Shown here in pieces: positions 1 to 64,000 of a stretch of 64,000 nucleotides of DNA. The stretch comes from Leucobacter sp. cx-328 (GTDB lineage Bacteria; Actinomycetota; Actinomycetes; Actinomycetales; Microbacteriaceae). Within the stretch, counting starts at the first letter, position 1. Every line of letters begins with the position of its first letter. A program made the position numbers and the translations under genes. The DNA lies in NCBI RefSeq assembly GCF_014530035.1, contig NZ_JACVMX010000002.1:124001-188000 (forward strand), read 5' to 3'. The notes beneath the pieces are model-generated. The model was not told the origin of the DNA. It was given only the letters and a program-made list of their open reading frames with translations, and did not search any database.

Positions 1-544
1 TCCGCGTCCGGCCGCGGGGAAGCTCCCCATCTGGCTCGCGACGGGCGGTAACGCACAGTCGTCTGCTCGTGCGGGACGCCTGGGAATCCCAGTATCGTAC
101 GGCATCATTGGCGGTGAACCGCACCGATTCGCACCGCTCGCGAATCTCTACCGCAAGACGGCAGAGCAGGCTGGGCACACAGGTGACCGCGTGCAGGTGT
201 CGGTGGGCGCGCTCGGTCTCATCGCACCGACCAAACAGGAGGCGCTCGACCGCTTCTACCCAGGTTGGCACAACCTCACGCTTGAAATGGGCAAACTGCG
301 TGGCTGGCCGGCGCAGCCACGCAGCGCGTTCGAGGCGCAGACGGGCCCGCTTGGTGGGTTCTACGTTGGTGCTCCTGATGATATTGCGGAGCGCATCGCG
401 TCGCTGCACGGGCACATGGGGCACACGCGCCACTTCCTCCAGATGGACGTCGGTGGCTTGCCGCAGGAACACTTCATTGAGTCGCTGACGCTGCTCGCGA
501 CTGAAGTGGCACCTCGAGTGAAAAGACTTCTTGCGCGTAAGTAA
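1..544 (+). CDS. LLM-class flavin-dependent oxidoreductase, C-terminal part (5' end outside window)
   Basis: The reading frame is open from base 2 to a TAA at 542-544, so the gene enters from the left edge and only about 180 C-terminal residues are present. The visible part contains LPIWLATGGNAQS, then GIPVSYGIIGGEPHRF, then a tail with GAPDDIAERI and FLQMDVGGLP. This order is typical of the C-terminal half of bacterial luciferase-like monooxygenases (TIM barrel, F420- or FMN-dependent). The substrate cannot be read from this fragment. A strong hairpin follows the stop codon and probably ends the transcript. An ATG inside the frame at 191 is internal and not a gene start. Confidence 0.85.
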   Translation, partial: PRPAAGKLPIWLATGGNAQSSARAGRLGIPVSYGIIGGEPHRFAPLANLYRKTAEQAGHTGDRVQVSVGALGLIAPTKQEALDRFYPGWHNLTLEMGKLRGWPAQPRSAFEAQTGPLGGFYVGAPDDIAERIASLHGHMGHTRHFLQMDVGGLPQEHFIESLTLLATEVAPRVKRLLARK

Positions 545-571
545 TGCGGCGCGCGAGGAGGGAGAAAAGAG

Positions 572-608
572 CGAGCCGCTCGGTTGGTGATGGCCGAGCG
601 GCTCGTTT
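572..608. terminator. Intrinsic terminator between convergent genes
   Basis: A perfect 12-bp stem (CGAGCCGCTCGG at 572-583 against CCGAGCGGCTCG at 593-604) with a 9-base loop and a short T run on the right. It lies between the flavin oxidoreductase and the convergent secreted protein and could serve both. Confidence 0.8.
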
Positions 609-650
609 GCGTCTGTGTGTGCGAGTGTAGCTAGCGCCGCACGTTGGTGC

Positions 651-1298
651 TTAGAAGCGCCAGACGACCGTCTGGAAGTCTGCGGGAGGCTCAGGGGTCC
701 AGTTCTCAACCTTGGTGACGAGACCAGATCCGCCGGGAACGTTCGACTGGATGATCGTGTACGTGCCATCGCCGTTCACGCCGGTGATGAGCAGCGTGTG
801 CACGCCCGAAACCCATGAGGTGGGGGAGTCGATGCTCTCGTACTGAATAACATCACCGGGCTGTGCGTCGGAGATGCCGAGGCGCACTGCGTCACGGTAT
901 GCGCTGACGGGGTCGCTGCCGCCGTCCCAGTACGCGTTGCCCGCCAGAAGCCAGCGACGTGCTGACTGGATGCACTCGCCTGGGGCGCTCCAGCCGGTTG
1001 CGCGGCTCGTGCCAACTTCCGATTCTGCAGCGGCGATTGCCTTGTCGACGTCGAAGTTGTGACCGGCGCTGCCGGAGATAGAGGTGAGCTCGAGGATCGA
1101 AGGCTGGTCAGCCTCGAAATCGAACTGCGTGGTTTCAAACGTCTGTGCTGCGGGTACAGCCGCCACCGTTGAGGTCGGGGTGACCGAGTAGTCCACAGCG
1201 TCTGAAGAGCCGGTTGCTGCGAACGCAGGTGCCGCGCAGAGGGAGAAGGTGGTGACCGCGACTACTCCGACAATCAGCGGCTTAAACGGTGAACGCAC
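651..1298 (-). CDS. Secreted CHAP/NlpC-like putative cysteine amidase
   Basis: 215 residues with a Sec signal peptide: a short basic N-terminus, a hydrophobic core and AFA|A cleavage near residue 28. After a low-complexity linker the C-terminal domain has Cys in GECIQSARRW, His in GVHTLLI and a polar residue in IIQSN. This spacing fits the Cys-His-Asn/Asp triad of CHAP-type peptidoglycan amidases or endopeptidases. A role in wall turnover or surface chemistry is inferred. The start is a GTG at 1298 with an AGGAG-type ribosome site at 1307-1312, 8 bases upstream. It stands alone between two terminator-bearing regions. It could be a non-catalytic secreted protein, because the family match is by pattern only. 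Confidence 0.65.
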   Translation of the reverse strand: MRSPFKPLIVGVVAVTTFSLCAAPAFAATGSSDAVDYSVTPTSTVAAVPAAQTFETTQFDFEADQPSILELTSISGSAGHNFDVDKAIAAAESEVGTSRATGWSAPGECIQSARRWLLAGNAYWDGGSDPVSAYRDAVRLGISDAQPGDVIQYESIDSPTSWVSGVHTLLITGVNGDGTYTIIQSNVPGGSGLVTKVENWTPEPPADFQTVVWRF

Positions 1299-1497
1299 CT
1301 GGTGGACTCCTCAACGGTTTTCGGTCCCCGCGGTCGCGGAAACAACTTGACCAGTATGCGTTACCTTTCTGTGATAATTCAAACCGAAATGAGAAAAAGT
1401 ACTGTGAACAGGGGCTTTGTATTTTCTGTGATTGTCGATGTGCGTCGCCGGTGCGAGTTCAGGTAATGTGGTCTCCTGTTGGTGCACGCACCAGCAT

Positions 1498-1585
1498 GGA
1501 GGATTCGCATAGCGGCCTAGTGCGCACGCCTGGAACGCGTGTTGGGTTAACGCCCTCAGGGGTTCAAATCCCCTATCCTCCGCCA
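1498..1585 (+). tRNA. tRNA-Ser(GGA)
   Basis: An 88-nt cloverleaf with encoded CCA. The acceptor stem is GGAGGAT (1498-1504) with ATCCTCC (1575-1581). The anticodon stem is CACGC/GCGTG around the loop CTGGAAC, giving GGA at 1532-1534. A long variable arm precedes the T arm GGGGTTCAAATCCCC. The long variable arm and GGA anticodon identify serine, reading UCC/UCU. Confidence 0.95.
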
Positions 1586-1590
1586 CAGGG

Positions 1591-1630
1591 AAAGCCCCTC
1601 GCAGAAGTTCGACTTCTGCGAGGGGCTTTT
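1591..1630 (+). terminator. Terminator of tRNA-Ser
   Basis: A perfect 18-bp stem (AAAGCCCCTCGCAGAAGT at 1591-1608 against 1612-1629) with the loop TCG and T residues at the end, starting 5 bases after the tRNA CCA. Confidence 0.92.
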
Positions 1631-1697
1631 GGTTTGTGTTGACGCGTGCGCGTGGCCCTGGGTGGATCCGCGCTGCTTGCGCTCCGATCCGCGCCCG

Positions 1698-1770
1698 AAC
1701 CCGCGCCCCCAACCCGCGCCCCCAACCCGCGCCCCCAACCCGCGCCCCCAACCTGCGCTCCGACCCGCGC
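1698..1770. repeat. 13-bp tandem repeat, AACCCGCGCCCCC
   Basis: Four exact head-to-tail copies of AACCCGCGCCCCC occupy 1698-1749, followed by degenerate copies to about 1770. The tract is non-coding and lies between the tRNA terminator and the palindromic element upstream of yajQ. Such tracts often vary in copy number by slippage. Confidence 0.85.
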
Positions 1771-1773
1771 CCC

Positions 1774-1865
1774 AACCCCGCGAAAATGGCCGTTTCTTGC
1801 ACAGCGACCCCTTTCATACGCATGAAAGGGGCGATCTCGGCAGAAACGGTCGGTTTCGCGGGGTT
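1774..1865. repeat. 92-bp symmetric palindromic element upstream of yajQ
   Basis: Three nested perfect stems: AACCCCGCGAAA (1774-1785) with TTTCGCGGGGTT (1854-1865); CCGTTTCT (1790-1797) with AGAAACGG (1842-1849); CCCCTTTCAT (1808-1817) with ATGAAAGGGG (1822-1831). They are separated by symmetric unpaired spacers of 4 and 10 bases and capped by a 4-base loop. The element ends 39 bases before the yajQ start. With the terminator and the 13-bp repeats it accounts for the whole gap 1586-1904; no gene is seen there. Confidence 0.85.
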
Positions 1866-1904
1866 GAGGGGACGGGCAGAGCGCAACAAGGTACAGTTTG
1901 AGGC

Positions 1905-2393
1905 ATGGCTGATTCTTCATTTGACGTAGTGAGCAAGATCGACTCGATGGAGGTCGAAAACGCTATCAACCAGGCCCGCAAGGAGGTCGAGCAGCGTTAC
2001 GACTTCAAGGGCGTTGGTGCTGACGTGTCGCTCTCGGGCGAGACGATCATGATCAAGGCAAACACTGAAGAGCGCGCGAACGCAGTGCTCGACGTGCTCC
2101 AGTCCAAGTTCATTAAGCGCGGACTCTCCCTCAAGGCGCTTGACACCGCCGAGCCCTACCCGAGCGGCAAGGAATACCGCATCGAGTCGAAGCTCAAGGA
2201 AGGCATCGACCAGGCGACTGCGAAGAAGCTGAACAAGCTCATTCGCGACGAGGGTGCGAAGTCGGTCAAGAGCCAGATTCAGGGCGACGAGCTGCGCGTC
2301 TCCTCGAAGAGCCGTGACGATCTGCAGGACACCATCGCACTCCTCAAGGGCGCAGATGTTGAGGTCGCGCTGCAGTTCGTGAACTTCCGCTAA
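1905..2393 (+). CDS. yajQ: YajQ-family (DUF520) nucleotide-binding protein
   Basis: 162 residues covering the entire YajQ family, from SSFDVVSKID at the N-terminus to ALQFVNFR at the C-terminus. The family folds as two RNP-like domains. Members bind nucleic acid or nucleotides, and cyclic di-GMP binding is reported for some homologues. Both conserved blocks are visible: YDFKGVGADV near residue 33 and VKSQIQGDELRVSSKSRDDLQ near residue 120. The function in actinobacteria is unclear. Its stop overlaps the start of the DUF3151 gene (TAATG), so the two are translationally coupled. Confidence 0.95.
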   Translation: MADSSFDVVSKIDSMEVENAINQARKEVEQRYDFKGVGADVSLSGETIMIKANTEERANAVLDVLQSKFIKRGLSLKALDTAEPYPSGKEYRIESKLKEGIDQATAKKLNKLIRDEGAKSVKSQIQGDELRVSSKSRDDLQDTIALLKGADVEVALQFVNFR

Positions 2394-2806
2394 TGATCGG
2401 CCAGAACCTCCTCGGCCCCGAGCCCACGCTCCTCGCCGAGGACACCGCAGTGCAGGCCGCGCTCGCCGCGGGCGATTCCCTCGAGTCGATCGTGCGCGCA
2501 CACCCCGAGTCGCCCCTCGCGTGGGCGCTGCTCGCAGACGAGGCGTCGGCTGCTGGCCGCGAGATTGAGGCGTACGCCTTTGCTCGTGTCGGCTACCACC
2601 GCGGCCTCGACTCGCTGCGCAAGTCAGGTTGGCGCGGAGCTGGCCCTGTGCCCTGGTCGCACGAGCCCAACCGTGGTGTGCTGCGTGCGCTGTTCGCGCT
2701 GCGCCGTGGCGCCGCCGCGATCGGTGAGACCGGCGAGGTCGAGCGCCTCACTGAGTTTTTGAATGGCGCGGATCCGGAAGCGATCCCCGCAATCGAAGCG
2801 CTCTAG
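2393..2806 (+). CDS. DUF3151 family protein
   Basis: 137 residues with the family's opening NLLGPEPTLL and the central YHRGLDSLRKSGWRG and VPWSHEPNRG blocks. DUF3151 is a small cytoplasmic family known mainly from actinobacteria, with no assigned role. The ATG at 2393 overlaps the yajQ stop by one base, which supports both the start and a shared transcript. A terminator begins about 45 bases after the stop. I can give no more specific function. Confidence 0.88.
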   Translation: MIGQNLLGPEPTLLAEDTAVQAALAAGDSLESIVRAHPESPLAWALLADEASAAGREIEAYAFARVGYHRGLDSLRKSGWRGAGPVPWSHEPNRGVLRALFALRRGAAAIGETGEVERLTEFLNGADPEAIPAIEAL

Positions 2807-2852
2807 CGAGTTCTGCTCGCGCGTGCGCGCCCCGTGCGCGCCCCATGCGCTG

Positions 2853-2895
2853 GCCCCCGGAGACAGTTATTCACACTGTCTTTCCGGGGGCTTTT
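2853..2895 (+). terminator. Terminator of yajQ-DUF3151
   Basis: Stem GCCCCCGGA plus ACAG (2853-2866) pairs with CTGT and TTCCGGGGGC (2875-2891), followed by TTTT. Confidence 0.88.
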
Positions 2896-3042
2896 GCGTG
2901 CGCAGAATGTGTGATTTACTGCCTCGCTTTGCAACTGTTGGCGACCCTGGTGTGAATTGGCGGCCATCGCGCGTTTGAGCTTGAACTGCGGTTGAATGAG
3001 CGGGCTACGCTGAACCACCTTCGAACATGAGGAGCCTTCAGC

Positions 3043-3540
3043 ATGACCCTAGAAAGTAGCCCCGCCCAGCGGGCACAATTTGGTAAGCCGACGAGTGCGT
3101 TCATCGGCGCATCATGGGCCGCGCTGGCGCTCGGCATCGTCGTGTATTTCGTGAGTCTGTGGCGGGCAGACATGGAGCCTTTTGAGAAGGGCTTCTTCCT
3201 TGGCGCGTTCTTCTTCGGTGTCGTGAGCGCGGTCGGGCTGCAGAAGTCGGTCCGCGACCGTCACGAGGGCGTACCCGTGACCTCGCTGTATCTCGGCGTT
3301 TCGTGGCTTGGCCTCGGCCTGAGTATTGTGCTGCTCACGTGGGGCCTGTGGAAGAGTCCGCTCCTGCCGAGTGAGAACGGACTGTACGGCATGACCTTTG
3401 CGATGACAGTGTTTGCGGTCACGGTCGTGCAGAAGAACGTGCGCGACCTCATCGCATACAAAGCGCAGCACCCTGAACTGTACGGGCCTGACGCGATCGA
3501 AGCGAGACGGCAGACTGCGGAGCGGGGTGCGAGTGACTAA
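3043..3540 (+). CDS. YiaA/YiaB-type integral membrane protein
   Basis: 165 residues with two repeats of the YiaAB two-helix unit: about 20-75 (KPTSAFIGASW then LQKSVRD) and about 82-140 (TSLYLGVSWLGLG then VQKNVRD). That gives four membrane helices, each pair closed by a Q-K-x-V-R-D turn. The family is found in the cytoplasmic membrane and has no known activity. An AGGAG ribosome site lies 8-12 bases upstream of the ATG. The 3' end overlaps the convergent selB stop by four bases (3537-3540), leaving no room for a separate terminator. Confidence 0.85.
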   Translation: MTLESSPAQRAQFGKPTSAFIGASWAALALGIVVYFVSLWRADMEPFEKGFFLGAFFFGVVSAVGLQKSVRDRHEGVPVTSLYLGVSWLGLGLSIVLLTWGLWKSPLLPSENGLYGMTFAMTVFAVTVVQKNVRDLIAYKAQHPELYGPDAIEARRQTAERGASD

Positions 3541-5432
3541 CGCCGCGCAACCTCACGGAGCGTGCCATCAACCCGTCGCGTCCAGCCCTTCGCATCGAGT
3601 AGCTCAAGCAGCGGAATCGCTACGCGTCGCGTGGTGTCGAGCGCCTGCCGCGCCTGGCTCGTTGTAAACGGCTGGGGCAGCGCTGCGAGCCGTTGCATCG
3701 CGAGCGCGGGTGCCTGTGGCAGCAGAATGACTCCGTCTGAGAGTCTGATCACTCGTCCCGCACGCTCTGCGGTCGCGAGCTCTTTCGCCCCAAGCTTGAG
3801 GCGCGCGAGGTCGTCGGCCTCCGGAGCCGCGAACGGCTGCGTGCGAAGGCCACGTTCCAGCGCGGCCACGCCCTTCTCAGCTGGGCCGAGATCGATGGTC
3901 GCGCCGGGCTCGCGCAGCACGCCACCGGTTGACTCAAGCTTCGCGTGGTGCGCGACGAGCGGGAGGAGCGAAGCGTCGGGCATCGTCGGCGCGTCCGCCG
4001 ACGTGCCTGGTGCTGCGCCAGCCGGTGCATCAGCGCGCATGAGCGCGTCGCGTGCTGCGCCGTGAGGGAGGCCAGGGCTGAGCGGGTCATGTTTGCGTTG
4101 CTGAGTGACGGCCTGCCGAAGTCGCTGCACCCAGGCGGTGAGAGCAGGGCCGTGGATCCACCAGCGAATCTCGCCGATCCGTACCTCACGCAGGCGCTCT
4201 TCGTGTGATGCGTCTGGCGCAAGCTGCGGCACGGTCGCAAGTGAGGCGTGTCCGAAACGCTCCAATTCGGTGACCCGAATAGCGCCGCGGCGGCGAACGT
4301 CTGCGAGGGGCGATCCGCCTACTGGCAGGGCCGCAAGCGCGGTCGCCCGTGCGCGGCCAGCGCCACGGCGGCCAAGCTCCGGCGGCTCGAGATCGAGCAC
4401 GGTAGCGCCGGCGAATACCGATCGGCTACCGGGCGCCCTGAGTACGAACCGGTCACCGAGTTCGAGGGGGAGTACTCGCTCCAGAGTGAGGCGTGCGTGG
4501 TCGTCATCGAAGGGGCGCACGCGCGCGGTCACGGCGGCGGTACCGATGTGGACATTGAGCTCCTGCGGGCCATCGGCGAACGGCTGGCCCATGGTGCGGC
4601 GCACGTCGATCTGGTCCACAAGACACCAGGCATCGGGGGTGACCAATGCGTCACCGCGGCCGATTGCACCAGCGACACCGTCTCGCAGGTTCACCGCGAC
4701 GCGAGCGTACGGAGCAACGCGGTCGGCTGCCGCGTTCTGGCTGTGGAGTCCGCGCACCGAGGTGTCTTGGATCCCAGACTCGCTGACGACGGTGAGCGCA
4801 TCGCCCTTGGCCAGCGCGCCTGCCGTGAGGGTGCCGGTCGCCACCGTGCCGGAACCCTTGACCGTGAACGCGCGATCCACCCACAGGCGCACGCGGGTGT
4901 CGGTGCGCGGAGCGGGAGCGTCCGCGAGCACAGCGTCGAGCGTTGCTAACAGCTCAACGGTGCCGGTTGGTGCCGTGCCGCCGCCGGGAATCCCGACGGG
5001 CACGATCGGTGCCTCTGCCAGGGGAGTGCCCTCAAACTCGGCGCGGATCGCCGCAGCGACCTCAGCTACCTGTTCGGGGGCGCGATCCGCCCGTGTGATC
5101 GCAAACACCGCCCGCGAGAGTCCGAGCGCCGCCACCGCATCGCGATGATCGGTGGACTGAGCCTGCCAGCCTTTGTCTGCCGCAACGACGAACAGCACGA
5201 CCGGCGCCGGGCCAACGCCCGCGAGCATGTTGCCAAGAAACCGCTCGTGACCAGGCACATCGACGAATGCGAGGTCACGGCCGGAAGGCAGGGTGGTCCA
5301 TGAAAACCCGAGGTCGATGGTGAGTCCGCGGCGCTGCTCTTCTGCGAGGCGGTCCGTCTGCATGCCAGTGAGAGCGTGCACGAGGGTGGACTTGCCGTGG
5401 TCTACGTGTCCGGCGGTAGCGACAACGTACAT
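3537..5432 (-). CDS. selB: Selenocysteine-specific elongation factor SelB
   Basis: 631 residues. The GTPase G1 motif GHVDHGKS is at residues 8-15, G3 DVPGHE near residue 58, and a TRAD motif stands in the G4 position, as in SelB rather than EF-Tu. EF-Tu-like barrels follow, then C-terminal winged-helix repeats (last 200 residues) that bind the SECIS hairpin. SelB delivers Sec-tRNA(Sec) to the ribosome at UGA codons. The ATG lies 2 bases after the selA stop, so selA and selB form one operon with the tRNA-Sec gene in front. The client in this window is fdhA. Confidence 0.95.
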   Translation of the reverse strand: MYVVATAGHVDHGKSTLVHALTGMQTDRLAEEQRRGLTIDLGFSWTTLPSGRDLAFVDVPGHERFLGNMLAGVGPAPVVLFVVAADKGWQAQSTDHRDAVAALGLSRAVFAITRADRAPEQVAEVAAAIRAEFEGTPLAEAPIVPVGIPGGGTAPTGTVELLATLDAVLADAPAPRTDTRVRLWVDRAFTVKGSGTVATGTLTAGALAKGDALTVVSESGIQDTSVRGLHSQNAAADRVAPYARVAVNLRDGVAGAIGRGDALVTPDAWCLVDQIDVRRTMGQPFADGPQELNVHIGTAAVTARVRPFDDDHARLTLERVLPLELGDRFVLRAPGSRSVFAGATVLDLEPPELGRRGAGRARATALAALPVGGSPLADVRRRGAIRVTELERFGHASLATVPQLAPDASHEERLREVRIGEIRWWIHGPALTAWVQRLRQAVTQQRKHDPLSPGLPHGAARDALMRADAPAGAAPGTSADAPTMPDASLLPLVAHHAKLESTGGVLREPGATIDLGPAEKGVAALERGLRTQPFAAPEADDLARLKLGAKELATAERAGRVIRLSDGVILLPQAPALAMQRLAALPQPFTTSQARQALDTTRRVAIPLLELLDAKGWTRRVDGTLREVARR

Positions 5433-5434
5433 GG

Positions 5435-6904
5435 TTAGGCGGCGGGCTCGGTCTCGACTGCGCGCAGCACCGCGATGATTGCGGCCGCGAGATCAGTATC
5501 TTGGTGCGGTGGGACGCAGCGCAAATCAATCAGACAGTTGCCCTGAGCCGTGCGGGGAACGACCGCGGTCGCACCCGCGCGGAGCGGTGACGCACAGTGT
5601 TCGGGGAGCGCGAGTGCCCAGCCGGGCAGCGGGACGCCCGGGGCTCCGCCGCCACCGACGCGGCCGTCGTGCGGCACGACCTCGAATGTACGCCCGATCG
5701 CCTCGGCAACCGCCGTGGCAAGCGCCTCAACACGAGTGCGTAGCTCGGAACGTTTCACGTGCAACGCTGCCTGGACCGGGGTTTCCGGGCCGCGGAGCGT
5801 CGCCTCGAGCGCCGCGAGCGCGAGCTTGTCGACGCGCACAGCCCGCGCCAGCGGGTGCTTCGCGAGCTGCCCAATCGCCGCCTTCGTGCCGTAGAGAATG
5901 CCAGCCTGCGGGCCACCGAGTAGCTTGTCGCCGCTCGCAATCACGATGTCAGCGCCAGCCTGAAGGGCCGCGGTGATGTCGGGTTCGTCTGGAATTACAG
6001 ACTCGGGGTGGATGAGACCGCTGCCGAGGTCGACGATGAGGGGGATCCGCGCCCCGTTTGCCCCGCCGTCAGCGCCGCCAACAGCCGCGTGCGCATCGAG
6101 CAACGCACGCAATTCGGCAACCTCGACGCCCGAGGTGAATCCCTCGACTCTGAAGTTGCTCGGATGTACCTTCAGCACGCAGCCGACGCCCGCGCCGAGC
6201 GCACGCTCGTAGTCTGCCGGGTGCGTGCGATTCGTTGCGCCGACCTCGCGCAGCCGCGCGCCGGTCGTTTCCATGAGGTCAGGCAGGCGGAACCCCGCAC
6301 CAATCTCCACGAGTTCACCGCGGCTCACGACAATGTCGCCCACGGTGCCGGGCGTGCGCGGATCAGCCCCAACGCCCAACGCCGTCACCGCCAAGAGCAG
6401 TGCGGCGGCACCGTTGTTCACAACGAGCGCGTCCTCCGCAGCAGGGCAGGCTTCGAGGAGGGCGGCCTTCGCGCCGAGTCCGCGGCCGCTGCGCTGGCCC
6501 GTGCCGAGGTCCATCTCGATGTCAGCGTAACCCGCGGCCCGCGTCACCGCGCGGATCGCGCCCTCCGACAGGGGAGCGCGGCCGAGGTTCGTGTGGATGA
6601 TGACGCCCGTCGCGTTGATGACCGGGGTGAGTGTTGCGGGCGAGGCCGCCGCGAGTGCTTCGACGACAGTGTTGCTCACAGCATCTGGCGTGATTTCTCC
6701 CGCGCGAGCTCGCGCCTGTGCGTCCGTGATGATCGCGCGAATCGCCTGCTCGCCAAGCCACGTGCGTGCGTCCTCGACCGCTGGCAGCGCGAGGAGCTGA
6801 TCCGTGCGCGGGATGCGGCGGCGCGGGTCGGTGCCCGTGGCGGTGCTCGTGCTCGCGCCAGCGCGCGCTCCGGTGCTCGACTCAGTGTTCGTCGTCGTGC
6901 TCAT
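5435..6904 (-). CDS. selA: L-seryl-tRNA(Sec) selenium transferase SelA
   Basis: 489 residues. This PLP enzyme converts seryl-tRNA(Sec) to selenocysteinyl-tRNA(Sec) using selenophosphate. The PLP lysine sits in SGDKLLGGPQAG, and the N-terminal part shows VINATGVIIHTNLGRAPL, a SelA signature. I place the start at the ATG at 6904, with AAGGTGG 10 bases upstream. The open frame continues further upstream, but that part is antisense to, and identical in position with, the tRNA-Sec gene and cannot be coding. The first ~30 residues are a Ser/Thr/Ala-rich low-complexity leader. It is followed directly by selB. Confidence 0.95.
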   Translation of the reverse strand: MSTTTNTESSTGARAGASTSTATGTDPRRRIPRTDQLLALPAVEDARTWLGEQAIRAIITDAQARARAGEITPDAVSNTVVEALAAASPATLTPVINATGVIIHTNLGRAPLSEGAIRAVTRAAGYADIEMDLGTGQRSGRGLGAKAALLEACPAAEDALVVNNGAAALLLAVTALGVGADPRTPGTVGDIVVSRGELVEIGAGFRLPDLMETTGARLREVGATNRTHPADYERALGAGVGCVLKVHPSNFRVEGFTSGVEVAELRALLDAHAAVGGADGGANGARIPLIVDLGSGLIHPESVIPDEPDITAALQAGADIVIASGDKLLGGPQAGILYGTKAAIGQLAKHPLARAVRVDKLALAALEATLRGPETPVQAALHVKRSELRTRVEALATAVAEAIGRTFEVVPHDGRVGGGGAPGVPLPGWALALPEHCASPLRAGATAVVPRTAQGNCLIDLRCVPPHQDTDLAAAIIAVLRAVETEPAA

Positions 6905-6969
6905 TCGCTCGCCACCTTGCGGTCGATGATCCGCGCCCCGCGAAAGCGGCACCGGAACCGGGATAAAAC

Positions 6970-7064
6970 TGGCGGAAGCGGACGGGAATCGAACCCGCCA
7001 AACCGAGATACTCGGTTTCACCGGTTTTGAAGACCGGGGGCACCACCAGGAACCAGACGCTTCC
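6970..7064 (-). tRNA. selC: tRNA-Sec(UCA)
   Basis: A 95-nt tRNA read from 7064 down to the CCA at 6972-6970. The acceptor arm is GGAAGCG with CGCTTCC, and the anticodon stem CCGGT/ACCGG carries a TCA anticodon at 7030-7028 that reads UGA. A long variable arm (GAAACCGAG/CTCGGTTT) and a GCGGGTTCGATTCCCGT T arm follow. The length and UCA anticodon are diagnostic. It lies 66 bases upstream of selA on the same strand and 56 bases from the divergent selD start. Confidence 0.95.
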
Positions 7065-7120
7065 ACTGAGGATCCTACACACCCTCGCGGGTTGCCCGCG
7101 CCGCCCGATAGGGTCAAGGC

Positions 7121-8113
7121 ATGACTGTTAATGGGGACAACATTCGACTGACCGGCTTTGCACACGGTGGCGGCTGCGCCTGCAAGATTCCGCCGGGAGA
7201 GCTGGAGAATGCGGTTCGCGGTCTGGTTGGCCAGACAGCGCCGAACGTCCTAGTCGGCCTCGATGACGGGGACGACGCTGCCGCCGTCCTCGTGCGCGAC
7301 GACCTCGCGGTGCTTTCGACCGCAGATTTCTTCACTCCCGTTGTGGACAACGCTTACGACTGGGGGCGGATCGCAGCAGCAAACGCGCTCTCCGACATCT
7401 ACGCGATGGGCGGCACCCCGATCACCGCGATTAACCTCGTCGGTTGGCCCCGCGAGAAGCTCCCCATGGAACTCCTCACCGAGGTTCTCCGCGGCGGACT
7501 CGACGTCGCAGCCGAGGCCGGCTGCCCCGTCACCGGCGGACACTCCGTCGATGACCCCGAACCCAAGTACGGCATGGCGGTCACCGGCGTCGCCGACCCG
7601 CAGAAGCTCATGCGCAACGACGCGGCCGTCGCCGGCCTGCCCATTACGCTCACGAAGCCGATCGGCGTTGGCGTGCTGAACAACCGCCACAAGCAGACGG
7701 GCGAGCGCTTCGAGCACGCGATCGCGAACATGACCCAACTCAACCGCGATGCCGCGGCCGCTGCGGTTGCTGCTGGCGTGCGGGCCGCGACGGACGTCAC
7801 CGGCTTCGGCCTCCTGGGTCACCTGTACAAGATGTGTCGCGCCTCCGGCGTTGGCGCGACCCTCGACATGAGCGCGATTCCGCTGCTCGACGGCTCGCGT
7901 TCATCCCTGGAAGAGGGCTTCGTTCCCGGCGGATCACGTCGCAACCTCGACTGGGTTCGCCCGCACCTGACCGCAGACGCTGGCATTACCGAGGACGACC
8001 TCATCTTGCTCGCCGATGCCCAGACCTCGGGCGGGTTGCTCGTGGTGGGTGAGATTCCCGGGCATCCCGTGATTGGTGAGACCACGGCGGGGAGCGGGAT
8101 CCGCGTCCGCTAG
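7121..8113 (+). CDS. selD: Selenide, water dikinase SelD (selenophosphate synthetase)
   Basis: 330 residues. SelD makes monoselenophosphate from selenide and ATP, the selenium donor used by SelA. The catalytic segment is AHGGGCACKIPP: the active-site position is Cys 19, with Lys 22 following, so this is a Cys-type enzyme rather than a selenoprotein. The ATP-site glycines (VTGGHSVDDPEPKYG) and the TDVTGFGLLGHL block are intact. The ATG at 7121 is preceded by an AAGG ribosome site. It is transcribed away from tRNA-Sec-selA-selB, so the 56-base gap 7065-7120 must hold both promoters. Confidence 0.96.
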   Translation: MTVNGDNIRLTGFAHGGGCACKIPPGELENAVRGLVGQTAPNVLVGLDDGDDAAAVLVRDDLAVLSTADFFTPVVDNAYDWGRIAAANALSDIYAMGGTPITAINLVGWPREKLPMELLTEVLRGGLDVAAEAGCPVTGGHSVDDPEPKYGMAVTGVADPQKLMRNDAAVAGLPITLTKPIGVGVLNNRHKQTGERFEHAIANMTQLNRDAAAAAVAAGVRAATDVTGFGLLGHLYKMCRASGVGATLDMSAIPLLDGSRSSLEEGFVPGGSRRNLDWVRPHLTADAGITEDDLILLADAQTSGGLLVVGEIPGHPVIGETTAGSGIRVR

Positions 8114-8203
8114 CCGCGCCCACACTGCCCGCCCCGCGCCCGGCTCGCCGCTGCTCGGCCCTGCCTTGCTCGGCCCGGCCTCCCCGGGCGACCCATTTCT
8201 CCT

Positions 8204-8273
8204 CGGTCAGAGATCGAGCGTCGGTAAGACGAATTCGGGCTTAAACGCCCTACCGAAGCTCGATCTCTGACCG
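8204..8273. repeat. Family 1 palindromic repeat, copy A
   Basis: An imperfect inverted repeat of about 70 bp: GGTCAGAGATCGAGCGTCGG on the left and CCGAAGCTCGATCTCTGACC on the right, one mismatch across 22 bp, with a centre containing GACGAATTCGGGC. It lies between the convergent selD gene and the bacteriocin-locus permease and may act as a two-way terminator. Copies are at 13035 and 37231, with degenerate ones at 21039 and 44913. Confidence 0.85.
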
Positions 8274-8300
8274 TAGCGAACAGGTCAGGGGAGGATCGTG

Positions 8301-9398
8301 CTACTCGCGCTGCTTGAAGTAGATGAACAGTGCCCGCTCGCGGATCGTCACCGTCGCAACCACCACCCCAGCGAGCGCGCCAGCAGCGCCCAAGCCGATG
8401 ACGCGTGCGGCGATGCCGAGCAGGCTACCCACGTCGTCGGGGTAGTAGCCCGCGAACACAGCGGTGGCGCCAAACGTCACGCCGCTCGCGAGCACCACCC
8501 AGACGGACTGCTGCAGCAGCTGCATCCGCGTGAGAGCTCCGCGGCCCACACCCGCGTGCTGCGCGGAAGCAAGTTCCAGCCGCCGTGACCGCACCGCGAA
8601 GACCCCGATCGCCGCTCCCGCGATGAGTGCGAGGTATGGGTCGAACCGGCTCATGCGGCTCGAAAACATCGCAGCACCGTCGAAGGTGCGCCCGAGCGTG
8701 GTGTTGAGCTGGCTCAGATCGGGGGACGGGGCGTCGGGCTTATCCGCGGGGATGACGACCGAGTGCAGCAACCCGTTGACCTCGGGGAGCTCCGGCCAAG
8801 ACTTTACCCAGCACTCGTCGTAGGGCTCGGAAGACGTCGGCTCTGGCATCACCACCGCGAAGCCGTACCCGGCCATGCGTCCGTCGTCGGGGTACGGGAA
8901 GACCCCCGCAATCACGAGCTCATCTGGCTCACCGGGAAGCGTCTGCAACCCCTCGCCGAACTGGTCGAGCACCTGGCTGCCGACGAAGACGCCGGTGTCT
9001 GATCCGCCAGCCCCGCCAGCACCGCCACCCGGTCGCTCAACCCCGAGCACCTGCTCGATCCCTGGCGTCGCAACGTACTGCGACAGCGGAACCGATCGCA
9101 TCGTCGTCGCCCGAAACTGCCCGGGCAGCTGCCGCACCGCAGCGGCAGTGACGTCGTAGTTGTCGGCGAGCGCGACGCAGGCAGCGCCGTCGACTCGGCC
9201 CGCGGATGACACAATCCGCACATTCGCGCCCGCCTGTTGGAACTTCTGCGCCGCATCAATCACCGCCGCGACCGACGACACCTCGTGCGCGGTGAGCAGC
9301 CCGAGCACCGCGAGGTACACGAGGAAATACAGCAGGAGTTTCGACGTCCCTGTGCCGACATCGCGCGCGGCCTCACGCAGAACTGCGGCGGCCCTCAC
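8301..9398 (-). CDS. FtsX/MacB-like ABC transporter permease of the bacteriocin locus
   Basis: 365 residues. One membrane helix near residues 19-40, then an extracytoplasmic domain of roughly 200 residues with a Gly-rich loop, then three C-terminal helices (about 260-280, 305-325, 335-355). This one-plus-three layout is that of MacB/FtsX-type permeases, which drive extracytoplasmic work rather than moving substrate across the membrane. The GTG start overlaps the ATPase stop (GTGA). It is much shorter than the long integral membrane proteins (DUF1430) usually seen with lactococcin 972. A role in bacteriocin release or self-protection is inferred from its place as last gene of the bacteriocin operon. 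Confidence 0.72.
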   Translation of the reverse strand: MRAAAVLREAARDVGTGTSKLLLYFLVYLAVLGLLTAHEVSSVAAVIDAAQKFQQAGANVRIVSSAGRVDGAACVALADNYDVTAAAVRQLPGQFRATTMRSVPLSQYVATPGIEQVLGVERPGGGAGGAGGSDTGVFVGSQVLDQFGEGLQTLPGEPDELVIAGVFPYPDDGRMAGYGFAVVMPEPTSSEPYDECWVKSWPELPEVNGLLHSVVIPADKPDAPSPDLSQLNTTLGRTFDGAAMFSSRMSRFDPYLALIAGAAIGVFAVRSRRLELASAQHAGVGRGALTRMQLLQQSVWVVLASGVTFGATAVFAGYYPDDVGSLLGIAARVIGLGAAGALAGVVVATVTIRERALFIYFKQRE

Positions 9399-10048
9399 TC
9401 TGGCACCGCCGCAAACTCGGCAAGGTCGACGATGCGGTCGCAGGCCGCCGCGGTGTCGGGGTCGTGGGTCGCGATGAGCACGATTCCGCCAGCGCTCCCG
9501 ATCGACGCAATCGCGGCGTTCACCGTGGCCGCGCTCTGCCGGTCGAGCTGCGCGGTCGGCTCATCGACGAGCAGCAGGTCAGGCTTCACCGCGAGGGCAC
9601 GCGCGAGCATGAGGCGCTGCGCCTCGCCGCCAGACAGCATCGAGAACGGTCGCCGATCGCTGAGGTGCGAAAGCCCCACGACTGCGCAGATGTCGGCGGC
9701 TTCGGTGTCGGCGTCAGCGATCCGCGCACCTGCCGCAAGCAACGGCAGCGCAACATGATCGATCGCGGCCCGCCGCGCGACACCGTGCGGATTCTGAAAC
9801 ACCCACTGCACCCGCGCCAGCCCCGCCTGTTCGATGGAGCCCTCCGTCGGAGCGAGCCACCCGGCCACGATCGACAGCAGCGTGCTCTTTCCGCTGCCGC
9901 TCGGGCCAACGATGGCGCAGCGCTCACCGCCGGAAAACTCCGCTGAAAGCTCACGAAACAACCACGGGTTCGCGTCACTAAATCGCTGCCCCAACCCGCA
10001 AAACCGCAGCGACCGGCTCCCCAGCCCCGCGTTCACTACGTCGCGCAT
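9395..10048 (-). CDS. ABC transporter ATP-binding protein (LolD/MacB-like) of the bacteriocin locus
   Basis: 217 residues, a complete nucleotide-binding domain. Walker [10 protein letters not shown] is near residue 48, the Q-loop is in VQWVFQNP, the signature LSGGEAQR near residue 138, Walker B LLLVDEP near 158 and the H-loop ATHD near 194. The family partners FtsX/MacB-like permeases, and here the permease starts inside its stop codon. Its own ATG lies 13 bases inside the end of the adaptor gene, so adaptor, ATPase and permease are translationally coupled. The substrate is not shown by the sequence; the bacteriocin is the obvious candidate. Confidence 0.9.
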   Translation of the reverse strand: MRDVVNAGLGSRSLRFCGLGQRFSDANPWLFRELSAEFSGGERCAIVGPSGSGKSTLLSIVAGWLAPTEGSIEQAGLARVQWVFQNPHGVARRAAIDHVALPLLAAGARIADADTEAADICAVVGLSHLSDRRPFSMLSGGEAQRLMLARALAVKPDLLLVDEPTAQLDRQSAATVNAAIASIGSAGGIVLIATHDPDTAAACDRIVDLAEFAAVPE

Positions 10049-11124
10049 GTGCGGTCCGTAGATTTCGGCACGTCAACGCGTGTGGGCAACGCTGCCTCGG
10101 CGTCCACAGGCGTGAAGTAGGTCTTGCCGAGCCGCGACCCAACAATGTTGATGGCGAAGCTGGCACCCTGCGCGGTCAGACAGCCGCCCGATTCGCTCAC
10201 GCCAAACACGGCGGCGGGCGGCACCGCACTCACCGCCGAGTTTTCCACCAGCGCGAGCACGCCTGGCGCGCTCGGTTTCTTCGAGTCATTTGAATTGGCG
10301 AATCCCATCCCGCCACCGTCCGTTTCCTCAGTGCCGCGCGAGTAGACGCCCGAGAGCTCGAGGAGCGCCGCGGCGTCAGTCATGACCCCGGACTCATCGA
10401 CGGGAACTGTCACGCCAGACACCTTAAGGATGCGGGCGCCGGGCGCGAGGTCGAGCGGAAGGGCCTCGATCCGCGCACTCGTCAGGGCGCCCTTCACCTT
10501 GCCGAATTCCGCGCCAGCTTCGACCGTGGCGCCCACGGCCGCGGAGCAGCTCCGCATCGTCACCTCGGGAGCTGGAAGCCACATGATCCGCTCGCTCGGC
10601 ACCGCCTCAAGCTTGGGCAGATCGTCTTCATCGACGTCCGGGTTAAGCTTGCGCGCGACTGCTTCGAGCACGGCATCATTCACTTTGCCGGTTGAATTGA
10701 GATCGGCGCCGAGCCTGGCCAATTCGACGCGGATCGCGTCAACGTCAGCACCCTCCGACTCGGGCGTGAGGCTCTGCCAGAGCGGGGTCGACGTGTGCAG
10801 CGCGAGGATGGGCTGGCCGTCAACGCTGGCAACGAGTTGGCCTGATTTCAGGGTGCTGTTGTCCGCGCAAGCGCTCTTCGTGACGCGGCCCCCACTTGGC
10901 AGCGTGAGTAAGGTGTCGTTACCCGCGTCAAACGCGACCTGTACGGTGCGAGCGTCGTCGAACTCTGCGGTCTCGACGGCGAAGGATTGCGCCGCGGTCG
11001 CAGGCTGCAGGGTTGCGGGCGGTCGTGGCGGCAGCAGGTACTGCCCGCCGACCGAGCCTGCCAGAACGACAAGAACTGCGGCGATCGCCAGACCTACGAA
11101 GAGACCGGTTCGTTTCTCAGTCAC
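10036..11124 (-). CDS. Membrane-anchored adaptor (HlyD/peptidoglycan-binding-like) of the bacteriocin locus
   Basis: 362 residues from a GTG at 11124, preceded by GAGGGA at suitable spacing. An N-terminal membrane anchor (residues 7-28, LFVGLAIAAVLVVLAGSVGG) is followed by an extracytoplasmic domain. Within it, VDAIRVELARLGADL and DAVLEAVARKL resemble a peptidoglycan-binding-1 fold inserted in a membrane-fusion-like protein. Four or more cysteines (CADN, RSCS, GGCL, DRTC) suggest disulfides. The GTG lies 8 bases inside the end of the upstream lipoprotein gene. It probably forms a MacAB-like assembly with the next two genes. A longer upstream frame exists but overlaps the lipoprotein gene. Confidence 0.72.
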   Translation of the reverse strand: MTEKRTGLFVGLAIAAVLVVLAGSVGGQYLLPPRPPATLQPATAAQSFAVETAEFDDARTVQVAFDAGNDTLLTLPSGGRVTKSACADNSTLKSGQLVASVDGQPILALHTSTPLWQSLTPESEGADVDAIRVELARLGADLNSTGKVNDAVLEAVARKLNPDVDEDDLPKLEAVPSERIMWLPAPEVTMRSCSAAVGATVEAGAEFGKVKGALTSARIEALPLDLAPGARILKVSGVTVPVDESGVMTDAAALLELSGVYSRGTEETDGGGMGFANSNDSKKPSAPGVLALVENSAVSAVPPAAVFGVSESGGCLTAQGASFAINIVGSRLGKTYFTPVDAEAALPTRVDVPKSTDRTCAT

Positions 11125-11755
11125 GGAATGCTCCCTCGGGATCCTTTTCGCAATCCTTCTCCGCCATTGCTGTTTCGAATTCATCAGCAATCGCGTACTC
11201 CGACACCCATGTCTCACGGAACTTTTCGACCGTGTAGTCAGCTGGAACAACACCTGAACGGATCAAACAGGCAGTGATCTCTGCGCTCCGATCATGATTA
11301 TCTGGGTTAGCTTGGATCATGTAATACAGAGAGATGACCTCAAATGCGCCAGTGCTCTTCTCGCACTCGGAAGCGATCCTTTGGTTCTCTTCGGGGTCAG
11401 TGACTGACGCATACTCCAAGGTGTATGAGAGGCCGTTCTCGAAGTCGTCAAACTTGAGCCCGCGTGAGGTTACGCATGATCGGAAGGCTTCGGTGACTGC
11501 CTGTTTCTCTGCTTCGGTGATGACTTCATCGCGCAAATAGTCGCGAATTTCCTCATTCGAAGCGCTCGCGTAAGCTTCTCGGAATTCATCCGCCCACGGC
11601 CCCTTGAAATCAGGCAAATCGGGGACGTGGGAGTAGTCGACTTCCTCTGCACTGTTTTGTTTGCCAGCAGATGCCGTGCCGCTGCACCCGGTCAAGAGCA
11701 GACATGATGTGACCAGGAACGCGAGGATCTCGAGCGGCCTATACTCGCTAGTCAT
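11117..11755 (-). CDS. Lipoprotein, bacteriocin-locus paralogue 2
   Basis: 212 residues from the ATG at 11755. A type II signal peptide ends in the lipobox LLTGC near residue 22, so the protein is lipid-anchored on the outer face of the membrane. The mature part shares a run of blocks with its neighbour: EEIRDYL, EAEKQAVTEAFRSC, FDDF, YASVTDPEEN, SEC, VISLYY, ACLIRS and a C-terminal DPEGAFRD. Four cysteines are conserved between the two proteins. No named domain is recognised. It overlaps the next gene and the previous one by 8 bases each. An immunity role is inferred. The ribosome site at this ATG is weak, in line with coupling to the upstream gene. Confidence 0.7.
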   Translation of the reverse strand: MTSEYRPLEILAFLVTSCLLLTGCSGTASAGKQNSAEEVDYSHVPDLPDFKGPWADEFREAYASASNEEIRDYLRDEVITEAEKQAVTEAFRSCVTSRGLKFDDFENGLSYTLEYASVTDPEENQRIASECEKSTGAFEVISLYYMIQANPDNHDRSAEITACLIRSGVVPADYTVEKFRETWVSEYAIADEFETAMAEKDCEKDPEGAFRD

Positions 11756-12389
11756 TGAACGACCCGATTGGATCGGCTGTGCATGTGTTGTAAGCAGCCC
11801 AGGCTTGAACCTCGTCCTTGAGGAATAATCCTGCAAAAAGGTCGCTCTTGCTTGGGTCGATCGTGAACTCTGGTGGAACTGTTTTGGACCGGATCATGCA
11901 TGCGGCAATTTCTTCGCTGAGATCCTTGTTCCCGGGATTGCCTTGAATGTGGAAGTAGAGGCTTATGACCTGATCAACCCCGGTGCTGGCCTGGCACTCA
12001 TTGGTGATGAGGTTGGCCTTATCTGGATCCGTTACAGACGCAAAGCCAAAGCCGAAAGAGCCGTCGTTGTTGAAATCATCGAACGTGAGCCCTTGCGAAG
12101 TAAGACAATTTCGAAATGCTTCAGTGACGGCTTGCTTCTCAACCTCGGTGATTTCTTCGTTTCGGAGGTACTCACGAATTTCGTCAGTAGGTGCGGATTC
12201 AAATGCCTGACGAAATTCCTCGGCCCATGGCCCTGAGAACTTCGGTGTTTCAGTGGTTTCTTTGGCTTGCGAGGTTTCGGAACTGGGTGTGGGCTGGCTG
12301 CAGGAAGTTAGGGCGGTTATACAGCACACCATCGAAGCCAACAGTCTCAGTGTTCTAGACGATTGTTGCTTACTAGAATTTTGGGCCAA
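11748..12389 (-). CDS. Lipoprotein, bacteriocin-locus paralogue 1
   Basis: 213 residues starting at a TTG (12389-12387) with an AAGGA ribosome site 7 bases upstream. The signal peptide ends in a lipobox-like LTSC near residue 30. The mature domain matches its downstream neighbour block by block (WAEEFRQAFESA, DEIREYL, EVEKQAVTEAFRNC, FDDF, FASVTDPDK, NEC, VISLYFHI, ACMIRS, ADPIGSFND), so the pair arose by tandem duplication. The four shared cysteines may form two disulfides outside the cell. It follows the bacteriocin gene after a hairpin. Its function is unknown; candidate immunity or accessory protein. Confidence 0.72.
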   Translation of the reverse strand: MAQNSSKQQSSRTLRLLASMVCCITALTSCSQPTPSSETSQAKETTETPKFSGPWAEEFRQAFESAPTDEIREYLRNEEITEVEKQAVTEAFRNCLTSQGLTFDDFNNDGSFGFGFASVTDPDKANLITNECQASTGVDQVISLYFHIQGNPGNKDLSEEIAACMIRSKTVPPEFTIDPSKSDLFAGLFLKDEVQAWAAYNTCTADPIGSFND

Positions 12390-12415
12390 TTATCTATCCT
12401 TACGAAAACGGGGGA

Positions 12416-12440
12416 GCCCCGGCCCTTTTGAGGCCGGGGC
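12416..12440 (-). terminator. Hairpin between bacteriocin gene and downstream operon
   Basis: A perfect 9-bp GC stem (GCCCCGGCC at 12416-12424 with GGCCGGGGC at 12432-12440) and a 7-base loop, 7 bases after the bacteriocin stop. The T run on the minus strand is broken, so it may be a leaky terminator or an mRNA end stabiliser that gives more bacteriocin message than transporter message. Confidence 0.7.
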
Positions 12441-12447
12441 GTTGCGA

Positions 12448-12774
12448 TCAGTAGACGTAGTAATAAGCGCGGTTCGTCACCCCGAATAGTGCGCCTGTCG
12501 CTTGAACAGCGATATATGCGGTTTTTCCGGGAGCCATGTCCAATGAGCGAACACAACCACGTTTGTTGCAAGCGGTTGAACGGTGCTTCTTCCTAGGATG
12601 GTCGTACTTCGAAAAGACAAAGATGGTGCTCGAAGGTTCAACAAACCCATAACGCCAGGTGCCCCCTTCCGGGTACTTCACAACGGCCGAAGCCGCCGAG
12701 ACGCCACCAAACACCGAGGTACCAACGAGGACGAGACCTGCCATGAGCGCAGTGATTCGCTTCTTCTGTTTCAT
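12448..12774 (-). CDS. Lactococcin 972 family bacteriocin precursor
   Basis: 108 residues. A Sec signal peptide (KQKKR, hydrophobic core, ending SAASA near residue 30) leaves a mature peptide of about 78 residues. It opens YPEGGTWRYG and ends NRAYYYVY, with SKYDHPRKKHRST in the middle. The EGGTWxYG start, the KYDH...KHRST block and the aromatic C-terminus match lactococcin 972, a bacteriocin that targets lipid II. Unusually it has two cysteines (ACNKRGC), which lactococcin 972 lacks. The ATG is preceded by AAGGGA, 7 bases away. Two lipoproteins, an adaptor, an ATPase and a permease follow on the same strand. Confidence 0.85.
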   Translation of the reverse strand: MKQKKRITALMAGLVLVGTSVFGGVSAASAVVKYPEGGTWRYGFVEPSSTIFVFSKYDHPRKKHRSTACNKRGCVRSLDMAPGKTAYIAVQATGALFGVTNRAYYYVY

Positions 12775-12908
12775 GTGTTCACTCCCTTGCGAACGTGTGG
12801 ATATGAAAACCTCGAGGGCTGTCGATATTCCTCCCGTTTACACGCCCGATCAATGGGGTGACGTGCGATGAACCGGAGTTCGGCCTGGAGTGGCAAAAGA
12901 TGACGAGA

Positions 12909-12948
12909 AGTGGGCGGATCGGGGCAGCGAGGCACCGATCCGCCCACT
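12909..12948 (-). terminator. Large hairpin downstream of the formate dehydrogenase operon
   Basis: AGTGGGCGGATCGG (12909-12922) pairs perfectly with CCGATCCGCCCACT (12935-12948) across a 12-base loop. On the minus strand TTCTCGTCATCTTTT follows, a weak T tail, so termination is likely but not certain. Confidence 0.6.
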
Positions 12949-13034
12949 GGCACAGGGAAACGAAAGAACCCCTGAGGCCGAAGCTTCGGGGGTTCATAGC
13001 TGGGGGTCTGGGCGCCCGACACAGCGTTCGCGTG

Positions 13035-13103
13035 GGTCAGAAATCGAGCGTCGGTAAGGCGAATTCGGGCAAAAACGTCTTACGGAAGCCACTATTTCTG
13101 ACC
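13035..13103. repeat. Family 1 palindromic repeat, copy B
   Basis: A 69-bp imperfect palindrome: GGTCAGAAATCGAGCGTCGG left, ATTTCTGACC right, with the centre GGCGAATTCGGGC also present in copy A at 8204. The right inner arm has diverged (GGAAGCCACT). It lies between nrfD and the bacteriocin promoter. Confidence 0.8.
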
Positions 13104-13150
13104 GAGGCGAAATGGGCCGGGGCGCGAAGGGGGCGCGAGCGCGCCCAGCA

Positions 13151-14257
13151 CTACCCGGCGGTCGTGATCGAGTCGTCGACGATGCCGCGGCGGCGGCGCT
13201 CTTCGAGGCGACGCTTCTGCGGCTCGATGACGTAGCGCGGATCCTTGGTCGACTCCAAGCCAGCCTCAAGCACGCCAAATCGCGTCAGCGCCGAGGCCGC
13301 AAGCAGCGTCACGCCAGAGGCAACGGCGACCGCACGATTGCGCCCGCCGAGCAGCGCGCCGAGGCCACCGGCCGCGGCGAGGTACTTGCTCCACTTGAGC
13401 ATCTTGCCTGGGGTGCCGTGGTGCAGAGGCTCCGCGGCGACGGGGTCCATACGGCGCTCCATGAGCTCCGACGCAACGAGCTCAGCGGCCGAGCCAGCGA
13501 CGGCGAGCACGCGTGCGGGCTTCGCGTCGGCGACCGGGGTCGTGATCATGCCGAGTCCGCCGGAGGCGAGGCTCGCAGAGCTCACGAAGACGAACGCGAG
13601 GTCTTCCTTCGCGGCGTTCCAGGTGGGGTTCGCGGTGTCAGACAGCAGCACGCCGGTGTAGGCGGCGAGCGGCGCAGCGAAGACTGCCGAGGCAACGCCA
13701 GCGGGCGCCTCAACGAACTTCAGGACGGGACGCAGCGGGCCGAGTGGCAGCTTACGCTTGGTCATGCGATCCACCTCGGCGACGGCGGCGACACCGGCGC
13801 CGGCGCTGAACGCGCCAAGGATCCACGAGCCAACGCTCATGGGCGACGTCACCTTAAAGGTGCGGAACATGTTGAGGAAGCGCTCCGGCCGGCCAAGGTC
13901 GACAATGAGCGCGACCGCGCCAAGACCCGCAGCACCGATGGCCGCGAGGCGACTGTTGCGACGCAGCTTGGCGTTCTTCGTGAACTGCGCTCCGGCAGCG
14001 AGCAGCGACGATCCGCCAGCAACACCACCGAGGAAAAGATAGATGCCGATGGGGGCTTCCCACGGCGGAGCTTTGACGATCGGGCGATCGTAGTACGAGG
14101 TAAATTCGACCTCGGGAACCATCGCCATCTCGCGCGAACCGTCGGAACGGCCAGCGCCGCCACCGGCGCCAAAACCGCCCCCGCGCCGCTTCCGCTTGCC
14201 GCCGCGCTTCCGCGGCCCCTCGGGCGGGCGGTACGCGTCGTACTCAGAGATGCTCAC
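13151..14257 (-). CDS. nrfD: NrfD-type membrane subunit of formate dehydrogenase
   Basis: 368 residues. A long basic Gly/Arg-rich cytoplasmic N-terminus (about residues 15-40) precedes the NrfD core, which begins PIVKAPPWEAPIGIYLFLGG, a family signature. Eight or so hydrophobic helices follow. NrfD/PsrC-type subunits bind quinone and pass electrons from the iron-sulfur subunit to the membrane pool. The ATG lies inside the fdhB stop (ATGA), so it is translated as the third subunit of the complex. No haem-binding histidine pattern of FdnI type is seen, which fits NrfD rather than a cytochrome b subunit. Confidence 0.88.
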   Translation of the reverse strand: MSISEYDAYRPPEGPRKRGGKRKRRGGGFGAGGGAGRSDGSREMAMVPEVEFTSYYDRPIVKAPPWEAPIGIYLFLGGVAGGSSLLAAGAQFTKNAKLRRNSRLAAIGAAGLGAVALIVDLGRPERFLNMFRTFKVTSPMSVGSWILGAFSAGAGVAAVAEVDRMTKRKLPLGPLRPVLKFVEAPAGVASAVFAAPLAAYTGVLLSDTANPTWNAAKEDLAFVFVSSASLASGGLGMITTPVADAKPARVLAVAGSAAELVASELMERRMDPVAAEPLHHGTPGKMLKWSKYLAAAGGLGALLGGRNRAVAVASGVTLLAASALTRFGVLEAGLESTKDPRYVIEPQKRRLEERRRRGIVDDSITTAG

Positions 14258-15282
14258 CGACGTCCTCCGGCCATGAATGCAAGGGCAACTGCGCCCACCA
14301 TGCCGGCCGCAGCAATCGCGGCCCGCTTGAACATACGCGGCAGATCAGCCGTCGCGACCCGCGGATCGGGCGGCAGGCCGTACACCTCAGGCTCGTCGAG
14401 CAGGAGGAAGACCGAGCCGGTTCCGCCGACGCCGTCCTTCGGGTTCGCGCCGTAGAGGCGAGCCTCGGTGAGGCCCTGCTTGTGCAGTTCGCGGACGCGA
14501 GCGCGCGCGATCTTCGCGAGGTCTTCCTTGCTGCCGAACTTGATCGACGTCGTCGGGCATGCTTGGGCGCACGCGGGAGTCTGATCGTCGGTGAGGCGGT
14601 CGTAGCAGAGGGTGCACTTCTGAGCGACGCCGACGTTTGGCGTCGCCGCCTGCTCGCCGGGCGTGAAGTCGCGGTTGGTCTTGGGCTGTGCGATGCCGTC
14701 CTTGCGGCGCTCGATCACGCCGAAGGGGCAGCCAGCGACGCAGGTGCCGCAGCCGTTGCAGACGTCCTCTTGGACGACGACCGTGCCGAACTCGGTGCGG
14801 TAGAGGGCGCCGGTCGGGCAGACGTCGAGGCAGCCAGCGTTGGTGCAGTGCTTGCACACGTCAGAAGACATGAGCCAGCGGAAATCAGGGGTGTCGGGAG
14901 GCGCGGTATCGAGGCCAGAGAGGTCGCCGTCGCCCAGGTCGCCGCGCTCAAGGAACGCGTTCGTGCCGCGCGGCTTCGGGCCACCGATCGAGGGCATGCC
15001 GAGGCCGATGAGCTTGCGACCGCTCTCGCGGGCCGCTTCGATCTTCTCTTTGCCCTGCTCTACGAAGGCGACGTGGCGCCAAGTGTCTGCGCCGAGCGAA
15101 CCGGTGTTGTCGTACGACGACTCTGACAGCTTCCAGTCGGAGTCTGCCGGGTTTCGGTTCCACTCTTTACACGCGACCTCGCACGCCTTGCAGCCGATGC
15201 AGATCGAGGTGTCGGTGAAGAAGCCCTTGTGGTTGTGCTCGTCACGGGTCTGATGATGCGACTCAGTGAGGTGTCCACTCAT
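14254..15282 (-). CDS. fdhB: Formate dehydrogenase iron-sulfur subunit (FdhB-like)
   Basis: 342 residues with four cysteine clusters for four [4Fe-4S] centres: CIGCKACEVAC at residues 28-38, CKHCTNAGCLDVCP mid-protein, CNGCGTCVAGCP after it, and a split CTLC plus CAQACP. This is the DMSO reductase-family beta subunit that carries electrons from FdhA to the membrane subunit. The last ~25 residues form a hydrophobic segment (AAIAAAGMVGAVALAFMAGG), a C-terminal membrane anchor as in FdnH. It starts inside the fdhA stop (ATGA) and overlaps nrfD the same way. An insert near residues 85-125 separates the first two clusters. Confidence 0.93.
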   Translation of the reverse strand: MSGHLTESHHQTRDEHNHKGFFTDTSICIGCKACEVACKEWNRNPADSDWKLSESSYDNTGSLGADTWRHVAFVEQGKEKIEAARESGRKLIGLGMPSIGGPKPRGTNAFLERGDLGDGDLSGLDTAPPDTPDFRWLMSSDVCKHCTNAGCLDVCPTGALYRTEFGTVVVQEDVCNGCGTCVAGCPFGVIERRKDGIAQPKTNRDFTPGEQAATPNVGVAQKCTLCYDRLTDDQTPACAQACPTTSIKFGSKEDLAKIARARVRELHKQGLTEARLYGANPKDGVGGTGSVFLLLDEPEVYGLPPDPRVATADLPRMFKRAAIAAAGMVGAVALAFMAGGRR

Positions 15283-18200
15283 TCGCTGTCCCCTTCGACG
15301 TCTGGCTGCTGCGGTTCAGCATACGCCGCATCGTCGTGCGGGCTGATCGCTGTCTCTACCGTAATGCCTGCGCGCTGCTGGTACTCGGCAACGAGATCGA
15401 GCAGCGCCTGACCGCGCGGACGACGGCCCGGCACAATCGCGCACGCACCGACCTTTGACTCCTGGATGAGGACGTTCGGATCCATCGCGATGCCGAGCAA
15501 GTCATTCGCAGCGTCACCCGAGACGACGGCGTCGCCGCCAACGCCCCAGTGATACGGCAGGCCGATCTGGTGCACCATGCGGCCACCGATCTCGAGCGCC
15601 TTCACGCGGTCCGTCACGAGCACCTTGGTCTCGATCGCGGCACGCGGCGAAATGATCGTCGCCCAGCCGTACGGCTCGAGTCCGTACTCCTCTGCGAGCT
15701 CGGGTGAGACCTCGCAGAACATCTCGGGCTGCAGCTCCGCAAGGTACGGCAGCCAGCGGCTCATGCCACCAGCGGTGTGGTGCTCGGTCAGACGGTAGGT
15801 CGTGAACGAGTGCGGGTACACCTCGGCGCCAGGCTCGATGTCACTCGGCGCACTGAGGTTGTCAGTGCGGTTCATGGTGACTCGCGTTGGCGATCGCTGC
15901 TGGTCATAGACCGGGTTCGCGACCTGTGACTCCTGCGGCTCGTAGTGCGTCGGCAGCGGGCCATCTGCAAGCCCCTTCGGAGCGTACAGCCAGCCCTTAC
16001 CGTCGGCCTGCATGATGAACGCATCGGTTCCAGACAGGCCGGCAGCGCCGGTTGCGCCAGGTTCGGGGCGCGCGTCGGGCGCAAGCCCAACGGGGAAGTC
16101 AGGGTTGTCGTGTCCGACCCACTTCTTCGCGTCCTCGTCCCACCAGACGTACTTCTTTCGCTCACTCCAGGGCTTGCCCTGGGGATCCGCCGAAGCGCGG
16201 TTGTAGAGCATCCGTCGGTTCGCGGGCCATACCCACGCCCAATCGCCGCCATCGGGTGACTGATCGTCCTTACGGGGGCGAAGGGCCGAGTGGTTCACGC
16301 CGTCTGCGTAGACGCCGGTGTAGATCCAGCAACCGCCAGAGGTCGAGCCGTCGGCCTTCATCTCCGTGTACGAAGACAGCGGCTTGCCGGCGTTCTCGCC
16401 AGTGACGTGGAAGCCGTTGATCTCAGCGAGCACTGCCTCGGGGTCGGGGTTGCCGTGGGCATCCGCCGGGTAATCCCAGGTCAGGTCAAGGAGCGGACGA
16501 TCGCGCGGATCGGTGGAGTCCTTCAGACGCTCGCGGATCCGCACACCCAACTCATGGAAGAAATCAAGCTCGCTCTGAGCCTGTCCGGGCGGCTGGACCG
16601 CCTGGTGGCGCCACTGCACCATGCGCTGGGTCTGCGTGAAGGTACCCGACTTCTCGACGTGGTTTGCGGCGGGCATGAAGAAGACCTCGGTTTCGATGTC
16701 TTCCGTGCGCAGCTCGCCCGATTCGATCTCGGGGCCGTCCTTCCACCAGGTAGCCGACTCGATCATCGCGAAATCGCGGATCACGAGCCACTTCAGGTGT
16801 GACATTGCCAGGCGCTGCATGCGACCGTGCGCCGAACCAACGGCCGGGTTCTGGCCAAAGATGAAGTAGCCATCGATCTCGTCGGCCATCATCTTCGCAA
16901 CCGTTTGATAGGTGCCGTGCGGACCATCGAGACGCGGCAGATAGTCGAAGCCCCAGTCGTTCTCAGCAGTCGCCTTGTCGCCCCACCAAGACTTCATGAG
17001 ACTCACGGTGTACGCCTCGGCCTCGCTCCAGAAACCGACCTGATCGGGGGTGCGGATCGCGTCCACATATTCCGTCATCGACGTTTTGTCGACGGTCGGC
17101 ATGGGGAGGTAACCGGGCAGCAGGTTGAAGAGCGTCGGGATATCGGTCGAGCCCTGGATACTTGCGTGACCACGCAGCGCCATGATGCCGCCGCCGGGAC
17201 GGCCCATGTTGCCGAGCAGCAGCTGCAGAATCGCCGACGTGCGGATGAACTGCGCACCCATCGTGTGCTGGGTCCAACCAACCGCGTACGCGAAGCAGGT
17301 CGTGCGGTCGCGGCCCGAGTTCTCGGTGATCGTGCGCGCAAGGTACGCGAAGTCTTCCTCAGAGATGCCACAGGTCTCGCGCACCATCTCAGGCGTGTAG
17401 CGAGCGAAGTGGCGCTTGAGGATCTGGAACACCGTGTGCGGGTTCTCCAGGGTCTCGTCACGCAGGTAGCGCTCGTCGCCAGCCAGCTCAGCGTCACCCT
17501 TTTTCTGGGTGCGCTGGTACGCCCAGGTCGACTGATCATACTTGCCAGTCGTCTCGTCGTAGCCAGAGAACAAGCCGTCGAGGTCTTCCGTGTCACGGAA
17601 CTCTGGGCTCACAATCGTCGCCGCGTTCGTGTACGCCACAACGTAGTCCCGCAGCCAGTGATCGCCTGCGATGACGTAGTTGATAAGCGCGCCGAGCAGC
17701 ACAATGTCCGACCCTGCGCGGATCGACACGTGCTTGTCAGCCACTGCGGAAGTTCGCGTGAAGCGCGGATCAATATGGATGATCTTGGCGCCACGAGCCT
17801 TCGCTTCAGTCACCCACTGGAATCCAACGGGATGGCACTCGGCCATGTTGGAACCCTGGATGACGATGCAATCCGCATTGGCCATATCTTGCAGCGGCTG
17901 TGTAGCGCCACCTCGGCCGAACGAAGCTCCCAAACTGGGAACTGTTGCGGAGTGTCAAATACGGGCCTGGTTCTCGATCTGGATCGCGCCAGCCGCCGTA
18001 AAGAGCTTCTTGATGAGGTAGTTTTCCTCGTTATCGAGGGTCGCGCCGCCGAGGGCCGCAATGCCCATCGTGCGGCGGAGCGCACGCCCCTGCTCGTCGA
18101 CGTCTTGCCACCACTTTTTGCGGGCGTCGAGGAAGCGATCCGCAATCATGTCTATCGCGGTGTCGAGGGACAGCGGCTGCCACTCGCGAGAGCGGGGTGC

Positions 18201-18521
18201 GCGGTACAAGATTTCGGTCTGCCTGGTTGCGGAGTTCACGAGCTGCTCGCTCGCCGAACCCTTCGGGCAGAGGCGGCCACGCGAGATCGGCGAATCGGGA
18301 TCGCCCTCGATCTGAATGACCTTTTCGTCCTTGACGAAGACCTTCTGGCCGCAACCAACGGCACAGAACGGGCACACGCTCTGCACGACGCGATCGGCAG
18401 TAGCGGTACGAGGGGTCTTATCGCGGGACTTTTGCGACATGACAGCGTCGCCCCGCCCGAACTTGTCGTTCGAGCGCAGCTGCCGGAGAACCGGCCACTC
18501 AAGGGGACTAAACCGCGCCAT
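15279..18521 (-). CDS. fdhA: Formate dehydrogenase alpha subunit, selenoprotein (in-frame UGA)
   Basis: 1080 residues if the UGA at 17957-17955 is read as selenocysteine 189. The context is ENQARI-Sec-HSATVPSLGASFGRG, matching the Sec site of E. coli FdnG (NQARV-Sec-HGPTV). The N-terminal CPFCAVGC and GRLCPKGS cysteines bind a [4Fe-4S] cluster; molybdopterin domains follow. It oxidises formate to CO2. I chose the ATG at 18521 because homologues start with a similar EWPVLRQL segment; the ribosome site is weak. No twin-arginine signal is seen from this start. An automatic caller would split it into two genes at the UGA. selA, selB, selC and selD are all in the window. Confidence 0.95.
17922..17957 (-). 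promoter_or_regulatory. Sec UGA codon and candidate bacterial SECIS hairpin
   Basis: The UGA is 17957-17955. Fourteen bases downstream, TCCCA (17940-17936) and TGGGA (17932-17928) form a perfect short stem around GTT, in the place where SelB binds its SECIS in bacterial fdh genes. The codon is certain from context; the exact hairpin is a reading by eye. Confidence 0.55.
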
Positions 18522-18601
18522 GCTCGCCACACTATCCGATCTGTAAAGCGAAGCGCCAGGGCATATGCCGTCGATGTGCCGGGCAATTTGCCACGATTCA
18601 A

Positions 18602-18652
18602 GGAGAACGAACGTTCTCCGGTGGTTTGCTATCATAGAGAACGACCATTCTC
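18602..18652. promoter_or_regulatory. Two TetR operators between fdhA and tetR
   Basis: A perfect palindrome GGAGAACG-AA-CGTTCTCC (18602-18619) and a near-perfect second copy GAGAACG-AC-CATTCTC (18637-18652, one mismatch). A TATCAT -10-like hexamer (18630-18635) lies between them. The divergent fdhA and tetR genes start on either side, so the regulator probably represses both. Confidence 0.75.
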
Positions 18653-18676
18653 AATGCAAGTGAAAGGCCTCGCGAC

Positions 18677-19225
18677 ATGTCGACAGATCACGGAACGGCC
18701 CAGCTCCTCGATGCTGCGGAGACCTTGTTCTATGCGCGGGGCTACCAAGCCGTCGGCATGGATGCGCTGCGGGCCGAATCGGGCCTGTCGCTCAAACGGA
18801 TCTACGGCCTCTTCAGCAGCAAAGATGAGATCGCGGTCGCGATGCTTGAGCGCCGCGATGACCGCTGGCACGAAGCGCTTGCTGCTGGCGTCGATCGGGA
18901 GATCGTGCCGCGTGCGCGCGTGCTCGCGGTATTCGACTGGCTCACTGAGTGGCTTGCGGGCGAAGGCTCCCGCGGCTGCGCGTGGATCAATGCGTTCGGC
19001 GAGCTCGGCGGAACCTCACCCGAAGTCGTCGCAGCGGTGCAGCGCCACAAGGCGCGCTTCCGTGCATATCTCGCTGGCCTGGTTGAGGAGGCTGGTGGAT
19101 CCGCGCCCGAGGCCACCGCAATCTATCTGCTCGCAGAAGGTGCCATGGTCACCGCGGGAATTACCGGCAGCCCCGAGCCTGCATTGCAGGCGCGCTGGGC
19201 GGCGGATCGGCTGCTCGCTGCCTAA
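18677..19225 (+). CDS. TetR/AcrR family transcriptional regulator
   Basis: 182 residues. The N-terminal helix-turn-helix is typical of TetR: LLDAAETLFYARGYQAVGMD then LSLKRIYGLFSSKDEI (residues about 9-52). The C-terminal ligand domain is all-helical and contains GCAWINAFGELGG, which places it near the TetR group with C-terminal domains of that kind. It is divergent to fdhA, and two palindromes with the half-site GAGAACG lie in the gap. That supports control of the formate dehydrogenase operon and of itself. The ligand is unknown. Confidence 0.9.
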   Translation: MSTDHGTAQLLDAAETLFYARGYQAVGMDALRAESGLSLKRIYGLFSSKDEIAVAMLERRDDRWHEALAAGVDREIVPRARVLAVFDWLTEWLAGEGSRGCAWINAFGELGGTSPEVVAAVQRHKARFRAYLAGLVEEAGGSAPEATAIYLLAEGAMVTAGITGSPEPALQARWAADRLLAA

Positions 19226-19263
19226 CCCACCGCGGACGGGCGCATCAGGGCCGAACCCGTAAA

Positions 19264-19276
19264 TGAAAACGTTTCA
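19264..19276. promoter_or_regulatory. Candidate operator upstream of purA
   Basis: TGAAA-ACG-TTTCA, an inverted repeat with a CG centre of the kind bound by LacI-family repressors, lies 68 bases before the purA start and about 25 bases before a TAGACT -10-like hexamer (19301-19306). No regulator for it is in the window. Confidence 0.4.
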
Positions 19277-19343
19277 AATACGCCAGAGTCGCAAGCCAGG
19301 TAGACTGGCTCGGTAACTGCTGACCGCAAAGGAAGGGGCTGAG

Positions 19344-20630
19344 ATGCCCGCAGTGTTGATTACGGGTGCCCAGTGGGGCGACGAGGGTAAGGGACGCGCA
19401 ACCGATCTGCTCGGTAGCCGCGTCGATTACGTCGTTAAGTTCAATGGCGGTAATAACGCCGGGCACACCGTCGTCATTGGTGACGAAAAGTACGCGCTTC
19501 ATCTGCTCCCCTCGGGCATTCTGACCCCGGGTGTTGTGCCGGTGATCTCGAACGGCGTCGTCGTCGACCTTGCGGTACTCAAGCAGGAGCTCGACGCACT
19601 CAACGGCCGCGGAGTGGACACCTCGCGCCTGAAGCTCAGCGCGAACGCTCACGTCATCACCGCGTACCACCGCACGCTCGACAAGGTGACCGAACGCTTC
19701 CTCGGCAAGCGCCAGATCGGTACCACCGGTCGCGGCATCGGCCCGGCATACGCTGACAAGATCAACCGCGTCGGCATCCGTATCCAGGACCTCTTCGACG
19801 AGAGCATTCTCCGTCAGAAGGTCGAGGCTGCACTCGACTTCAAGAACCAGGTTCTCGTCAAGATCTACAACCGCCGCGCAATCGGCGTTGACGAGGTCGT
19901 TGAGGAGCTCCTCAGCTTCCGCGAGATGATCGAGCCCATGGTGTGTGACACCGGTCTCCTCCTGCACGAGGCAATGGCCGCTGACAAGACCATTCTCTTC
20001 GAGGCTGGCCAGGCAACGATGCTCGACATCGACCACGGCACTTACCCCTTTGTGACCTCGTCGAACGCGACCGCTGGTGGCGCATCGACCGGTTCGGGCC
20101 TGCCCCCGCACGCGCTCGACCGCGTGATCTCGGTGGTCAAGGCGTACACGACCCGTGTTGGCGCTGGCCCCTTCCCGACCGAGCTCTTTGACGAGATGGG
20201 CGAAATGCTCGCAACCGTCGGTCACGAGTACGGCACCACCACCGGCCGTACCCGCCGCTGTGGCTGGTACGACGCACCGATCGCTCGCTACGCAGCGCGC
20301 ATCAACGGCGTCACCGACTTCGTGCTCACCAAGCTTGACGTGCTCTCGGGCCTTGAGACGATCCCCGTTTGCGTCGCGTACGACGTCAACGGTGTTCGTC
20401 ACGACGAGATGCCCGTGAACCAGACCGACTTCCACCACGCGAAGCCGATCTACGAAGAGTTCCCCGGCTGGAGCGAGGACATCTCGGGTGCACGCACCTT
20501 CGCTGACCTCCCCGTCAACGCACAGAACTACATCATTGCGCTCGAGAAGATGAGCGGCGCTCGTATCTCGGCTGTTGGTGTTGGCCCCGAGCGCGAGCAG
20601 GTCGTAGTTCTTCACGACCTCATCGACTAA
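19344..20630 (+). CDS. purA: Adenylosuccinate synthetase
   Basis: 428 residues, the normal family length. The enzyme joins IMP and aspartate with GTP in the first committed step to AMP. The GTP-binding [11 protein letters not shown] is at residues 7-17, the catalytic Asp/His pair in WGDEGKGR and NNAGHTV, the switch region [13 protein letters not shown] near 129, and the C-terminal guanine-binding TKLDVLSG. An AAGGAAGGGG ribosome site precedes the ATG. The chorismate mutase gene begins 12 bases after the stop, so they share a transcript that ends at the hairpin at 20970. Confidence 0.98.
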
Positions 20631-20642
20631 TCGAGGTCTGCA

Positions 20643-20954
20643 ATGGATGAAGTGACGCCTGCCGAGCAGCTCGGCCGCCTGCGGTCGACGATCGACAACA
20701 TCGACGCTGCCCTCATTCACATGCTTGCTGAGCGCTTCAAGGCGACCCAGCAGGTTGGTGAGCTGAAGGCTCGTCACGAGATGCCCGCATCCGACCCGGA
20801 TCGCGAAGCGCGTCAGATCACCCGCCTGCGTGAGCTTGCGATCGACTCGCACCTCAACCCGGAGTTCGCTGAAAAGTGGTTCAACTTCGTGGTCGCAGAG
20901 GTCATCCAGCACCATAAGCACATTGCGGCAGGGGGCGGATCCGCCAAGGCGTAA
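20643..20954 (+). CDS. AroQ-type monofunctional chorismate mutase
   Basis: 103 residues, one all-helical AroQ domain. LGRLRSTIDNIDAALIHMLAERF opens helix 1, and VGELKARHEMPASDPDREARQ gives the Lys and Arg of the active site. It rearranges chorismate to prephenate for Phe/Tyr synthesis. No signal peptide is present, so it acts in the cytoplasm. Actinobacterial chorismate mutases of this kind are often stimulated by DAHP synthase, which is not in this window. It is cotranscribed with purA, a pairing with no obvious metabolic logic. Confidence 0.9.
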   Translation: MDEVTPAEQLGRLRSTIDNIDAALIHMLAERFKATQQVGELKARHEMPASDPDREARQITRLRELAIDSHLNPEFAEKWFNFVVAEVIQHHKHIAAGGGSAKA

Positions 20955-20969
20955 TCCACCTCAAGCTGA

Positions 20970-21003
20970 AAGGCCGGTACGACGTGTTCGTGCCGGCCTT
21001 TTG
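20970..21003 (+). terminator. Terminator of purA-chorismate mutase
   Basis: AAAGGCCGG (20970-20978) pairs with CCGGCCTTT (20994-21002); an inner ACGA/TCGT pair extends the stem, followed by a T. Confidence 0.88.
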
Positions 21004-21038
21004 CGTTGGGTGGTGTGGCCATTCTCGGTTCGGTATTG

Positions 21039-21098
21039 AAACAGTGCTTCGGTAGGGCGAAATGCGCCGAAACTGGCTTACCGATGCTCGATTTCTTA
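21039..21098. repeat. Family 1 palindromic repeat, degenerate copy D
   Basis: Left part TGCTTCGGTAGGGCG and right part CTTACCGATGCTCGATTTCT show the family core (TCGGTA/TACCGA and GCTCGAT) but the outer left arm has decayed (GAAACAG in place of GAAATCG). It lies just upstream of the AbiEi/DUF559 gene. The gap 21004-21226 holds nothing else that I can see. Confidence 0.6.
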
Positions 21099-21226
21099 CG
21101 GTGGAGAAGGGGCTCCGGGGTGCGCTGCCGTTGCTCACAATGTGGGCAATCAGGAATTGGGGCCTTCTTCTCCACAAACTGGGTAGGCAGGGAATTTGGT
21201 CCTGCCTGCGGTGGAAGTCTGTACGC

Positions 21227-22048
21227 ATGTATAGACAGCTGCTGCAGGAATCAAAAGGAGTGGTCAGAACAACGGCACTGCATGATGCCGGCATGACTGA
21301 CTACCAAATACGAAAGGCGATCAACGGCGGCGAACTCATCCGACTCAAACGAGGTTGGATCGCCGCGCCAGACGCCGAAGAGGCGTTGAAGTACGCCGCT
21401 CGGAACGCGCTCACGATCACATGCGTTTCCCAAGCCACGAGGCTGGGCCTCTGGGTGCGAGAGCCAGATCCCCGCCACTTCGCTGTGCCCCGACCTGGGC
21501 GAGAAGTTCGGGCCGAGGGCAACCGCGTGCACTACTGCAGAGCGGTCGAAGCGAGACCCAAATTCGCGCTTGAGGACACCGTGGCAAACGTGCTCGCAAC
21601 CGTTGCTCACTGCCAGCCGAAAGAGGAAGCGATTGCAGTGTGGGACTCCGCGCTGAACAAGCGGCTGGTCGTTCGGGGATACCTGGAATCACTACCGCTC
21701 AGCAAGCGGGCACAACAGGTGCTCGCGGGAACTAGCCAGTTTGCAGACTCTGGGCTTGAGACCTATTTCAGAGTCCGCATGAGATGGCTGCGTGTGCCTA
21801 TTCGGACTCAGACCTGGCTGATCGGAAAGCGTGTGGACTTTCTCATGGGCGAGAGACTCGTCGTGCAGATCGACGGAAGTACCCATGTAGGTCCGCAACG
21901 CGATGCGGACAACGCCCATGACGCAGCGCTCGCGTCAGCTGGGTACACCGTATTGAGATTTGGGTACACGCAGATCATTCACGAGTGGCCAGCGGTACAG
22001 GAAGCGGTTATGCGCGCGATCAACGCCGGCTGCCACAACCGGAGGTAA
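21227..22048 (+). CDS. AbiEi-type N-domain / DUF559 (Vsr-like nuclease fold) protein
   Basis: 273 residues from the ATG at 21227. The N-terminus (VVRTTALHDAGMTDYQIRKA then LIRLKRGWIA) is the winged-helix domain seen in AbiEi antitoxins. The C-terminal ~90 residues match DUF559, a PD-(D/E)xK-like domain: VDFLMGERLVVQIDGSTH supplies Asp and the D/Q-x-D pair, followed by LASAGYTVLRFGYTQI. Homologues are common orphan genes in actinobacteria with unproven nuclease activity. No cognate toxin is adjacent. The open frame extends upstream to 21062, but this would run through a repeat and has no ribosome site. Palindromic repeats flank it on both sides. Confidence 0.75.
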   Translation: MYRQLLQESKGVVRTTALHDAGMTDYQIRKAINGGELIRLKRGWIAAPDAEEALKYAARNALTITCVSQATRLGLWVREPDPRHFAVPRPGREVRAEGNRVHYCRAVEARPKFALEDTVANVLATVAHCQPKEEAIAVWDSALNKRLVVRGYLESLPLSKRAQQVLAGTSQFADSGLETYFRVRMRWLRVPIRTQTWLIGKRVDFLMGERLVVQIDGSTHVGPQRDADNAHDAALASAGYTVLRFGYTQIIHEWPAVQEAVMRAINAGCHNRR

Positions 22049-22082
22049 TGCCGTGGAAGATGAAGCCGTGAGTGGCGAACCG

Positions 22083-22188
22083 AAGGCAAGGTTGCCGGAC
22101 GGCAACCGCCGCAGCCTGGACAGAAGTACGCCGTCGAGAGGTGAACCCCGGGGGCTGCCGCGGCTGGGCGGGCGCCCAGCCTTGCCCT
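22083..22188. repeat. Family 3 double-hairpin repeat, copy A
   Basis: Outer arms AAGGCAAGG (left) and CCTTGCCCTT (right), inner arms GCCGCAGCC and GGCTGCCGCGGC, and a small hairpin within each side: GTTGCC-GGAC-GGCAAC and CTGGGC-GG-GCCCAG. The same layout recurs at 33729 and 44599. This copy lies between the DUF559 gene and the P-type ATPase. Confidence 0.75.
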
Positions 22189-22264
22189 TTGCGGATTGCG
22201 TACGAGCCTGGTGCCAGTGAGCGCCAGCGTTGACCCGAGCGCGCCCGCAGGCCAGGATGAAATC

Positions 22265-24187
22265 ATGAACTTCCTGCGAGCCGCCCTCAAGCGCTACCCA
22301 ATGGTGGTCAGCACGATTTTGGTCGGCCTTGTCTGCCTGGTGATGCTTGCGACCCCGGCGCATGAGCTGGCCCCGCGCATTGTGAGCATCTACGCGCTCG
22401 GTATCGCGGCGTGGCAGGCGGTGGAGATGATCCGCTCGCTGCTGAAGGGCAATGCGGGCCTCGACATCCTCGCGGTGACGGCGATCACGGCCGCGGTGCT
22501 CGTGGGGGAGCCGTGGGCTGCCCTGGTGGTCGTGCTCATGCTGACCGGAGGCGAAGCGCTCGAGGACTACGCAGAGAACCGCTCCCAGCGTGAGCTCACG
22601 GCCTTGCTCGAACGGGCCCCGCAACTCGCGACGCTGATCACCGGCGTGCATCCGAATGACAACATCGACGAGATCGAGATCTCCGAGGAGCGCACCGAAA
22701 CCGTCCCGGTGGCCGACATTGAAATCGGCGATGTGTTGCTCGTGCGCCCTGGCGAGCTGGTGCCGGTTGATGCAGAGCTGATGACAGTCAGCGCGCAGTT
22801 CGATGAGTCGTCCGTGACCGGGGAGAGCCTGCCGGTTGAACGTGAGGCCGGCAGCACGATCGTCAGTGGTGTGGTGAACGGGTCGAGCGCGGTGCTCCTG
22901 CGTGCCCAGGCCACGGCGGCAGACAGCCAGTATCAGCAGATCGTTGCACTGGTGCGGGAAGCGCAGGAGAGTCGCTCGCCCATGGTGCGCATGGCTGACC
23001 GGTACGCGATCCCGTTCACCCTCGTGTCGCTTGCCATTGCTGGCGTCGCCTGGTGGATTAGCGGCGACCCCACTCGCTTCGCTGAGGTGCTCGTCGTCGC
23101 GACGCCGTGCCCGCTGCTGATCGCGGCGCCGGTGGCGTTCCTTGGGGGTATGAGTCGAGCGGCGAAGACCGGCCTCATCGTCAAGGGTGGCGGTGTGCTC
23201 GAACAGCTCGCGCGCGTGCGCTCGGCGGCGTTCGACAAGACGGGCACGCTTACAACGGGTAACCCGGAACCCCGTCGAATCCTCGCAGAGCCGGGCTTCA
23301 CCGATGACGAACTACTGCAGCTCGCGGCATCCGCAGAGGTGTACTCGTCGCACGTGCTTGCGGAGGCGGTCGTCGCGGCGGCGCAAGAGCGTGGCCTCGA
23401 AACCCTTCCCGCAACGGAAGCCGAAGAACGTGCCACCAACGGTGTTGAGGCGCGGGTTGGAGCAGGGGTGATCCGCGTCGGAAAACCCAGTTGGATCGCG
23501 CAGTTCGCATCCGCGCTCACCCGTGCACCGCTCGAAGCAGGCGAGCTCGCAATTTACATCTCGCTCGATGACCGCTTCGTGGGTGCGCTCATCATGCGCG
23601 ACCAGCTGCGCGACGACGCGGCACCGATGCTGGCCGAGCTCGCGACGTTCGGCATCACGCGCACGGCGATGATCACGGGCGATGTGGAACCGACGGCGCG
23701 TGCGATGGCGGATCAGGTCGGCATCGCCGAGGTTCACGCTGAGTGCACGCCGAGTGACAAGGTGCGTATCGTCTCTGAGATGCAGCCGCGCCCGCTCGTC
23801 ATGGTGGGTGACGGCCTGAACGATGCGCCCGTGCTCGCGGTTGCTGACGTCGGTTTCGCGATGGGTGCGCGCGGATCGACAGCGGCGAGCGAGTCCGCGG
23901 ACGTTGTGAACCGTTTCGACCGCATTGCCGGCGTCGCTGACGCGGTGCGGATCGGCCGAGACACCGTCCGCATCTCGCTCGAGAGTATCTGGGCCGGCAT
24001 GATCATCAGCGTTGGCCTCATGCTTTTCGCGGCCTTCGGGTTCTTGCCAGCGCTCGTCGGGGCGTGGCTGCAGGAGGTCGTTGATCTGGTCGCGATCCTG
24101 TGGGCGCTGCGCGCAATCAAGGGGAGCCGCGCCTCGCGGCGGATGGCCCGCGCGAGCGAAGCAGCGCGCTCGACCCAGCGAGCTTAG
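22265..24187 (+). CDS. Heavy-metal P1B-type ATPase without N-terminal metal-binding domain
   Basis: 640 residues from the ATG at 22265 (AGGA 9 bases upstream); a TTG at 22196 is an alternative giving 663. The core is complete: actuator FDESSVTGESLP, the phosphorylated DKTGTLT, GDGLNDAPVL, and a membrane ATPCPLL motif. The protein uses ATP to move a metal ion across the membrane. The CPL form, with no CxxC domain ahead of it, is a less-studied P1B subgroup, so the metal cannot be named. The nucleotide-domain histidine is in SSHVLAEA rather than the usual Ser-Pro-His. It ends at a strong terminator. Confidence 0.88.
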   Translation: MNFLRAALKRYPMVVSTILVGLVCLVMLATPAHELAPRIVSIYALGIAAWQAVEMIRSLLKGNAGLDILAVTAITAAVLVGEPWAALVVVLMLTGGEALEDYAENRSQRELTALLERAPQLATLITGVHPNDNIDEIEISEERTETVPVADIEIGDVLLVRPGELVPVDAELMTVSAQFDESSVTGESLPVEREAGSTIVSGVVNGSSAVLLRAQATAADSQYQQIVALVREAQESRSPMVRMADRYAIPFTLVSLAIAGVAWWISGDPTRFAEVLVVATPCPLLIAAPVAFLGGMSRAAKTGLIVKGGGVLEQLARVRSAAFDKTGTLTTGNPEPRRILAEPGFTDDELLQLAASAEVYSSHVLAEAVVAAAQERGLETLPATEAEERATNGVEARVGAGVIRVGKPSWIAQFASALTRAPLEAGELAIYISLDDRFVGALIMRDQLRDDAAPMLAELATFGITRTAMITGDVEPTARAMADQVGIAEVHAECTPSDKVRIVSEMQPRPLVMVGDGLNDAPVLAVADVGFAMGARGSTAASESADVVNRFDRIAGVADAVRIGRDTVRISLESIWAGMIISVGLMLFAAFGFLPALVGAWLQEVVDLVAILWALRAIKGSRASRRMARASEAARSTQRA

Positions 24188-24193
24188 GCATGC

Positions 24194-24250
24194 AAAAGCG
24201 CCTTCGGTCAGACAGAAACACAAGAATCTGTCTGACCGAAGGCGCTTTTT
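24194..24250 (+). terminator. Terminator of the P-type ATPase gene
   Basis: A perfect 23-bp stem beginning AAAAGCGCCTTCGGTCAGAC, with right arm 24227-24249, a 10-base loop and a T tail. Its CTTCGGTCAGAC core recurs in the terminator at 33126 and in family 1 copy C at 37231. Confidence 0.92.
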
Positions 24251-24295
24251 GCTACCGGGGGTAAATGGCCGGGGCGGGCCGGCCGCTGGCGCTCG

Positions 24296-25567
24296 CTAGC
24301 TCGCTAGCTCGCCTGCGGCGAGGCGGCGCACGACGCCGGTGAGGTGATCGACGCCGGCGACGAGATCCTCGTCGCGGGTGAACTCCTCGAGGCTGTGCGA
24401 GATGCCGTCAACGCTCGGCACGAAGAGCATGATCGTGGGAACGTCATCCTTCATGTTGGTCGAGTCGTGGCCTGCGACGGTCATGACGCGGTCGTTGGTG
24501 AGGCCGAGGTCTTCAGCTACCTGACGAGCCAGCTCGAGGCCGTCCTCGGGGTAGGGGTTCTGGTCCCAGCTGTGCTCAGCGACGATCTCAATCTCGACCC
24601 GGTCGCGCTGCTGCACGCGCTCGACCTCTTCCATGACGCGTGCGTACGCGCGGTTGAGCACGTCAGCGTCGGGGGAGCGGAGGTCGAAGAGCAGCTGCAC
24701 ATCGCTCGCAACCACGACGGGCGAGTTCGGGTAGACGTTGATCTCGCCGCACGCGGTGTGCAGGATGCCGGGCTCGAACTCATCGACAAGGTCACGCGCA
24801 GCGACAATGAGGCGGGCTGCCCCGAGCAGTGCGTCGCGGCGGTCGGCCATGAGGGTCGATCCGCTGTGCGCCTGCGCGCCGGTGATCTTGAACTCGAACT
24901 TGCGCGCGCCCCAGGTTGCGTTGACGAGGCCGATGGTGACACCGTCCTCCTCCATGCTGCGGCCCTGCTGCACGTGAATCTCAGCGTACGAAGCGACAGA
25001 GATGTCAGCGAGTGCGGCGAGATCCGCTGCATCACCGAGCTCGTCGATCGCACCGAGCGCCTCGCGCACGGTCACGCCGCGGGGGTCAGGAGTATCGAGG
25101 GCTGTTTCAAGGTCGAGCTTGCCGGTGAATACCGAGCTGCCCATCATGGAGGGCTTGAAACGCGAGCCTTCCTCGTTGAACCAGTTCACTACCGCGAGGT
25201 TGAAGCGTGCCTTCGAGGGGTCAGCGCGCAGTTCTTCCGCGATACGGAAGCACGCGTGTGCCGAAGCCATGACGCCGTATGCGCCGTCGAAACGGCCAGC
25301 GGTCGGCTGTGAGTCCATGTGCGAGCCGGTGAGCACGTAGGGTGCGCCGGGCACGAGTTCGAGCAGACCGAACTGGTTGCCGATTGCATCGTGGCGCACG
25401 GTGAAGCCGTGCTGCTCGAGGAGCTGGGTGAACCACTTGCGCTGCTCGCCGTCTGCGCTCGATGCTGCCTGGCGTTCGACACCGCCGGTGCCTTCGACGG
25501 CACCGAACTTGCTGTGGACGTTCCAGTCAGCGAGGAAAGCTTCGGGGGTGCTGATGTTCGCAGTCAT
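24296..25567 (-). CDS. M20-family N-carbamoyl amino acid / allantoate-type amidohydrolase
   Basis: 423 residues from the ATG at 25567 with GAAAGGA upstream. It belongs to the hydantoinase/carbamoylase branch of the M20 metallopeptidases. Metal ligands are visible in LTGSHMDSQPTAGRFDGAYG (His, Asp), in VNWFNEEGSRF (Glu pair) and in the C-terminal GHDSTNM. The enzyme class removes a carbamoyl group from N-carbamoyl amino acids or ureides, releasing ammonia and CO2. It is the last gene of an operon with the amidohydrolase and MHS transporter, all likely serving one imported nitrogen compound. The exact substrate is not shown. Confidence 0.88.
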   Translation of the reverse strand: MTANISTPEAFLADWNVHSKFGAVEGTGGVERQAASSADGEQRKWFTQLLEQHGFTVRHDAIGNQFGLLELVPGAPYVLTGSHMDSQPTAGRFDGAYGVMASAHACFRIAEELRADPSKARFNLAVVNWFNEEGSRFKPSMMGSSVFTGKLDLETALDTPDPRGVTVREALGAIDELGDAADLAALADISVASYAEIHVQQGRSMEEDGVTIGLVNATWGARKFEFKITGAQAHSGSTLMADRRDALLGAARLIVAARDLVDEFEPGILHTACGEINVYPNSPVVVASDVQLLFDLRSPDADVLNRAYARVMEEVERVQQRDRVEIEIVAEHSWDQNPYPEDGLELARQVAEDLGLTNDRVMTVAGHDSTNMKDDVPTIMLFVPSVDGISHSLEEFTRDEDLVAGVDHLTGVVRRLAAGELAS

Positions 25568-25605
25568 TGCGATCCTTTCAGAGTGCGTGTTGCACGTGAA
25601 ACGTA

Positions 25606-27261
25606 TTACGGGCGTGCGTCGTAGCTGAGTTCGCCGCCGAGAATGGTGGCGACGATATCGAGCTGCGCGATGTTGGGAGCGGTGAGGGGTGATGCAGAGA
25701 AGACAGCGAAGTCTGCCAGCTTGCCGCGCTCGAGCGTGCCCTTTTCGCGGATCTGACCGGTCGCCGTGGCGGCCCACTCGGTGTGGGTGCGGAGCGCTTC
25801 TTCGGGAGTGATGCCCTCTTCTGCGCCGAGCAGGGTGCCCGCCTCGGTGATGCGGTCAACCGCTGACTGCATGCCGCGGCGCAGGTTGTTGTCTGCGACG
25901 GGGAGATCCGAAGAGCCCGCAAGAATGATGCCTGAGTCGATGATCGAGCGGCCGCGGTAGAGCCAGTCGGCGCGCTCAGCGCCGACCTGATCCGCCATCT
26001 GCTGGCCAAACGCATTGATGAAGCCAGCCTGCGGGGTCACTGCGACGCCGAGTGCGCCAGCGCGCTCGAGCTGCTCGGGGCGAGCAATGCCGAAGTGCTC
26101 GACACGGCACGGCTGCGGGAAGCGGCCGTAGGTGGTCTGCGCCTCTTCGATGAGATCGAGGGCGAGGTCGATTGCGGCGTCGCCGATCGCGTGGAGCGCG
26201 AGGGGCCAACCTGCGCGGTATGCGCCCATGACCTGCTGGCGGTACACCTTGGGGTCGTTGAGGAGGTAGCCGCGGTTGCCGTGGTTGTGGTGGCCGCAGA
26301 AGTCTTCGGTCACCGCGGCGGTTGCGCCGAGCAGCGAGCCGTCCATGAAGACCTTGACGTGGCCGAAGCGCACGTTGTCGTCGCCAAAGCCGTATCGAAT
26401 GCCGAGGTCAATACCGGTGCCGTTGCCCTCGCCCTTGAAATCGGCAACGTTTGCCGAGATTGGGTGCAGGGCGTCAAGCGTTGGCATGAGCTGAGCGCGA
26501 GCGTGGAGGCGGCCCTGTTCGGCTGCCGACTGGTACGCGGCAACCTCTGCGGGGCTATGGCCGATCCAGCCACCACCGATGCCAGCCTCGGTGAAGCTCG
26601 TGATGCCCTCAGCGGCGTAGCGCGATGTTGCGGCTTCGAGCGCCTCGACGAGACGGTCTGAAGCGTAGGGGAGCAGCAGGCTCTGGACGAGGCCCTGAGC
26701 CGACTCCTCGATGAGTCCGGTCGGGTAGCCGTCACCATCGCGCACCACAGCGCCGCCGACAGGGTTCTCGAAGCCCTCGTCAAACGCGCCAACCAGGCGA
26801 AGCGTCGCCGAGTTGGTGATTGCCGCGTGGCCAGAAGTGTGACGGAGGTACAGTGCGCGGTCGCCGGTGATCTCATCGAGTCGCGCAATGTCGGGGAACA
26901 GGCCATCGTGGTGCGCCTGGTTGAAGCCGGTGCCGTGCACCCAAGCCGACTTGTCGCCGGTGGCGTCGAGACGAGCGACCTCAGCTGCGACGGCGGCATA
27001 GAGGTTGTCGAGACCGCGGAGCACGCTCAGGTCGACCGCGGTGAGACCGAGACCCCACCACGACGTATGGCAGTGGGCGTCAATGAGTCCGGGAGTCACG
27101 CATGCTGCTCCGAAATCGAGCACTCGATCCGCGTCCAGGCCACGTACTTCGTCATCGAAACCGACGATACGGTCGCCGATGACGCCAACGGCGGTGGCAG
27201 TGGGACGAGACACATCCATCGTGAGGATGGTCTCTGCGGTGATGAGCATGTCGAGCTTCAT
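25606..27261 (-). CDS. YtcJ-like amidohydrolase (Amidohydro_3)
   Basis: 551 residues from the ATG at 27261 with AAGGAG upstream. The metal-dependent amidohydrolase barrel shows DAHCH near residue 60, a conserved HVKVFMDGSLLG segment, LHAIGDAA and EHFGIARPEQL with metal-binding His, and the catalytic Asp in ILAGSSDLPV. The YtcJ/NfdA group hydrolyses N-substituted formamides and other amides; the substrate here is unknown. Transcription comes from the MHS transporter upstream, across a 12-bp hairpin in the 80-base gap. The M20 gene follows 38 bases after the stop. Confidence 0.88.
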   Translation of the reverse strand: MKLDMLITAETILTMDVSRPTATAVGVIGDRIVGFDDEVRGLDADRVLDFGAACVTPGLIDAHCHTSWWGLGLTAVDLSVLRGLDNLYAAVAAEVARLDATGDKSAWVHGTGFNQAHHDGLFPDIARLDEITGDRALYLRHTSGHAAITNSATLRLVGAFDEGFENPVGGAVVRDGDGYPTGLIEESAQGLVQSLLLPYASDRLVEALEAATSRYAAEGITSFTEAGIGGGWIGHSPAEVAAYQSAAEQGRLHARAQLMPTLDALHPISANVADFKGEGNGTGIDLGIRYGFGDDNVRFGHVKVFMDGSLLGATAAVTEDFCGHHNHGNRGYLLNDPKVYRQQVMGAYRAGWPLALHAIGDAAIDLALDLIEEAQTTYGRFPQPCRVEHFGIARPEQLERAGALGVAVTPQAGFINAFGQQMADQVGAERADWLYRGRSIIDSGIILAGSSDLPVADNNLRRGMQSAVDRITEAGTLLGAEEGITPEEALRTHTEWAATATGQIREKGTLERGKLADFAVFSASPLTAPNIAQLDIVATILGGELSYDARP

Positions 27262-27295
27262 GCGGGGCTCCTTGAGAAGTCTTGTGGGGAGTGAG

Positions 27296-27329
27296 CCGCT
27301 GGGCGCCGTGTGGGATCGGCGCCCAGCGG
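27296..27329 (-). terminator. Hairpin inside the MHS-amidohydrolase-M20 operon
   Basis: CCGCTGGGCGCC (27296-27307) pairs perfectly with GGCGCCCAGCGG (27318-27329). It lies between the transporter stop and the amidohydrolase ribosome site, with no T run, so it may stabilise the transporter mRNA or attenuate the operon rather than end it. Confidence 0.6.
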
Positions 27330-27341
27330 AGTCAGGGGTGT

Positions 27342-28697
27342 TTAGTGCTTGTAGCCTTCGTACTGCTGGCTGAACTTCGGAGCCAGGAGGCCACCGATCA
27401 CGCTGAGTACTGCGAAGAGCACGAGCAGCAACGCAGCGGGCCACCAAGCATCGTTGGTTGCGGTCACGAGCGCGGTTGCCACGAGGGGGGTGAAGCCCGA
27501 GATGAGGTTTGCGCCGTTGAAGCCAACCGAAACACCCGAGAGGCGGATCGTGCTGGGGAAGAGGCCAGTGATGACCGGGCCGACCGCTGCGAACGAGTAG
27601 GTGAGCAGCGAGACGCCGATGATCACACCGATGGTCACGAGGACCGGGTTGGTGGTCTCAATGAGCATGAAGCAGGGGAACGCTGCGACGATGGTGAGAA
27701 CACCCGACCACACGATGACCTTGGTCGCACCGAACTTCTGGCCAAGCTGGCCAGCGTGGATCACCGCACCGAGCTGGAAGACCGCGCCGATGAGGGTTGC
27801 CATGAGGATGACGTTGCGCTCGATGCCGAGGACGCGGGTGCCGTAGTTCATGACGAAGGTGGTGATGATGTAGAAACCAGCGGTACCAAGCAGCGCTGCT
27901 GCGATTGCGACGAGGAGGTGCTTCCAACCCTTGACGAAGACGGTCTTGAGCGGGGTCTTCTCGCGGTCGCCCGACTTCTCGAGGTCCTTGAACACCGGTG
28001 ACTCGTGCATCTGCTTACGGATGTAGATCGCGAGAACGAGGAGCGGAATTGCGAGGAGGAACGGAATACGCCAGCCCCACGAGTCGAAGCTGTCCTGGCT
28101 GAGGAACAGTGCGAGGAGGAAGAAGCCACCCGACGAGAGGAGCGTTGCGATGGGCGAACCCAGCTGGGGGAGTGCTGCCATGCGTGCACGCATGTGGAGC
28201 GGAGCGTTCTCGACCGCGAGGGTCATTGCGCCCGACCACTCGCCGCCGATGAAGGCACCCTGTGCCATACGGAGAACGATGAGGAAGATCGGTGCCCAGA
28301 TGCCGATTGAGACGTAGGTCGGCAGGATACCGATGAGGCCGGTGGCAACACCGATACCGGTAACGGTGATCATCAGAACCGACTTGCGGCCAATGCGGTC
28401 ACCGAGCGCGCCGAAGAAGAGGCCACCGAGCGGGCGCACCACGAAGCCGACAGCGAGCGTCGCGAACGATGCCATTGCTGCGGTTGCCGCGTTGTCACTC
28501 ACGAAGAACTGGACATTGAAGACCAGCGCCGCAGCGGTGTTGAAGAGGAAGTAGTCGTACCACTCAAGGACGTTACCGATGAGGGCACCAATGGAAGCGC
28601 GCTTTGCGTCACGCTCGCTGATGACGTTGATCGTGGCTGTTTCACGATCTGCGTGCGAATTATTCTCCGCCGCGGTGGACTGTGCAGTTGAGCTCAT
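27342..28697 (-). CDS. MHS-family MFS transporter (metabolite:H+ symporter)
   Basis: 451 residues, 12 membrane helices. N-terminal IGNVLEWYDYFLFNTAAALVF and the loop GALGDRIGRKSVLM are signatures of the MHS branch (ShiA, ProP, KgtP). These are proton symporters for small organic acids and zwitterions, pumping solute in across the cytoplasmic membrane. The ATG is preceded by AAAGGAG. As first gene of an operon with an amidohydrolase and an M20 carbamoylase, it probably imports their substrate or releases their product. The D-2-hydroxyacid dehydrogenase is divergent to it. Confidence 0.9.
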   Translation of the reverse strand: MSSTAQSTAAENNSHADRETATINVISERDAKRASIGALIGNVLEWYDYFLFNTAAALVFNVQFFVSDNAATAAMASFATLAVGFVVRPLGGLFFGALGDRIGRKSVLMITVTGIGVATGLIGILPTYVSIGIWAPIFLIVLRMAQGAFIGGEWSGAMTLAVENAPLHMRARMAALPQLGSPIATLLSSGGFFLLALFLSQDSFDSWGWRIPFLLAIPLLVLAIYIRKQMHESPVFKDLEKSGDREKTPLKTVFVKGWKHLLVAIAAALLGTAGFYIITTFVMNYGTRVLGIERNVILMATLIGAVFQLGAVIHAGQLGQKFGATKVIVWSGVLTIVAAFPCFMLIETTNPVLVTIGVIIGVSLLTYSFAAVGPVITGLFPSTIRLSGVSVGFNGANLISGFTPLVATALVTATNDAWWPAALLLVLFAVLSVIGGLLAPKFSQQYEGYKH

Positions 28698-29018
28698 GTC
28701 GAGTCAGTCTCCTTTGATTGAACAGGGAGGGCTTTCGCCGGCCCACTCAAGCGTCTCTGCTGAGCGACTGGTGGCAGTGAGCCCCTGTTGCACGCGTAGC
28801 AGCGTGCTCCTCATCGATACTGTCTTGTCTTGGCGTTGCATGCAGGCATCATTTGCCGCCAGCATCTGCCAGTTCGGTGTGCACACGCACACCGGCTGGT
28901 GTGAAACGCTGTGGGAAGCTCGGACTGTGCGGATCGGCATTGCTGCCTTGATCCGCGCCCACTCCCTGTACTTACTGCGGGCGTACGCACGCCCGTCCCC
29001 GATACGGAAGGCATCCCA
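28698..29018. other. Divergent promoter region, MHS operon / hydroxyacid dehydrogenase
   Basis: 321 bases without a gene, between divergent starts, so it should hold both promoters. The clearest structure is an inverted repeat at 28869-28899: CCAG then CGGTGTG on the left, CACACCG then CTGG on the right, around CACACG. It could be an operator for a shared regulator; the PucR gene downstream at 30056 is a candidate. Confidence 0.5.
28869..28899. promoter_or_regulatory. Candidate operator, 31-bp inverted repeat
   Basis: Half-sites CGGTGTG (28875-28881) and CACACCG (28888-28894) with outer CCAG/CTGG. It sits about 120 bases before the dehydrogenase start and 170 bases before the MHS transporter start. 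Confidence 0.45.
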
Positions 29019-29969
29019 ATGGCGAAGATCGCAATTACCGACTGGGCAAATCTTGACCCGACCCCCGCAGTGGAGGTGCTCGAGCGCGCAGGCCACGAGG
29101 CGGTGCTGCTGAATAGCACGAGCGTTGAGAAGCTTCTTGCAGAGGCCGCGGATGCAGACGGCATCATCGCGAGCTTCATTGAGCTTTCGGCTGACACCCT
29201 GCGTGCGATGCCGAACCTGAAGGTCATTGCGACGATGGCAGTTGGCTACAACAAGATCGACACCGCGGTGGCGCGCGAGCTCGGCATCGACGTCTGCAAC
29301 ATGCTCAGCGCTGCGAGCGAAGAGGTCGCCACCCACGCACTCGCTGGCATGCTCGGCATGCTGCGTGAGGTCGCTCCCGCGGTCGCGCAGGTCAAGGGTG
29401 GCGAGTGGGACTACTCGGTGCTGCCGCTGCCGACCCGCCTCTCGGAGCAGACTCTTGGTCTCTTCAGCCTCGGCCGCATCTCGCGCGAGGTGGCTCGCCG
29501 TGCGCTGCCGTTCTTCAAGAATGTCGTCGCGTTTGACCCCTTCGTCCCTGCTGACGCTTGGGAGTCCGGTGTCACCCGCGTTGACTCGGTCGACGAGCTG
29601 CTCGCGGCGTCGAACGTACTGAGCCTGCACGCGCTGCTGACCGACGAAACCCACGGTTTCTTGAACGCTGAGAACATCGCGAAGCTGCCCCGCGGCGCGT
29701 ACGTCGTGAATGTTGCTCGCGGCGAGCTCATCGACGACGCTGCACTGCTTGCTGGCCTCGATTCGGGTCAGCTGCGCGGAGCGTTCCTTGACGTGCTCGA
29801 CGTCGAACCGCCAGCAGCTGACAATCCCGTTGTGGCTCACCCGCTTGTGCAGGTGACCCCGCACGTTGCGTTCCGCAGTGAAGTCACTCTCCGCGAGTAC
29901 GCAGAGATTCCCGCAGAGAACGTGACCCTGGTGCTTTCGGGCCAGAAGCCGCACACCCTCGTGAACTAA
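29019..29969 (+). CDS. D-2-hydroxyacid dehydrogenase family protein with unusual Rossmann motif
   Basis: 316 residues from the ATG at 29019 (GGAAGG upstream). Catalytic residues of the family are present: Arg in VNVARGELID, Glu in DVLDVEPP and His in TPHVAF. The family reduces 2-oxoacids or oxidises D-2-hydroxyacids with NAD(P). The nucleotide-binding turn is odd: where relatives read GLGRIG it reads FSLGRIS, so the first and third glycines of GxGxxG are both serine or displaced. Cofactor binding may be altered. A terminator follows, then a PucR regulator on the same strand. The open frame further upstream lacks a ribosome site. Confidence 0.85.
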   Translation: MAKIAITDWANLDPTPAVEVLERAGHEAVLLNSTSVEKLLAEAADADGIIASFIELSADTLRAMPNLKVIATMAVGYNKIDTAVARELGIDVCNMLSAASEEVATHALAGMLGMLREVAPAVAQVKGGEWDYSVLPLPTRLSEQTLGLFSLGRISREVARRALPFFKNVVAFDPFVPADAWESGVTRVDSVDELLAASNVLSLHALLTDETHGFLNAENIAKLPRGAYVVNVARGELIDDAALLAGLDSGQLRGAFLDVLDVEPPAADNPVVAHPLVQVTPHVAFRSEVTLREYAEIPAENVTLVLSGQKPHTLVN

Positions 29970-29981
29970 TTGGCGGATCGA

Positions 29982-30021
29982 CGAGCCCGGGCCTGCACTG
30001 CGTGCGGCCCGGGCTCGTTTC
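29982..30021 (+). terminator. Terminator of the hydroxyacid dehydrogenase gene
   Basis: CGAGCCCGGGC (29982-29992) pairs with GCCCGGGCTCG (30007-30017), followed by TTTCG. Confidence 0.85.
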
Positions 30022-30055
30022 GTTTGTGGGCAGTGTGCCCGATAGTGTGCTGGGT

Positions 30056-31270
30056 ATGAGCGATTCCAGTGCAGCAACAGCGCCACACCAGCGTGAATCT
30101 TGGGGTGCGCTGCTGGACCGCTTGGAAGCGGATCTGCCCCTGCTCACCGAAACCTATCTGTCGCAAGTGCGTCTCGCTTCGGGGTACGAGCCCGGGGCGC
30201 TGGTGGGGCGTGAGGATCTGCATGCCATGGCAACTGAGTCACTTGGCCTGCTGATTGAGAGCATCCGCACGGGTGAGACGCCTGCCGCGCTCTTAGAACT
30301 CGCCGAGACGCTCGGTCGTCGCCGTGCACAGCAGCAGGTTCCTGCTGATTCGCTGACGATGGCGATGCAGTCAGACTTCAACGTGATCTGGTCTCGGCTG
30401 CTCGAACTCGCGAGCGAGGTTGACGCCTCCGATAGTGCTGGTGGCGCCGACACCGTGCTCATGCTTGCGCAGCAGGTCGAGCCGATCTGGCGTGCGGTAG
30501 AGGTATTCTCGAACTCCACGATGACGCACTACCGGCAGGAAGAACTGCGTCTTGCGCAGGATCGCCTGAATCATCGACAGGTTGCGATTGGGCGGTTGCT
30601 CTCGTTCCGTTCGCCGAGCGCGGCGTCTGTGGCGTGGGTTGCGAGCGAGCTTGATTGCAACGGTGCTGCCGCCTTTACCGTCTTGGTTGCGGATCAAGAA
30701 GAGACCCGCAGTGCGCTGTTTGAGCTCGCCTCGTCGCTTCGCCGGTCGCGCTTCTACTTCTACCGGTCGCTTGGCAGCGTTGTCGCGTTCTGGCCGAGCG
30801 ATGAGACACCGCCGCAGATTGAGCAGGCGCTCGTCGGGCTACGATGTGCCCGCGCGAACCGCGTAGATGGACTCGCTTGCCTGCCACGCACGGTCACGAT
30901 GCTGACGACACTGCTCGAAACGGTTGACCCTGACGTGCGGCGCACGATCGATCTGTCGGAGGGCTTCCCGCAGCTTGCCCGCCGTGCGCTACTCACCCAG
31001 GGCATCGATCTCGAAGGACGACTCGCAAACGCGCTTCGCGACTCACCAGACGCAGAGCGGGAGCGACTGCAGGAGACGGTCATCGCGTTCCTCGAAACCG
31101 GCAGCGTGCAGCAGACAGCAGCAGCCCTCTTCTACCATCGCAACACCGTGCTCAAACGGTTGAACAAGTTCACTGAGCTCACTGGCATCGACGTCACGGT
31201 ACCGGTCGAGGCCGCAACCGCGGTGCTCGCGTGGTCTGAAATCAGCGATCGGCCCGGTCGGACGCTGTAG
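30056..31270 (+). CDS. PucR-family transcriptional regulator (1)
   Basis: 404 residues from the ATG at 30056; the ribosome site is weak. The N-terminal helical domain (about 15-160) resembles the RsbRD/sensor-like part found in many actinobacterial PucR proteins. The C-terminal PucR helix-turn-helix reads FLETGSVQQTAAALFYHRNTV and LKRLNKFTELTGIDV. PucR proteins are mostly activators of purine, ureide or amino-acid breakdown. It lies between the hydroxyacid dehydrogenase and the ThDP enzyme and probably acts on one of them. It shares its end motif (TGSxxxxAAxLFxHRNTL/VxK) with PucR 2. Confidence 0.88.
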   Translation: MSDSSAATAPHQRESWGALLDRLEADLPLLTETYLSQVRLASGYEPGALVGREDLHAMATESLGLLIESIRTGETPAALLELAETLGRRRAQQQVPADSLTMAMQSDFNVIWSRLLELASEVDASDSAGGADTVLMLAQQVEPIWRAVEVFSNSTMTHYRQEELRLAQDRLNHRQVAIGRLLSFRSPSAASVAWVASELDCNGAAAFTVLVADQEETRSALFELASSLRRSRFYFYRSLGSVVAFWPSDETPPQIEQALVGLRCARANRVDGLACLPRTVTMLTTLLETVDPDVRRTIDLSEGFPQLARRALLTQGIDLEGRLANALRDSPDAERERLQETVIAFLETGSVQQTAAALFYHRNTVLKRLNKFTELTGIDVTVPVEAATAVLAWSEISDRPGRTL

Positions 31271-31316
31271 CGACTGTGGACGCGGGTTGGGTACGCATCA
31301 GCGTTCCGCACCCAAA

Positions 31317-31330
31317 TGTGCATATGCACA
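31317..31330. promoter_or_regulatory. Candidate operator upstream of the ThDP enzyme
   Basis: TGTGCATATGCACA is a perfect 14-bp palindrome, 108 bases before the ThDP enzyme start and just after the PucR 1 gene. It is a plausible activator site. Confidence 0.45.
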
Positions 31331-31437
31331 CGGGCAGCGTCTGAATCATGCGCGATTCGTCGTGGTTGTGAGCCCCACAAGTTGCGAATATTAATGAGAA
31401 CTCTACGTTCGAAGTGTTTATTCAAGGAGGAATTTGT

Positions 31438-33063
31438 ATGCGCTCGGCAGGACATCTCATCGTCGATCAACTCGCGGCTGAGGGCGTTACCCGCGTCTAC
31501 AGCGTGCCCGGCGAGAGCTACCTCGACGTGCTCGACGGTCTCTATGATTCGAACATCACGAACGTTGTATGCCGCCAGGAAGGCGGCGCAGGCTTCATGG
31601 CGCTTGCAGAGGGTCGTCTCACCGGCCGTCCCGGCGTCGCAATGGTGACTCGTGGTCCCGGTGCAGCAAACTTCTACATTGCTGCACACTGTGCGTACCA
31701 GGATTCGACCCCGCTCGTCTGCTTCATCGGTCTCGTGCCGTTTGCAGATCGCCGTCGTGAATCGTTCCAGGAATTCAGCATCGACAGCTGGTTCGGTTCG
31801 ACCGTGAAGCGCGTCTTCACCATCGAGACCGCAGACCAGGCTGCTGAAATCGTCGCGCAGGCATTCCACACGGCACGCTCGGGTCGCCCCGGCCCCGTGG
31901 TGGTTGGTCTGCCCGAGGATCTCCTCCGCGAGATGACCGAGAAGACCGCGGTTCCGCCGCGCGCAATCGCTCAGCCCGCACCGAGCGCATCGGACCTCGC
32001 TGAGCTGCGCGAGCGCCTGCTCAAGGCAGAGCGTCCCTTCCTGCTCGCAGGCGGCGACGACTTCTTCGGCGAGACCGGTCGCGAGCTCGTCGACTGGGCG
32101 CTCGAGAACCACATTCCGGTGGCCGGTGACTGGCGCAACTATGACGCCGTCCCGAACAACCACCCCGGGTACATCGGCTGGGTTGGCTACGGCCGCCGGG
32201 ACAGCATCGTTGATGCGCTCCGTGAATCGGATCTGTTCGTCGCAGTCGGCACTGTCCGCAGCGACGTCATGAGCGAGGGCTACACCGTCGGCCTCGACAC
32301 CGAGACCGTCATCGTCGGCACCGACGCTGAGCTGCTGCAGCACGCAGGCCGCGTCGACCAGTTCATCGCGTCGACCCCCGCGAACTTCGCTGCGGCACTC
32401 GGTTCGCTCGCTGACGTTGCGGGAAACCGTGACGGGGCGCGGATCGTTGCGCTGCGCGCAAGCCAGGACCACTTCACCGCAGTCACTGAGCACTCGCTCG
32501 TCACTGAGGGTGTCGACCTCGAGCTCGTCTTTGATGAGCTTGAGCGCCAGCTCAGCGAGGATCGCGTACTCACCTACGGCGCAGGCAACGCGACCATCTG
32601 GGGCCACCGCCAGCTCACCCACAACGTGCCCAACAGCATGGTGGGTTCGCGAAACGGCGCAATGGGCATGGCAGCTCCCGCAGCAGTCGCAGCGGCGCTC
32701 GTCTTCCCTGATCGTCACGCAGTCGCGATCTGCGGCGATGGTGACTTCCTCATGAACGGCCAGGAGGTCGCAACCCTCGTCGCACAGGGTGCACGCGCAC
32801 TCTTCGTCGTGGTCGACAACGGTAAGTTCGCGACCATCGTCGAGCACCAGCAGCGTCAGTACCCCGGTCGCCCCTCGGGCACCGACATGGTCAACCCTGA
32901 CTTTGTTTCGTGGATCGAATCGTTCGGCGGTCGTGGCGTGCGTCTCGATTCGGCAGACGGCATCGCAGAGGGCGTCGCGTCGGTTCTCGACTTCGACGGC
33001 CCCGCGCTGCTGCACCTCGTCATCGACTCGGCAACCCCGTCGCCGAGCGGCGTTGGCTACTAA
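31438..33063 (+). CDS. Thiamine diphosphate-dependent enzyme, acetolactate synthase-like
   Basis: 541 residues from the ATG at 31438, with AAGGAGG ideally placed. The catalytic Glu is in VYSVPGESYLDV near residue 25, a GRPGVAMVTRGPGA block follows, and the C-terminal ThDP-Mg motif begins GDGDFLMNG and ends DNGKF. The family includes acetolactate synthase, benzoylformate decarboxylase and 2-hydroxyacyl-CoA lyase, all acting on 2-oxoacids. No regulatory subunit (ilvN) is adjacent, so a catabolic decarboxylase or lyase is more likely than branched-chain synthesis. The nearby hydroxyacid dehydrogenase could supply or use a 2-oxoacid. A terminator follows. Confidence 0.88.
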   Translation: MRSAGHLIVDQLAAEGVTRVYSVPGESYLDVLDGLYDSNITNVVCRQEGGAGFMALAEGRLTGRPGVAMVTRGPGAANFYIAAHCAYQDSTPLVCFIGLVPFADRRRESFQEFSIDSWFGSTVKRVFTIETADQAAEIVAQAFHTARSGRPGPVVVGLPEDLLREMTEKTAVPPRAIAQPAPSASDLAELRERLLKAERPFLLAGGDDFFGETGRELVDWALENHIPVAGDWRNYDAVPNNHPGYIGWVGYGRRDSIVDALRESDLFVAVGTVRSDVMSEGYTVGLDTETVIVGTDAELLQHAGRVDQFIASTPANFAAALGSLADVAGNRDGARIVALRASQDHFTAVTEHSLVTEGVDLELVFDELERQLSEDRVLTYGAGNATIWGHRQLTHNVPNSMVGSRNGAMGMAAPAAVAAALVFPDRHAVAICGDGDFLMNGQEVATLVAQGARALFVVVDNGKFATIVEHQQRQYPGRPSGTDMVNPDFVSWIESFGGRGVRLDSADGIAEGVASVLDFDGPALLHLVIDSATPSPSGVGY

Positions 33064-33125
33064 GTCGCTGCTGTTCCCGCAGCCCCTACCGCCGACGCCT
33101 CTTCGGCCGCCTCGGTAGTGGATTT

Positions 33126-33176
33126 GACCTTCGGTCAGACGCTTTCTTCGGAAGGCGTCTGACCGAAGGTCTTTTT
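33126..33176 (+). terminator. Terminator of the ThDP enzyme gene
   Basis: GACCTTCGGTCAGACGC (33126-33142) pairs perfectly with 33155-33171, followed by TTTTT. The stem carries the family 1 core CTTCGGTCAGACG. Confidence 0.93.
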
Positions 33177-33244
33177 GCATACCCTGGATGGAAGCGCGTC
33201 GAGGCGCGACGCGGTGAAGCAACGAAGCTGAACAGGGAGCCACC

Positions 33245-33715
33245 ATGCGGGATAGAAATTGGAAGCGCGAAGCGATAACTTCGGCGATCTCCTGGCTGCT
33301 GCTCGGCACCATGCTGTGGCTGGTGAATCTCAACCTTGGCCGCGGCTCTGGTGACGAGTTCAACATTGGGGTGCTGCAGCCGCACGACCTGCTTGGCATC
33401 GGGCCGATCGCGGGCATCATCGTGATCGCGGCCATCGCCTTCGTGAGCCGGGCCATTGCGGCGAAGAGGTTTGTCTCCCGCGGTGGTTACTTCGTGGCCG
33501 ACCTACTTGTGCTGCTTGTCGGGGTGGTGCTGGCAGCGAGCCTGAGCCTGTTGCTCGCGCAGCCCGCGTCCGGGGGAAACCTGCTGCTCGTTGGGTGGTT
33601 GGTGCTTAACCTGATGATCCGCCTGGCGCCAATCGTGTGCGTGGCCGTCGTGATCTCGCTGTTTATCTCAAGTATCTGGGGCACCGGCAAGCAAGCCGAG
33701 CTCGAATCACCTTGA
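33245..33715 (+). CDS. Four-helix membrane protein of unknown function
   Basis: 156 residues with four hydrophobic segments (about 11-28, 51-70, 83-105, 115-143) and a basic N-terminus RDRNWKREA. I recognise no family. The start at 33245 has GGGAGCC upstream. It follows the terminator of the ThDP gene, so it is its own unit. After its stop come two palindromic repeats. Confidence 0.65.
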   Translation: MRDRNWKREAITSAISWLLLGTMLWLVNLNLGRGSGDEFNIGVLQPHDLLGIGPIAGIIVIAAIAFVSRAIAAKRFVSRGGYFVADLLVLLVGVVLAASLSLLLAQPASGGNLLLVGWLVLNLMIRLAPIVCVAVVISLFISSIWGTGKQAELESP

Positions 33716-33728
33716 GCTAATTGGCCCC

Positions 33729-33837
33729 GGGCAAGGGCGGGTGCAGCTCGCCCGCGGCAGACCAACTGGGTGCGCTTTGCTCAGGGAGAGGCTCTCGTAA
33801 GGGGCTGCCGCGGTTGGGCCTACGGCCAACCTTACCT
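33729..33837. repeat. Family 3 double-hairpin repeat, copy B
   Basis: Outer arm GGGCAAGG with CCTTACC, inner arm CCGCGGCAG with CTGCCGCGG, and side hairpins GGGCGGGTGCAGCTCGCCC and TTGGGCCTACGGCCAA. The order matches the copies at 22083 and 44599, while the middle spacer differs. Confidence 0.78.
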
Positions 33838-33897
33838 GTGGCTTGCTGCCTCACTGAGGCTGCTGGGGTGGCTGCCAGGGAGGCGTGTGGACAGCTG

Positions 33898-33975
33898 CCG
33901 TAGAAATGGAATCGGCCGTCAATATGCGAAAACTGGCTCCAAATCGCATATTTACGGCCGATTACATATCTTCGG
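33898..33975. repeat. Family 2 palindromic repeat, copy A
   Basis: Left arm GAATCGGCCGTCAATATGCG and right arm CGCATATTTACGGCCGATTA, continuing CATATCTTCGG. It is the most diverged of four copies at the outer left end (GAAATG for GATATG). Confidence 0.82.
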
Positions 33976-34016
33976 GAAAAGAGTGGGCGCGGTGAGGCCG
34001 GCCGCGGGTGGGGGGC

Positions 34017-35279
34017 TTACGCCCAGCCGACAACGAGGCGCGCGGCCTCATTAGGAATCGTCGGGTCGATGCCCGTGATCTCCCTGAACTGCTGCAAGTT
34101 TTTCGACAGCGTATTGCGGTGGCAGAAGAGCTCGGCCGAGGAGTCTGCGATGCTGCCGGTCCGCAGGTAGCTGAGCACCGATTCGAGGAGTCGCTCACGC
34201 CGCGCAGGGCTGCACTCCGCGAGTGCGGCATCGATGTCGGCCATGAGTGGCTTGCCTGACGCAGCGAGTTCGTGCGCTGCAAGGCGGGCCCAGCCACGAT
34301 CCCAGGTCATGGCCTTGAGCTCATCCGGCTTGAGGGCGAGTGCCAGGTCACGGGCGATTCGCGCCCCTGCGAGCAGGCCAGCAAGACCGTCACCCGCGGT
34401 CGTGAGCCCGATGCGCAGCTCTGAGAGACGCGCGAAACACATGGTGTCGTGCGTGCGTGACTTGGTGACGGCTGGGAGGAACGCGATGACTGCGCCGTCG
34501 AGGTAGTGGGTGTGGACCACGCAGCCGCGGCGTTCGAGTTCGGCAAGTTCCACGTGCAACGCGACCGCGTCGTTGCCGATGGCGGCGGCAACGAGCAGGG
34601 GAGTGGCGACCTCGACCTGCAGCTCGCGTGCAAGGAGGTTGAGCTGTTCCGGGGACGTGTGCAGCGCGCTGAACAGCGACTCCAGCAGCTCGCGGCGGAG
34701 GGAGGCAGATTCTTCGCGGATCCGCTGCGCCTCAGCAATATACGCATTCTGCGTTTGGGTGACGTACCCGTCGACAATGCGGAGCATCATGCTCGTGTGC
34801 CGCACGATGACCTGGGCATCTTCGACCTCAGCGACCGCGGTGAGGGCGTCCCAGAGCACGGCAAAGTCGAGTCGCACGGCCTCGAGGAGCGAGCTGAGCG
34901 AGACCCCTGCGCGAGCGCGCGAGACGCCGACGTCGGTCGCGATCGCGACGGCATCGTCGAGCTGACCGGATCGCAGACCGTCGAGGATCGCGATGAACGA
35001 CAGCACGGCCGTGCGGCGGACCTCAGACCGCGGCAACGGCGGTGCTTGGTAGCCGTCGATCTCCGTGATGCGCGAGAGGAAGATCTCAGTCAGCGACTCG
35101 GCGTCCAAACGGTCGAGGAGCTCGAGCCAGCCTGGTTCGACGCTGAAGGAAACGGAAGCGGCAGGCGCGGCAAGCGTGGCAGCGGTGCCAGTCGCGGATG
35201 TCGAAACGATCGCACCAGCGGTCGACGGGGGTGTTGCAGTGGCGCTCACGTCATTGGGCGCTTTGGAGGACAGAGCCAT
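34017..35279 (-). CDS. PucR-family transcriptional regulator (2)
   Basis: 420 residues. A Thr/Ala-rich leader of about 45 residues precedes a helical sensor domain (about 50-200) and a GGDEF-like/central domain. The C-terminal PucR helix-turn-helix reads YLRTGSIADSSAELFCHRNTL then LQQFREITGIDPTIP. It resembles PucR 1 in layout. It is divergent to the amidase gene across 190 bases, the classic arrangement for a regulator and its target, so control of the amidase is the natural inference. The effector is unknown. Confidence 0.88.
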   Translation of the reverse strand: MALSSKAPNDVSATATPPSTAGAIVSTSATGTAATLAAPAASVSFSVEPGWLELLDRLDAESLTEIFLSRITEIDGYQAPPLPRSEVRRTAVLSFIAILDGLRSGQLDDAVAIATDVGVSRARAGVSLSSLLEAVRLDFAVLWDALTAVAEVEDAQVIVRHTSMMLRIVDGYVTQTQNAYIAEAQRIREESASLRRELLESLFSALHTSPEQLNLLARELQVEVATPLLVAAAIGNDAVALHVELAELERRGCVVHTHYLDGAVIAFLPAVTKSRTHDTMCFARLSELRIGLTTAGDGLAGLLAGARIARDLALALKPDELKAMTWDRGWARLAAHELAASGKPLMADIDAALAECSPARRERLLESVLSYLRTGSIADSSAELFCHRNTLSKNLQQFREITGIDPTIPNEAARLVVGWA

Positions 35280-35469
35280 ACCCTCATCCTAAGTGCATTT
35301 GCACAGGGAAAATGCCCAGTACGGCGCCAAACGATCATGGAAACGGGGCATCTCGCCTGCCAGACTGAATCTGCCGGGCATTGCTGCTCGGTGGGCGCGG
35401 ATCGTTCCAAGCTGACACGATCCGCCAGTGCGCCACACATGCGCACCCGCAAGATGAAAGTGAAGACAC

Positions 35470-37200
35470 ATGGCCAGCCCCGACATTGCAGTCGCGCCTA
35501 CCGCACCCTTTGAAATTTTTGACGCGTTTGAGGCGAGCATCGCCGATACGCTCGCGGCCATCGCGGTCGGCAAGATCACCTGCGTGGAACTCACGCAACA
35601 GTATCTCGATCGCATCGAGCAGCACGACACCGGACCCGACGGCCTGAACGCGATTGTGGTCGCGAACGAGCGCGTGCTTGAGGAAGCCGCCGAGGCAGAT
35701 CGCCGCTGGGCGGCCGGAACGCAGCGTGCGCTCGAAGGCATTCCGTACACGGTGAAGGACTCGTACATGGTTGCGGGCCTCACGGTCGCGGCAGGTTCCC
35801 CTGCATTCGGCGGGCTGATCGCCCAGTGGGATGCCTTCAGCGTTGAACGTCTGCGCGACGCAGGCGCGATCCTCATCGGCAAGACCAATATGCCCCCGAT
35901 GGCAGATGGCGGCATGCAGCGCGGGCTCTACGGCCGCGCCGAGAGTCCGTACAACCGGAACTTCCTCGCCGCGGCATACGCGTCGGGGTCGTCAAACGGC
36001 TCCGGCGTCGCGACCGCAGCCAACTTCGCCATGTTCGGCATGGGAGAAGAGACCGTCTCGTCGGGTCGTAGCCCCGCCTCGAATAACGCGCTCTGTGCGT
36101 ATACGCCGTCGTGGGGCGTGCTGTCGATCCGCGGCAACTGGCCGCTCTTCCCCGCCCGCGATGTCGTCGTCCCGCACACGCGATCGATGCCCGACATGCT
36201 GCGCCTGCTCGACGTGCTCGTGCAGGACGACCCCGTCACCCGCGGTGATTTCTGGCGCAACCAGTCGGTCGTCGAGCTGCCGTTGCCGAGTGCGCACCGA
36301 CCGGAATCGTACGTCGCGCTCGCGGCGGAAACTGGTCCCGGGGCGGGCATTGGTGCGGCTGCGAACGCCCCGCTGCGCGGCAAGCGCTTCGCCGTCCCGC
36401 GCATGTATCTCGGCACTGATCCCGCCTACCCCGTCGATGTGCGCCCCTCGGTGCTGCGCCTGTGGGAGTCGGCTCGCGCCCGCCTGGAGGCGCTCGGCGC
36501 CGAGGTCGTCGAGAGCGACTTCCCACTCATCACGCAATACGAGGGTGATCGCCCCGGCGCCAAGTTCCTTGGCAGCCTCGGTGACCTGCCCGCTGACTGG
36601 TCGGCGATCGAGTTCAACCACTTCCTCGCGTTCGGCTGGGACGACTTCCTGCGCGCGAACGGCGACCCATCGATCCCGAACCTCGGTGTCGTAGATTCGG
36701 CGCGGATCTACCCCACCCCCGAGGGACAACTCCCCGATCGGTATGAGCGGGTGGGAGACCACAACGACCGGTTCCGCGGGATTGTGGAGAGCGCCCGTGC
36801 CGGCCTCGCTGATCCGCGCACCCACCCCGAATTTGCTCGCGGTCTGCGCGCGATCATCGCCCTGCGCGAAGAGCTCGTGGAGTCGTGGCTGCGAGACAAC
36901 GGCTACGACGCGATCGTGTTCCCTGCGAATGCCGATGTCGGGGCTGCGAATTCCGATACTGACGAGCGGGCGGCGGATCGTGCCTGGTCGAACGGCGTCT
37001 TCTTCTCGCACGGCAACTACGCGCTGCGTCACCTCGGCTTGCCTACGGTGACGGTCGCGATGGGGCTCATGGCCGACATCAAGATGCCCGTCGGACTCAC
37101 CTTCGCTGGTGCGGCCTACGACGATCCAGCGTTGCTCACGTACGCGACGGCGTTCGAGGCTGGCGGGGAGGCACTGCGCGTCGCCCCGGTGCTCGACTAG
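35470..37200 (+). CDS. Amidase-signature family amidase
   Basis: 576 residues. The Ser-cisSer-Lys triad is visible: Lys in PYTVKDSYM near residue 98, cis-Ser in SGSSNGSG near 178 and the nucleophile Ser in EETVSSGRSPAS about 20 residues later. These enzymes hydrolyse amides to acid plus ammonia in the cytoplasm. The usual GTDTGGSIR around the nucleophile is GEETVSSGR here, an atypical variant. A short N-terminal leader (IAVAPTAPFEIF) precedes the helical cap. The divergent PucR 2 probably regulates it. A family 1 palindrome follows the stop and may terminate the message. Confidence 0.9.
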   Translation: MASPDIAVAPTAPFEIFDAFEASIADTLAAIAVGKITCVELTQQYLDRIEQHDTGPDGLNAIVVANERVLEEAAEADRRWAAGTQRALEGIPYTVKDSYMVAGLTVAAGSPAFGGLIAQWDAFSVERLRDAGAILIGKTNMPPMADGGMQRGLYGRAESPYNRNFLAAAYASGSSNGSGVATAANFAMFGMGEETVSSGRSPASNNALCAYTPSWGVLSIRGNWPLFPARDVVVPHTRSMPDMLRLLDVLVQDDPVTRGDFWRNQSVVELPLPSAHRPESYVALAAETGPGAGIGAAANAPLRGKRFAVPRMYLGTDPAYPVDVRPSVLRLWESARARLEALGAEVVESDFPLITQYEGDRPGAKFLGSLGDLPADWSAIEFNHFLAFGWDDFLRANGDPSIPNLGVVDSARIYPTPEGQLPDRYERVGDHNDRFRGIVESARAGLADPRTHPEFARGLRAIIALREELVESWLRDNGYDAIVFPANADVGAANSDTDERAADRAWSNGVFFSHGNYALRHLGLPTVTVAMGLMADIKMPVGLTFAGAAYDDPALLTYATAFEAGGEALRVAPVLD

Positions 37201-37230
37201 CTCCACCGTTTCGCGCCCCATTTCTGGTGC

Positions 37231-37296
37231 GTCAGAGATCGAGCTTCGGTCAGACGTTTTCTCCCAATTTCGTCTTACCGAAGCTCGATCTCTGAC
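37231..37296. repeat. Family 1 palindromic repeat, copy C
   Basis: The best-preserved copy: GTCAGAGATCGAGCTTCGGT plus AGACG on the left and CGTCTTACCGAAGCTCGATC plus TCTGAC on the right, one mismatch in 26 bp. It lies between the convergent amidase and sirtuin genes, where it can act as a shared terminator. Confidence 0.88.
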
Positions 37297-37327
37297 TGTG
37301 GGTGAAGAGTTTTGGTTGGGCTGAGGG

Positions 37328-38179
37328 TTAGAGCGCTGCAGCGAGGGCGGTGAGGGCCTCGGAGGTGCCGGAGTCGATCCGCGCCCGCACCGATGACCGG
37401 TCATCGATAGCGGTCTTGCCGCGGTTGATAACTGCGAGCGGGATGCCGAGGCGCTCCGCGCGGTGCACGAGGCGCATGCCCGTGTTCACTGCGAGCGAGG
37501 TGCCCGCAACGATGACGAGGCTCGCGCTCGTGAGGAGTTCGAGTGCGTGGTCGAAGACGGCCGTTGGCACGGTCTCGCCGAAGTAGACGACGTCGGGGCG
37601 CAGCGTGCCCTGGCAGATCGGGCAGACCGGAACGGTGACGTCGGCGAAATCCTCAACGAGGGCGTCACCGTCGGGCGCGATCTCGGTTCCGGCAAGACGG
37701 TGACGAGCGGCGTAGCCGGGGTTCGCGCGGTCGAAGCGGGACAGAATCTCGGTGCGTGTCCAGCGCTCGCCGCAGTCGATGCAGCGGATGACGCCGCCGT
37801 TCCCGTGGAGCTCAGCGACCTGCTGTGAGCCGGCCTGGCGGTGCAGGTTGTCGACGTTTTGGGTGATGACGCCCGTGGCCTTGCCTCTCGCCTCGAGCTC
37901 GGCGAGGGCGATGTGGCCCGGGTTCGGTTCGAGCCGGTCGAGGCGCGCTGCGTTCACGCGGGCGCCAGCCCAGAAGCGTCGGCGATATATTTCGTCGGTC
38001 ATGAACTGCGAGATGCTCATGGGCGTGCGGGGTGGGGTGCCGGCGCCGCGGTAGTCCGGGATCCCAGAATCTGTGCTGATGCCCGCACCCGTCAGTGCGA
38101 CGAGTGGGCCGCGCGCAGCCTGCTGCTGTGCGAGAGCGATGAGGGCGTCGAGCGGGGGCTGTGGCTGTGCTTCCGGCAT
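37328..38179 (-). CDS. Sir2-family NAD-dependent protein deacylase
   Basis: 283 residues from the ATG at 38179. The NAD-binding GAGISTDSGIPDYRG is near residue 30, TQNVDNLH and the catalytic His in ELHG near 123 follow, and a zinc site is formed by CIDC and CPIC. VVYFGETVP and GTSLAVNTG complete the family core. Sirtuins remove acyl groups from lysines, using NAD and releasing nicotinamide. Bacterial members modulate acyl-CoA synthetases and other metabolic enzymes. The ribosome site is weak. Palindromic repeats lie on both sides, with no operon partner. Confidence 0.92.
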   Translation of the reverse strand: MPEAQPQPPLDALIALAQQQAARGPLVALTGAGISTDSGIPDYRGAGTPPRTPMSISQFMTDEIYRRRFWAGARVNAARLDRLEPNPGHIALAELEARGKATGVITQNVDNLHRQAGSQQVAELHGNGGVIRCIDCGERWTRTEILSRFDRANPGYAARHRLAGTEIAPDGDALVEDFADVTVPVCPICQGTLRPDVVYFGETVPTAVFDHALELLTSASLVIVAGTSLAVNTGMRLVHRAERLGIPLAVINRGKTAIDDRSSVRARIDSGTSEALTALAAAL

Positions 38180-38221
38180 GTGGCAAGAGTAGCCCGGGGA
38201 GCTGTGTGTGCTCCCGCCAGT

Positions 38222-38303
38222 TGCCGCAGATATGTAATCGGCCGTAGATATGCAAAATAGCGGCCGAAACAGCATTTTGACGGCGGATCGCATATCTACG
38301 GCA
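38222..38303. repeat. Family 2 palindromic repeat, copy B
   Basis: TGCCGCAGATATGTAATCGG on the left, then CCGTAGATATGC; on the right, GACGGCGGATCGCATATCTA then CGGCA. The centre contains a second CGGCCG and differs from the other copies. Confidence 0.8.
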
Positions 38304-38347
38304 AAGTTCTGGCAGTTGGTGGGGATGGGCGGGTGCTGTGGCTGCAG

Positions 38348-40036
38348 CTAGGGCAGCGCCCGCAGTTGCAGCCACGTCACGAGGAGCATGTCGGGGTCGC
38401 CAAGGGGAAGTTCCGCGATCTCTTCTGCGCGACGCAGGCGGTGGCGCACGGTGTTCTCGTGCACCCCGAGTTCGCGGGCAGCGCGGGTGATGTTGCCGAA
38501 CGCCTGGCACCAGTGGAGAACGGCCTCGGCGAGCTGCGGGTGCTCCGCGGCGAGCGATGACAGGCGCGGATCGACCAGCGTCGCCGACTCCTGCGCCATG
38601 AGTCCAGCCACGCGGTCGAGGACAAGCTGTGGGCGCAGCTGGGAGACGGTGAGGATGCGATCCGCGCCCCGTGAGGGCTGGCCCCCGGCCCGCGCGCCAC
38701 CACCGAGCCGAGCCGCGGTCTCGAACAGCACGTCCGCCTGCTCGCGCAGGCGCGCAATCTCGTTCGGGCGCTGCGCGCGCCCAGGAAGCGCGATCGTGAT
38801 GCCCGGCCCAATGAGGCGATCGAACATCGGCACCAGCGGATCGACGAGCCGCCGCACCTGCTCGTATGGGGCGTCGGCGATGATGGCGTAGACGCGCCCG
38901 CGGCGGGCAACGGCGACCGACTCCGGGTGCAGCAGAGAGAGCTGACGCTGCAGCGATGAGCGCAGCTGGGCGAGGGTCGCGGGGTGATCGTTCTCGCCAA
39001 GGGAAAACGCGAGCAGCTGGGCGCCCCGCTCATCGGGGATACCGAGCTCAGTGAACTCCGTGCCGGTCACGTCTGTGCCTGAGAGAAGGGTGCGGAACCG
39101 TTCCTCGCGCGGAATCTGACCCGCCTCCCGCACGCGAATATCGTCGAGCATGTGGGCCGCCGCAATTGCGCCGGCACTCTTCACGCGCTCCACCTGTTCG
39201 GGCGTGAGGTGATCAACCTCAGAGTCATAGATCGCCCAGATTGTCCCGAGGGGCAGTGCACCGGCGCGGATCGCATAGGCGACGCGGGGGAGCTCGTCAT
39301 CGAGCTGCGGGTACTTGATCGGCTCCTCGGAACGAATGACCGTCCGATACTGATCCTCGTTGAACGGTGACGCAGGGACGCGGCGGGCGAGAATGCCGCG
39401 CGTACGGAGCGAGTCGATGGCCTGCCCTGGCACGGAGGAGTACGCGATGATGCGGCGGCCGAGGTCTTCGATGGCGACCGATCCGCCGAACAAACCAGCG
39501 AGGGAATTTGCGAGCGCGAAGAGCGGTTCTGCGCCGCGATCAAAGTGGGCGTCCTCACTGCGGCGCTGTTCGCCGAGCAGCCGGCCGACGAGCGCTTCGA
39601 ACAGTCCCCAGCTCACACGTGGGGCAACCCGCAGGATCGGGATGCCAGCGGTCTCGGCGATCGCTGCGAGGACCGGTTCGTGCTCATCGAGGCACTTCAT
39701 TGCGATCGCGCAGTAGTCGAGATCGGCGATGGCGGACGCGAGCTCCGCAAGATGTGCAGCGTCGAAGTGCGCGCCGGAGGGGACGATGAGGAGCCCACCG
39801 GGGGCATCAGTGAGCTCGTCGAGCGCGTCATAGAACTCGGTGCCGAGCACACGGCCGGTCGGATCCACGCGGCCGAGTGGGGTGACGGTGTGCCTGCCGA
39901 GGTGCTCGATGAGCTCACTGAGCAGGAGCGAGGGGGTGTCAGGCCCCGCCTCACCGTACGCCTCGGGCGCTTTGGGTGCGTTGAACGCTTCGTTCGCATG
40001 AGACAGCGAACTGAATGGAGGAACCCCTGTGTTCAT
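38348..40036 (-). CDS. PucR-family transcriptional regulator (3)
   Basis: 562 residues, the longest of the three PucR proteins here. It has the PucR N-terminal domain (about 30-160, LIEHLGRHTVTPLGRVDPTG), a GAF-like middle and a C-terminal helix-turn-helix, AFGNITRAARELGVHENTVRHRLRRAEEI. This matches the full-length PurR/PucR/CdaR architecture. It is divergent to the LysA-like decarboxylase across 92 bases and probably controls that gene and the ABC transporter beyond it. The effector is not evident. Confidence 0.9.
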   Translation of the reverse strand: MNTGVPPFSSLSHANEAFNAPKAPEAYGEAGPDTPSLLLSELIEHLGRHTVTPLGRVDPTGRVLGTEFYDALDELTDAPGGLLIVPSGAHFDAAHLAELASAIADLDYCAIAMKCLDEHEPVLAAIAETAGIPILRVAPRVSWGLFEALVGRLLGEQRRSEDAHFDRGAEPLFALANSLAGLFGGSVAIEDLGRRIIAYSSVPGQAIDSLRTRGILARRVPASPFNEDQYRTVIRSEEPIKYPQLDDELPRVAYAIRAGALPLGTIWAIYDSEVDHLTPEQVERVKSAGAIAAAHMLDDIRVREAGQIPREERFRTLLSGTDVTGTEFTELGIPDERGAQLLAFSLGENDHPATLAQLRSSLQRQLSLLHPESVAVARRGRVYAIIADAPYEQVRRLVDPLVPMFDRLIGPGITIALPGRAQRPNEIARLREQADVLFETAARLGGGARAGGQPSRGADRILTVSQLRPQLVLDRVAGLMAQESATLVDPRLSSLAAEHPQLAEAVLHWCQAFGNITRAARELGVHENTVRHRLRRAEEIAELPLGDPDMLLVTWLQLRALP

Positions 40037-40128
40037 GAAATAAATCTAACCGATTTCTCCAACGTGTGAGCGAAAAAGCCTGCGTAGGCTGAGGGACGCA
40101 CAACCACACCAGGCGCGAAGGAGCACCG

Positions 40129-41430
40129 ATGACCGAACGCAACCAGCCAGCATTCGACGGCACACGAGTTGAAGAGCTCTGGAGCATCTTCCCTGAAGAA
40201 TCCTCATGCTCGGCAGACGGCGCCCTTGAAATCGGTGGCGTCTCGGTTACCGCGCTCGCCGAAGAGTTCGGCACTCCGCTGCACATCATCGACGAGGAAG
40301 GCCTCCGTCGCCAGGCACGCCGCTTCTCGGACGGCCTCGCTGAGCGCTGGCCCAACTCGCAGGTGCTGTTTGCCTCGAAGTCGCTGCCCATCGTGGCGAT
40401 GTACAAGCTCGCGGCAGAGGAAGGCCTCGCAATTGACATCGCGGGCGGCGGCGAACTGCAGCTTGCGCTCGCCGCAGGCGTTGATCCGCAGCTCCTTCAC
40501 TTCCACGGCAACGCGAAGACCGACGCCGAACTCAAGATGGCCCTCGACGCTGGCATCGGCACCATCATCGTTGACAACAACGACGAGCTCGACCGTCTCG
40601 AGCGTTTGCTTGAGCGCCCCCAGTCGCTCCTGCTGCGCGTGATTCCCGGCGTCGAAGCTGAGACCCACGCATCGCAGGCAACGGGCGGCGACCGCTCGAA
40701 GTTCGGGCTTCCCATGGATCAGGCCAAGGTCGCCATCGCGCGCATGCAGTCGCACCCGCTCATGAACTTCGAGGGCGTCCACCTGCACATTGGCTCGCAG
40801 ATTCTCAACACCCGCCAGTTCGCGCAGGCCGTTGAGAACATCTCGACCGTCGGTGATTTCGAGACCTACGACGTTGGCGGCGGACTCGGCGTCAAATACA
40901 CCTACGATGAAACCGCCCCAGAAGTTGGCGCATACCTCGACGCGATTGTTGCTGCGGCGCGCGAACACCTTCCTGCAGGGGCGCGGATCATGATCGAGCC
41001 AGGTCGCTCCGTTGTCGCACGCGCCGGTGTCACGCTGTACCGTGTGGTGAGCGTCAAGCGCACCGGTGATGTGTTCGTCGCGATTGATGGTGGAATGGCG
41101 GATCAGCTCGACGTCGCACTCACGCTGCAGCGCTACGAGGCAGTGCTCGCGAACCGCCTCAGCGAGCCGTGGACCGACACGGTACAGCTCGTCGGTCGCC
41201 AGTGTGAGTCGGGAGACCTGCTCATCGACGGCGCTCCCATGCCCGCACCACACATTGGCGACCTCGTCGCAATGGCGACGACGGGTGCTTACTCGTACAC
41301 GATGACGAACAACTACAACGGTGCGCTTCGCCCCGCGATCGTCTTCGTGCGCGACGGCAAGGCCCGCCTGGTTGCCCGCCGCGAAACCTACGCCGACCTG
41401 CTCGCGCTCCACGCCCCGGCCATCGACTAG
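40129..41430 (+). CDS. LysA-like PLP amino-acid decarboxylase, divergent
   Basis: 433 residues with the fold-III decarboxylase layout: PLP Lys in FASKSLPIVAMYK near residue 82, HIGSQ for the phosphate region, GGGLGVKYT, EPGRSVV, CESGD and GAYSYTMTNNYNG. All are LysA (diaminopimelate decarboxylase) motifs. But the usual DNPRPALY segment that contacts substrate is ADQLDVAL here, so the substrate may differ. The context is catabolic: a divergent PucR regulator, then a polar amino-acid ABC transporter downstream. Lysine biosynthetic genes (hom, thrC, argS) are absent. It could still be a second lysA. Confidence 0.82.
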   Translation: MTERNQPAFDGTRVEELWSIFPEESSCSADGALEIGGVSVTALAEEFGTPLHIIDEEGLRRQARRFSDGLAERWPNSQVLFASKSLPIVAMYKLAAEEGLAIDIAGGGELQLALAAGVDPQLLHFHGNAKTDAELKMALDAGIGTIIVDNNDELDRLERLLERPQSLLLRVIPGVEAETHASQATGGDRSKFGLPMDQAKVAIARMQSHPLMNFEGVHLHIGSQILNTRQFAQAVENISTVGDFETYDVGGGLGVKYTYDETAPEVGAYLDAIVAAAREHLPAGARIMIEPGRSVVARAGVTLYRVVSVKRTGDVFVAIDGGMADQLDVALTLQRYEAVLANRLSEPWTDTVQLVGRQCESGDLLIDGAPMPAPHIGDLVAMATTGAYSYTMTNNYNGALRPAIVFVRDGKARLVARRETYADLLALHAPAID

Positions 41431-41480
41431 CGGGGCGGCCAGCTAGCTGCTCGCCTCGGGCTTCGGCTTCACGCCGGCTT

Positions 41481-41563
41481 CTCGTACATATGTAATCGGC
41501 CGTCAATATGTTGTTTGGCGACATTTTGGGCATATTGATGGCCGATTACATATCTACGACGAG
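41481..41563. repeat. Family 2 palindromic repeat, copy C
   Basis: CTCGTACATATGTAATCGGC, then CGTCAATATG; on the right, CATATTGATGGCCGATTACA, then TATCTACGACGAG. Nearly perfect 30-bp arms around TTGTTTGGCGACATTTTGGG. It lies between the LysA-like gene and its ABC transporter. Confidence 0.88.
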
Positions 41564-41648
41564 TCCAGCGGAGTCCCAGCGGTTCAACCCAGCGGCGGGG
41601 CCGCAACACAACTCACAGCTTCCCCTACAACGACGTAAGGAACACCCC

Positions 41649-42590
41649 ATGAAGATTCAGAAGAAGACCCTCACCTCAACCTTGCTTGCGGCCTCGGCTG
41701 CGCTCGCGCTTGCACTCACCGGTTGCTCGGGTGGCGGATCCGCCGACTCTGCTGGCGGCAGCACGGGCGGCAGTGACCTGCCGGTCGGCGATGAGATCTC
41801 GACGACCGTCGACAAGGACCTCACCGCACTGCTCCCCGAACGCATCGTTGACAAGGGTGTGATCAACATTGCGGTCGACATCCCGTTCCCGCCAATGGCA
41901 ATGTACGACGAGAACAACCGCGCCATCGGCTTCGACCCTGAGCTGGGTCGTCTGCTCGGGCAGAAGCTCGGCGTTGACGTGAGCCTGAACAAGCAGGCAT
42001 TCGACTCGGTGATTCCGTCGCTGCAGGCAGGCAAAAACGACCTCATTATGAGCGGCATGAACGACACCGCTGAACGCCAGAAGGTGCTGTCGTTCGTCGA
42101 TTACAGCTACGGCGGCTTTGCTGTTGCGGTGAAGGCGGGCAACCCTGACGGCATCAAGGGCGTTAAGGACCTCTGCGGCAAGACCGTCTCGGTACAGAAG
42201 GCGACCATTCAGGGCGACCTGCTGCGCGCGATGGACTGTGGCATCAACGTCATGGAGCTGCCCAACGACCTCGACGCACAGACCGCACTGCGCGCTGGCA
42301 AGAGCCAGGCATACACCGCAGACGCGGTTGTTGCAGAGTACGTTGTCGCGACGACCGACGACGGCAAAGCGTTCGAGATCGTGCGCGACCCAGAGAACCC
42401 CGCCGGCTTCAACCCCGTCTACAGCGGAATCGGCATGCTGAACAGCGAGACCGAGCTCGTCGAAGCGATTAAGCAGGCACTCCAGGCGCTCATCGACGAG
42501 GGCACCTACCAGGAAGTCCTCGACCGAAACAGCATCGGCGCATACGCCGTTGACTCGGCTGAGATCAACCAGGGTAAGGACGCCGAATGA
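41649..42590 (+). CDS. Amino-acid ABC transporter substrate-binding lipoprotein
   Basis: 313 residues from the ATG at 41649 (GTAAGGA upstream). A lipoprotein signal peptide ends in LALTGCSG near residue 25, then a Gly/Ser linker leads into an SBP family 3 domain: NIAVDIPFPPMAMYD, IGFDPELGRLLGQKLG, DLIMSGMNDTAERQK. The domain binds a polar amino acid or amine outside the membrane and delivers it to the permease. The permease start overlaps its stop by four bases. It is probably co-expressed with the LysA-like enzyme and PucR 3, whose substrate it may import. Confidence 0.92.
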   Translation: MKIQKKTLTSTLLAASAALALALTGCSGGGSADSAGGSTGGSDLPVGDEISTTVDKDLTALLPERIVDKGVINIAVDIPFPPMAMYDENNRAIGFDPELGRLLGQKLGVDVSLNKQAFDSVIPSLQAGKNDLIMSGMNDTAERQKVLSFVDYSYGGFAVAVKAGNPDGIKGVKDLCGKTVSVQKATIQGDLLRAMDCGINVMELPNDLDAQTALRAGKSQAYTADAVVAEYVVATTDDGKAFEIVRDPENPAGFNPVYSGIGMLNSETELVEAIKQALQALIDEGTYQEVLDRNSIGAYAVDSAEINQGKDAE

Positions 42591-43576
42591 GCGCAACGCT
42601 GACTGAGCGCCCCATCGAAGCGATGGCGCCGCTCTCGACCGAGGATGACGTCGAAGCCGTCCCACTCCGCCGGCCCTGGCGCTGGATCAGTGCCCTCGTC
42701 GTCATCGCTCTGGTCGCCTGGTTCGTTTACGTCGTGGCGACCAACCCCAACCTCGACTTTGCAACGGTTGGCGAGTTCCTGTTCGATCCGCGCATCCTCC
42801 AGGGTGTTGGGCTCACCATCTTCATCACGGTCGTATCGATGATCGTGTCGACCCTGCTTGCGATTGTCATCGCAGCGATGCGACTCTCGTCGAACCCCGT
42901 GCTCACCTCGGTCGCGTGGTTCTACGTGTGGGCATTCCGTGGCACTCCGGTCCTCGTGCAGATCGTGCTCTGGGGTTACCTTGGGCTGCTGTTCGACCAG
43001 ATCCGTTTGGGAGTCCCGCTCACCGACATCGTGTTCTGGTCGATCGACACCAACACCCTTGTCACGCCCCTCATCGCAGGTCTGCTCGCCCTCACCCTGA
43101 ACCAGGCCGCCTACTCCTCGGAGATTGTGCGAGCCGGCATGATGTCGGTCGATGAAGGTCAGCGTGAATCCGCGTACTCGCTGGGTATGTCCCCGCTGTA
43201 TACGTTCCGCCGAGTGCTGCTGCCACAGGCGATGCGCGTCATCATCCCGCCCATGGGCAACGAGCTCATCTCGATGCTCAAGAGCACCTCGCTGCTCTCG
43301 GTAATCGCCGTGCTCGAGCTCTACACTCAGGCGTCGATCATCTCGTCGTCGAACCTCAAGCAGGTCGAACTGCTCATCGTTGTGAGTGTTTGGTACCTCT
43401 TCATGACGAGCCTGCTCTCGATCCCGCAGTACTACCTCGAGCGACACTTCGGCCGTGGCTCGAGCCGTAACCTGCCGCCTACCCCGCTCCAGCGAATCAA
43501 GGCAGCACTCAACGCACGCAAGCCGGGCCCAGAGCCCGCACCCCCAACCCAGGTAACGGAGGTGGTCGGAGTATGA
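42587..43576 (+). CDS. Amino-acid ABC transporter permease
   Basis: 329 residues. A cytoplasmic N-terminus of about 30 residues, then helices beginning at WISALVVIALVAWFVYVV. The EAA-type loop reads SVDEGQRESAYSLGMSPLYTFRRVLLPQA, where the ATPase docks. It ends in a Pro-rich basic tail. The HisM/GlnP-type family forms the membrane channel for polar amino acids. The four-base overlap with the gene before and with the ATPase after shows tight translational coupling. A single permease gene implies a homodimer. Confidence 0.92.
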   Translation: MSATLTERPIEAMAPLSTEDDVEAVPLRRPWRWISALVVIALVAWFVYVVATNPNLDFATVGEFLFDPRILQGVGLTIFITVVSMIVSTLLAIVIAAMRLSSNPVLTSVAWFYVWAFRGTPVLVQIVLWGYLGLLFDQIRLGVPLTDIVFWSIDTNTLVTPLIAGLLALTLNQAAYSSEIVRAGMMSVDEGQRESAYSLGMSPLYTFRRVLLPQAMRVIIPPMGNELISMLKSTSLLSVIAVLELYTQASIISSSNLKQVELLIVVSVWYLFMTSLLSIPQYYLERHFGRGSSRNLPPTPLQRIKAALNARKPGPEPAPPTQVTEVVGV

Positions 43577-44421
43577 CCAGCCAGGAGACCCTCGTGGCGG
43601 ATCCGCGCCCCACTGCCACCCACGCCGCAGGTGCCGGTGCCGGAGCTGGCGCGCAGGCAGCCGATCCGCTCGTGCAGATTCGTCGCGTTCGCAAGAGCTA
43701 CGGTGCCCACCAGGTACTGCGTGATGTCTCGCTCGCCGTTCCGGCCGGCACCGTGACCGTGCTGCTTGGCCCGTCGGGCTCGGGAAAGTCGACGCTGCTG
43801 CGCTGCATTAACCACCTCGAAACCATCGACGGCGGGCGCATCATCGTCGATGACGACCTCATCGGATACCGTCGCGCTGGCGAACGCAACCACGAAATGA
43901 CCCCGCGCCAGATCGCGAAGCAGCGTCGCCACATCGGCATGGTGTTCCAGAAGTTCAATCTGTTCCCGCACATGACCGCGCTGGAGAACGTCATGGAGGC
44001 GCCCGTCGGCGTCGCTGGAAAGAGCCGTGCGGAATCGAAAGCTCGCGCGCTCGAACTGCTCGATCGTGTTGGCCTCGCGGACTTCGCGAAGCACTATCCC
44101 GCACAACTTTCGGGTGGCCAGCAGCAGCGCGTGGCGATCGCCCGTGCGCTCGCGATGGAGCCCAAGCTCATGCTGTTTGATGAGCCGACCTCGGCGCTCG
44201 ACCCAGAGCTCGTCGGTGACGTGCTCGATGTCATGCGAGAGCTTGCACGGGACGGCATGACGATGATCGTCGTCACGCACGAGATCGGGTTCGCGCGCAA
44301 TGTGGCGGATCAGGTCGTCTTCATGGACGGTGGCGTTGTCGTTGAAGCTGGCCCGCCGGAGGAAGTGCTTGGGAACCCGCAGCGCCAGCGCACTCGGAAC
44401 TTCTTGGAGAGTGTGAAGTAG
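43573..44421 (+). CDS. Amino-acid ABC transporter ATP-binding protein
   Basis: 282 residues. An Ala/Gly-rich leader (about 1-35) precedes a GlnQ/HisP-type ATPase. Walker A is GPSGSGKST, the Q-loop is in [13 protein letters not shown], the signature LSGGQQQR, Walker [14 protein letters not shown] and the H-loop VTHE. It powers import through the permease before it, with which it overlaps by four bases. The operon ends at a family 2 palindrome at 44461. Confidence 0.94.
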
Positions 44422-44460
44422 GGGCTCGCGCCACCACCCGGTTTGTGGTTTGAGTCTCTC

Positions 44461-44536
44461 CGTCCATATGTAATCGGCCTTCAATATGCAGAAATCACTC
44501 GTATTTCGCATATTGAAGGCCGATCGCATATCTACG
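44461..44536. repeat. Family 2 palindromic repeat, copy D
   Basis: CGTCCATATGTAATCGGCCT then TCAATATGC; on the right, GCATATTGAAGGCCGATCGC then ATATCTACG. The GGCCTTCAA/TTGAAGGCC change occurs on both arms, a compensatory pair relative to copy C. Confidence 0.87.
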
Positions 44537-44598
44537 ACAAATTTGTGACCGCGTGGGGTGAGCCTTCGTGCGGCCGGTTCTGAGTGCGGCGACGGCTC

Positions 44599-44709
44599 AG
44601 GGCAAGGGCGAGCAGTGCTCGCCCGCGGCAGCGGGAAGGGTTACCCCTGGCTGGCGGCGGGTCTTCTCGAAGGTGCTGCCGCGGTTGGGCTTGCGCCCAA
44701 CCTTGCCTG
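44599..44709. repeat. Family 3 double-hairpin repeat, copy C
   Basis: Outer arms AGGGCAAGG and CCTTGCCT, inner arms CCGCGGCAG and CTGCCGCGG, side hairpins GGGCGAGC-AGT-GCTCGCCC and TTGGGC-TTGC-GCCCAA. The most symmetric of the three copies. Confidence 0.82.
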
Positions 44710-44805
44710 GGAATGGTTGCCTCATGGCCGTGGCTTGGCTGTTGCTTGGTTGGGGTGGGCTTGGTGCCAGGGTTGAACGCCGAGTCTGGGCTTGATCCTC
44801 GTCAG

Positions 44806-44863
44806 GAAATCTGCCGTCGTTAAGAGGTTTTCGGTGAATTTCGTCTGAACGACGGCAGGTTTC
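44806..44863. repeat. Stem-loop related to family 1
   Basis: GAAATCTGCCGTCGTT (44806-44821) pairs with AACGACGGCAGGTTTC (44848-44863), one mismatch. The loop (GTTTTCGGTGAATTTCGTCT) resembles the centre of family 1 copy C, with different outer arms. Confidence 0.6.
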
Positions 44864-44912
44864 TAGGTGGAGGCTAGCGTGTGCCCGCGTGGGCTTTTGC
44901 TCCGTATGTAAA

Positions 44913-44985
44913 AGGGTCTTCGGTCTGAGGGAAAACGCCGAAAGTGTCTGACGGACGCTCGATTTCTGCTCGTGGGTGCAAGGTC
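44913..44985. repeat. Family 1 palindromic repeat, degenerate copy E
   Basis: Contains GGGTCTTCGGTCTGAGG on the left and GTCTGACGGACGCTCGATTT on the right. The core is recognisable but base pairing is poor. Confidence 0.45.
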
Positions 44986-45295
44986 GAGGGACGGCGCCGG
45001 GCTTCAGTGAGCGCAAAGGCTTGGCAGGGCATGCGGAAGGTCTCAGGCTTAGTGTCAGTGCAACTATTTGTAATGCTAGAAATAAGCTGCGCGAATAGGT
45101 GCTATTGTCTTTCTTGTTAGTCCGGCAGTTTGCGTCACACCAGTGCGCGCACTGCACGCGGGCAGCGCGATCGGCTCCGGGGGAGCCAGTCGGGAACACG
45201 CGGCGTACGGTCACTCCGGACTTCACGCAGGCACGTTCAAGCTCGGGCACCGCCCGGGTTTTGCGTGAGCGCAGAGCCGGAACTGAGAGGAAAAC

Positions 45296-46717
45296 ATGTC
45301 TGCAGATACAGCAGCAGTGAAGAAGCGGAAGCTGCCCAAGTGGGTCACTTCCTTTGGTTGGCAGATTCTGGCGGCACTCGTCGTGGGTCTCGCGCTCGGC
45401 GGCCTGGCTCGCTCGCTCGGGCCCGACGTTGAGGGCAACCCTAACGGCCTCCAGGCAACCCTGTCGGTCATTGGCAGCAGCTACGTGTCGCTGCTGAAGG
45501 CAGCGGTTGTTCCGCTCATCTTCACCGCGATCGTGTCGAGCATCGTCGGCCTTCGCAAGGTGAAGAACGCGGCACGTCTCGCAGGCCAGACCCTGCTCTG
45601 GTTCGCCATCACCGCGCTCATCTCGGTGACCGTCGGTATCGTTCTCAGCGTCATCCTGAAGCCCGGTGCTTCGGCTTCGCAGAGTCTCGAGACCGGCGAC
45701 CCCTACGCGGTCGGCACCTGGTGGAACTTCCTGATCGGCCTCGTGCCCTCGAACTTCCTCGGCCTTTCGGTCAACGCTTCGTTCGATGCTGAAGCAGGCG
45801 CGGTCGCCGCAAGCCCCGGCTTCAACGTGCTCCAGATCATCGTGATCTCTGTTGCTGTTGGTATTGCCGCACTGAAGATTGGCGCACAGGCTGAGCCCTT
45901 CATCCGCTTCACTGAGTCTGCGCTTGCGATCATCCAGAAGGTGCTCTGGTGGATCATTCGTATCGCTCCCATCGGTACCCTCGGCCTCATCGGTAACGCG
46001 GTTGCACAGTACGGCTGGGACAAGATGGGCTCGCTCACTTCGTTCGTTGCAGTCCTGTACTTGGGGCTTCTCATCGTGATGTTTGTGGTCTACCCGGCAA
46101 TCGTCAAGGCCAACGGCCTCTCGATCAAGCAGTACTTCTCGGGCGTCTGGCCCGCAGTTCAGCTCGGCTTTGTCAGCCGCTCGTCGATCGGCACCCTGCC
46201 CCTGACCCAGCGTGTGACCGAGCGCAACCTCGGTGTACCCCGCGGTTACGCATCGTTCGCCGTGCCCCTCGGTGCGACCACCAAGATGGACGGTTGCGCA
46301 GCGGTCTACCCCGCCGTGGCCGCGATCTTCATCGCTCAGTTCTTCGGTATTGAGCTCACCATCGTGCAGTACCTGCTCATCGTGCTCGTCTCGGTTGTCG
46401 GCTCGGCTGCAACCGCAGGCACCACCGGTGCGACCGTCATGCTCACGCTGACCCTGTCGACGCTCGGTCTGCCCCTTGAGGGCGTTGGCCTGCTGCTCGC
46501 AGTTGATCCGATCATCGACATGGGCCGCACCGCGCTCAACGTCGCAGGTCAGGCGCTCGTCCCGGCTGTCGTCGCAAAGCGCGAGGGCATCATCGACATG
46601 GACCTCTACAACGCGCCCCGCAAGGGCCTCGCGTTCGACAACAACGATGTCGACGCTGAGGCGGCAGCAGATGCTGACGCAGACAGCGCAATCGAGTCAG
46701 AAGCGCCCACGAAGTAG
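45296..46717 (+). CDS. DAACS-family dicarboxylate/amino acid:cation symporter
   Basis: 473 residues. Eight membrane helices plus two hairpin loops as in GltPh/DctA. The first hairpin has the serine-rich SRSSIGTLP (family SSS/SSxATLP), helix 7 KMDGCAAVY stands for NMDGT, and the second hairpin is followed by VDPIIDMGRTALNV for substrate binding. It carries acidic amino acids or C4-dicarboxylates in with Na+ or H+. An acidic, Asp/Ala-rich C-terminus (AEAAADADADSAIE) extends past the core. The GAGAGG ribosome site is good. A long leader precedes it and a terminator follows. Confidence 0.92.
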   Translation: MSADTAAVKKRKLPKWVTSFGWQILAALVVGLALGGLARSLGPDVEGNPNGLQATLSVIGSSYVSLLKAAVVPLIFTAIVSSIVGLRKVKNAARLAGQTLLWFAITALISVTVGIVLSVILKPGASASQSLETGDPYAVGTWWNFLIGLVPSNFLGLSVNASFDAEAGAVAASPGFNVLQIIVISVAVGIAALKIGAQAEPFIRFTESALAIIQKVLWWIIRIAPIGTLGLIGNAVAQYGWDKMGSLTSFVAVLYLGLLIVMFVVYPAIVKANGLSIKQYFSGVWPAVQLGFVSRSSIGTLPLTQRVTERNLGVPRGYASFAVPLGATTKMDGCAAVYPAVAAIFIAQFFGIELTIVQYLLIVLVSVVGSAATAGTTGATVMLTLTLSTLGLPLEGVGLLLAVDPIIDMGRTALNVAGQALVPAVVAKREGIIDMDLYNAPRKGLAFDNNDVDAEAAADADADSAIESEAPTK

Positions 46718-46755
46718 TCGCGATCCGCGCCCCGTTCCCGGCGCCTCGCGCGTAA

Positions 46756-46797
46756 CCGATGGCCAGGTCTTCAGTGACCTGGCCATCGGTCATTTTG
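46756..46797 (+). terminator. Terminator of the DAACS symporter gene
   Basis: CCGATGGCCAGGTC (46756-46769) pairs perfectly with GACCTGGCCATCGG (46776-46789), followed by TCATTTT. Confidence 0.92.
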
Positions 46798-46840
46798 CGC
46801 CCCGATGTTCTACGGCAAAACGCAACGTAGAATTGACGGT

Positions 46841-47395
46841 ATGACCACCGCACGCGATCAGCTCATTGAACTTATTACGACCGAGGCCGTATTCCACGGT
46901 GACTTCACGCTCACCAGCGGCAAGAAGGCGACGTACTACATCGACCTCCGCAAGCTGAGCCTTGATCACCGCGCGGCTCCGCTCATTGGCCAGGTCATGC
47001 TTGACCTCATCGACGACGTCGATGGCGTTGTCGCAGTTGGCGGCCTCACCATGGGCGCTGACCCCATCGCTTCGGCGATCATGCACCAAGGCGTCGCACG
47101 CGGCAAGGTGTACGACTCGTTCGTCGTCCGCAAGGAGCCCAAGGACCACGGCCGCGGCCGCCAGGTGGAGGGTCCCGATCTTGATGGCAAGCGCGTCATC
47201 GTTGTTGAAGACACTTCGACGACCGGCGGATCGCCCCTCAAAGCCATCGAGGCACTCGAGAAGGTTGGCGCAATCGTCGCCGGCGTTGCAGTAGTGGTTG
47301 ACCGTCAGGCGCCCGCAAAGGCACGCATCGAAGAGGCAGGCTACGAGTACCGTTACGCAATCGGCCTCGACGACCTCGGTCTCGACCCGCAGTAA
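46841..47395 (+). CDS. pyrE: Orotate phosphoribosyltransferase
   Basis: 184 residues from the ATG at 46841. FHGDFTLTSGKKATYYIDLR and the PRPP loop VIVVEDTSTTGGSPLKAI identify PyrE. It adds phosphoribosyl to orotate to make OMP in pyrimidine synthesis. VRKEPKDHGRGRQVEG is the flexible catalytic loop. It stands alone, with a terminator on each side, and is convergent to the surface protein gene. A few in-frame codons further upstream (to 46805) lack a ribosome site. Confidence 0.95.
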   Translation: MTTARDQLIELITTEAVFHGDFTLTSGKKATYYIDLRKLSLDHRAAPLIGQVMLDLIDDVDGVVAVGGLTMGADPIASAIMHQGVARGKVYDSFVVRKEPKDHGRGRQVEGPDLDGKRVIVVEDTSTTGGSPLKAIEALEKVGAIVAGVAVVVDRQAPAKARIEEAGYEYRYAIGLDDLGLDPQ

Positions 47396-47437
47396 TACTT
47401 CCGGCTCGGCTTCGCGATTCGACGCCCGCCCGGTAAC

Positions 47438-47476
47438 GCAGAAGGGGAGCAACTCACTGAGCTGCTCCCCTTCTGC
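47438..47476. terminator. Two-way terminator between pyrE and the surface protein
   Basis: GCAGAAGGGGAGCA (47438-47451) pairs perfectly with TGCTCCCCTTCTGC (47463-47476); an inner CTCA/TGAG pair is also possible. It serves both convergent genes. Confidence 0.88.
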
Positions 47477-47505
47477 GTGTGTGGCCGGTGCGGCCGCCGC
47501 GATTA

Positions 47506-49647
47506 CTACTCGGCGCGTGCCCGGCGGGCGTTCGCGCGTACGAGGAGGAGCGCGCCTGCTGCGAGGGCGAATGCGCCGAGGAAGCCGAGGCTGTTCGATG
47601 CGTTGCTGCCGGTGTGTGCGAGGGCGGATCCGCCGGCCTTCGTGCCGTTCGCGGTGCCGCCGCTGTTCGAACCGTCGTCGGTGGCAGGTGTCTCTCCGTC
47701 AGGATCCTCGCCATCGCCAGGCGTGGTCTCGGGGACTGCGCGCACGTCGAGCGACAGTGTTAGCGGATCACCCGACACCTGAGCCCCATTCGGATCGAGT
47801 CCGATCATCGCAGCGGTGTGGGCAATGGACGAGAGCGCCAAGTCTGCAGCTGTGGCCGCATAGGTGGATTCCCACGACGCTGATTCACCCGGTGCGAGCG
47901 TGACCGGCTGGCCGACGAACGCGGAGGGCGTACCCGCGCCTGAGAACGCCTGGGTCTCGGGGAACACATCCGTGAGCGTGACATTTCCCGTGTTCTCAAC
48001 GGTGGCCGTGTAAACAATCTGCTGTCCAGCCTGGGTCACCACGTCGGTATCAGCGGTGAGCTGCGTGTCAAGGCTCGGCGTCTGGACAGACGCGAGAGTA
48101 ACGGAGCTCACGTTCCCCGCGGGCAGCCTCCAGTTGCTCGGGGGCGTGCCGGTGGAGGTTGCCGAGAGCGACACAGTTTGGGCGTCAATGTCGGCCTGAG
48201 ACGCGGTGTATTCAACGTTGAATGTCTGTGACGTGCCAGGGGCGAGAAGCGCAGGGGAACCAGAAATAACGTTGAACGTGCCGGTGCCGGTCGACGTGAG
48301 GTCGGCGAGCTGCGCGTCAGGGATGGTGACGTTGCCTTCGTTGGTGATGGTGAACGCCAGCTTCACGGTTTCGCCAGCTTGGGTGAGCTTGGATCGATCC
48401 GCCGATACACCTACCGTGAGCTTCGGTGTGGGCGTACTCGGCACGGTGATCGGCTCGATAGCGATCTTCTGGGCGCCGATCGCCGCGCTTGGAGCGTACG
48501 TGAGGTAGCCGCGCTTAATGTCTTCCGGAGTGAGTGTGTAGTGTGCCGTGGTTGAGCCGGAACCTCCTGGAAGAAGGTCATAGAACTGCGTGATGGCGGG
48601 ACCTGTAAATGCTCCGTCACCTGAGAAAGCATCGGGGCCTCCGGTGAGGTCGAGACCCTGATAGGTCGTGTTGCCGGTGTGCGTGACAGTGAACCTGAAG
48701 GTAATGTCGGCGCCGACTCGGAACATATCTGGAGTGATCGGATCTGTCGTGAGGGTGACGGTTGCAGCCCGGAATTTGAGCACAGGCAGCGCGCTTTGCT
48801 TGCCACTCGGCGTAGGGATAGCTCCTGCGCTGGTGTTTGCCCGCAGCGTCAGAACGCAGTCATTCGGTGTGAAATCAATCTGATCCTGGGTGATGGTGTG
48901 GGCGAGGTTGAATGTCTTTGTTGCTCCCGGAGGGATGGGGAGGTTCTCGGTCGCGAACGGACCGACCGCATCTGGGAACGTGCACCTTCCGGTGCTGAAC
49001 TGGTAGTCCAAGCCGGTGATTGTGAGGTTGCCGGTGTTCGTGACCGTAAACACGTGATTTGCCTTGTCGCCCGGGAACGGCATGGTCGACTCGGTATACG
49101 TACGGTCAAAGGCGACGCTGTAGTCGAACTTGGCGTCGGCCACGGTTTTGAGCGTCACTGGAGTTGATCTCGCGGAGATGGGTCGGCTTGTGCCGCTTTG
49201 CGTGGAGTACCCCGTAGCGATAGTAGAGAGTTCGACGCTGAGCGCGTCGATTGCCGGCTGGGTGACGTGATACGTCGCAATGATCGATACCGATTCGCCC
49301 GGCTCGAGTTCATTCCTCTCGGGCGGGTAATACGAAAAGGTGCCAAAGGTGGTCGAATCGAATAACGACATTTCCACGTTTGTGACCTTTGTGTCGGTGG
49401 CATTCTTCACGGTCGAGACGTAAGTGATAGCCCGGCCGGCGGCGGTCATGTTGAGCGTGCTCGTCGAGGTGGTGATCTCGAGTCCTGGAGCAGCGGCTGC
49501 TGCGCCGGGAGCGCTTGCCGGAGCTGCAACACCAACGAGCGAGAGCATGAGACCAAGCGCAAGTGCGAGAAGACCTGGGCGCCTGCGCATCGTGCGCTGT
49601 GGCGAGACTTCGGTATCGCGCGCCGAGCGCTGTGAATGACCCGTCAT
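47506..49647 (-). CDS. LAHTG-anchored surface protein with repeated Ig-like domains
   Basis: 713 residues. The signal peptide (RRRPGLLALALGLMLSLVG, cleavage after APASA) starts export. The body has about five copies of an ~110-residue Ig-like module, each with a variant of VxNTGNxT (NATDTKVT, NTGNLTITG, HTGNTTYQG, NEGNVTIPD, NTGNVTLTD), as in DUF11/DUF7507-type repeats. The C-terminus has the sortase motif LAHTG, a hydrophobic helix and a basic tail (RRARAE). LAXTG is the form used by class E sortases in high-GC Gram-positives. It is therefore a wall-anchored stalk protein; a binding role is not shown. No sortase gene is in the window. Confidence 0.85.
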   Translation of the reverse strand: MTGHSQRSARDTEVSPQRTMRRRPGLLALALGLMLSLVGVAAPASAPGAAAAAPGLEITTSTSTLNMTAAGRAITYVSTVKNATDTKVTNVEMSLFDSTTFGTFSYYPPERNELEPGESVSIIATYHVTQPAIDALSVELSTIATGYSTQSGTSRPISARSTPVTLKTVADAKFDYSVAFDRTYTESTMPFPGDKANHVFTVTNTGNLTITGLDYQFSTGRCTFPDAVGPFATENLPIPPGATKTFNLAHTITQDQIDFTPNDCVLTLRANTSAGAIPTPSGKQSALPVLKFRAATVTLTTDPITPDMFRVGADITFRFTVTHTGNTTYQGLDLTGGPDAFSGDGAFTGPAITQFYDLLPGGSGSTTAHYTLTPEDIKRGYLTYAPSAAIGAQKIAIEPITVPSTPTPKLTVGVSADRSKLTQAGETVKLAFTITNEGNVTIPDAQLADLTSTGTGTFNVISGSPALLAPGTSQTFNVEYTASQADIDAQTVSLSATSTGTPPSNWRLPAGNVSSVTLASVQTPSLDTQLTADTDVVTQAGQQIVYTATVENTGNVTLTDVFPETQAFSGAGTPSAFVGQPVTLAPGESASWESTYAATAADLALSSIAHTAAMIGLDPNGAQVSGDPLTLSLDVRAVPETTPGDGEDPDGETPATDDGSNSGGTANGTKAGGSALAHTGSNASNSLGFLGAFALAAGALLLVRANARRARAE

Positions 49648-49796
49648 TGGTGTTCTTCCGTTCTATCTCGCGACTGCGACGTCGTGAAACATGCCTGAGT
49701 GATGCGACATATAGTCGCGGGAGAGGCAAAGAGCTCTCCGTGAGAAAACTAAGTCTAATGAGTGCCTAACAAAAGCCGAAGGCAGGCAAACGCAAA

Positions 49797-49848
49797 CTGC
49801 TCCCCGAGTGTTGGGATGCGAGCAGCACATCCAACGCTCGGGGAGCAG
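49797..49848 (-). terminator. Terminator of the POT transporter gene
   Basis: CTGCTCCCCGAG (49797-49808) pairs with CTCGGGGAGCAG (49837-49848), extended by GTTGG/CCAAC. It lies 70 bases after the POT stop. Minus-strand T-rich sequence (TTTGCGTTTG) follows. Confidence 0.85.
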
Positions 49849-49918
49849 CGGTGCGGGTGTTCACGTGCCAGGGCGGCGTGCCTAGGCGGCGCACCCGGTC
49901 AGTGAACCGGTGAAGTCG

Positions 49919-51436
49919 TTAGCGCTTTGCCACCGACTTGCTGATCGCACGGTACGCGACCGCGAGCGCCACAACAGCGATGATCGAGATGATCGCGACA
50001 GTGCCGAAGTACTGCGCCTCAGCGCCCTCGCGGTACGCCTGCGAGATCCAACCCGAGAGGGTCGATCCGCCAGCCATCGTGAGGAAGTAGAGCGCGGTCA
50101 TCTGTGAGCTTGCTGCCTTGGGTGCCAACTCTGCGGTGAATGACAGGGCCGAGGGCGCGAAAAGCGCTTCGCCGAATGCGAAGAAGACCATCACGAGGAG
50201 TGCCATGACGAGCGGCATCGACTGACCGGCGCCGAAGCTGAAGGGCACGATTGCTGCAGCGCCAGCTGCCATTGCAATGATGCCGACAACGAGCTTGGTG
50301 ATGGGCTCCATGCGGGTCGAGCGTGCGCGGGTCCACATGAATGCGAGGAGCGCGGTGACCGCCGCAACTGCGAGACTCTCGAGCGTCACAATGAGGCTCG
50401 GGGGCATCGTGTATGAGCCAATGGTGAGGTTGATCTTCGTGTCGGCGAAGACCGCGAATGCGGTGAAGAGCTGGAAGAGCAAGGTCCAGAATACGAGGCT
50501 CATGAGGAATACCGGCACGTACTTCACGATTGCGCCGCGCTCGCTGCGGGTGACCTGCTTGTTCGTGAGGAGCATCGAGAAGAGACCAATCGCTGCCACG
50601 AGCACGATGAGTGCAACGACACTGCTGATGTTGTCGGGGCGGATCAGACCGGTCATGACCGCAATCGCGATGAGGCCGATGGCAACGACGGTGATGATGA
50701 TCCACTTTGCGCGCTGTGCTGCGGGGAGCGGGTTCGGAACGACCGCGGTGCTCGCGGGGAGGCGGCGCATCCCGAAGATGTACTGGCCGAGGCCGAACGC
50801 CATGCCGACTGCCGCAGCGCCGAACGCCAGGTGGAAGCCCCACGACTGGTGCAGTGCGCCGGTGATGAGCGGGCCGGCGAACGCGCCGATGGTGATGCCC
50901 ATGTAGTAGATCGCGTAGCCCGCGTCGCGGCGTGCGCCGCCGTCGGGGTAGAGCGCACCGACCATCATGGTGGTGTTTACCTTCAGGCCACCGGTGCCGA
51001 TGACAATGAGGGCGAGGCCGATGATGAGGCCGATGAGACCGGGAACGACCGCGAGCATGATGTGGCCCGCGAGAATCGCGGTGCCGCCAACGAGCACGAC
51101 GTATTTCGGAGCGAGCACGCGGTCAGCAACCCATGCGCCGATGATCTGCGAGATGTAGACGAGGCCACCGTAGGAGCCCGCGATGCCGAGCGCGACGGGC
51201 TGGGGGAGGCCGAGGCCGCCATCGCTGAGCGAGTAGTAGAGGTAGTACGCGAGCAGTACCTGCAGGCCGTAGAAGCTGAAGCGCTCCCACATTTCCACGC
51301 CCGAGAGCGTGAGCAGGCCGCTCGGCTTGGCGTCGCGGGAGACGACATTGAGGGCACGGGTGACGCCAACGGTGGCGGTGTCGGGTGCCTTCGTGTGGGG
51401 CGCGGTCTTTGCGCCGCCTGACTGGGGGTTCGTCAT
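49919..51436 (-). CDS. POT/PTR2-family proton-dependent oligopeptide transporter
   Basis: 505 residues from the ATG at 51436 with CGGAG upstream; 14 membrane helices as in bacterial POT proteins. The PTR2 signature is visible as GVEMWERFSFYGLQVLLAYY near residue 48, and the helix 1 ExxERFxYY motif is ERFSFYG here. The protein imports di- and tripeptides with protons. A palindrome AGTTGGTC-T-GACCAACT lies in its promoter, identical to that at 54299 by the GntR gene, which suggests shared control with the ABC importer and gamma-glutamyltransferase. Confidence 0.92.
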   Translation of the reverse strand: MTNPQSGGAKTAPHTKAPDTATVGVTRALNVVSRDAKPSGLLTLSGVEMWERFSFYGLQVLLAYYLYYSLSDGGLGLPQPVALGIAGSYGGLVYISQIIGAWVADRVLAPKYVVLVGGTAILAGHIMLAVVPGLIGLIIGLALIVIGTGGLKVNTTMMVGALYPDGGARRDAGYAIYYMGITIGAFAGPLITGALHQSWGFHLAFGAAAVGMAFGLGQYIFGMRRLPASTAVVPNPLPAAQRAKWIIITVVAIGLIAIAVMTGLIRPDNISSVVALIVLVAAIGLFSMLLTNKQVTRSERGAIVKYVPVFLMSLVFWTLLFQLFTAFAVFADTKINLTIGSYTMPPSLIVTLESLAVAAVTALLAFMWTRARSTRMEPITKLVVGIIAMAAGAAAIVPFSFGAGQSMPLVMALLVMVFFAFGEALFAPSALSFTAELAPKAASSQMTALYFLTMAGGSTLSGWISQAYREGAEAQYFGTVAIISIIAVVALAVAYRAISKSVAKR

Positions 51437-51530
51437 TGATACTCCGAGATGAACTTGGCGGATCGGTTGGTTGCGGTCCGCTGTCTGGCCGATCGCAATG
51501 GAAGTTGCGACCGGTGTGAGCAAGTTGATT

Positions 51531-51557
51531 AGTTGGTCTGACCAACTGCTTAATCAA
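51531..51557 (-). promoter_or_regulatory. GntR operator and promoter of the POT gene
   Basis: AGTTGGTCTGACCAACT at 51531-51547 is a 17-bp palindrome of the FadR-type GGTCnGACC class. On the minus strand a TTGATT -35 (51557-51552) and AACTAA (17 bases on) place the operator within the promoter. It lies about 95 bases upstream of the POT start. Confidence 0.75.
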
Positions 51558-51633
51558 TAAGTGAACTTACAGGGTTGAATGGCAGAGGTCAATTTGGGCG
51601 CCAAAGACGCGCGAGCGGATCCGCCCCACACGC

Positions 51634-51676
51634 AAAAAAGTGCGGGGGCGAGGTCGAAATGACCCCGCCCCCGCAC
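51634..51676 (-). terminator. Terminator of the glutamine/cystine ABC operon
   Basis: GTGCGGGGGCG then GGTC (51640-51655) pairs with GACC then CGCCCCCGCAC (51661-51676). On the minus strand six T residues follow directly (51639-51634). Confidence 0.92.
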
Positions 51677-51688
51677 CGTGAGAGTTGG

Positions 51689-52492
51689 TTACAGCACCTT
51701 CGAGAGGAACTGCTTCGTGCGCTCGTGCTTCGGGTTTGTGAAAACGAGATCGGGCTCGCCCTGCTCGATGATGCGACCCGCATCCATGACGATCACGCGG
51801 TCTGCGACCTCGCGTGTGAAGCCCATCTCGTGGCTCACGATGATCATGGTCATGCCGGCAGCTGCGAGATCCTTCATGACTTGCAGCACTTCGCCAACCA
51901 TCTCGGGATCGAGCGCTGAAGTCGGCTCATCGAAGAGCATGAGCGAGGGGCGCATCGCGAGCGCACGCGCGATGGCCACGCGCTGCTGCTGGCCACCCGA
52001 GAGCGATCGGGGGCGCACATCGGCCTTGTCTGCGAGGCCAACGCGGTCGAGGAGCTCCCTGGCGTACGCAATCGCCTGCGCCTTGTTCTCGCCCTTCACG
52101 CGCACGGGGGAGTGCCAGATGTTCTCCAGCACGGTCATGTGCGGGAAGAGGTTGAAGTGCTGGAAGACGAAGCCGATATCCGAGCGCTGGCGAGCGAGCG
52201 CCTTCGCTGAGATCTCGACGGTCTTGCCTGAGTTGGCGATCCGCTCACCGATGAGTTCGCCATCTACGTAGATGTGGCCGTCTTCAATGGGCTCGAGGCG
52301 GTTGAGGGTGCGCAGGAAGGTGGTCTTGCCTGCGCCTGACGGGCCGACGAGTACGACGACCTCGCCGCGTGCAATTTCCACCGAAACGTCAGTGAGAATC
52401 TGGCGGTCGCCAAACCACTTGTTTACGCCAACGGTGCGCACGATTGGCCCATCAGACACTGAGACTGGAGTGGTGTATTCGGAGAGTGTCAT
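51689..52492 (-). CDS. Polar amino-acid ABC transporter ATP-binding protein
   Basis: 267 residues from the ATG at 52492. Walker [11 protein letters not shown]-loop [13 protein letters not shown], signature LSGGQQQR, Walker [15 protein letters not shown]-loop VSHE. A GlnQ/TcyC-like ATPase that powers the importer with the two genes before it. The start overlaps the permease stop by four bases. Longer open frames into the permease gene are spurious. A T6 terminator follows. Confidence 0.94.
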
Positions 52493-53298
52493 GCTGCTGC
52501 TCCTTCCTGGACAGAGAGCGGAGACTTGGGGGCGGTGCTGTCGCGCTTCACGCGGAAGTCGAACAGACGCTTCCAAACTGACGGCGCTTTCGGGAGGCCA
52601 GCTCGTGCGTTGAGGCTGTTCTCGATCCAGGTCTGGATGAACGTCCAAATCGTTGTGAGGAGCAAGTAGTACAGCGCAACGACGATGTAGATTTCGAACG
52701 CCTTGAAAGTCGAGGAGGCCATCGTGCCACCGACCTGGAACATCTCGGCGACGCCGATGATTGAGAGCACCGACGTGCTCTTCATGAGGCCGTTGAAGGA
52801 GTTGCCGAGCGGCGGAACCATGACGCGGATCGCCTGCGGCACAATGATCCACCGCATGGCGCCCATCGGGGTCATGCCGAGCGACAGTGCCGCCTCGGTC
52901 TGACCCTTCTCGATCGACTCGAGGCCGCCGCGGACGATCTCCGAAATGTACGCGCTCTCGTTGAGCATGAGGCCGATGATCGCGGCCTGGACGGCACCCT
53001 TGATGAGGAATCCGACTGATACATCTTCAAACCTAAAGATGTTCGCTGCAGCGAGGCCGGTGTAGAGGATCACGAGCTGTACGAGGAGCGGGGTGCCGCG
53101 AATGATCCAGACATACAGGCTGGAGATGAGGCGCAGCACGACAAACCGGCTGCGGCCCATGAGAGCGATAACGAGGCCCAAGATGAGCGCGAGCGCCATC
53201 GCGACGACCGAGATGAGAATGGTGAGTGAGAGGCCGTTGAGGAAGCTCTGGCTTGGCGAGAACAAGCTCTGCCAGAAGTATGCCCAGTCAAATTTCAT
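52489..53298 (-). CDS. Polar amino-acid ABC transporter permease
   Basis: 269 residues with about five membrane helices. The EAA loop [29 protein letters not shown] is near residue 145, and the start [21 protein letters not shown] is typical of GlnP/TcyB-type permeases. It ends in a basic cytoplasmic tail. It pairs with the binding protein upstream, from which it is separated by a hairpin, and the ATPase downstream, which it overlaps by four bases. Confidence 0.92.
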
Positions 53299-53324
53299 GG
53301 TGTTCCGTCTTCTTCGTTGAAGGT

Positions 53325-53354
53325 GGTGCGGGTGGGTGAAGCCCCACCCGCACC
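53325..53354 (-). terminator. Hairpin between binding-protein and permease genes
   Basis: GGTGCGGGTGGG (53325-53336) pairs perfectly with CCCACCCGCACC (53343-53354), loop TGAAGC. It has no T run, so it probably protects the binding-protein mRNA end or attenuates, giving more binding protein than permease. Confidence 0.7.
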
Positions 53355-53361
53355 GAATTAC

Positions 53362-54231
53362 TTATTCGCCGAGCGTGATGTCGTTGGCCTCGACGCCCCA
53401 GGTGGCGAGGATTTCCTTGTACTTTCCGCTGTCAACCATTGCGGTGAACGCGGTGTCAAGCGCCTCGTTGAGCTCGGTGTTGCTCTTGAGTGTTGCTGCA
53501 CCGATGCGGATCTTGCCGAAGGGTTCGCCGATCATGACGAAGTCACCTTCTGACTGGGTCTCGTAGAAGCTCATGATCTCCGAGGTGTCAACGAACGCGT
53601 CTACCTGGTTGGCAAGCACCTGCTGCACGGCAGCGGCTGCATCGTCGACGAGCGTGAGGTCAATTGCGGGCTTGCCGTTTGCGATGCACTCTTCCGAGAG
53701 CTTCGTTGCTGAGTCGCCACCGGTCGCGCCGCTGATGCCAATGACGCGAATGCCACAGAGTGATTGGTCGAAGCCGGTGACCTTCTTGGGGTTTTCCTTG
53801 GTGACGCCGGCACCGGTGCCCGAGAAGAGGTACGGTACGAAGTTCGCGATTTCCTCGCGCTCAGGCTTGATGTACAGCGAGCCCATGATGACGTCACACT
53901 GCTTTGCCTGCAGCGCGGGGATGAGGCCTGAGAAGTTGTACTCCTCAAGCTTGGTCTTCACGCCGAGCTCAGTAGCGAGGCCGTTGGCAATGTCGATCTC
54001 GACACCCTGTAGCTCATTGTTCTCGTCGTAGAAGATGTTCGGTGGGGTGTCACCGGTGCACACGGTCAGTGCGTCAGCGGTGAGGATCGCGGGCGGTTGG
54101 ACGACTGCGTTGCCAGTCGACTCTTCCGCTGCCGGTGCTCCGCCACACGCCGTGAGGGTGAGGGTAAGTGCCGAGGCGATGGTGAGGGCGCCGATTGCAG
54201 CGCCACGCTTAAGGATTGAGGGGAAAGCCAC
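53362..54231 (-). CDS. Polar amino-acid ABC transporter substrate-binding lipoprotein
   Basis: 289 residues. The lipoprotein signal ends in LTLTACGG near residue 29. The SBP family 3 domain follows: VCTGDTPPNIFYDENNELQGVEIDI, LIPALQAKQCDVIMG and EIMSFYETQSEGD. Binding-protein relatives bind glutamine, cystine or other polar amino acids; the exact ligand is not shown. It is the first gene of its operon, divergent to the GntR regulator. A 17-bp palindrome lies exactly between its -35 (54321-54316) and -10 (54298-54293). Confidence 0.92.
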   Translation of the reverse strand: MAFPSILKRGAAIGALTIASALTLTLTACGGAPAAEESTGNAVVQPPAILTADALTVCTGDTPPNIFYDENNELQGVEIDIANGLATELGVKTKLEEYNFSGLIPALQAKQCDVIMGSLYIKPEREEIANFVPYLFSGTGAGVTKENPKKVTGFDQSLCGIRVIGISGATGGDSATKLSEECIANGKPAIDLTLVDDAAAAVQQVLANQVDAFVDTSEIMSFYETQSEGDFVMIGEPFGKIRIGAATLKSNTELNEALDTAFTAMVDSGKYKEILATWGVEANDITLGE

Positions 54232-54292
54232 TTTGATTTCTCCGATTCAGTTGTGTTGTAGCTTGCGGAGCACGAGCTACGAACCTAGGATC

Positions 54293-54321
54293 ATTGACAG
54301 TTGGTCTGACCAACTAATCAA
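54293..54321. promoter_or_regulatory. GntR operator in the shared divergent promoter
   Basis: AGTTGGTCTGACCAACT (54299-54315) is identical to the site at 51531. It fills the 17-base spacer of a minus-strand promoter (TTGATT, 54321-54316; GTCAAT, 54298-54293) and overlaps a perfect plus-strand TTGACA -35 (54294-54299). A protein bound here would block both the ABC operon and gntR. Confidence 0.78.
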
Positions 54322-54431
54322 TTAATATGTGAAGATACCCGCTCACTCTTACGTAAGTCAATGCCGCATCTGCCAGAGTTACGGTGCAGCGGTTTCGCAG
54401 CACATTCCACACACGAACAGAAGGAGGGGCG

Positions 54432-55142
54432 ATGGACTGGACAAGCATTTCGCGAGCAACGACGCTCTCACTGCCAGATCGCCTTTCGGTTGATCTTGAA
54501 CGGCTCATCCTCGACGGCGAACTTGCCCCGGGAGATCGGCTGCCGCCTGAGCGCGAACTCGCAGAGCATCTGGGAGTCTCGCGTGTCTCGATTCGCGAAG
54601 CGCTTCGCGAACTCGAGAACCGCGGGCTGATCGACCGAAAGCCCGGTCGCGGCACGATTGTGTTGAGTCCTGGTGAGCAGTCACCCATGGCAGAAAGCAT
54701 CGGCGCGGCAGTAGCCGCAGCTGATCCCGAGATCCGCGACATCATGGAATTGCGTGCAATTCTCGAGCCGCCGATCGCGCGCCTGACCGCCGGTCGCGCG
54801 AAGCCGCGTGACATCGCGCAGTTGCGTGAACTTGTGGAGGCCATGGAAAAGGAAACTTCGAACGAGCGTTACGCAGAGCTCGACCGGGCGTTCCACCAGA
54901 CCATTGCGCAGTACGCGCATAACCCGCTGCTTGCCCTCATTAATGAGCAGCTAGCGCAGCAGATCGCGCCGAGCCGTGCAAAGCGGTACCAAACGAGCGA
55001 TCGACGCAGCGCCTCAAGCCGTGCGCACCGCCTCATCTTTGAGGCAATCGAAGCTGGAAACGGCGACGCTGCTGAACAGGCGGCACGCGACCACGTACTC
55101 GATATTGCGCACCAGATCGCCCTCGCCGGGCGCGACGAATAG
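54432..55142 (+). CDS. FadR-subfamily GntR transcriptional regulator
   Basis: 236 residues from the ATG at 54432, behind a strong AAGGAGGGG. The N-terminal winged helix reads LILDGELAPGDRLPPERELAEHLGVSRVSIREALRELENRGLI (in pieces, residues 25-67), with the GntR recognition helix. The C-terminal FCD domain has the metal-binding Asp/His set: ELRAILEP, DRAFHQTIAQYAHN, SRAHRLIFEAIEAG, ARDHV. It is the first gene of gntR-ggt-tauE and lies beside a GGTCnGACC palindrome, the site type known for FadR-like proteins. It probably represses by blocking that promoter until a ligand binds. Confidence 0.92.
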   Translation: MDWTSISRATTLSLPDRLSVDLERLILDGELAPGDRLPPERELAEHLGVSRVSIREALRELENRGLIDRKPGRGTIVLSPGEQSPMAESIGAAVAAADPEIRDIMELRAILEPPIARLTAGRAKPRDIAQLRELVEAMEKETSNERYAELDRAFHQTIAQYAHNPLLALINEQLAQQIAPSRAKRYQTSDRRSASSRAHRLIFEAIEAGNGDAAEQAARDHVLDIAHQIALAGRDE

Positions 55143-55158
55143 ATAGGAATCACGGACC

Positions 55159-56700
55159 ATGACGATGCCTAAGGGAGCCATCTCAACGTCACACCACCTC
55201 GCAACCGAGGCCGGCGCCGCCGTACTCGAGGCGGGCGGCAACGCAATCGATGCGGCAATTGCCGCGGCGGCTACGCTCTGCGTGGTCTACCCGAACAACG
55301 TTGCCCTCGGTGGTGACCTGGTCGCGATCGTGCGCAGCCCAGACGGTCAGGTCCGATTCCTTAACGCGACGGGCACCGCGCCGAGCGGCCAGACGCTCGA
55401 AGCGCTGCGCGAGAAGCACGGCGAGACGCTCCCGCTGCGCGGTGTCGACACCATCACGGTGCCAGGTGGCATTCGTGGCTGGCAGGCGCTGCATGATCTC
55501 GGCGCGACTCGTGAGTGGGCGGATCATCTCGCTCCCGCGATCCGCCATGCTGAGCAGGGGTTCCCCAACTCGCGTTCGGTCGCACGTGCGCTGAGCGATG
55601 CGCAGGGCACGCTTGATCAGGATCCCGGCGCGCGCGCAATTTTCTACCCGAACGGCGACCCGCTCACCGAGGGTGAAACGCTCACGCAGCCCGCACTCGC
55701 GGCATCGCTCACGCAGCTCGCCGCGAATGGCGCGGACGAGTTTTACGAAGGTGAACTCGCGCAGCGCTGGATCGCAGGCCTCGCAGCGCGCGGCTCGAAG
55801 ATTACCGCCGAGGATGCCGCGGGATACCGTCCTTTCTGGGGCGAGCCGATTGAGACTGAGTTCAGCGGTCTCCGCGTGCTCACCGGCCCGCCGAACACTT
55901 CGGGCTTCATGCTCCTGCGTGCGCTGAACGAGATCACCGCTGGTATCGCGGATCCCCTTGGCGCAGGTGCAGGCGAGCTGTCGCGTGCGTTCTACGAAGC
56001 GAATCTCGTGCGCACCGCTTCGCTCTCGGACCCGACCTTCGGTGGCGCAACCGGCGCCGAGCTCGTTGCTGCTGAGGCTCCTACAGGTCCGCTCCGCGGC
56101 GAGGCCAAGGCGAGCGGCGATACGGTCGGCTTCTCGGCGATCAGCGCCGACGGCTGGGCAGTCTCGTTCATCAACTCCGTGTTCTGGGACTTCGGCTCAT
56201 ACATCTTGGAGCCCGACACCGGCATCATCTTCCAGAACCGCGGCACCTCGTTCTCCCTCGACCCCGCATCGCCCAACGCGTTCGAACCGGGCAAGCGCCC
56301 GCGCCACACGCTCATGCCGGTGCTCGTGCTCGACGGTGACGAGATCGCCTATGTTCCCGCCACCATGGGTGGCGCGGCACAGCCGCAGATTCATACCCAG
56401 TTGCTGCAGCGCATGTTTGAGGGCGCGGATCCCAGCACCGCAACCCATGCGCCGCGTTGGATGGTAGATGAGGTAGTTGGCGATGCGCCCGTGCGCGTCA
56501 CCATTGAAGAAGACGTCCCGCTGGTTGCCCGTGAGGCGATCGAAGCCGCTGGCTTCGCGCTCAACGTGGTGCGACCCTACGACGAGGACCTTGGGCACTC
56601 GAACGTGATCCGCGTTGATCGCAGTGCGGGCATCGCAACCGGCTATACGGCCGCGAGCGATCCGCGCTCTGATGGATCCGCAATCGTCGTTCCTGCCTAA
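55159..56700 (+). CDS. ggt: Gamma-glutamyltransferase
   Basis: 513 residues without a signal peptide. The N-terminal ASTSHHLATEAGAAVLEAGGNAIDAAIA block is a GGT signature. The nucleophile Thr after autocleavage is in GDTVGFSAISADG near residue 318, so the large chain is residues 1-317 and the small chain about 195 residues. The enzyme splits the gamma-glutamyl bond of glutathione and related amides. It starts 16 bases after gntR. With no export signal it appears to act inside the cell, unlike many GGTs, so its substrate must be imported or internal. Confidence 0.92.
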   Translation: MTMPKGAISTSHHLATEAGAAVLEAGGNAIDAAIAAAATLCVVYPNNVALGGDLVAIVRSPDGQVRFLNATGTAPSGQTLEALREKHGETLPLRGVDTITVPGGIRGWQALHDLGATREWADHLAPAIRHAEQGFPNSRSVARALSDAQGTLDQDPGARAIFYPNGDPLTEGETLTQPALAASLTQLAANGADEFYEGELAQRWIAGLAARGSKITAEDAAGYRPFWGEPIETEFSGLRVLTGPPNTSGFMLLRALNEITAGIADPLGAGAGELSRAFYEANLVRTASLSDPTFGGATGAELVAAEAPTGPLRGEAKASGDTVGFSAISADGWAVSFINSVFWDFGSYILEPDTGIIFQNRGTSFSLDPASPNAFEPGKRPRHTLMPVLVLDGDEIAYVPATMGGAAQPQIHTQLLQRMFEGADPSTATHAPRWMVDEVVGDAPVRVTIEEDVPLVAREAIEAAGFALNVVRPYDEDLGHSNVIRVDRSAGIATGYTAASDPRSDGSAIVVPA

Positions 56701-56725
56701 CCGATAGAGAAGAAGATCGAAATCA

Positions 56726-57520
56726 ATGACTAACTTTGACGTCGCTCATAAGCGTCAGCCCGTATTTATCCTGCTCCTTCTTGGTGCACTGACCGGCATG
56801 CTCTCGGGGCTGTTCGGTATTGGTGGCGGCATCGTGCTCGTGCCGTTGCTCGTGCTTGTGCTCGGGTATCAGCAGAAGCTCGCGGCGGGTACGTCGGTTG
56901 CTACGATCCTGCCGGCGGCAATCGTTGGCGGCATTACCTATGCGGTGCAGGGTCACGTTGACTGGATCGCGGCGCTGCTGCTTGCGATCGGCATCATCGG
57001 TGGCGCGCAGCTCGGCAGTTACCTGCTGCAGCGGATCCCGACCGGTGTGCTGCGCTGGATCTTCATGGGGTTCCTCGTGCTCGTTGTGGTGAGCCTGTGG
57101 TTCATTGTTCCGTCGCGTGACTCTGAGGTCACCATCACGCTCATCAGCGGCGCTGCGCTCATCGTGGTGGGCTTCGTCACCGGCATTCTGTCGGGTTTGC
57201 TCGGTGTTGGCGGCGGCGTGGTCGTTGTTCCCGTACTGATGTTCTTCTTCGGCGCGAATGACCTGGTTGCCAAGGGCACCTCGCTCATCATGCTGATCCC
57301 CGGTTCGATCTCGGGCACGATTGGCAACTTCCGTCGCAAGAATGTTGACCTGCGCGCTGCGGTTCCGCTCGGTATCGCCGCGAGTGTGTGCTCACCGCTT
57401 GGCTCGATCGTTGCCACGTACATCACTCCGATGTGGTCCAACATTGCGTTCTCTGCACTGCTCGTCATCGTCATCATTCAGATGGCAACGAAGGCGCTGA
57501 AGGGGCGGAAGCAGAAGTAA
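56726..57520 (+). CDS. TauE/SafE-family sulfite/sulfonate exporter-like permease
   Basis: 264 residues, eight membrane helices in two repeats. The family's Gly-rich helix ends are seen twice: LTGMLSGLFGIGGGIVLVPLL near residue 20 and TGILSGLLGVGGGVVVVPVL near 150. Members export sulfite, sulfonates or other organic anions. It lies 25 bases after ggt and is the third gene of the gntR operon. In that context it may remove a sulfur product or import a related compound. A hairpin at 57563 ends the transcript. Confidence 0.88.
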   Translation: MTNFDVAHKRQPVFILLLLGALTGMLSGLFGIGGGIVLVPLLVLVLGYQQKLAAGTSVATILPAAIVGGITYAVQGHVDWIAALLLAIGIIGGAQLGSYLLQRIPTGVLRWIFMGFLVLVVVSLWFIVPSRDSEVTITLISGAALIVVGFVTGILSGLLGVGGGVVVVPVLMFFFGANDLVAKGTSLIMLIPGSISGTIGNFRRKNVDLRAAVPLGIAASVCSPLGSIVATYITPMWSNIAFSALLVIVIIQMATKALKGRKQK

Positions 57521-57562
57521 TCGGTTGAGCCGAACTTGCGGGCAGCCAAGCTGCCAAGAACG

Positions 57563-57607
57563 AGGGCGGACAAGGCGTTGCGTGTCGTGCAGCGGCTTGT
57601 CCGCCCT
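57563..57607 (+). terminator. Terminator of the gntR-ggt-tauE operon
   Basis: AGGGCGGACAAG (57563-57574) pairs perfectly with CTTGTCCGCCCT (57596-57607), followed by GTTGTTTT. Confidence 0.88.
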
Positions 57608-57661
57608 GTTGTTTTCTGTCGATTTCACGCAACTTATTCGAACATTCTGCGGCTTTCCCGT

Positions 57662-57693
57662 CCTGTATCTACAGGTGTTGAACTACAGCTGTG
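57662..57693. promoter_or_regulatory. Candidate operator upstream of LuxR-type regulator 1
   Basis: CCTGTA-TC-TACAGG (57662-57675) is a perfect inverted repeat, followed 7 bases on by a partial copy (AACTACAGCTG). The site is about 80 bases before the regulator start, in locally AT-rich DNA, and could serve autoregulation. Confidence 0.45.
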
Positions 57694-57753
57694 TGTTTAG
57701 GGTGCTCTATGACACTCTTGTGAACCACCAAGCGCGCTTCGGAGGGGGACCAA

Positions 57754-60384
57754 ATGCGTGATCAGCACTTCCAAGCTGGCGGTGCGGCAGAGAGCCGCTT
57801 CCCGCCAATGATTTCCGCGGCGATCATCGCGCCTGACCGTGTGCAGCGATTGCACGATGAGATTGCGCGGCCCAACGCGAGCGTGCTCCTGCTGGGGTCA
57901 CAGGGGAGCGGTCGACTCCGCCTTGCCCAGGACGTTGCACAGATGTTTGCCACGCAGGTTGAACACCCGTGGCGAGTGGTCGAGCTCCCGCCGCCCGCTC
58001 GTGCGGGTTACGTGTCGGTGTTCAGCATCGCGTTTCCCGAGGTTGATCTCGGCGATGACGACCCAGAGGTGCGAGCAGCTCGCATCGATGAAGCGCTGCA
58101 GCAACTGGGCTCTGTCGCGGGGGATGAACCACTTCTGATCGTTGCCCCGAACATCGACTTCGCGCTGCCGATCGATATTGCGACGCTTATGTTGCTGCAA
58201 CGGTTGCCGTACGTACGACTCATCGCCACTGCCTCGCGAATGACCGGCCCGCTGAATCGATGGACCGCGGGGACGAACCTCGTGCGACTTCCGGTTCCGC
58301 CGCTCACGGTTGAGGAAACAGACCGGATGCTGGCGCAGCTCCTCGCCGTGCCTCACATTGTGCCGTCGACGTTGCGCCGCTGGCACGCGGTGTCGCGCGG
58401 CAATGCCTATCTGCTTTCGATGCTCGCGATCGAAGCGGAGTATCAGGGACGCATTCACTACTCCCGTGACGGCGCATGGGTGAACGAGAACACTCAGGCG
58501 CCGTTGCGTGGCCTGGGAGAGTCCATTGCCGGGGTGTGCGATCCCGACGAATGGGCGCTGCTTGAGCAGATTTCACTGCTCGAACCGCTCTCCGAGACGG
58601 TGCTATTGCGGCGGATGCCTGCAGCGCCACTCAAGGCGCTCATTGAGTATGGGTTTGTTGCTTCCAGCTCGCACCACCAGGCGGGCAACGCGATTGAGAT
58701 CGCGCACCCGATGCTCGCTGATTCGATCCGCGCAATGATCTTGCCCCAGCGTAGGTACGAGGTCTTCGACGAGACGCTCGACATCCTGGAGCAGGAATAC
58801 GGCAAGTACGACCTGCTGCAATCGCCAATGCGCATGCTGCGATTGGTGATGTTGGCACTCGCGGTGGAGCGGGAAGCGCCGATCGCGTGGCTGTGGTCAG
58901 CGTTCCAATCGACGAAGTACAGTGGCGAACTCATGCTGAAGATGCGGATCGCGCAAGAAGTCATGGCGTGCTCGCAGTCAACGGCAGAACAGCGCATTGA
59001 ATGTGCGTTCGTGGTGATTAGCGTCGCACGGCTTGCGGGAGACCTGGAAGCCTATGCCTCTGCGGTGCGCATAGCCGAAGCGTCGCTGGCGGGAAGTGGC
59101 GATACCTCTGCGCTTTCCCTCACCGTCGCGACCCATGTCGGCACGGAGCTTGCGCTCTGGCACCACATGCACGACGCAGAGCCAAATCAGGCCTTCGAAG
59201 TGCTCGCTGAAGTCGCAGACCGATCCAGGCAGGGCGGCGGCGAAGGGGCGAAATACGTGCGCGGTATGCGGGCGCTCATGCTTGCGTGCACTGGCCGGCT
59301 TCGAGAGGCGTTTGCGGCAACCGAACCATCAGACGGAGTACTCGGGGCAGACACTGATGGCGCCGGAGCGCTCGGAAGCACGATCCGCGCCCTTATTCTG
59401 ACTCAACGCGGCGAGTCAGCGGCCGCGGTCGAGGAGGTCACGGCGATCCGTGTGCTGCACGGCGTCGGGCTGACCAGCCACACCGAACTTACGCAGTTGG
59501 TGTCCTTTGCGTGGGTGCTCGCCTTAGTCGCGAACAGCGATATCGAGCTTGCCCACGAGGACCTCGCAGACATGGAAGAACGAGCACTTCGCTCGGGTGA
59601 ATTTCTCGTGTTGCTCGGAGGCTGCGCGGCGGTCATCGCGCTCGAGGAAGGACGGTGGAATGTCGCTCTCGGTGAGGCCGAACGCCTGATTGATGGAATC
59701 AACGAGCGTGATGTGTACGGGGTTCTTCCCGTCGTGTACGCGATGCGCGCGTTTGCTGCCGCTGCGCTTGGCGATCACACCCTTGCCGAGCGCTCGATCA
59801 TCCTTGCCGAGAAGCCATCGAACGGCCTTGGCCGAGCTGTCGAGGGCATCTCGCGGATCCTCCTGCTCCGCGCTCGCCAGTGGGTGCGGGACCCGCTCGT
59901 TGCGGTGCGAGCAAGCCAAGCGGCAGAGTGGGCGCGCGAGCAGCAGCTCCCCGACACCGAGCTGCAGGCCTTGCACGTTGCGGTGTGTGAGCGTCGTACG
60001 GCGACCAGCGAAGAACTTGAACGTGCCGGCTTGCTCGCTGAAGTCGTTGGAACAGCCAAGGGCGATGCGATGCTTGCGCACATGCGTTGCTTTGCGCAGA
60101 ACGATCATGAACCTGTGCGTGTTGATGCGGCAGAGGAGCGGCGCCTTGCAAGTCTCGGCGTGCACCTGCCTCCGCCGCCCACCTCAGAGCTCACCGCGCG
60201 TGAACGCGAGATCATGATGCTCGCATCATTGGGCTATTCCAATAGGTTCATCGCGGATCGCCTCTACATTGCCCTTCGAACCGTCGAGACGCATCTTGCT
60301 CGAGTGTTCCAAAAGCTGGGTGTTACTAGCCGCGACGAGCTGGGCGCTTGGGCATCGCGCGAACGGTGGCGGCGCGACAGCTGA
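57754..60384 (+). CDS. Large LuxR-type ATPase regulator (1)
   Basis: 876 residues. The ATG is preceded by GGAGGGGG. The N-terminal AAA/STAND-like domain has a degenerate Walker A (LLGSQGSGRLRLA near residue 49), with Arg where Lys is expected. A long helical middle (about 300-760) resembles TPR-type sensor domains of MalT-like proteins. The C-terminal LuxR domain is ELTAREREIMMLASLGYSN then IADRLYIALRTVETHLARVF. Such regulators sense a ligand and activate nearby genes. The surface protein gene starts 132 bases later on the same strand, the obvious target, and a paralogue lies beyond it. Confidence 0.9.
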   Translation: MRDQHFQAGGAAESRFPPMISAAIIAPDRVQRLHDEIARPNASVLLLGSQGSGRLRLAQDVAQMFATQVEHPWRVVELPPPARAGYVSVFSIAFPEVDLGDDDPEVRAARIDEALQQLGSVAGDEPLLIVAPNIDFALPIDIATLMLLQRLPYVRLIATASRMTGPLNRWTAGTNLVRLPVPPLTVEETDRMLAQLLAVPHIVPSTLRRWHAVSRGNAYLLSMLAIEAEYQGRIHYSRDGAWVNENTQAPLRGLGESIAGVCDPDEWALLEQISLLEPLSETVLLRRMPAAPLKALIEYGFVASSSHHQAGNAIEIAHPMLADSIRAMILPQRRYEVFDETLDILEQEYGKYDLLQSPMRMLRLVMLALAVEREAPIAWLWSAFQSTKYSGELMLKMRIAQEVMACSQSTAEQRIECAFVVISVARLAGDLEAYASAVRIAEASLAGSGDTSALSLTVATHVGTELALWHHMHDAEPNQAFEVLAEVADRSRQGGGEGAKYVRGMRALMLACTGRLREAFAATEPSDGVLGADTDGAGALGSTIRALILTQRGESAAAVEEVTAIRVLHGVGLTSHTELTQLVSFAWVLALVANSDIELAHEDLADMEERALRSGEFLVLLGGCAAVIALEEGRWNVALGEAERLIDGINERDVYGVLPVVYAMRAFAAAALGDHTLAERSIILAEKPSNGLGRAVEGISRILLLRARQWVRDPLVAVRASQAAEWAREQQLPDTELQALHVAVCERRTATSEELERAGLLAEVVGTAKGDAMLAHMRCFAQNDHEPVRVDAAEERRLASLGVHLPPPPTSELTAREREIMMLASLGYSNRFIADRLYIALRTVETHLARVFQKLGVTSRDELGAWASRERWRRDS

Positions 60385-60516
60385 GTAAAATACGTGGTTT
60401 CCCACGATGCCTACGAACCGTCCTGAAACGTAATCTCCTTCCACGGATGACCGAAATCATGCGCAAGTTCCCGACCAGACTGAGACCTTGTGCTCGGTCC
60501 TGTGGAGGGAAAGATC

Positions 60517-62919
60517 ATGAGTGCTCGACGTCACGCACGGGACGCACGAAGAAGGGTTACTTGGCGAACGGTGCGACGCAGCATCATCGCCTTGATCGGC
60601 GCGAGCGCGCTGGCTTTGGGGCCAGGCGCGCTCGCCGCATACGCGGTTGATGAGGGGGCGGATCAGGCGGTTGCGGCGCAGGCCACAGCACCTGACGCTG
60701 GAGCTGTCGCACCAGACGCTGCCGCGCCCGCTACCGATGTACCTGTGGCTGCTGCGCCCGAGTCAGCACCCGCACCAGAGCCAGCTCCTGAGCCCGAAGT
60801 AACTGAGCCGGCAGCGCCTGCCGCAGAGGCCCCGACTGAGGAGGACGCTGCCCCAGTTGTCGAGCCTGCATCACAGCCGACGGATGACACCGACGCCGAT
60901 GCCGCTGATGCGCCACCGGCGGGCTCTAGTGCGGATCGAGCCGCTGAACCTGCGGAAGTTCAGGCAGAGGTGCCCTCCGCGGCAAAAACTGGCGGTGGCG
61001 GCAATGACGCCAACATCACCTTCTGCCACTGGCGGGGACAGTCGAAGGGCTGGGCGAAGCCGCAGACCTCGAATGCGAATAGCATCATTTCCCAAGGACA
61101 CACCGGACACCAGGGCAACCGAGACATCATTCCGCCGTTCACCGTGAAGCAGGGGCACCAGACCCTGACCTATCCAGGTCTGAACTGGGACGCTGCGGGC
61201 CAAGCGATTCTGGCAAATGGCTGCAAAGAGGTTCCCCCGGAGGTAGAGCCGCCAACGATGGTGCTGTCGGCAACCCCTGAGTGCATCGACGCTGATGTGA
61301 CGACGCAGGAGATTCTTGCAGTGCTTGTGAGCAAGGTGCAGGGTCGTGCCGGCGTCAGCATTGAGGTGAAAGGCCCCAACGGCTTCACGAAGACAGTGAA
61401 CAACGTCTCCGATGGCACAACGTCAATCTCGCTTGGTTCGCCAGGGGAATACACGCTGAAATTGATGCTCAAAGGGGCGATCGTCAGCACGTTGAACCTC
61501 TCGATCGAATCATGTGAAGTGCCCCCGCCGGTGTATGTCGGGGAGGCCCAGGTGTGTCACTTCATCTCTGATGAAGCTGGCTGGGAGAAGCGCACCGTAA
61601 CCGGCGAAGCGTTCGCGAATGGCTACGCGGCAGAGAACCCACAGTCAATCTTCAACGACTTCACGTTCACTGTTGATGGTCAGGAAGCGACGGTTGTCGG
61701 GCAGCATTGGGATGCTGAGGGACAAGCGTTCTTCGAGAACAACTGTCAGGAAGTCCCGCCGGTAGTCGAACCGCCAGCGATGGCGCTGTCGGCAACACCG
61801 GAGTGCATCGATGCCGAAGTGTCCACCCAGGAAGTGCTTGCAGTGCTTGTCAGCAAGGTGAATAGCCGGGCTGGTGTGAGTATTGAAGTGACCGGCCCGA
61901 ACGGTTTTACCAAGAGCCTGACAGGCTTGGGTGATGGCACGACCACATTCTCGCTGGGTGAATCTGGCGAGTACCACCTGACGCTCATGCTCGGCGATGA
62001 AGTCGTGAGCTCGCTCGACGTCACGATCGAGCTCTGTGACGAAGAGCCGCCGGTTACTGCAGACCCGACCACCGTCACACTGCAGTGCGTGGTGGGAACG
62101 GTACGAAGCGGATCGTCCGGCGCCTTCCAACTCACCGGGCTCGCCGAAGGCGAGAACTACATCGCCCTCGTGCGGGACTCGAACGGTACGCCGATCCCAG
62201 CAGTGGTGGGCCCGGTCGTAGGTGGCCAGGCAACGGCAACGCTAGCAATTCTTGGGAACGCGACGGGTGACTTCACGCTCGAACTCATTGCCGAGGGCGA
62301 CGAAGTAGCGACGATGTCGACGGCCTTCACGTTCACCGGCTGCGAGATTAAGGAAGTCGACCCCGAAGAGGAAGAATACGTAGACCCCACAATCAGTATC
62401 GGCACCGTGTGCTTCTCAGAAGATGCGGCATCGGTCCTCGAGGTCTCCCTCGCCAAGCTCATCAACGCGAATGGGTACAACCTCACAGTGACTCGTGCGG
62501 GAGGCGAACCAGTGTTGACGACGTTTGTGGCAGAAGGCAAGACCGCGACGAGAAACGTGCCGCTTACTGCGGCAGGATCTTACACGGTCGTGCTGCAGAA
62601 TCAGGAGCTCCCTGACATTGTGATCAGCGCAGATGCAACGGTCGCGGCCTGTGACACGGAGCCGCCGGTTGATCCTCCCGTCGATCCGCCTGTGACCCCG
62701 CCAACGAAGCCAGGACCGGTGACACCCGTGGTCAAGGTGAACCATCCCGCACCGAAGACGCAGGTAACCGCAACGCCAGCCACCCTCGCGGTGACTGGTG
62801 GTGAAGCTGGGACCATGTGGGCCGCGGTTGCTGGAGCAGTCGTTCTGGTCGGTGGTATCACCATCCTCGCCGGGTACCGGTCGAAGGGCAATGACTACCG
62901 GCCGCACGGTCGGCGGTAG
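60517..62919 (+). CDS. LAVTG-anchored surface protein with internal duplication
   Basis: 800 residues from the ATG at 60517 (GGAGGGAAAG upstream). A signal peptide (RRSIIALIGASALALGPGALAAYA) is followed by an acidic Ala/Pro-rich stalk (about 45-150). Two copies of an ~165-residue unit follow: each has a CHW/CHF start, a W-DA-GQA block, ATPECIDA-V-TQE-LAVLVSKV and an SIE-C/TIELC end. Two diverged beta-type domains come next. The C-terminus is a Pro-rich linker, LAVTG, a hydrophobic helix and a basic tail, so it is wall-anchored by a class E-type sortase. Each unit carries conserved cysteines, perhaps disulfides. The flanking LuxR genes suggest regulated display. Confidence 0.85.
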   Translation: MSARRHARDARRRVTWRTVRRSIIALIGASALALGPGALAAYAVDEGADQAVAAQATAPDAGAVAPDAAAPATDVPVAAAPESAPAPEPAPEPEVTEPAAPAAEAPTEEDAAPVVEPASQPTDDTDADAADAPPAGSSADRAAEPAEVQAEVPSAAKTGGGGNDANITFCHWRGQSKGWAKPQTSNANSIISQGHTGHQGNRDIIPPFTVKQGHQTLTYPGLNWDAAGQAILANGCKEVPPEVEPPTMVLSATPECIDADVTTQEILAVLVSKVQGRAGVSIEVKGPNGFTKTVNNVSDGTTSISLGSPGEYTLKLMLKGAIVSTLNLSIESCEVPPPVYVGEAQVCHFISDEAGWEKRTVTGEAFANGYAAENPQSIFNDFTFTVDGQEATVVGQHWDAEGQAFFENNCQEVPPVVEPPAMALSATPECIDAEVSTQEVLAVLVSKVNSRAGVSIEVTGPNGFTKSLTGLGDGTTTFSLGESGEYHLTLMLGDEVVSSLDVTIELCDEEPPVTADPTTVTLQCVVGTVRSGSSGAFQLTGLAEGENYIALVRDSNGTPIPAVVGPVVGGQATATLAILGNATGDFTLELIAEGDEVATMSTAFTFTGCEIKEVDPEEEEYVDPTISIGTVCFSEDAASVLEVSLAKLINANGYNLTVTRAGGEPVLTTFVAEGKTATRNVPLTAAGSYTVVLQNQELPDIVISADATVAACDTEPPVDPPVDPPVTPPTKPGPVTPVVKVNHPAPKTQVTATPATLAVTGGEAGTMWAAVAGAVVLVGGITILAGYRSKGNDYRPHGRR

Positions 62920-62941
62920 GTGAGGCTGACTCGAACTAGGT

Positions 62942-62985
62942 AGACACAGGTGAACCCGAGCGGGCGCTCGGGTTCACCTGTGTCT
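62942..62985 (+). terminator. Terminator of the LAVTG surface protein gene
   Basis: AGACACAGGTGAACCCGAGC (62942-62961) pairs perfectly with 62966-62985 across the loop GGGC: a 20-bp stem, 22 bases after the stop. The T tail is weak (GTGTCTG). Confidence 0.85.
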
Positions 62986-63252
62986 GTGTCTGGCGCGAGA
63001 CCGAGGCTGACGCACGGAGCCTTCAGTTAGGCGACATACGTAGTTTTTACGCAGATGCCATCGAGTGGGCAACGTGCTTCCAATAGGTGGCGCACGTTAA
63101 CACTTTTTGTTGACTGTTTGAAAGCTATGGCGACTACTCGCCAAATGCCAAGTTATAGGTGGTTTAGCAACAAATGTGAATTATCTTCTTTTCGGGGAAG
63201 AATATGCGTGTAACGCTTATTCTCAGAAAGTATTGCGTTTGGAGGGTGCGGA
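62986..63252. other. AT-rich promoter region of LuxR-type regulator 2
   Basis: The 333-base gap 62920-63252 has no gene. From about 63080 it is clearly more AT-rich than the rest of the window (for example AACACTTTTTGTTGAC and GAATTATCTTCTTTTCGG). A small inverted repeat GGCG-ACTACT-CGCC lies at 63129-63142. It probably contains the regulator's promoter. Confidence 0.5.
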
Positions 63253-64000
63253 ATGCGCTCGGATTATCCTTACGGCACACACGAGGCCGTACTGGGTTCA
63301 AGCCGTCTGGTGGGTGCGGCAGAGGTAGCGCCGGAGCGTCTGAATCGGCTGCTTGATGAGCTGAGAGACCCCAATACCTTTGTGGTGCTGGTGGGAGAGG
63401 CCGGAAGTGGCAGGACCGTACTCGCGGAAGAGGCGGCCGACACTGTGGCGTCCCGAAATGTCGACCCAACGCTCGTCGTTAAGCTGCCGACTCCGCCTCG
63501 CGGGGGACTTATGTCAGTGTTTGGTACGGCATTCCCTGACCATGCGATCGAAGGCGAAGACCCGTCATATCGCGCCGAAACGGTCGGGGCCGCACTCAAA
63601 CAACAGGCTGCAGCGGAGCACCGTGACCGAATTCTATTCATCGCTCCCAACGTTGATATGTACCGTCCGCGCGACCTTGCGACGCTCATGTTCCTGCATA
63701 GCATTCCGAACGTCTCAGTCGTCGGTACTGCAGCTCGCGTGACTGGCGCGTTGAGTCAGTGGACAACGAACACCAAGCTCGTGCGGATCGCGATCAAACC
63801 ACTGACACTTACGGAGGCTGATCGACTTCTTTCGGGCCTTCTTGGCGTGCGCAATATTGTGCCTTCTACCTTGCGTCAGTGGCACACAGCGGCTCGGGGT
63901 AATACCTACCTACTATCGATGCTCGCCCTTGAGGCCGAAGAGAAGGGGCGCATTCGTCGCTCGCGGGACGGCGCTTGGACAACATCGTTTGGCGGATCCG
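63253..64000 (+). CDS. Large LuxR-type ATPase regulator (2), N-terminal part (cut by window edge)
   Basis: 249 residues are visible before the right edge, with no stop. The ATG at 63253 has GGAGGG upstream. It is a paralogue of the 876-residue regulator at 57754: the degenerate Walker A reads VGEAGSGRTVLAEEA, again with Arg for Lys. The block VPSTLRQWHTAARGNTYLLS and the following MLALEAE match the first protein at 21 of 27 positions. The C-terminal LuxR domain would lie outside the window. It follows the surface protein gene on the same strand, so the surface gene is sandwiched between two related regulators. Confidence 0.85.
   Translation, partial: MRSDYPYGTHEAVLGSSRLVGAAEVAPERLNRLLDELRDPNTFVVLVGEAGSGRTVLAEEAADTVASRNVDPTLVVKLPTPPRGGLMSVFGTAFPDHAIEGEDPSYRAETVGAALKQQAAAEHRDRILFIAPNVDMYRPRDLATLMFLHSIPNVSVVGTAARVTGALSQWTTNTKLVRIAIKPLTLTEADRLLSGLLGVRNIVPSTLRQWHTAARGNTYLLSMLALEAEEKGRIRRSRDGAWTTSFGGS

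Follow-up and report, generated by a model that had tools for sequence, protein, structure and literature searches.

Joint exchange of a lactococcin-972-type peptide and its neighbouring lipoproteins points to a little-noticed weapon-and-shield cassette in Leucobacter

Between Leucobacter sp. cx-328 and one close relative (genome G310), the mature part of a lactococcin-972-type peptide and the lipoproteins encoded next to it were exchanged as one block while the ABC pump of the same operon was retained, which points to a little-noticed weapon-and-shield cassette. The operon is probably a bacteriocin-and-immunity cassette, made of a Sec-secreted bacteriocin, a lipoprotein acting as cognate immunity protein and a MacAB-like trio acting as a general peptide-clearing pump.

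The six genes lie on the minus strand of the window (the whole 64,000-nt stretch that was analysed), and all those listed at 8301-12774 by an earlier note were found there: a lactococcin-972-type precursor, two lipoproteins, an adaptor, an ABC ATPase and an FtsX-type permease (Table 1). The genes had been described as overlapping throughout; according to the coordinates this is right for four of the five junctions (lipoprotein 1/lipoprotein 2, 8 nt; lipoprotein 2/adaptor, 8 nt; adaptor/ATPase, 13 nt; ATPase/permease, 4 nt) and wrong for the peptide/lipoprotein 1 junction, the sole gap of the operon (58 nt). The hairpin present in this gap was equalled by 5 of 200 shuffled sequences. Of 27 homologous gaps, 10 contain a strong hairpin, where shuffling predicts 6.2 (the script used for this count missed the window's own hairpin), so that a role as partial terminator is only suggestive. 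The occurrence of identical genes in identical order in many other genomes rules out chance, and chance ORFs were dismissed on this conservation. A lantibiotic was dismissed too, there being no modification enzyme among the six genes, as was the TMcin class (PMC12328743), whose gene set differs. The operon is flanked by two copies of a palindromic repeat (2 pattern matches in the window versus 0.00 expected; three more in the genome with 3 mismatches). At the empty site of the relative G313, selD and an nrfD-like gene are 87 bp apart.

Table 1. Coordinates of the operon and of its surroundings in the window
Feature	Position	Strand	Basis
Segment missing from relative G313 (empty site)	8119..13150		comparison with G313
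Palindromic repeat, downstream flank of operon	8197..8280		84% identical over 63 nt to 13027..13103 repeat
FtsX/MacB-type permease, 365 aa	8301..9398	-	family-level FtsX matches
ABC ATPase	9395..10048	-	ABC_tran (PF00005), 97 bits
Membrane-anchored adaptor, peptidoglycan-binding-like segment	10036..11124	-	family-level PG_binding_1 matches
Lipoprotein 2, paralogue of lipoprotein 1	11117..11755	-	lipobox LTGC by reading; same family
Lipoprotein 1, TTG start, putative cognate immunity protein	11748..12389	-	lipobox LTSC by reading
GC-rich hairpin in peptide-lipoprotein 1 gap, possible partial terminator	12416..12440	-	fold -25.5 kcal/mol, z -2.2
Lactococcin-972-family precursor, 108 aa	12448..12774	-	PF09683, TIGR01653, 9hkj
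Palindromic repeat, upstream flank of operon	13027..13103		84% identical over 63 nt to 8197..8280 repeat

The assignment of the precursor to the lactococcin 972 family, already made in the earlier note, is borne out by scores above both curated cut-offs (PF09683, 41 bits for a cut-off of 22; TIGR01653, 37.5 bits for 32.1) and by a match to the solved chain 9hkj of that family (E 3.1e-6). Hydropathy gave one N-terminal hydrophobic span, and inspection a Sec-type signal peptide of about residues 1-30, ending in ...SAASA. The cleavage point, placed by the Ala-X-Ala rule, is supported by the break in identity with G310 at the same place. The mature peptide (about 78 aa) does contain the two cysteines pointed out before. 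At same-family loci, the corresponding TAC...C loop is present in 17 of the 20 peptides of the pump layout versus 1 of the 17 remaining peptides without lipoprotein; it is no fixed mark of the layout, since only 12 of 24 lactococcin-type peptides have it in a wider permease scan. Lactococcin 972 binds lipid II. Two other members of the peptide family, streptococcin B (PMC11796350) and Lcn351 (PMC9067509), are reported to inhibit bacteria.

Both lipoproteins said to follow the peptide gene have a lipobox and belong to one family (46% identity to each other), in the alignment of which four cysteines are invariant besides that of the lipobox. Lipoprotein 1 has no Pfam family in a profile search and its AlphaFold2 model has a pLDDT of 91. 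Tandem copies occur in 10 of 98 permease loci. The pump had been announced as an ABC ATPase with an FtsX/MacB-like permease, and this holds, directly for the ATPase and at the family level for the permease. In the ATPase family DEPTAQLD is invariant, and the window's copy is 30-39% identical to ATPases of classical lactococcin 972 loci. The window's permease has no Pfam match of its own and resembles MacB chains weakly (E 0.17, over the C-terminal part, and 0.36); FtsX is matched by 7 of 18 homologues (best 4e-6). Its expected one-plus-three helices were recovered as one N-terminal and two C-terminal spans, the third C-terminal span being uncalled at the hydropathy threshold used. PG_binding_1 is matched by 12 of 18 members of the adaptor family (best 5.3e-7). 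Matches to MacA/HlyD-type proteins are weak, with HlyD_D23 in 1 of the 18 (E 0.011) and, for the window's adaptor itself, RND_mfp at a non-significant E of 0.041. As previously stated, no TIGR01654/DUF1430-type protein is found among the six by profile search.

The comparison with G310 locates the exchange. Flanking proteins of the two genomes are 99.4-99.7% identical. The signal peptide is unchanged (30/30 residues, pS 0.04), the mature peptide retains 47 of 77 residues (61%, pS 0.84), the lipoproteins, of which G310 has three copies, are at 45-61% identity and the pump proteins at 91-96%. Identity drops at the codon where cleavage is predicted and is regained where the adaptor begins. The pump genes were not untouched: their dS is 0.21-0.38 versus 0.10-0.16 in the flanking genes. 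This natural experiment, known from one close pair only, separates a specific part (peptide and lipoproteins) from a general one (pump), which makes immunity testable with one or two constructs. Other close pairs show no exchange, e.g. L081/L086 with 86% identity for the permease, 96% for the peptide and 95% for the lipoprotein.

Across 33 loci, the divergence of the mature peptide tracks that of the lipoprotein beyond what the permease accounts for (partial Mantel r 0.49, 0/2000 permutations as high), in a type of test that is lenient with related rows and for two genes that are neighbours. On 29 distant loci the value was 0.40. The corresponding figures were -0.01 with the ATPase and 0.11 (p 0.07) with the adaptor; raw correlations of the peptide were 0.61 for the lipoprotein, 0.43 for the permease, 0.42 for the adaptor and 0.35 for the ATPase. 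Co-variation of the lipoprotein with the adaptor (0.37) was seen too, as was a weak one with the signal peptide (0.17, p 0.02).

A survey of 299 same-family genomes gave 42 lactococcin-972-type peptide genes. Pump genes are present at 20 of these loci (19 complete sets), and a lipoprotein at all 20; the link of the peptide gene to the pump genes is thus found in related genomes, and the earlier note's suggestion of a distinct module, set apart from the lactococcin 972 locus with its long membrane protein, is supported. Another ATPase is present at 16 loci, none with a lipoprotein and 15 with the long membrane-protein ORF of the classical layout (5 of 10 such ORFs scanned match TIGR01654, all under cut-off). 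Among the remaining six, five have a lipoprotein. Gene order is conserved, and the lipoprotein excluded from the classical layout. In the wider Actinomycetota the same lipoprotein-pump set often stands behind small secreted peptides of other kinds, whose similarity to lactococcin 972 is marginal or nil. A small secreted ORF precedes 45 of 68 lipoprotein starts versus 176 of 1912 random anchors, these being unmatched for gene starts; among lipoprotein loci without lactococcin 972, the detector returned no secreted peptide in 21 of 44. None of 10 partner peptides tested reaches a Pfam cut-off, and the module is a hook for secreted peptides that profiles miss. There is perhaps an even chance that one four-gene immunity module, i.e. 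a new cysteine-rich lipoprotein family with a PG-binding MacAB-like pump, serves several unrelated or extremely divergent Sec-secreted peptide families as an unrecognised bacteriocin platform of Actinomycetota. New specificities would then arise by swapping the 'mature peptide + lipoproteins' block while the promoter and signal peptide ahead of it stay fixed, one edge of the recombined segment lying at the codon for signal cleavage.

For the favoured bacteriocin-and-immunity cassette, we infer killing, immunity, binding and pump direction as follows. The peptide would leave by the Sec route as a bacteriocin; lipoproteins on the outside of the membrane would bind the cell's own peptide, as the specific immunity part that changes together with the mature peptide; the MacAB-type trio, its adaptor resting on the peptidoglycan, would work from that same side and push outward any peptide bound to the membrane, to lipid II or to a lipoprotein.

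The same linkage of the trio to secreted peptides across families would be expected if a dedicated exporter or release machine took over after Sec, detaching the peptide from the membrane and passing it through the wall while the lipoprotein served as carrier or chaperone. MacAB-type pumps take their substrates from the membrane's outer side. Five same-family genomes have a second peptide-lipoprotein pair without a nearby pump; all five hold a permease elsewhere (one partial), which could serve in trans, and these pairs are no proof that a pair works alone. Such an exporter is nevertheless unlikely: the precursor has a Sec signal peptide, the co-variation with the peptide belongs to the lipoprotein and not to the pump, and genomes L157 and L158 encode a lipoprotein together with a small secreted peptide yet give no permease match. 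Moreover, a tagged lactococcin-972-type peptide is reported to have left pneumococci lacking ComAB and BlpAB (PMC11796350), i.e. without dedicated bacteriocin transporters. Of the export/self-protection module proposed earlier, it is therefore self-protection, with the lipoprotein as specific part, that the evidence leans to, export being less supported.

A receptor and its ligand are likewise expected to co-vary; the peptide might be a secreted signal or wall-acting factor rather than a weapon, received by the lipoprotein and relayed by the pump. We consider this quite improbable, as the peptide family includes tested bacteriocins, the six genes comprise no regulator, and a patchy distribution, like the swap between close relatives, suits a weapon-immunity set. 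Relatives of the lipoprotein turn up in more genomes than the pump or the peptide does (52 of the 299, versus 33 for the pump and 33 for the peptide, at differing thresholds), but a general envelope-stress or peptide-resistance module having secreted peptides as neighbours by happenstance is very improbable in view of the peptide-lipoprotein co-variation and of the excess of secreted ORFs upstream of lipoprotein starts.

With the classical lactococcin 972/streptococcin B locus (peptide, long membrane protein, ATPase), for which immunity and transport roles are described as predicted and unverified (PMC11796350), the window shares the peptide family, Sec secretion and a nearby ABC ATPase. It differs in lacking the TIGR01654-type membrane protein of ~650-740 aa, in whose place are lipoproteins, an adaptor with a PG-binding-like segment and a separately encoded permease of the FtsX type. 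The set is not wholly unseen: the Pep1 cluster of Curtobacterium sp. APC 4022 (PMC10456417), with a lactococcin-972-like peptide, two ABC genes and two hypothetical genes, has the same make-up, compared by gene content and not by order. In the portion of that source available, it is a one-genome list, without interpretation, identification of the hypothetical genes, comparison or other peptide families. A precedent for immunity by lipoprotein plus pump is NisI with NisFEG (PMC8538875). There, as with SpaI and SpaFEG, a peptide-binding lipoprotein works with an ABC pump that clears peptide from the membrane; the likeness is in the proposed job only, the window's lipoprotein showing no detectable relation to NisI or SpaI, its pump being of the FtsX type with an adaptor, and the six genes including none for modification. 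A further precedent, the YknWXYZ pump of Bacillus, is not known to be encoded together with the toxin concerned. It is, as proposed for the window's pump, a Gram-positive MacB-like set directed against a self-made peptide toxin, being reported to protect Bacillus from its own SDP (PMC4887032), and it has YknW where the window has a lipoprotein.

The lactococcin-972-family precursor of the window scored above the curated cut-offs of both PF09683 and TIGR01653. Its gene is separated by 58 nt, with a hairpin, from the rest of the operon, the last five genes of which are joined by overlaps. When family members were scanned singly, FtsX was matched by 7 of 18 permeases and a peptidoglycan-binding domain by 12 of 18 adaptors; no credible family was found for any of 28 lipoproteins. 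The alignment of the latter shows four invariant cysteines in addition to that of the lipobox, and a permissive lipobox-like pattern was present in 90 of 100 lipoprotein matches. The mature lipoprotein (184 residues) is predicted to fold into a largely helical domain that includes a beta hairpin (pLDDT 91), and its comparison with the PDB gave no convincing match.

Positions in the window of the operon and of the features around it
Feature	Position	Strand	Remark
Six-gene set	12774 down to 8301	minus	precursor, two lipoproteins, membrane-anchored adaptor, ABC ATPase, permease, in this order
Palindromic repeat, roughly 70-84 bp	8197-8280 and 13027-13103		brackets the operon on both sides
tRNA-Sec	6970-7064		called by ARAGORN
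Selenocysteine island	3537-8113 and 13151-about 18450		operon lies within it

The flanking gene names were read from the sequence, tRNA-Sec alone being called by a program: we take one side to be selB and selA, then tRNA-Sec and selD, and the other to be an fdh operon. The fdhA frame carries an in-frame TGA ahead of HSATVPSLGASFGRGG, as expected for a selenocysteine formate dehydrogenase. The bracketing repeat may be a short mobile element, or one resembling a terminator, that is connected with the insertion. It has three more matches (3 mismatches), at G000:C6:445787, C6:448411 and C10:106984, elsewhere in the 2.6 Mb assembly, in which the window spans G000:C6:124001-188000.

In the same-family sample, PF09683 was found at 42 places in 33 of 299 genomes (own genome counted), and all 42 loci (the window, L003 and L033-L072) were fetched and annotated with profiles built in this analysis. 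The full set of peptide, lipoprotein, adaptor, ATPase and permease was present at 19; at one decayed locus (L036) the ATPase match is missing and the permease is split in two pieces. Five loci (L003, L038, L040, L046 and L072) have only peptide and lipoprotein, 16 carry a more distant ATPase, encoded some 2-2.5 kb further along, and L034 has none of these genes beside the peptide. The lipoprotein is therefore present at 20/20 loci with pump genes, 0/16 with the other ATPase and 5/6 of the remainder; its profile was derived from the same loci, and the initial scan with the two window lipoproteins treated all fetched loci equally. The linkage of peptide and operon described in the earlier note holds in related genomes, for 20 of the 42 loci. 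At 15 of the 16 other-ATPase loci (exception L033) the peptide is followed by an ORF of 645-737 aa; TIGR01654, the profile of the long membrane protein of the classical layout, was matched by 5 of 10 such ORFs (E <1e-11, all beneath its cut-off), and a Pfam scan matched 0/8.

For the five peptide-lipoprotein loci without adjacent pump (about 10 kb downstream covered), a permease was found elsewhere in each genome (partial in G216). One of them holds the second lactococcin 972-type peptide of the own genome (L003 9666-10847, G000:C5 about 395665-396843), with the lipoprotein divergently transcribed from it and no pump genes within the 19 kb fetched. A TAC...C loop occurs in 17/20 peptides with pump genes (those of L048 and L049 being identical), 3/5 lipoprotein-only peptides (one a fragment), 1/17 of the others and 12/24 lactococcin-type peptides of the wider scan described next.

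A permease pattern scan of one genome per species (84,980 species) gave 127 relatives. The titles of the best 80 of these 127 (L073-L152) are all actinobacterial, with Microbacteriaceae, Actinomycetaceae, Propionibacteriaceae, Nocardiopsidaceae, Micrococcaceae, Cellulomonadaceae, Bifidobacteriaceae, Micromonosporaceae and others. A family lipoprotein opens the set in 68 of the 80, 8 being too close to a contig end to be judged and 4 lacking it at that place; a lactococcin 972-type peptide is present in 24. The distribution is patchy: the permease occurs in 33/299 same-family genomes and, in the phylum sample, in the own genome only (1/396). Gene order also varies. At five loci (L101, L102, L165, L166 and L167) adaptor, ATPase and permease precede the lipoprotein(s), and in two Bifidobacterium loci (L119 and L120) the ATPase is on the opposite strand, ahead of lipoprotein, adaptor and permease. 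A third Bifidobacterium locus (L134) has a permease 74% identical to theirs but a lipoprotein only about 36% identical, perhaps another exchange of the kind described below.

Peptide and lipoprotein co-vary. From 43 complete loci (L115 and L142 excluded beforehand), 33 were left after removal of near-identical permeases. Raw correlations of peptide distance were 0.61 with lipoprotein, 0.42 with adaptor, 0.43 with permease and 0.35 with ATPase. With the permease contribution removed, mature peptide and lipoprotein still correlated (r 0.49, 0/2000 permutations as high, Mantel tests being lenient when rows are related); the value was -0.01 for the ATPase and 0.11 for the adaptor (p 0.07, not clear). 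Lipoprotein and adaptor also co-varied, given permease (0.37). Without close pairs (29 loci, permeases <63% identity) the peptide-lipoprotein correlation was 0.40.

The relative G310 has the operon at this site as well. Amino acid identity to the window is 99.7% for the nrfD-like protein and fdhB, 99.4% for selD, 96.4% for the permease, 94.0% for the ATPase and 90.9% for the adaptor; it is 45-61% for the lipoproteins, with three genes versus two. The 30-residue signal of the precursor is identical (pS 0.04), and 30 of the 77 mature residues differ (pS 0.84). Nucleotide identity is 72-96% from the nrfD-like gene on, about 99% across the 175 bp ahead of the break, drops at the codon following ...SAASA, stays low throughout the lipoprotein genes and rises again near 11150, where the adaptor begins. 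Protein-level selection alone cannot produce such a jump in silent divergence: mature peptide and lipoproteins were replaced as a single block by recombination. The pump genes are conserved yet not untouched, because their silent sites are more diverged than those of the flanks (dS 0.21-0.38 versus 0.10-0.16). In G313, another relative, the site is empty (87 bp between selD and the nrfD-like gene). No exchange was seen in close pairs other than window and G310.

At some of the loci without lactococcin 972, small ORFs with a Sec-like signal occupy the same place. Among the best 80 of 127 relatives, a small secreted ORF lies upstream at 45/68 lipoprotein-anchored loci versus 176/1912 random anchors, and at 23 of the 44 without lactococcin 972 (L090 and L111 among them look spurious). 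Two groups of such peptides were recognized: F1, at 9/80 loci (7 seeds, to which a threshold of >=85 bits added 2 recruits, L143 and L146, whose peptides lie some 2 kb ahead of the lipoprotein), and F2, at 8/80 plus family-sample loci, grouped partly by eye, its profile recruiting a single independent new member. Profile comparison found no relation of either to lactococcin 972, single members (L097 and L150) scoring marginally, and a Pfam scan of ten partner peptides gave no family at cut-off. Seven lipoproteins were also fetched from places without pump: two (L157 and L158) have an F2-like peptide upstream, in a genome without permease match at the threshold used, and five (L159-L162 and L176) have no trustworthy peptide beside them.

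Self-protection is the best fit to the peptide-lipoprotein match, the tandem lipoproteins, the FtsX-type permease and the wall-binding-like adaptor: the lipoprotein would catch the cell's own peptide and the pump would clear it, killing, immunity and transport direction being what we infer. In our literature searches, neither the lipoprotein family nor the shared module nor the exchange was found to be described. The peptide family is already known, and PMC10456417 lists, uncommented, a cluster from Curtobacterium that is composed of the same kinds of genes. The same jobs are carried out by NisI/NisFEG (PMC8538875) and YknWXYZ (PMC4887032), with different parts.
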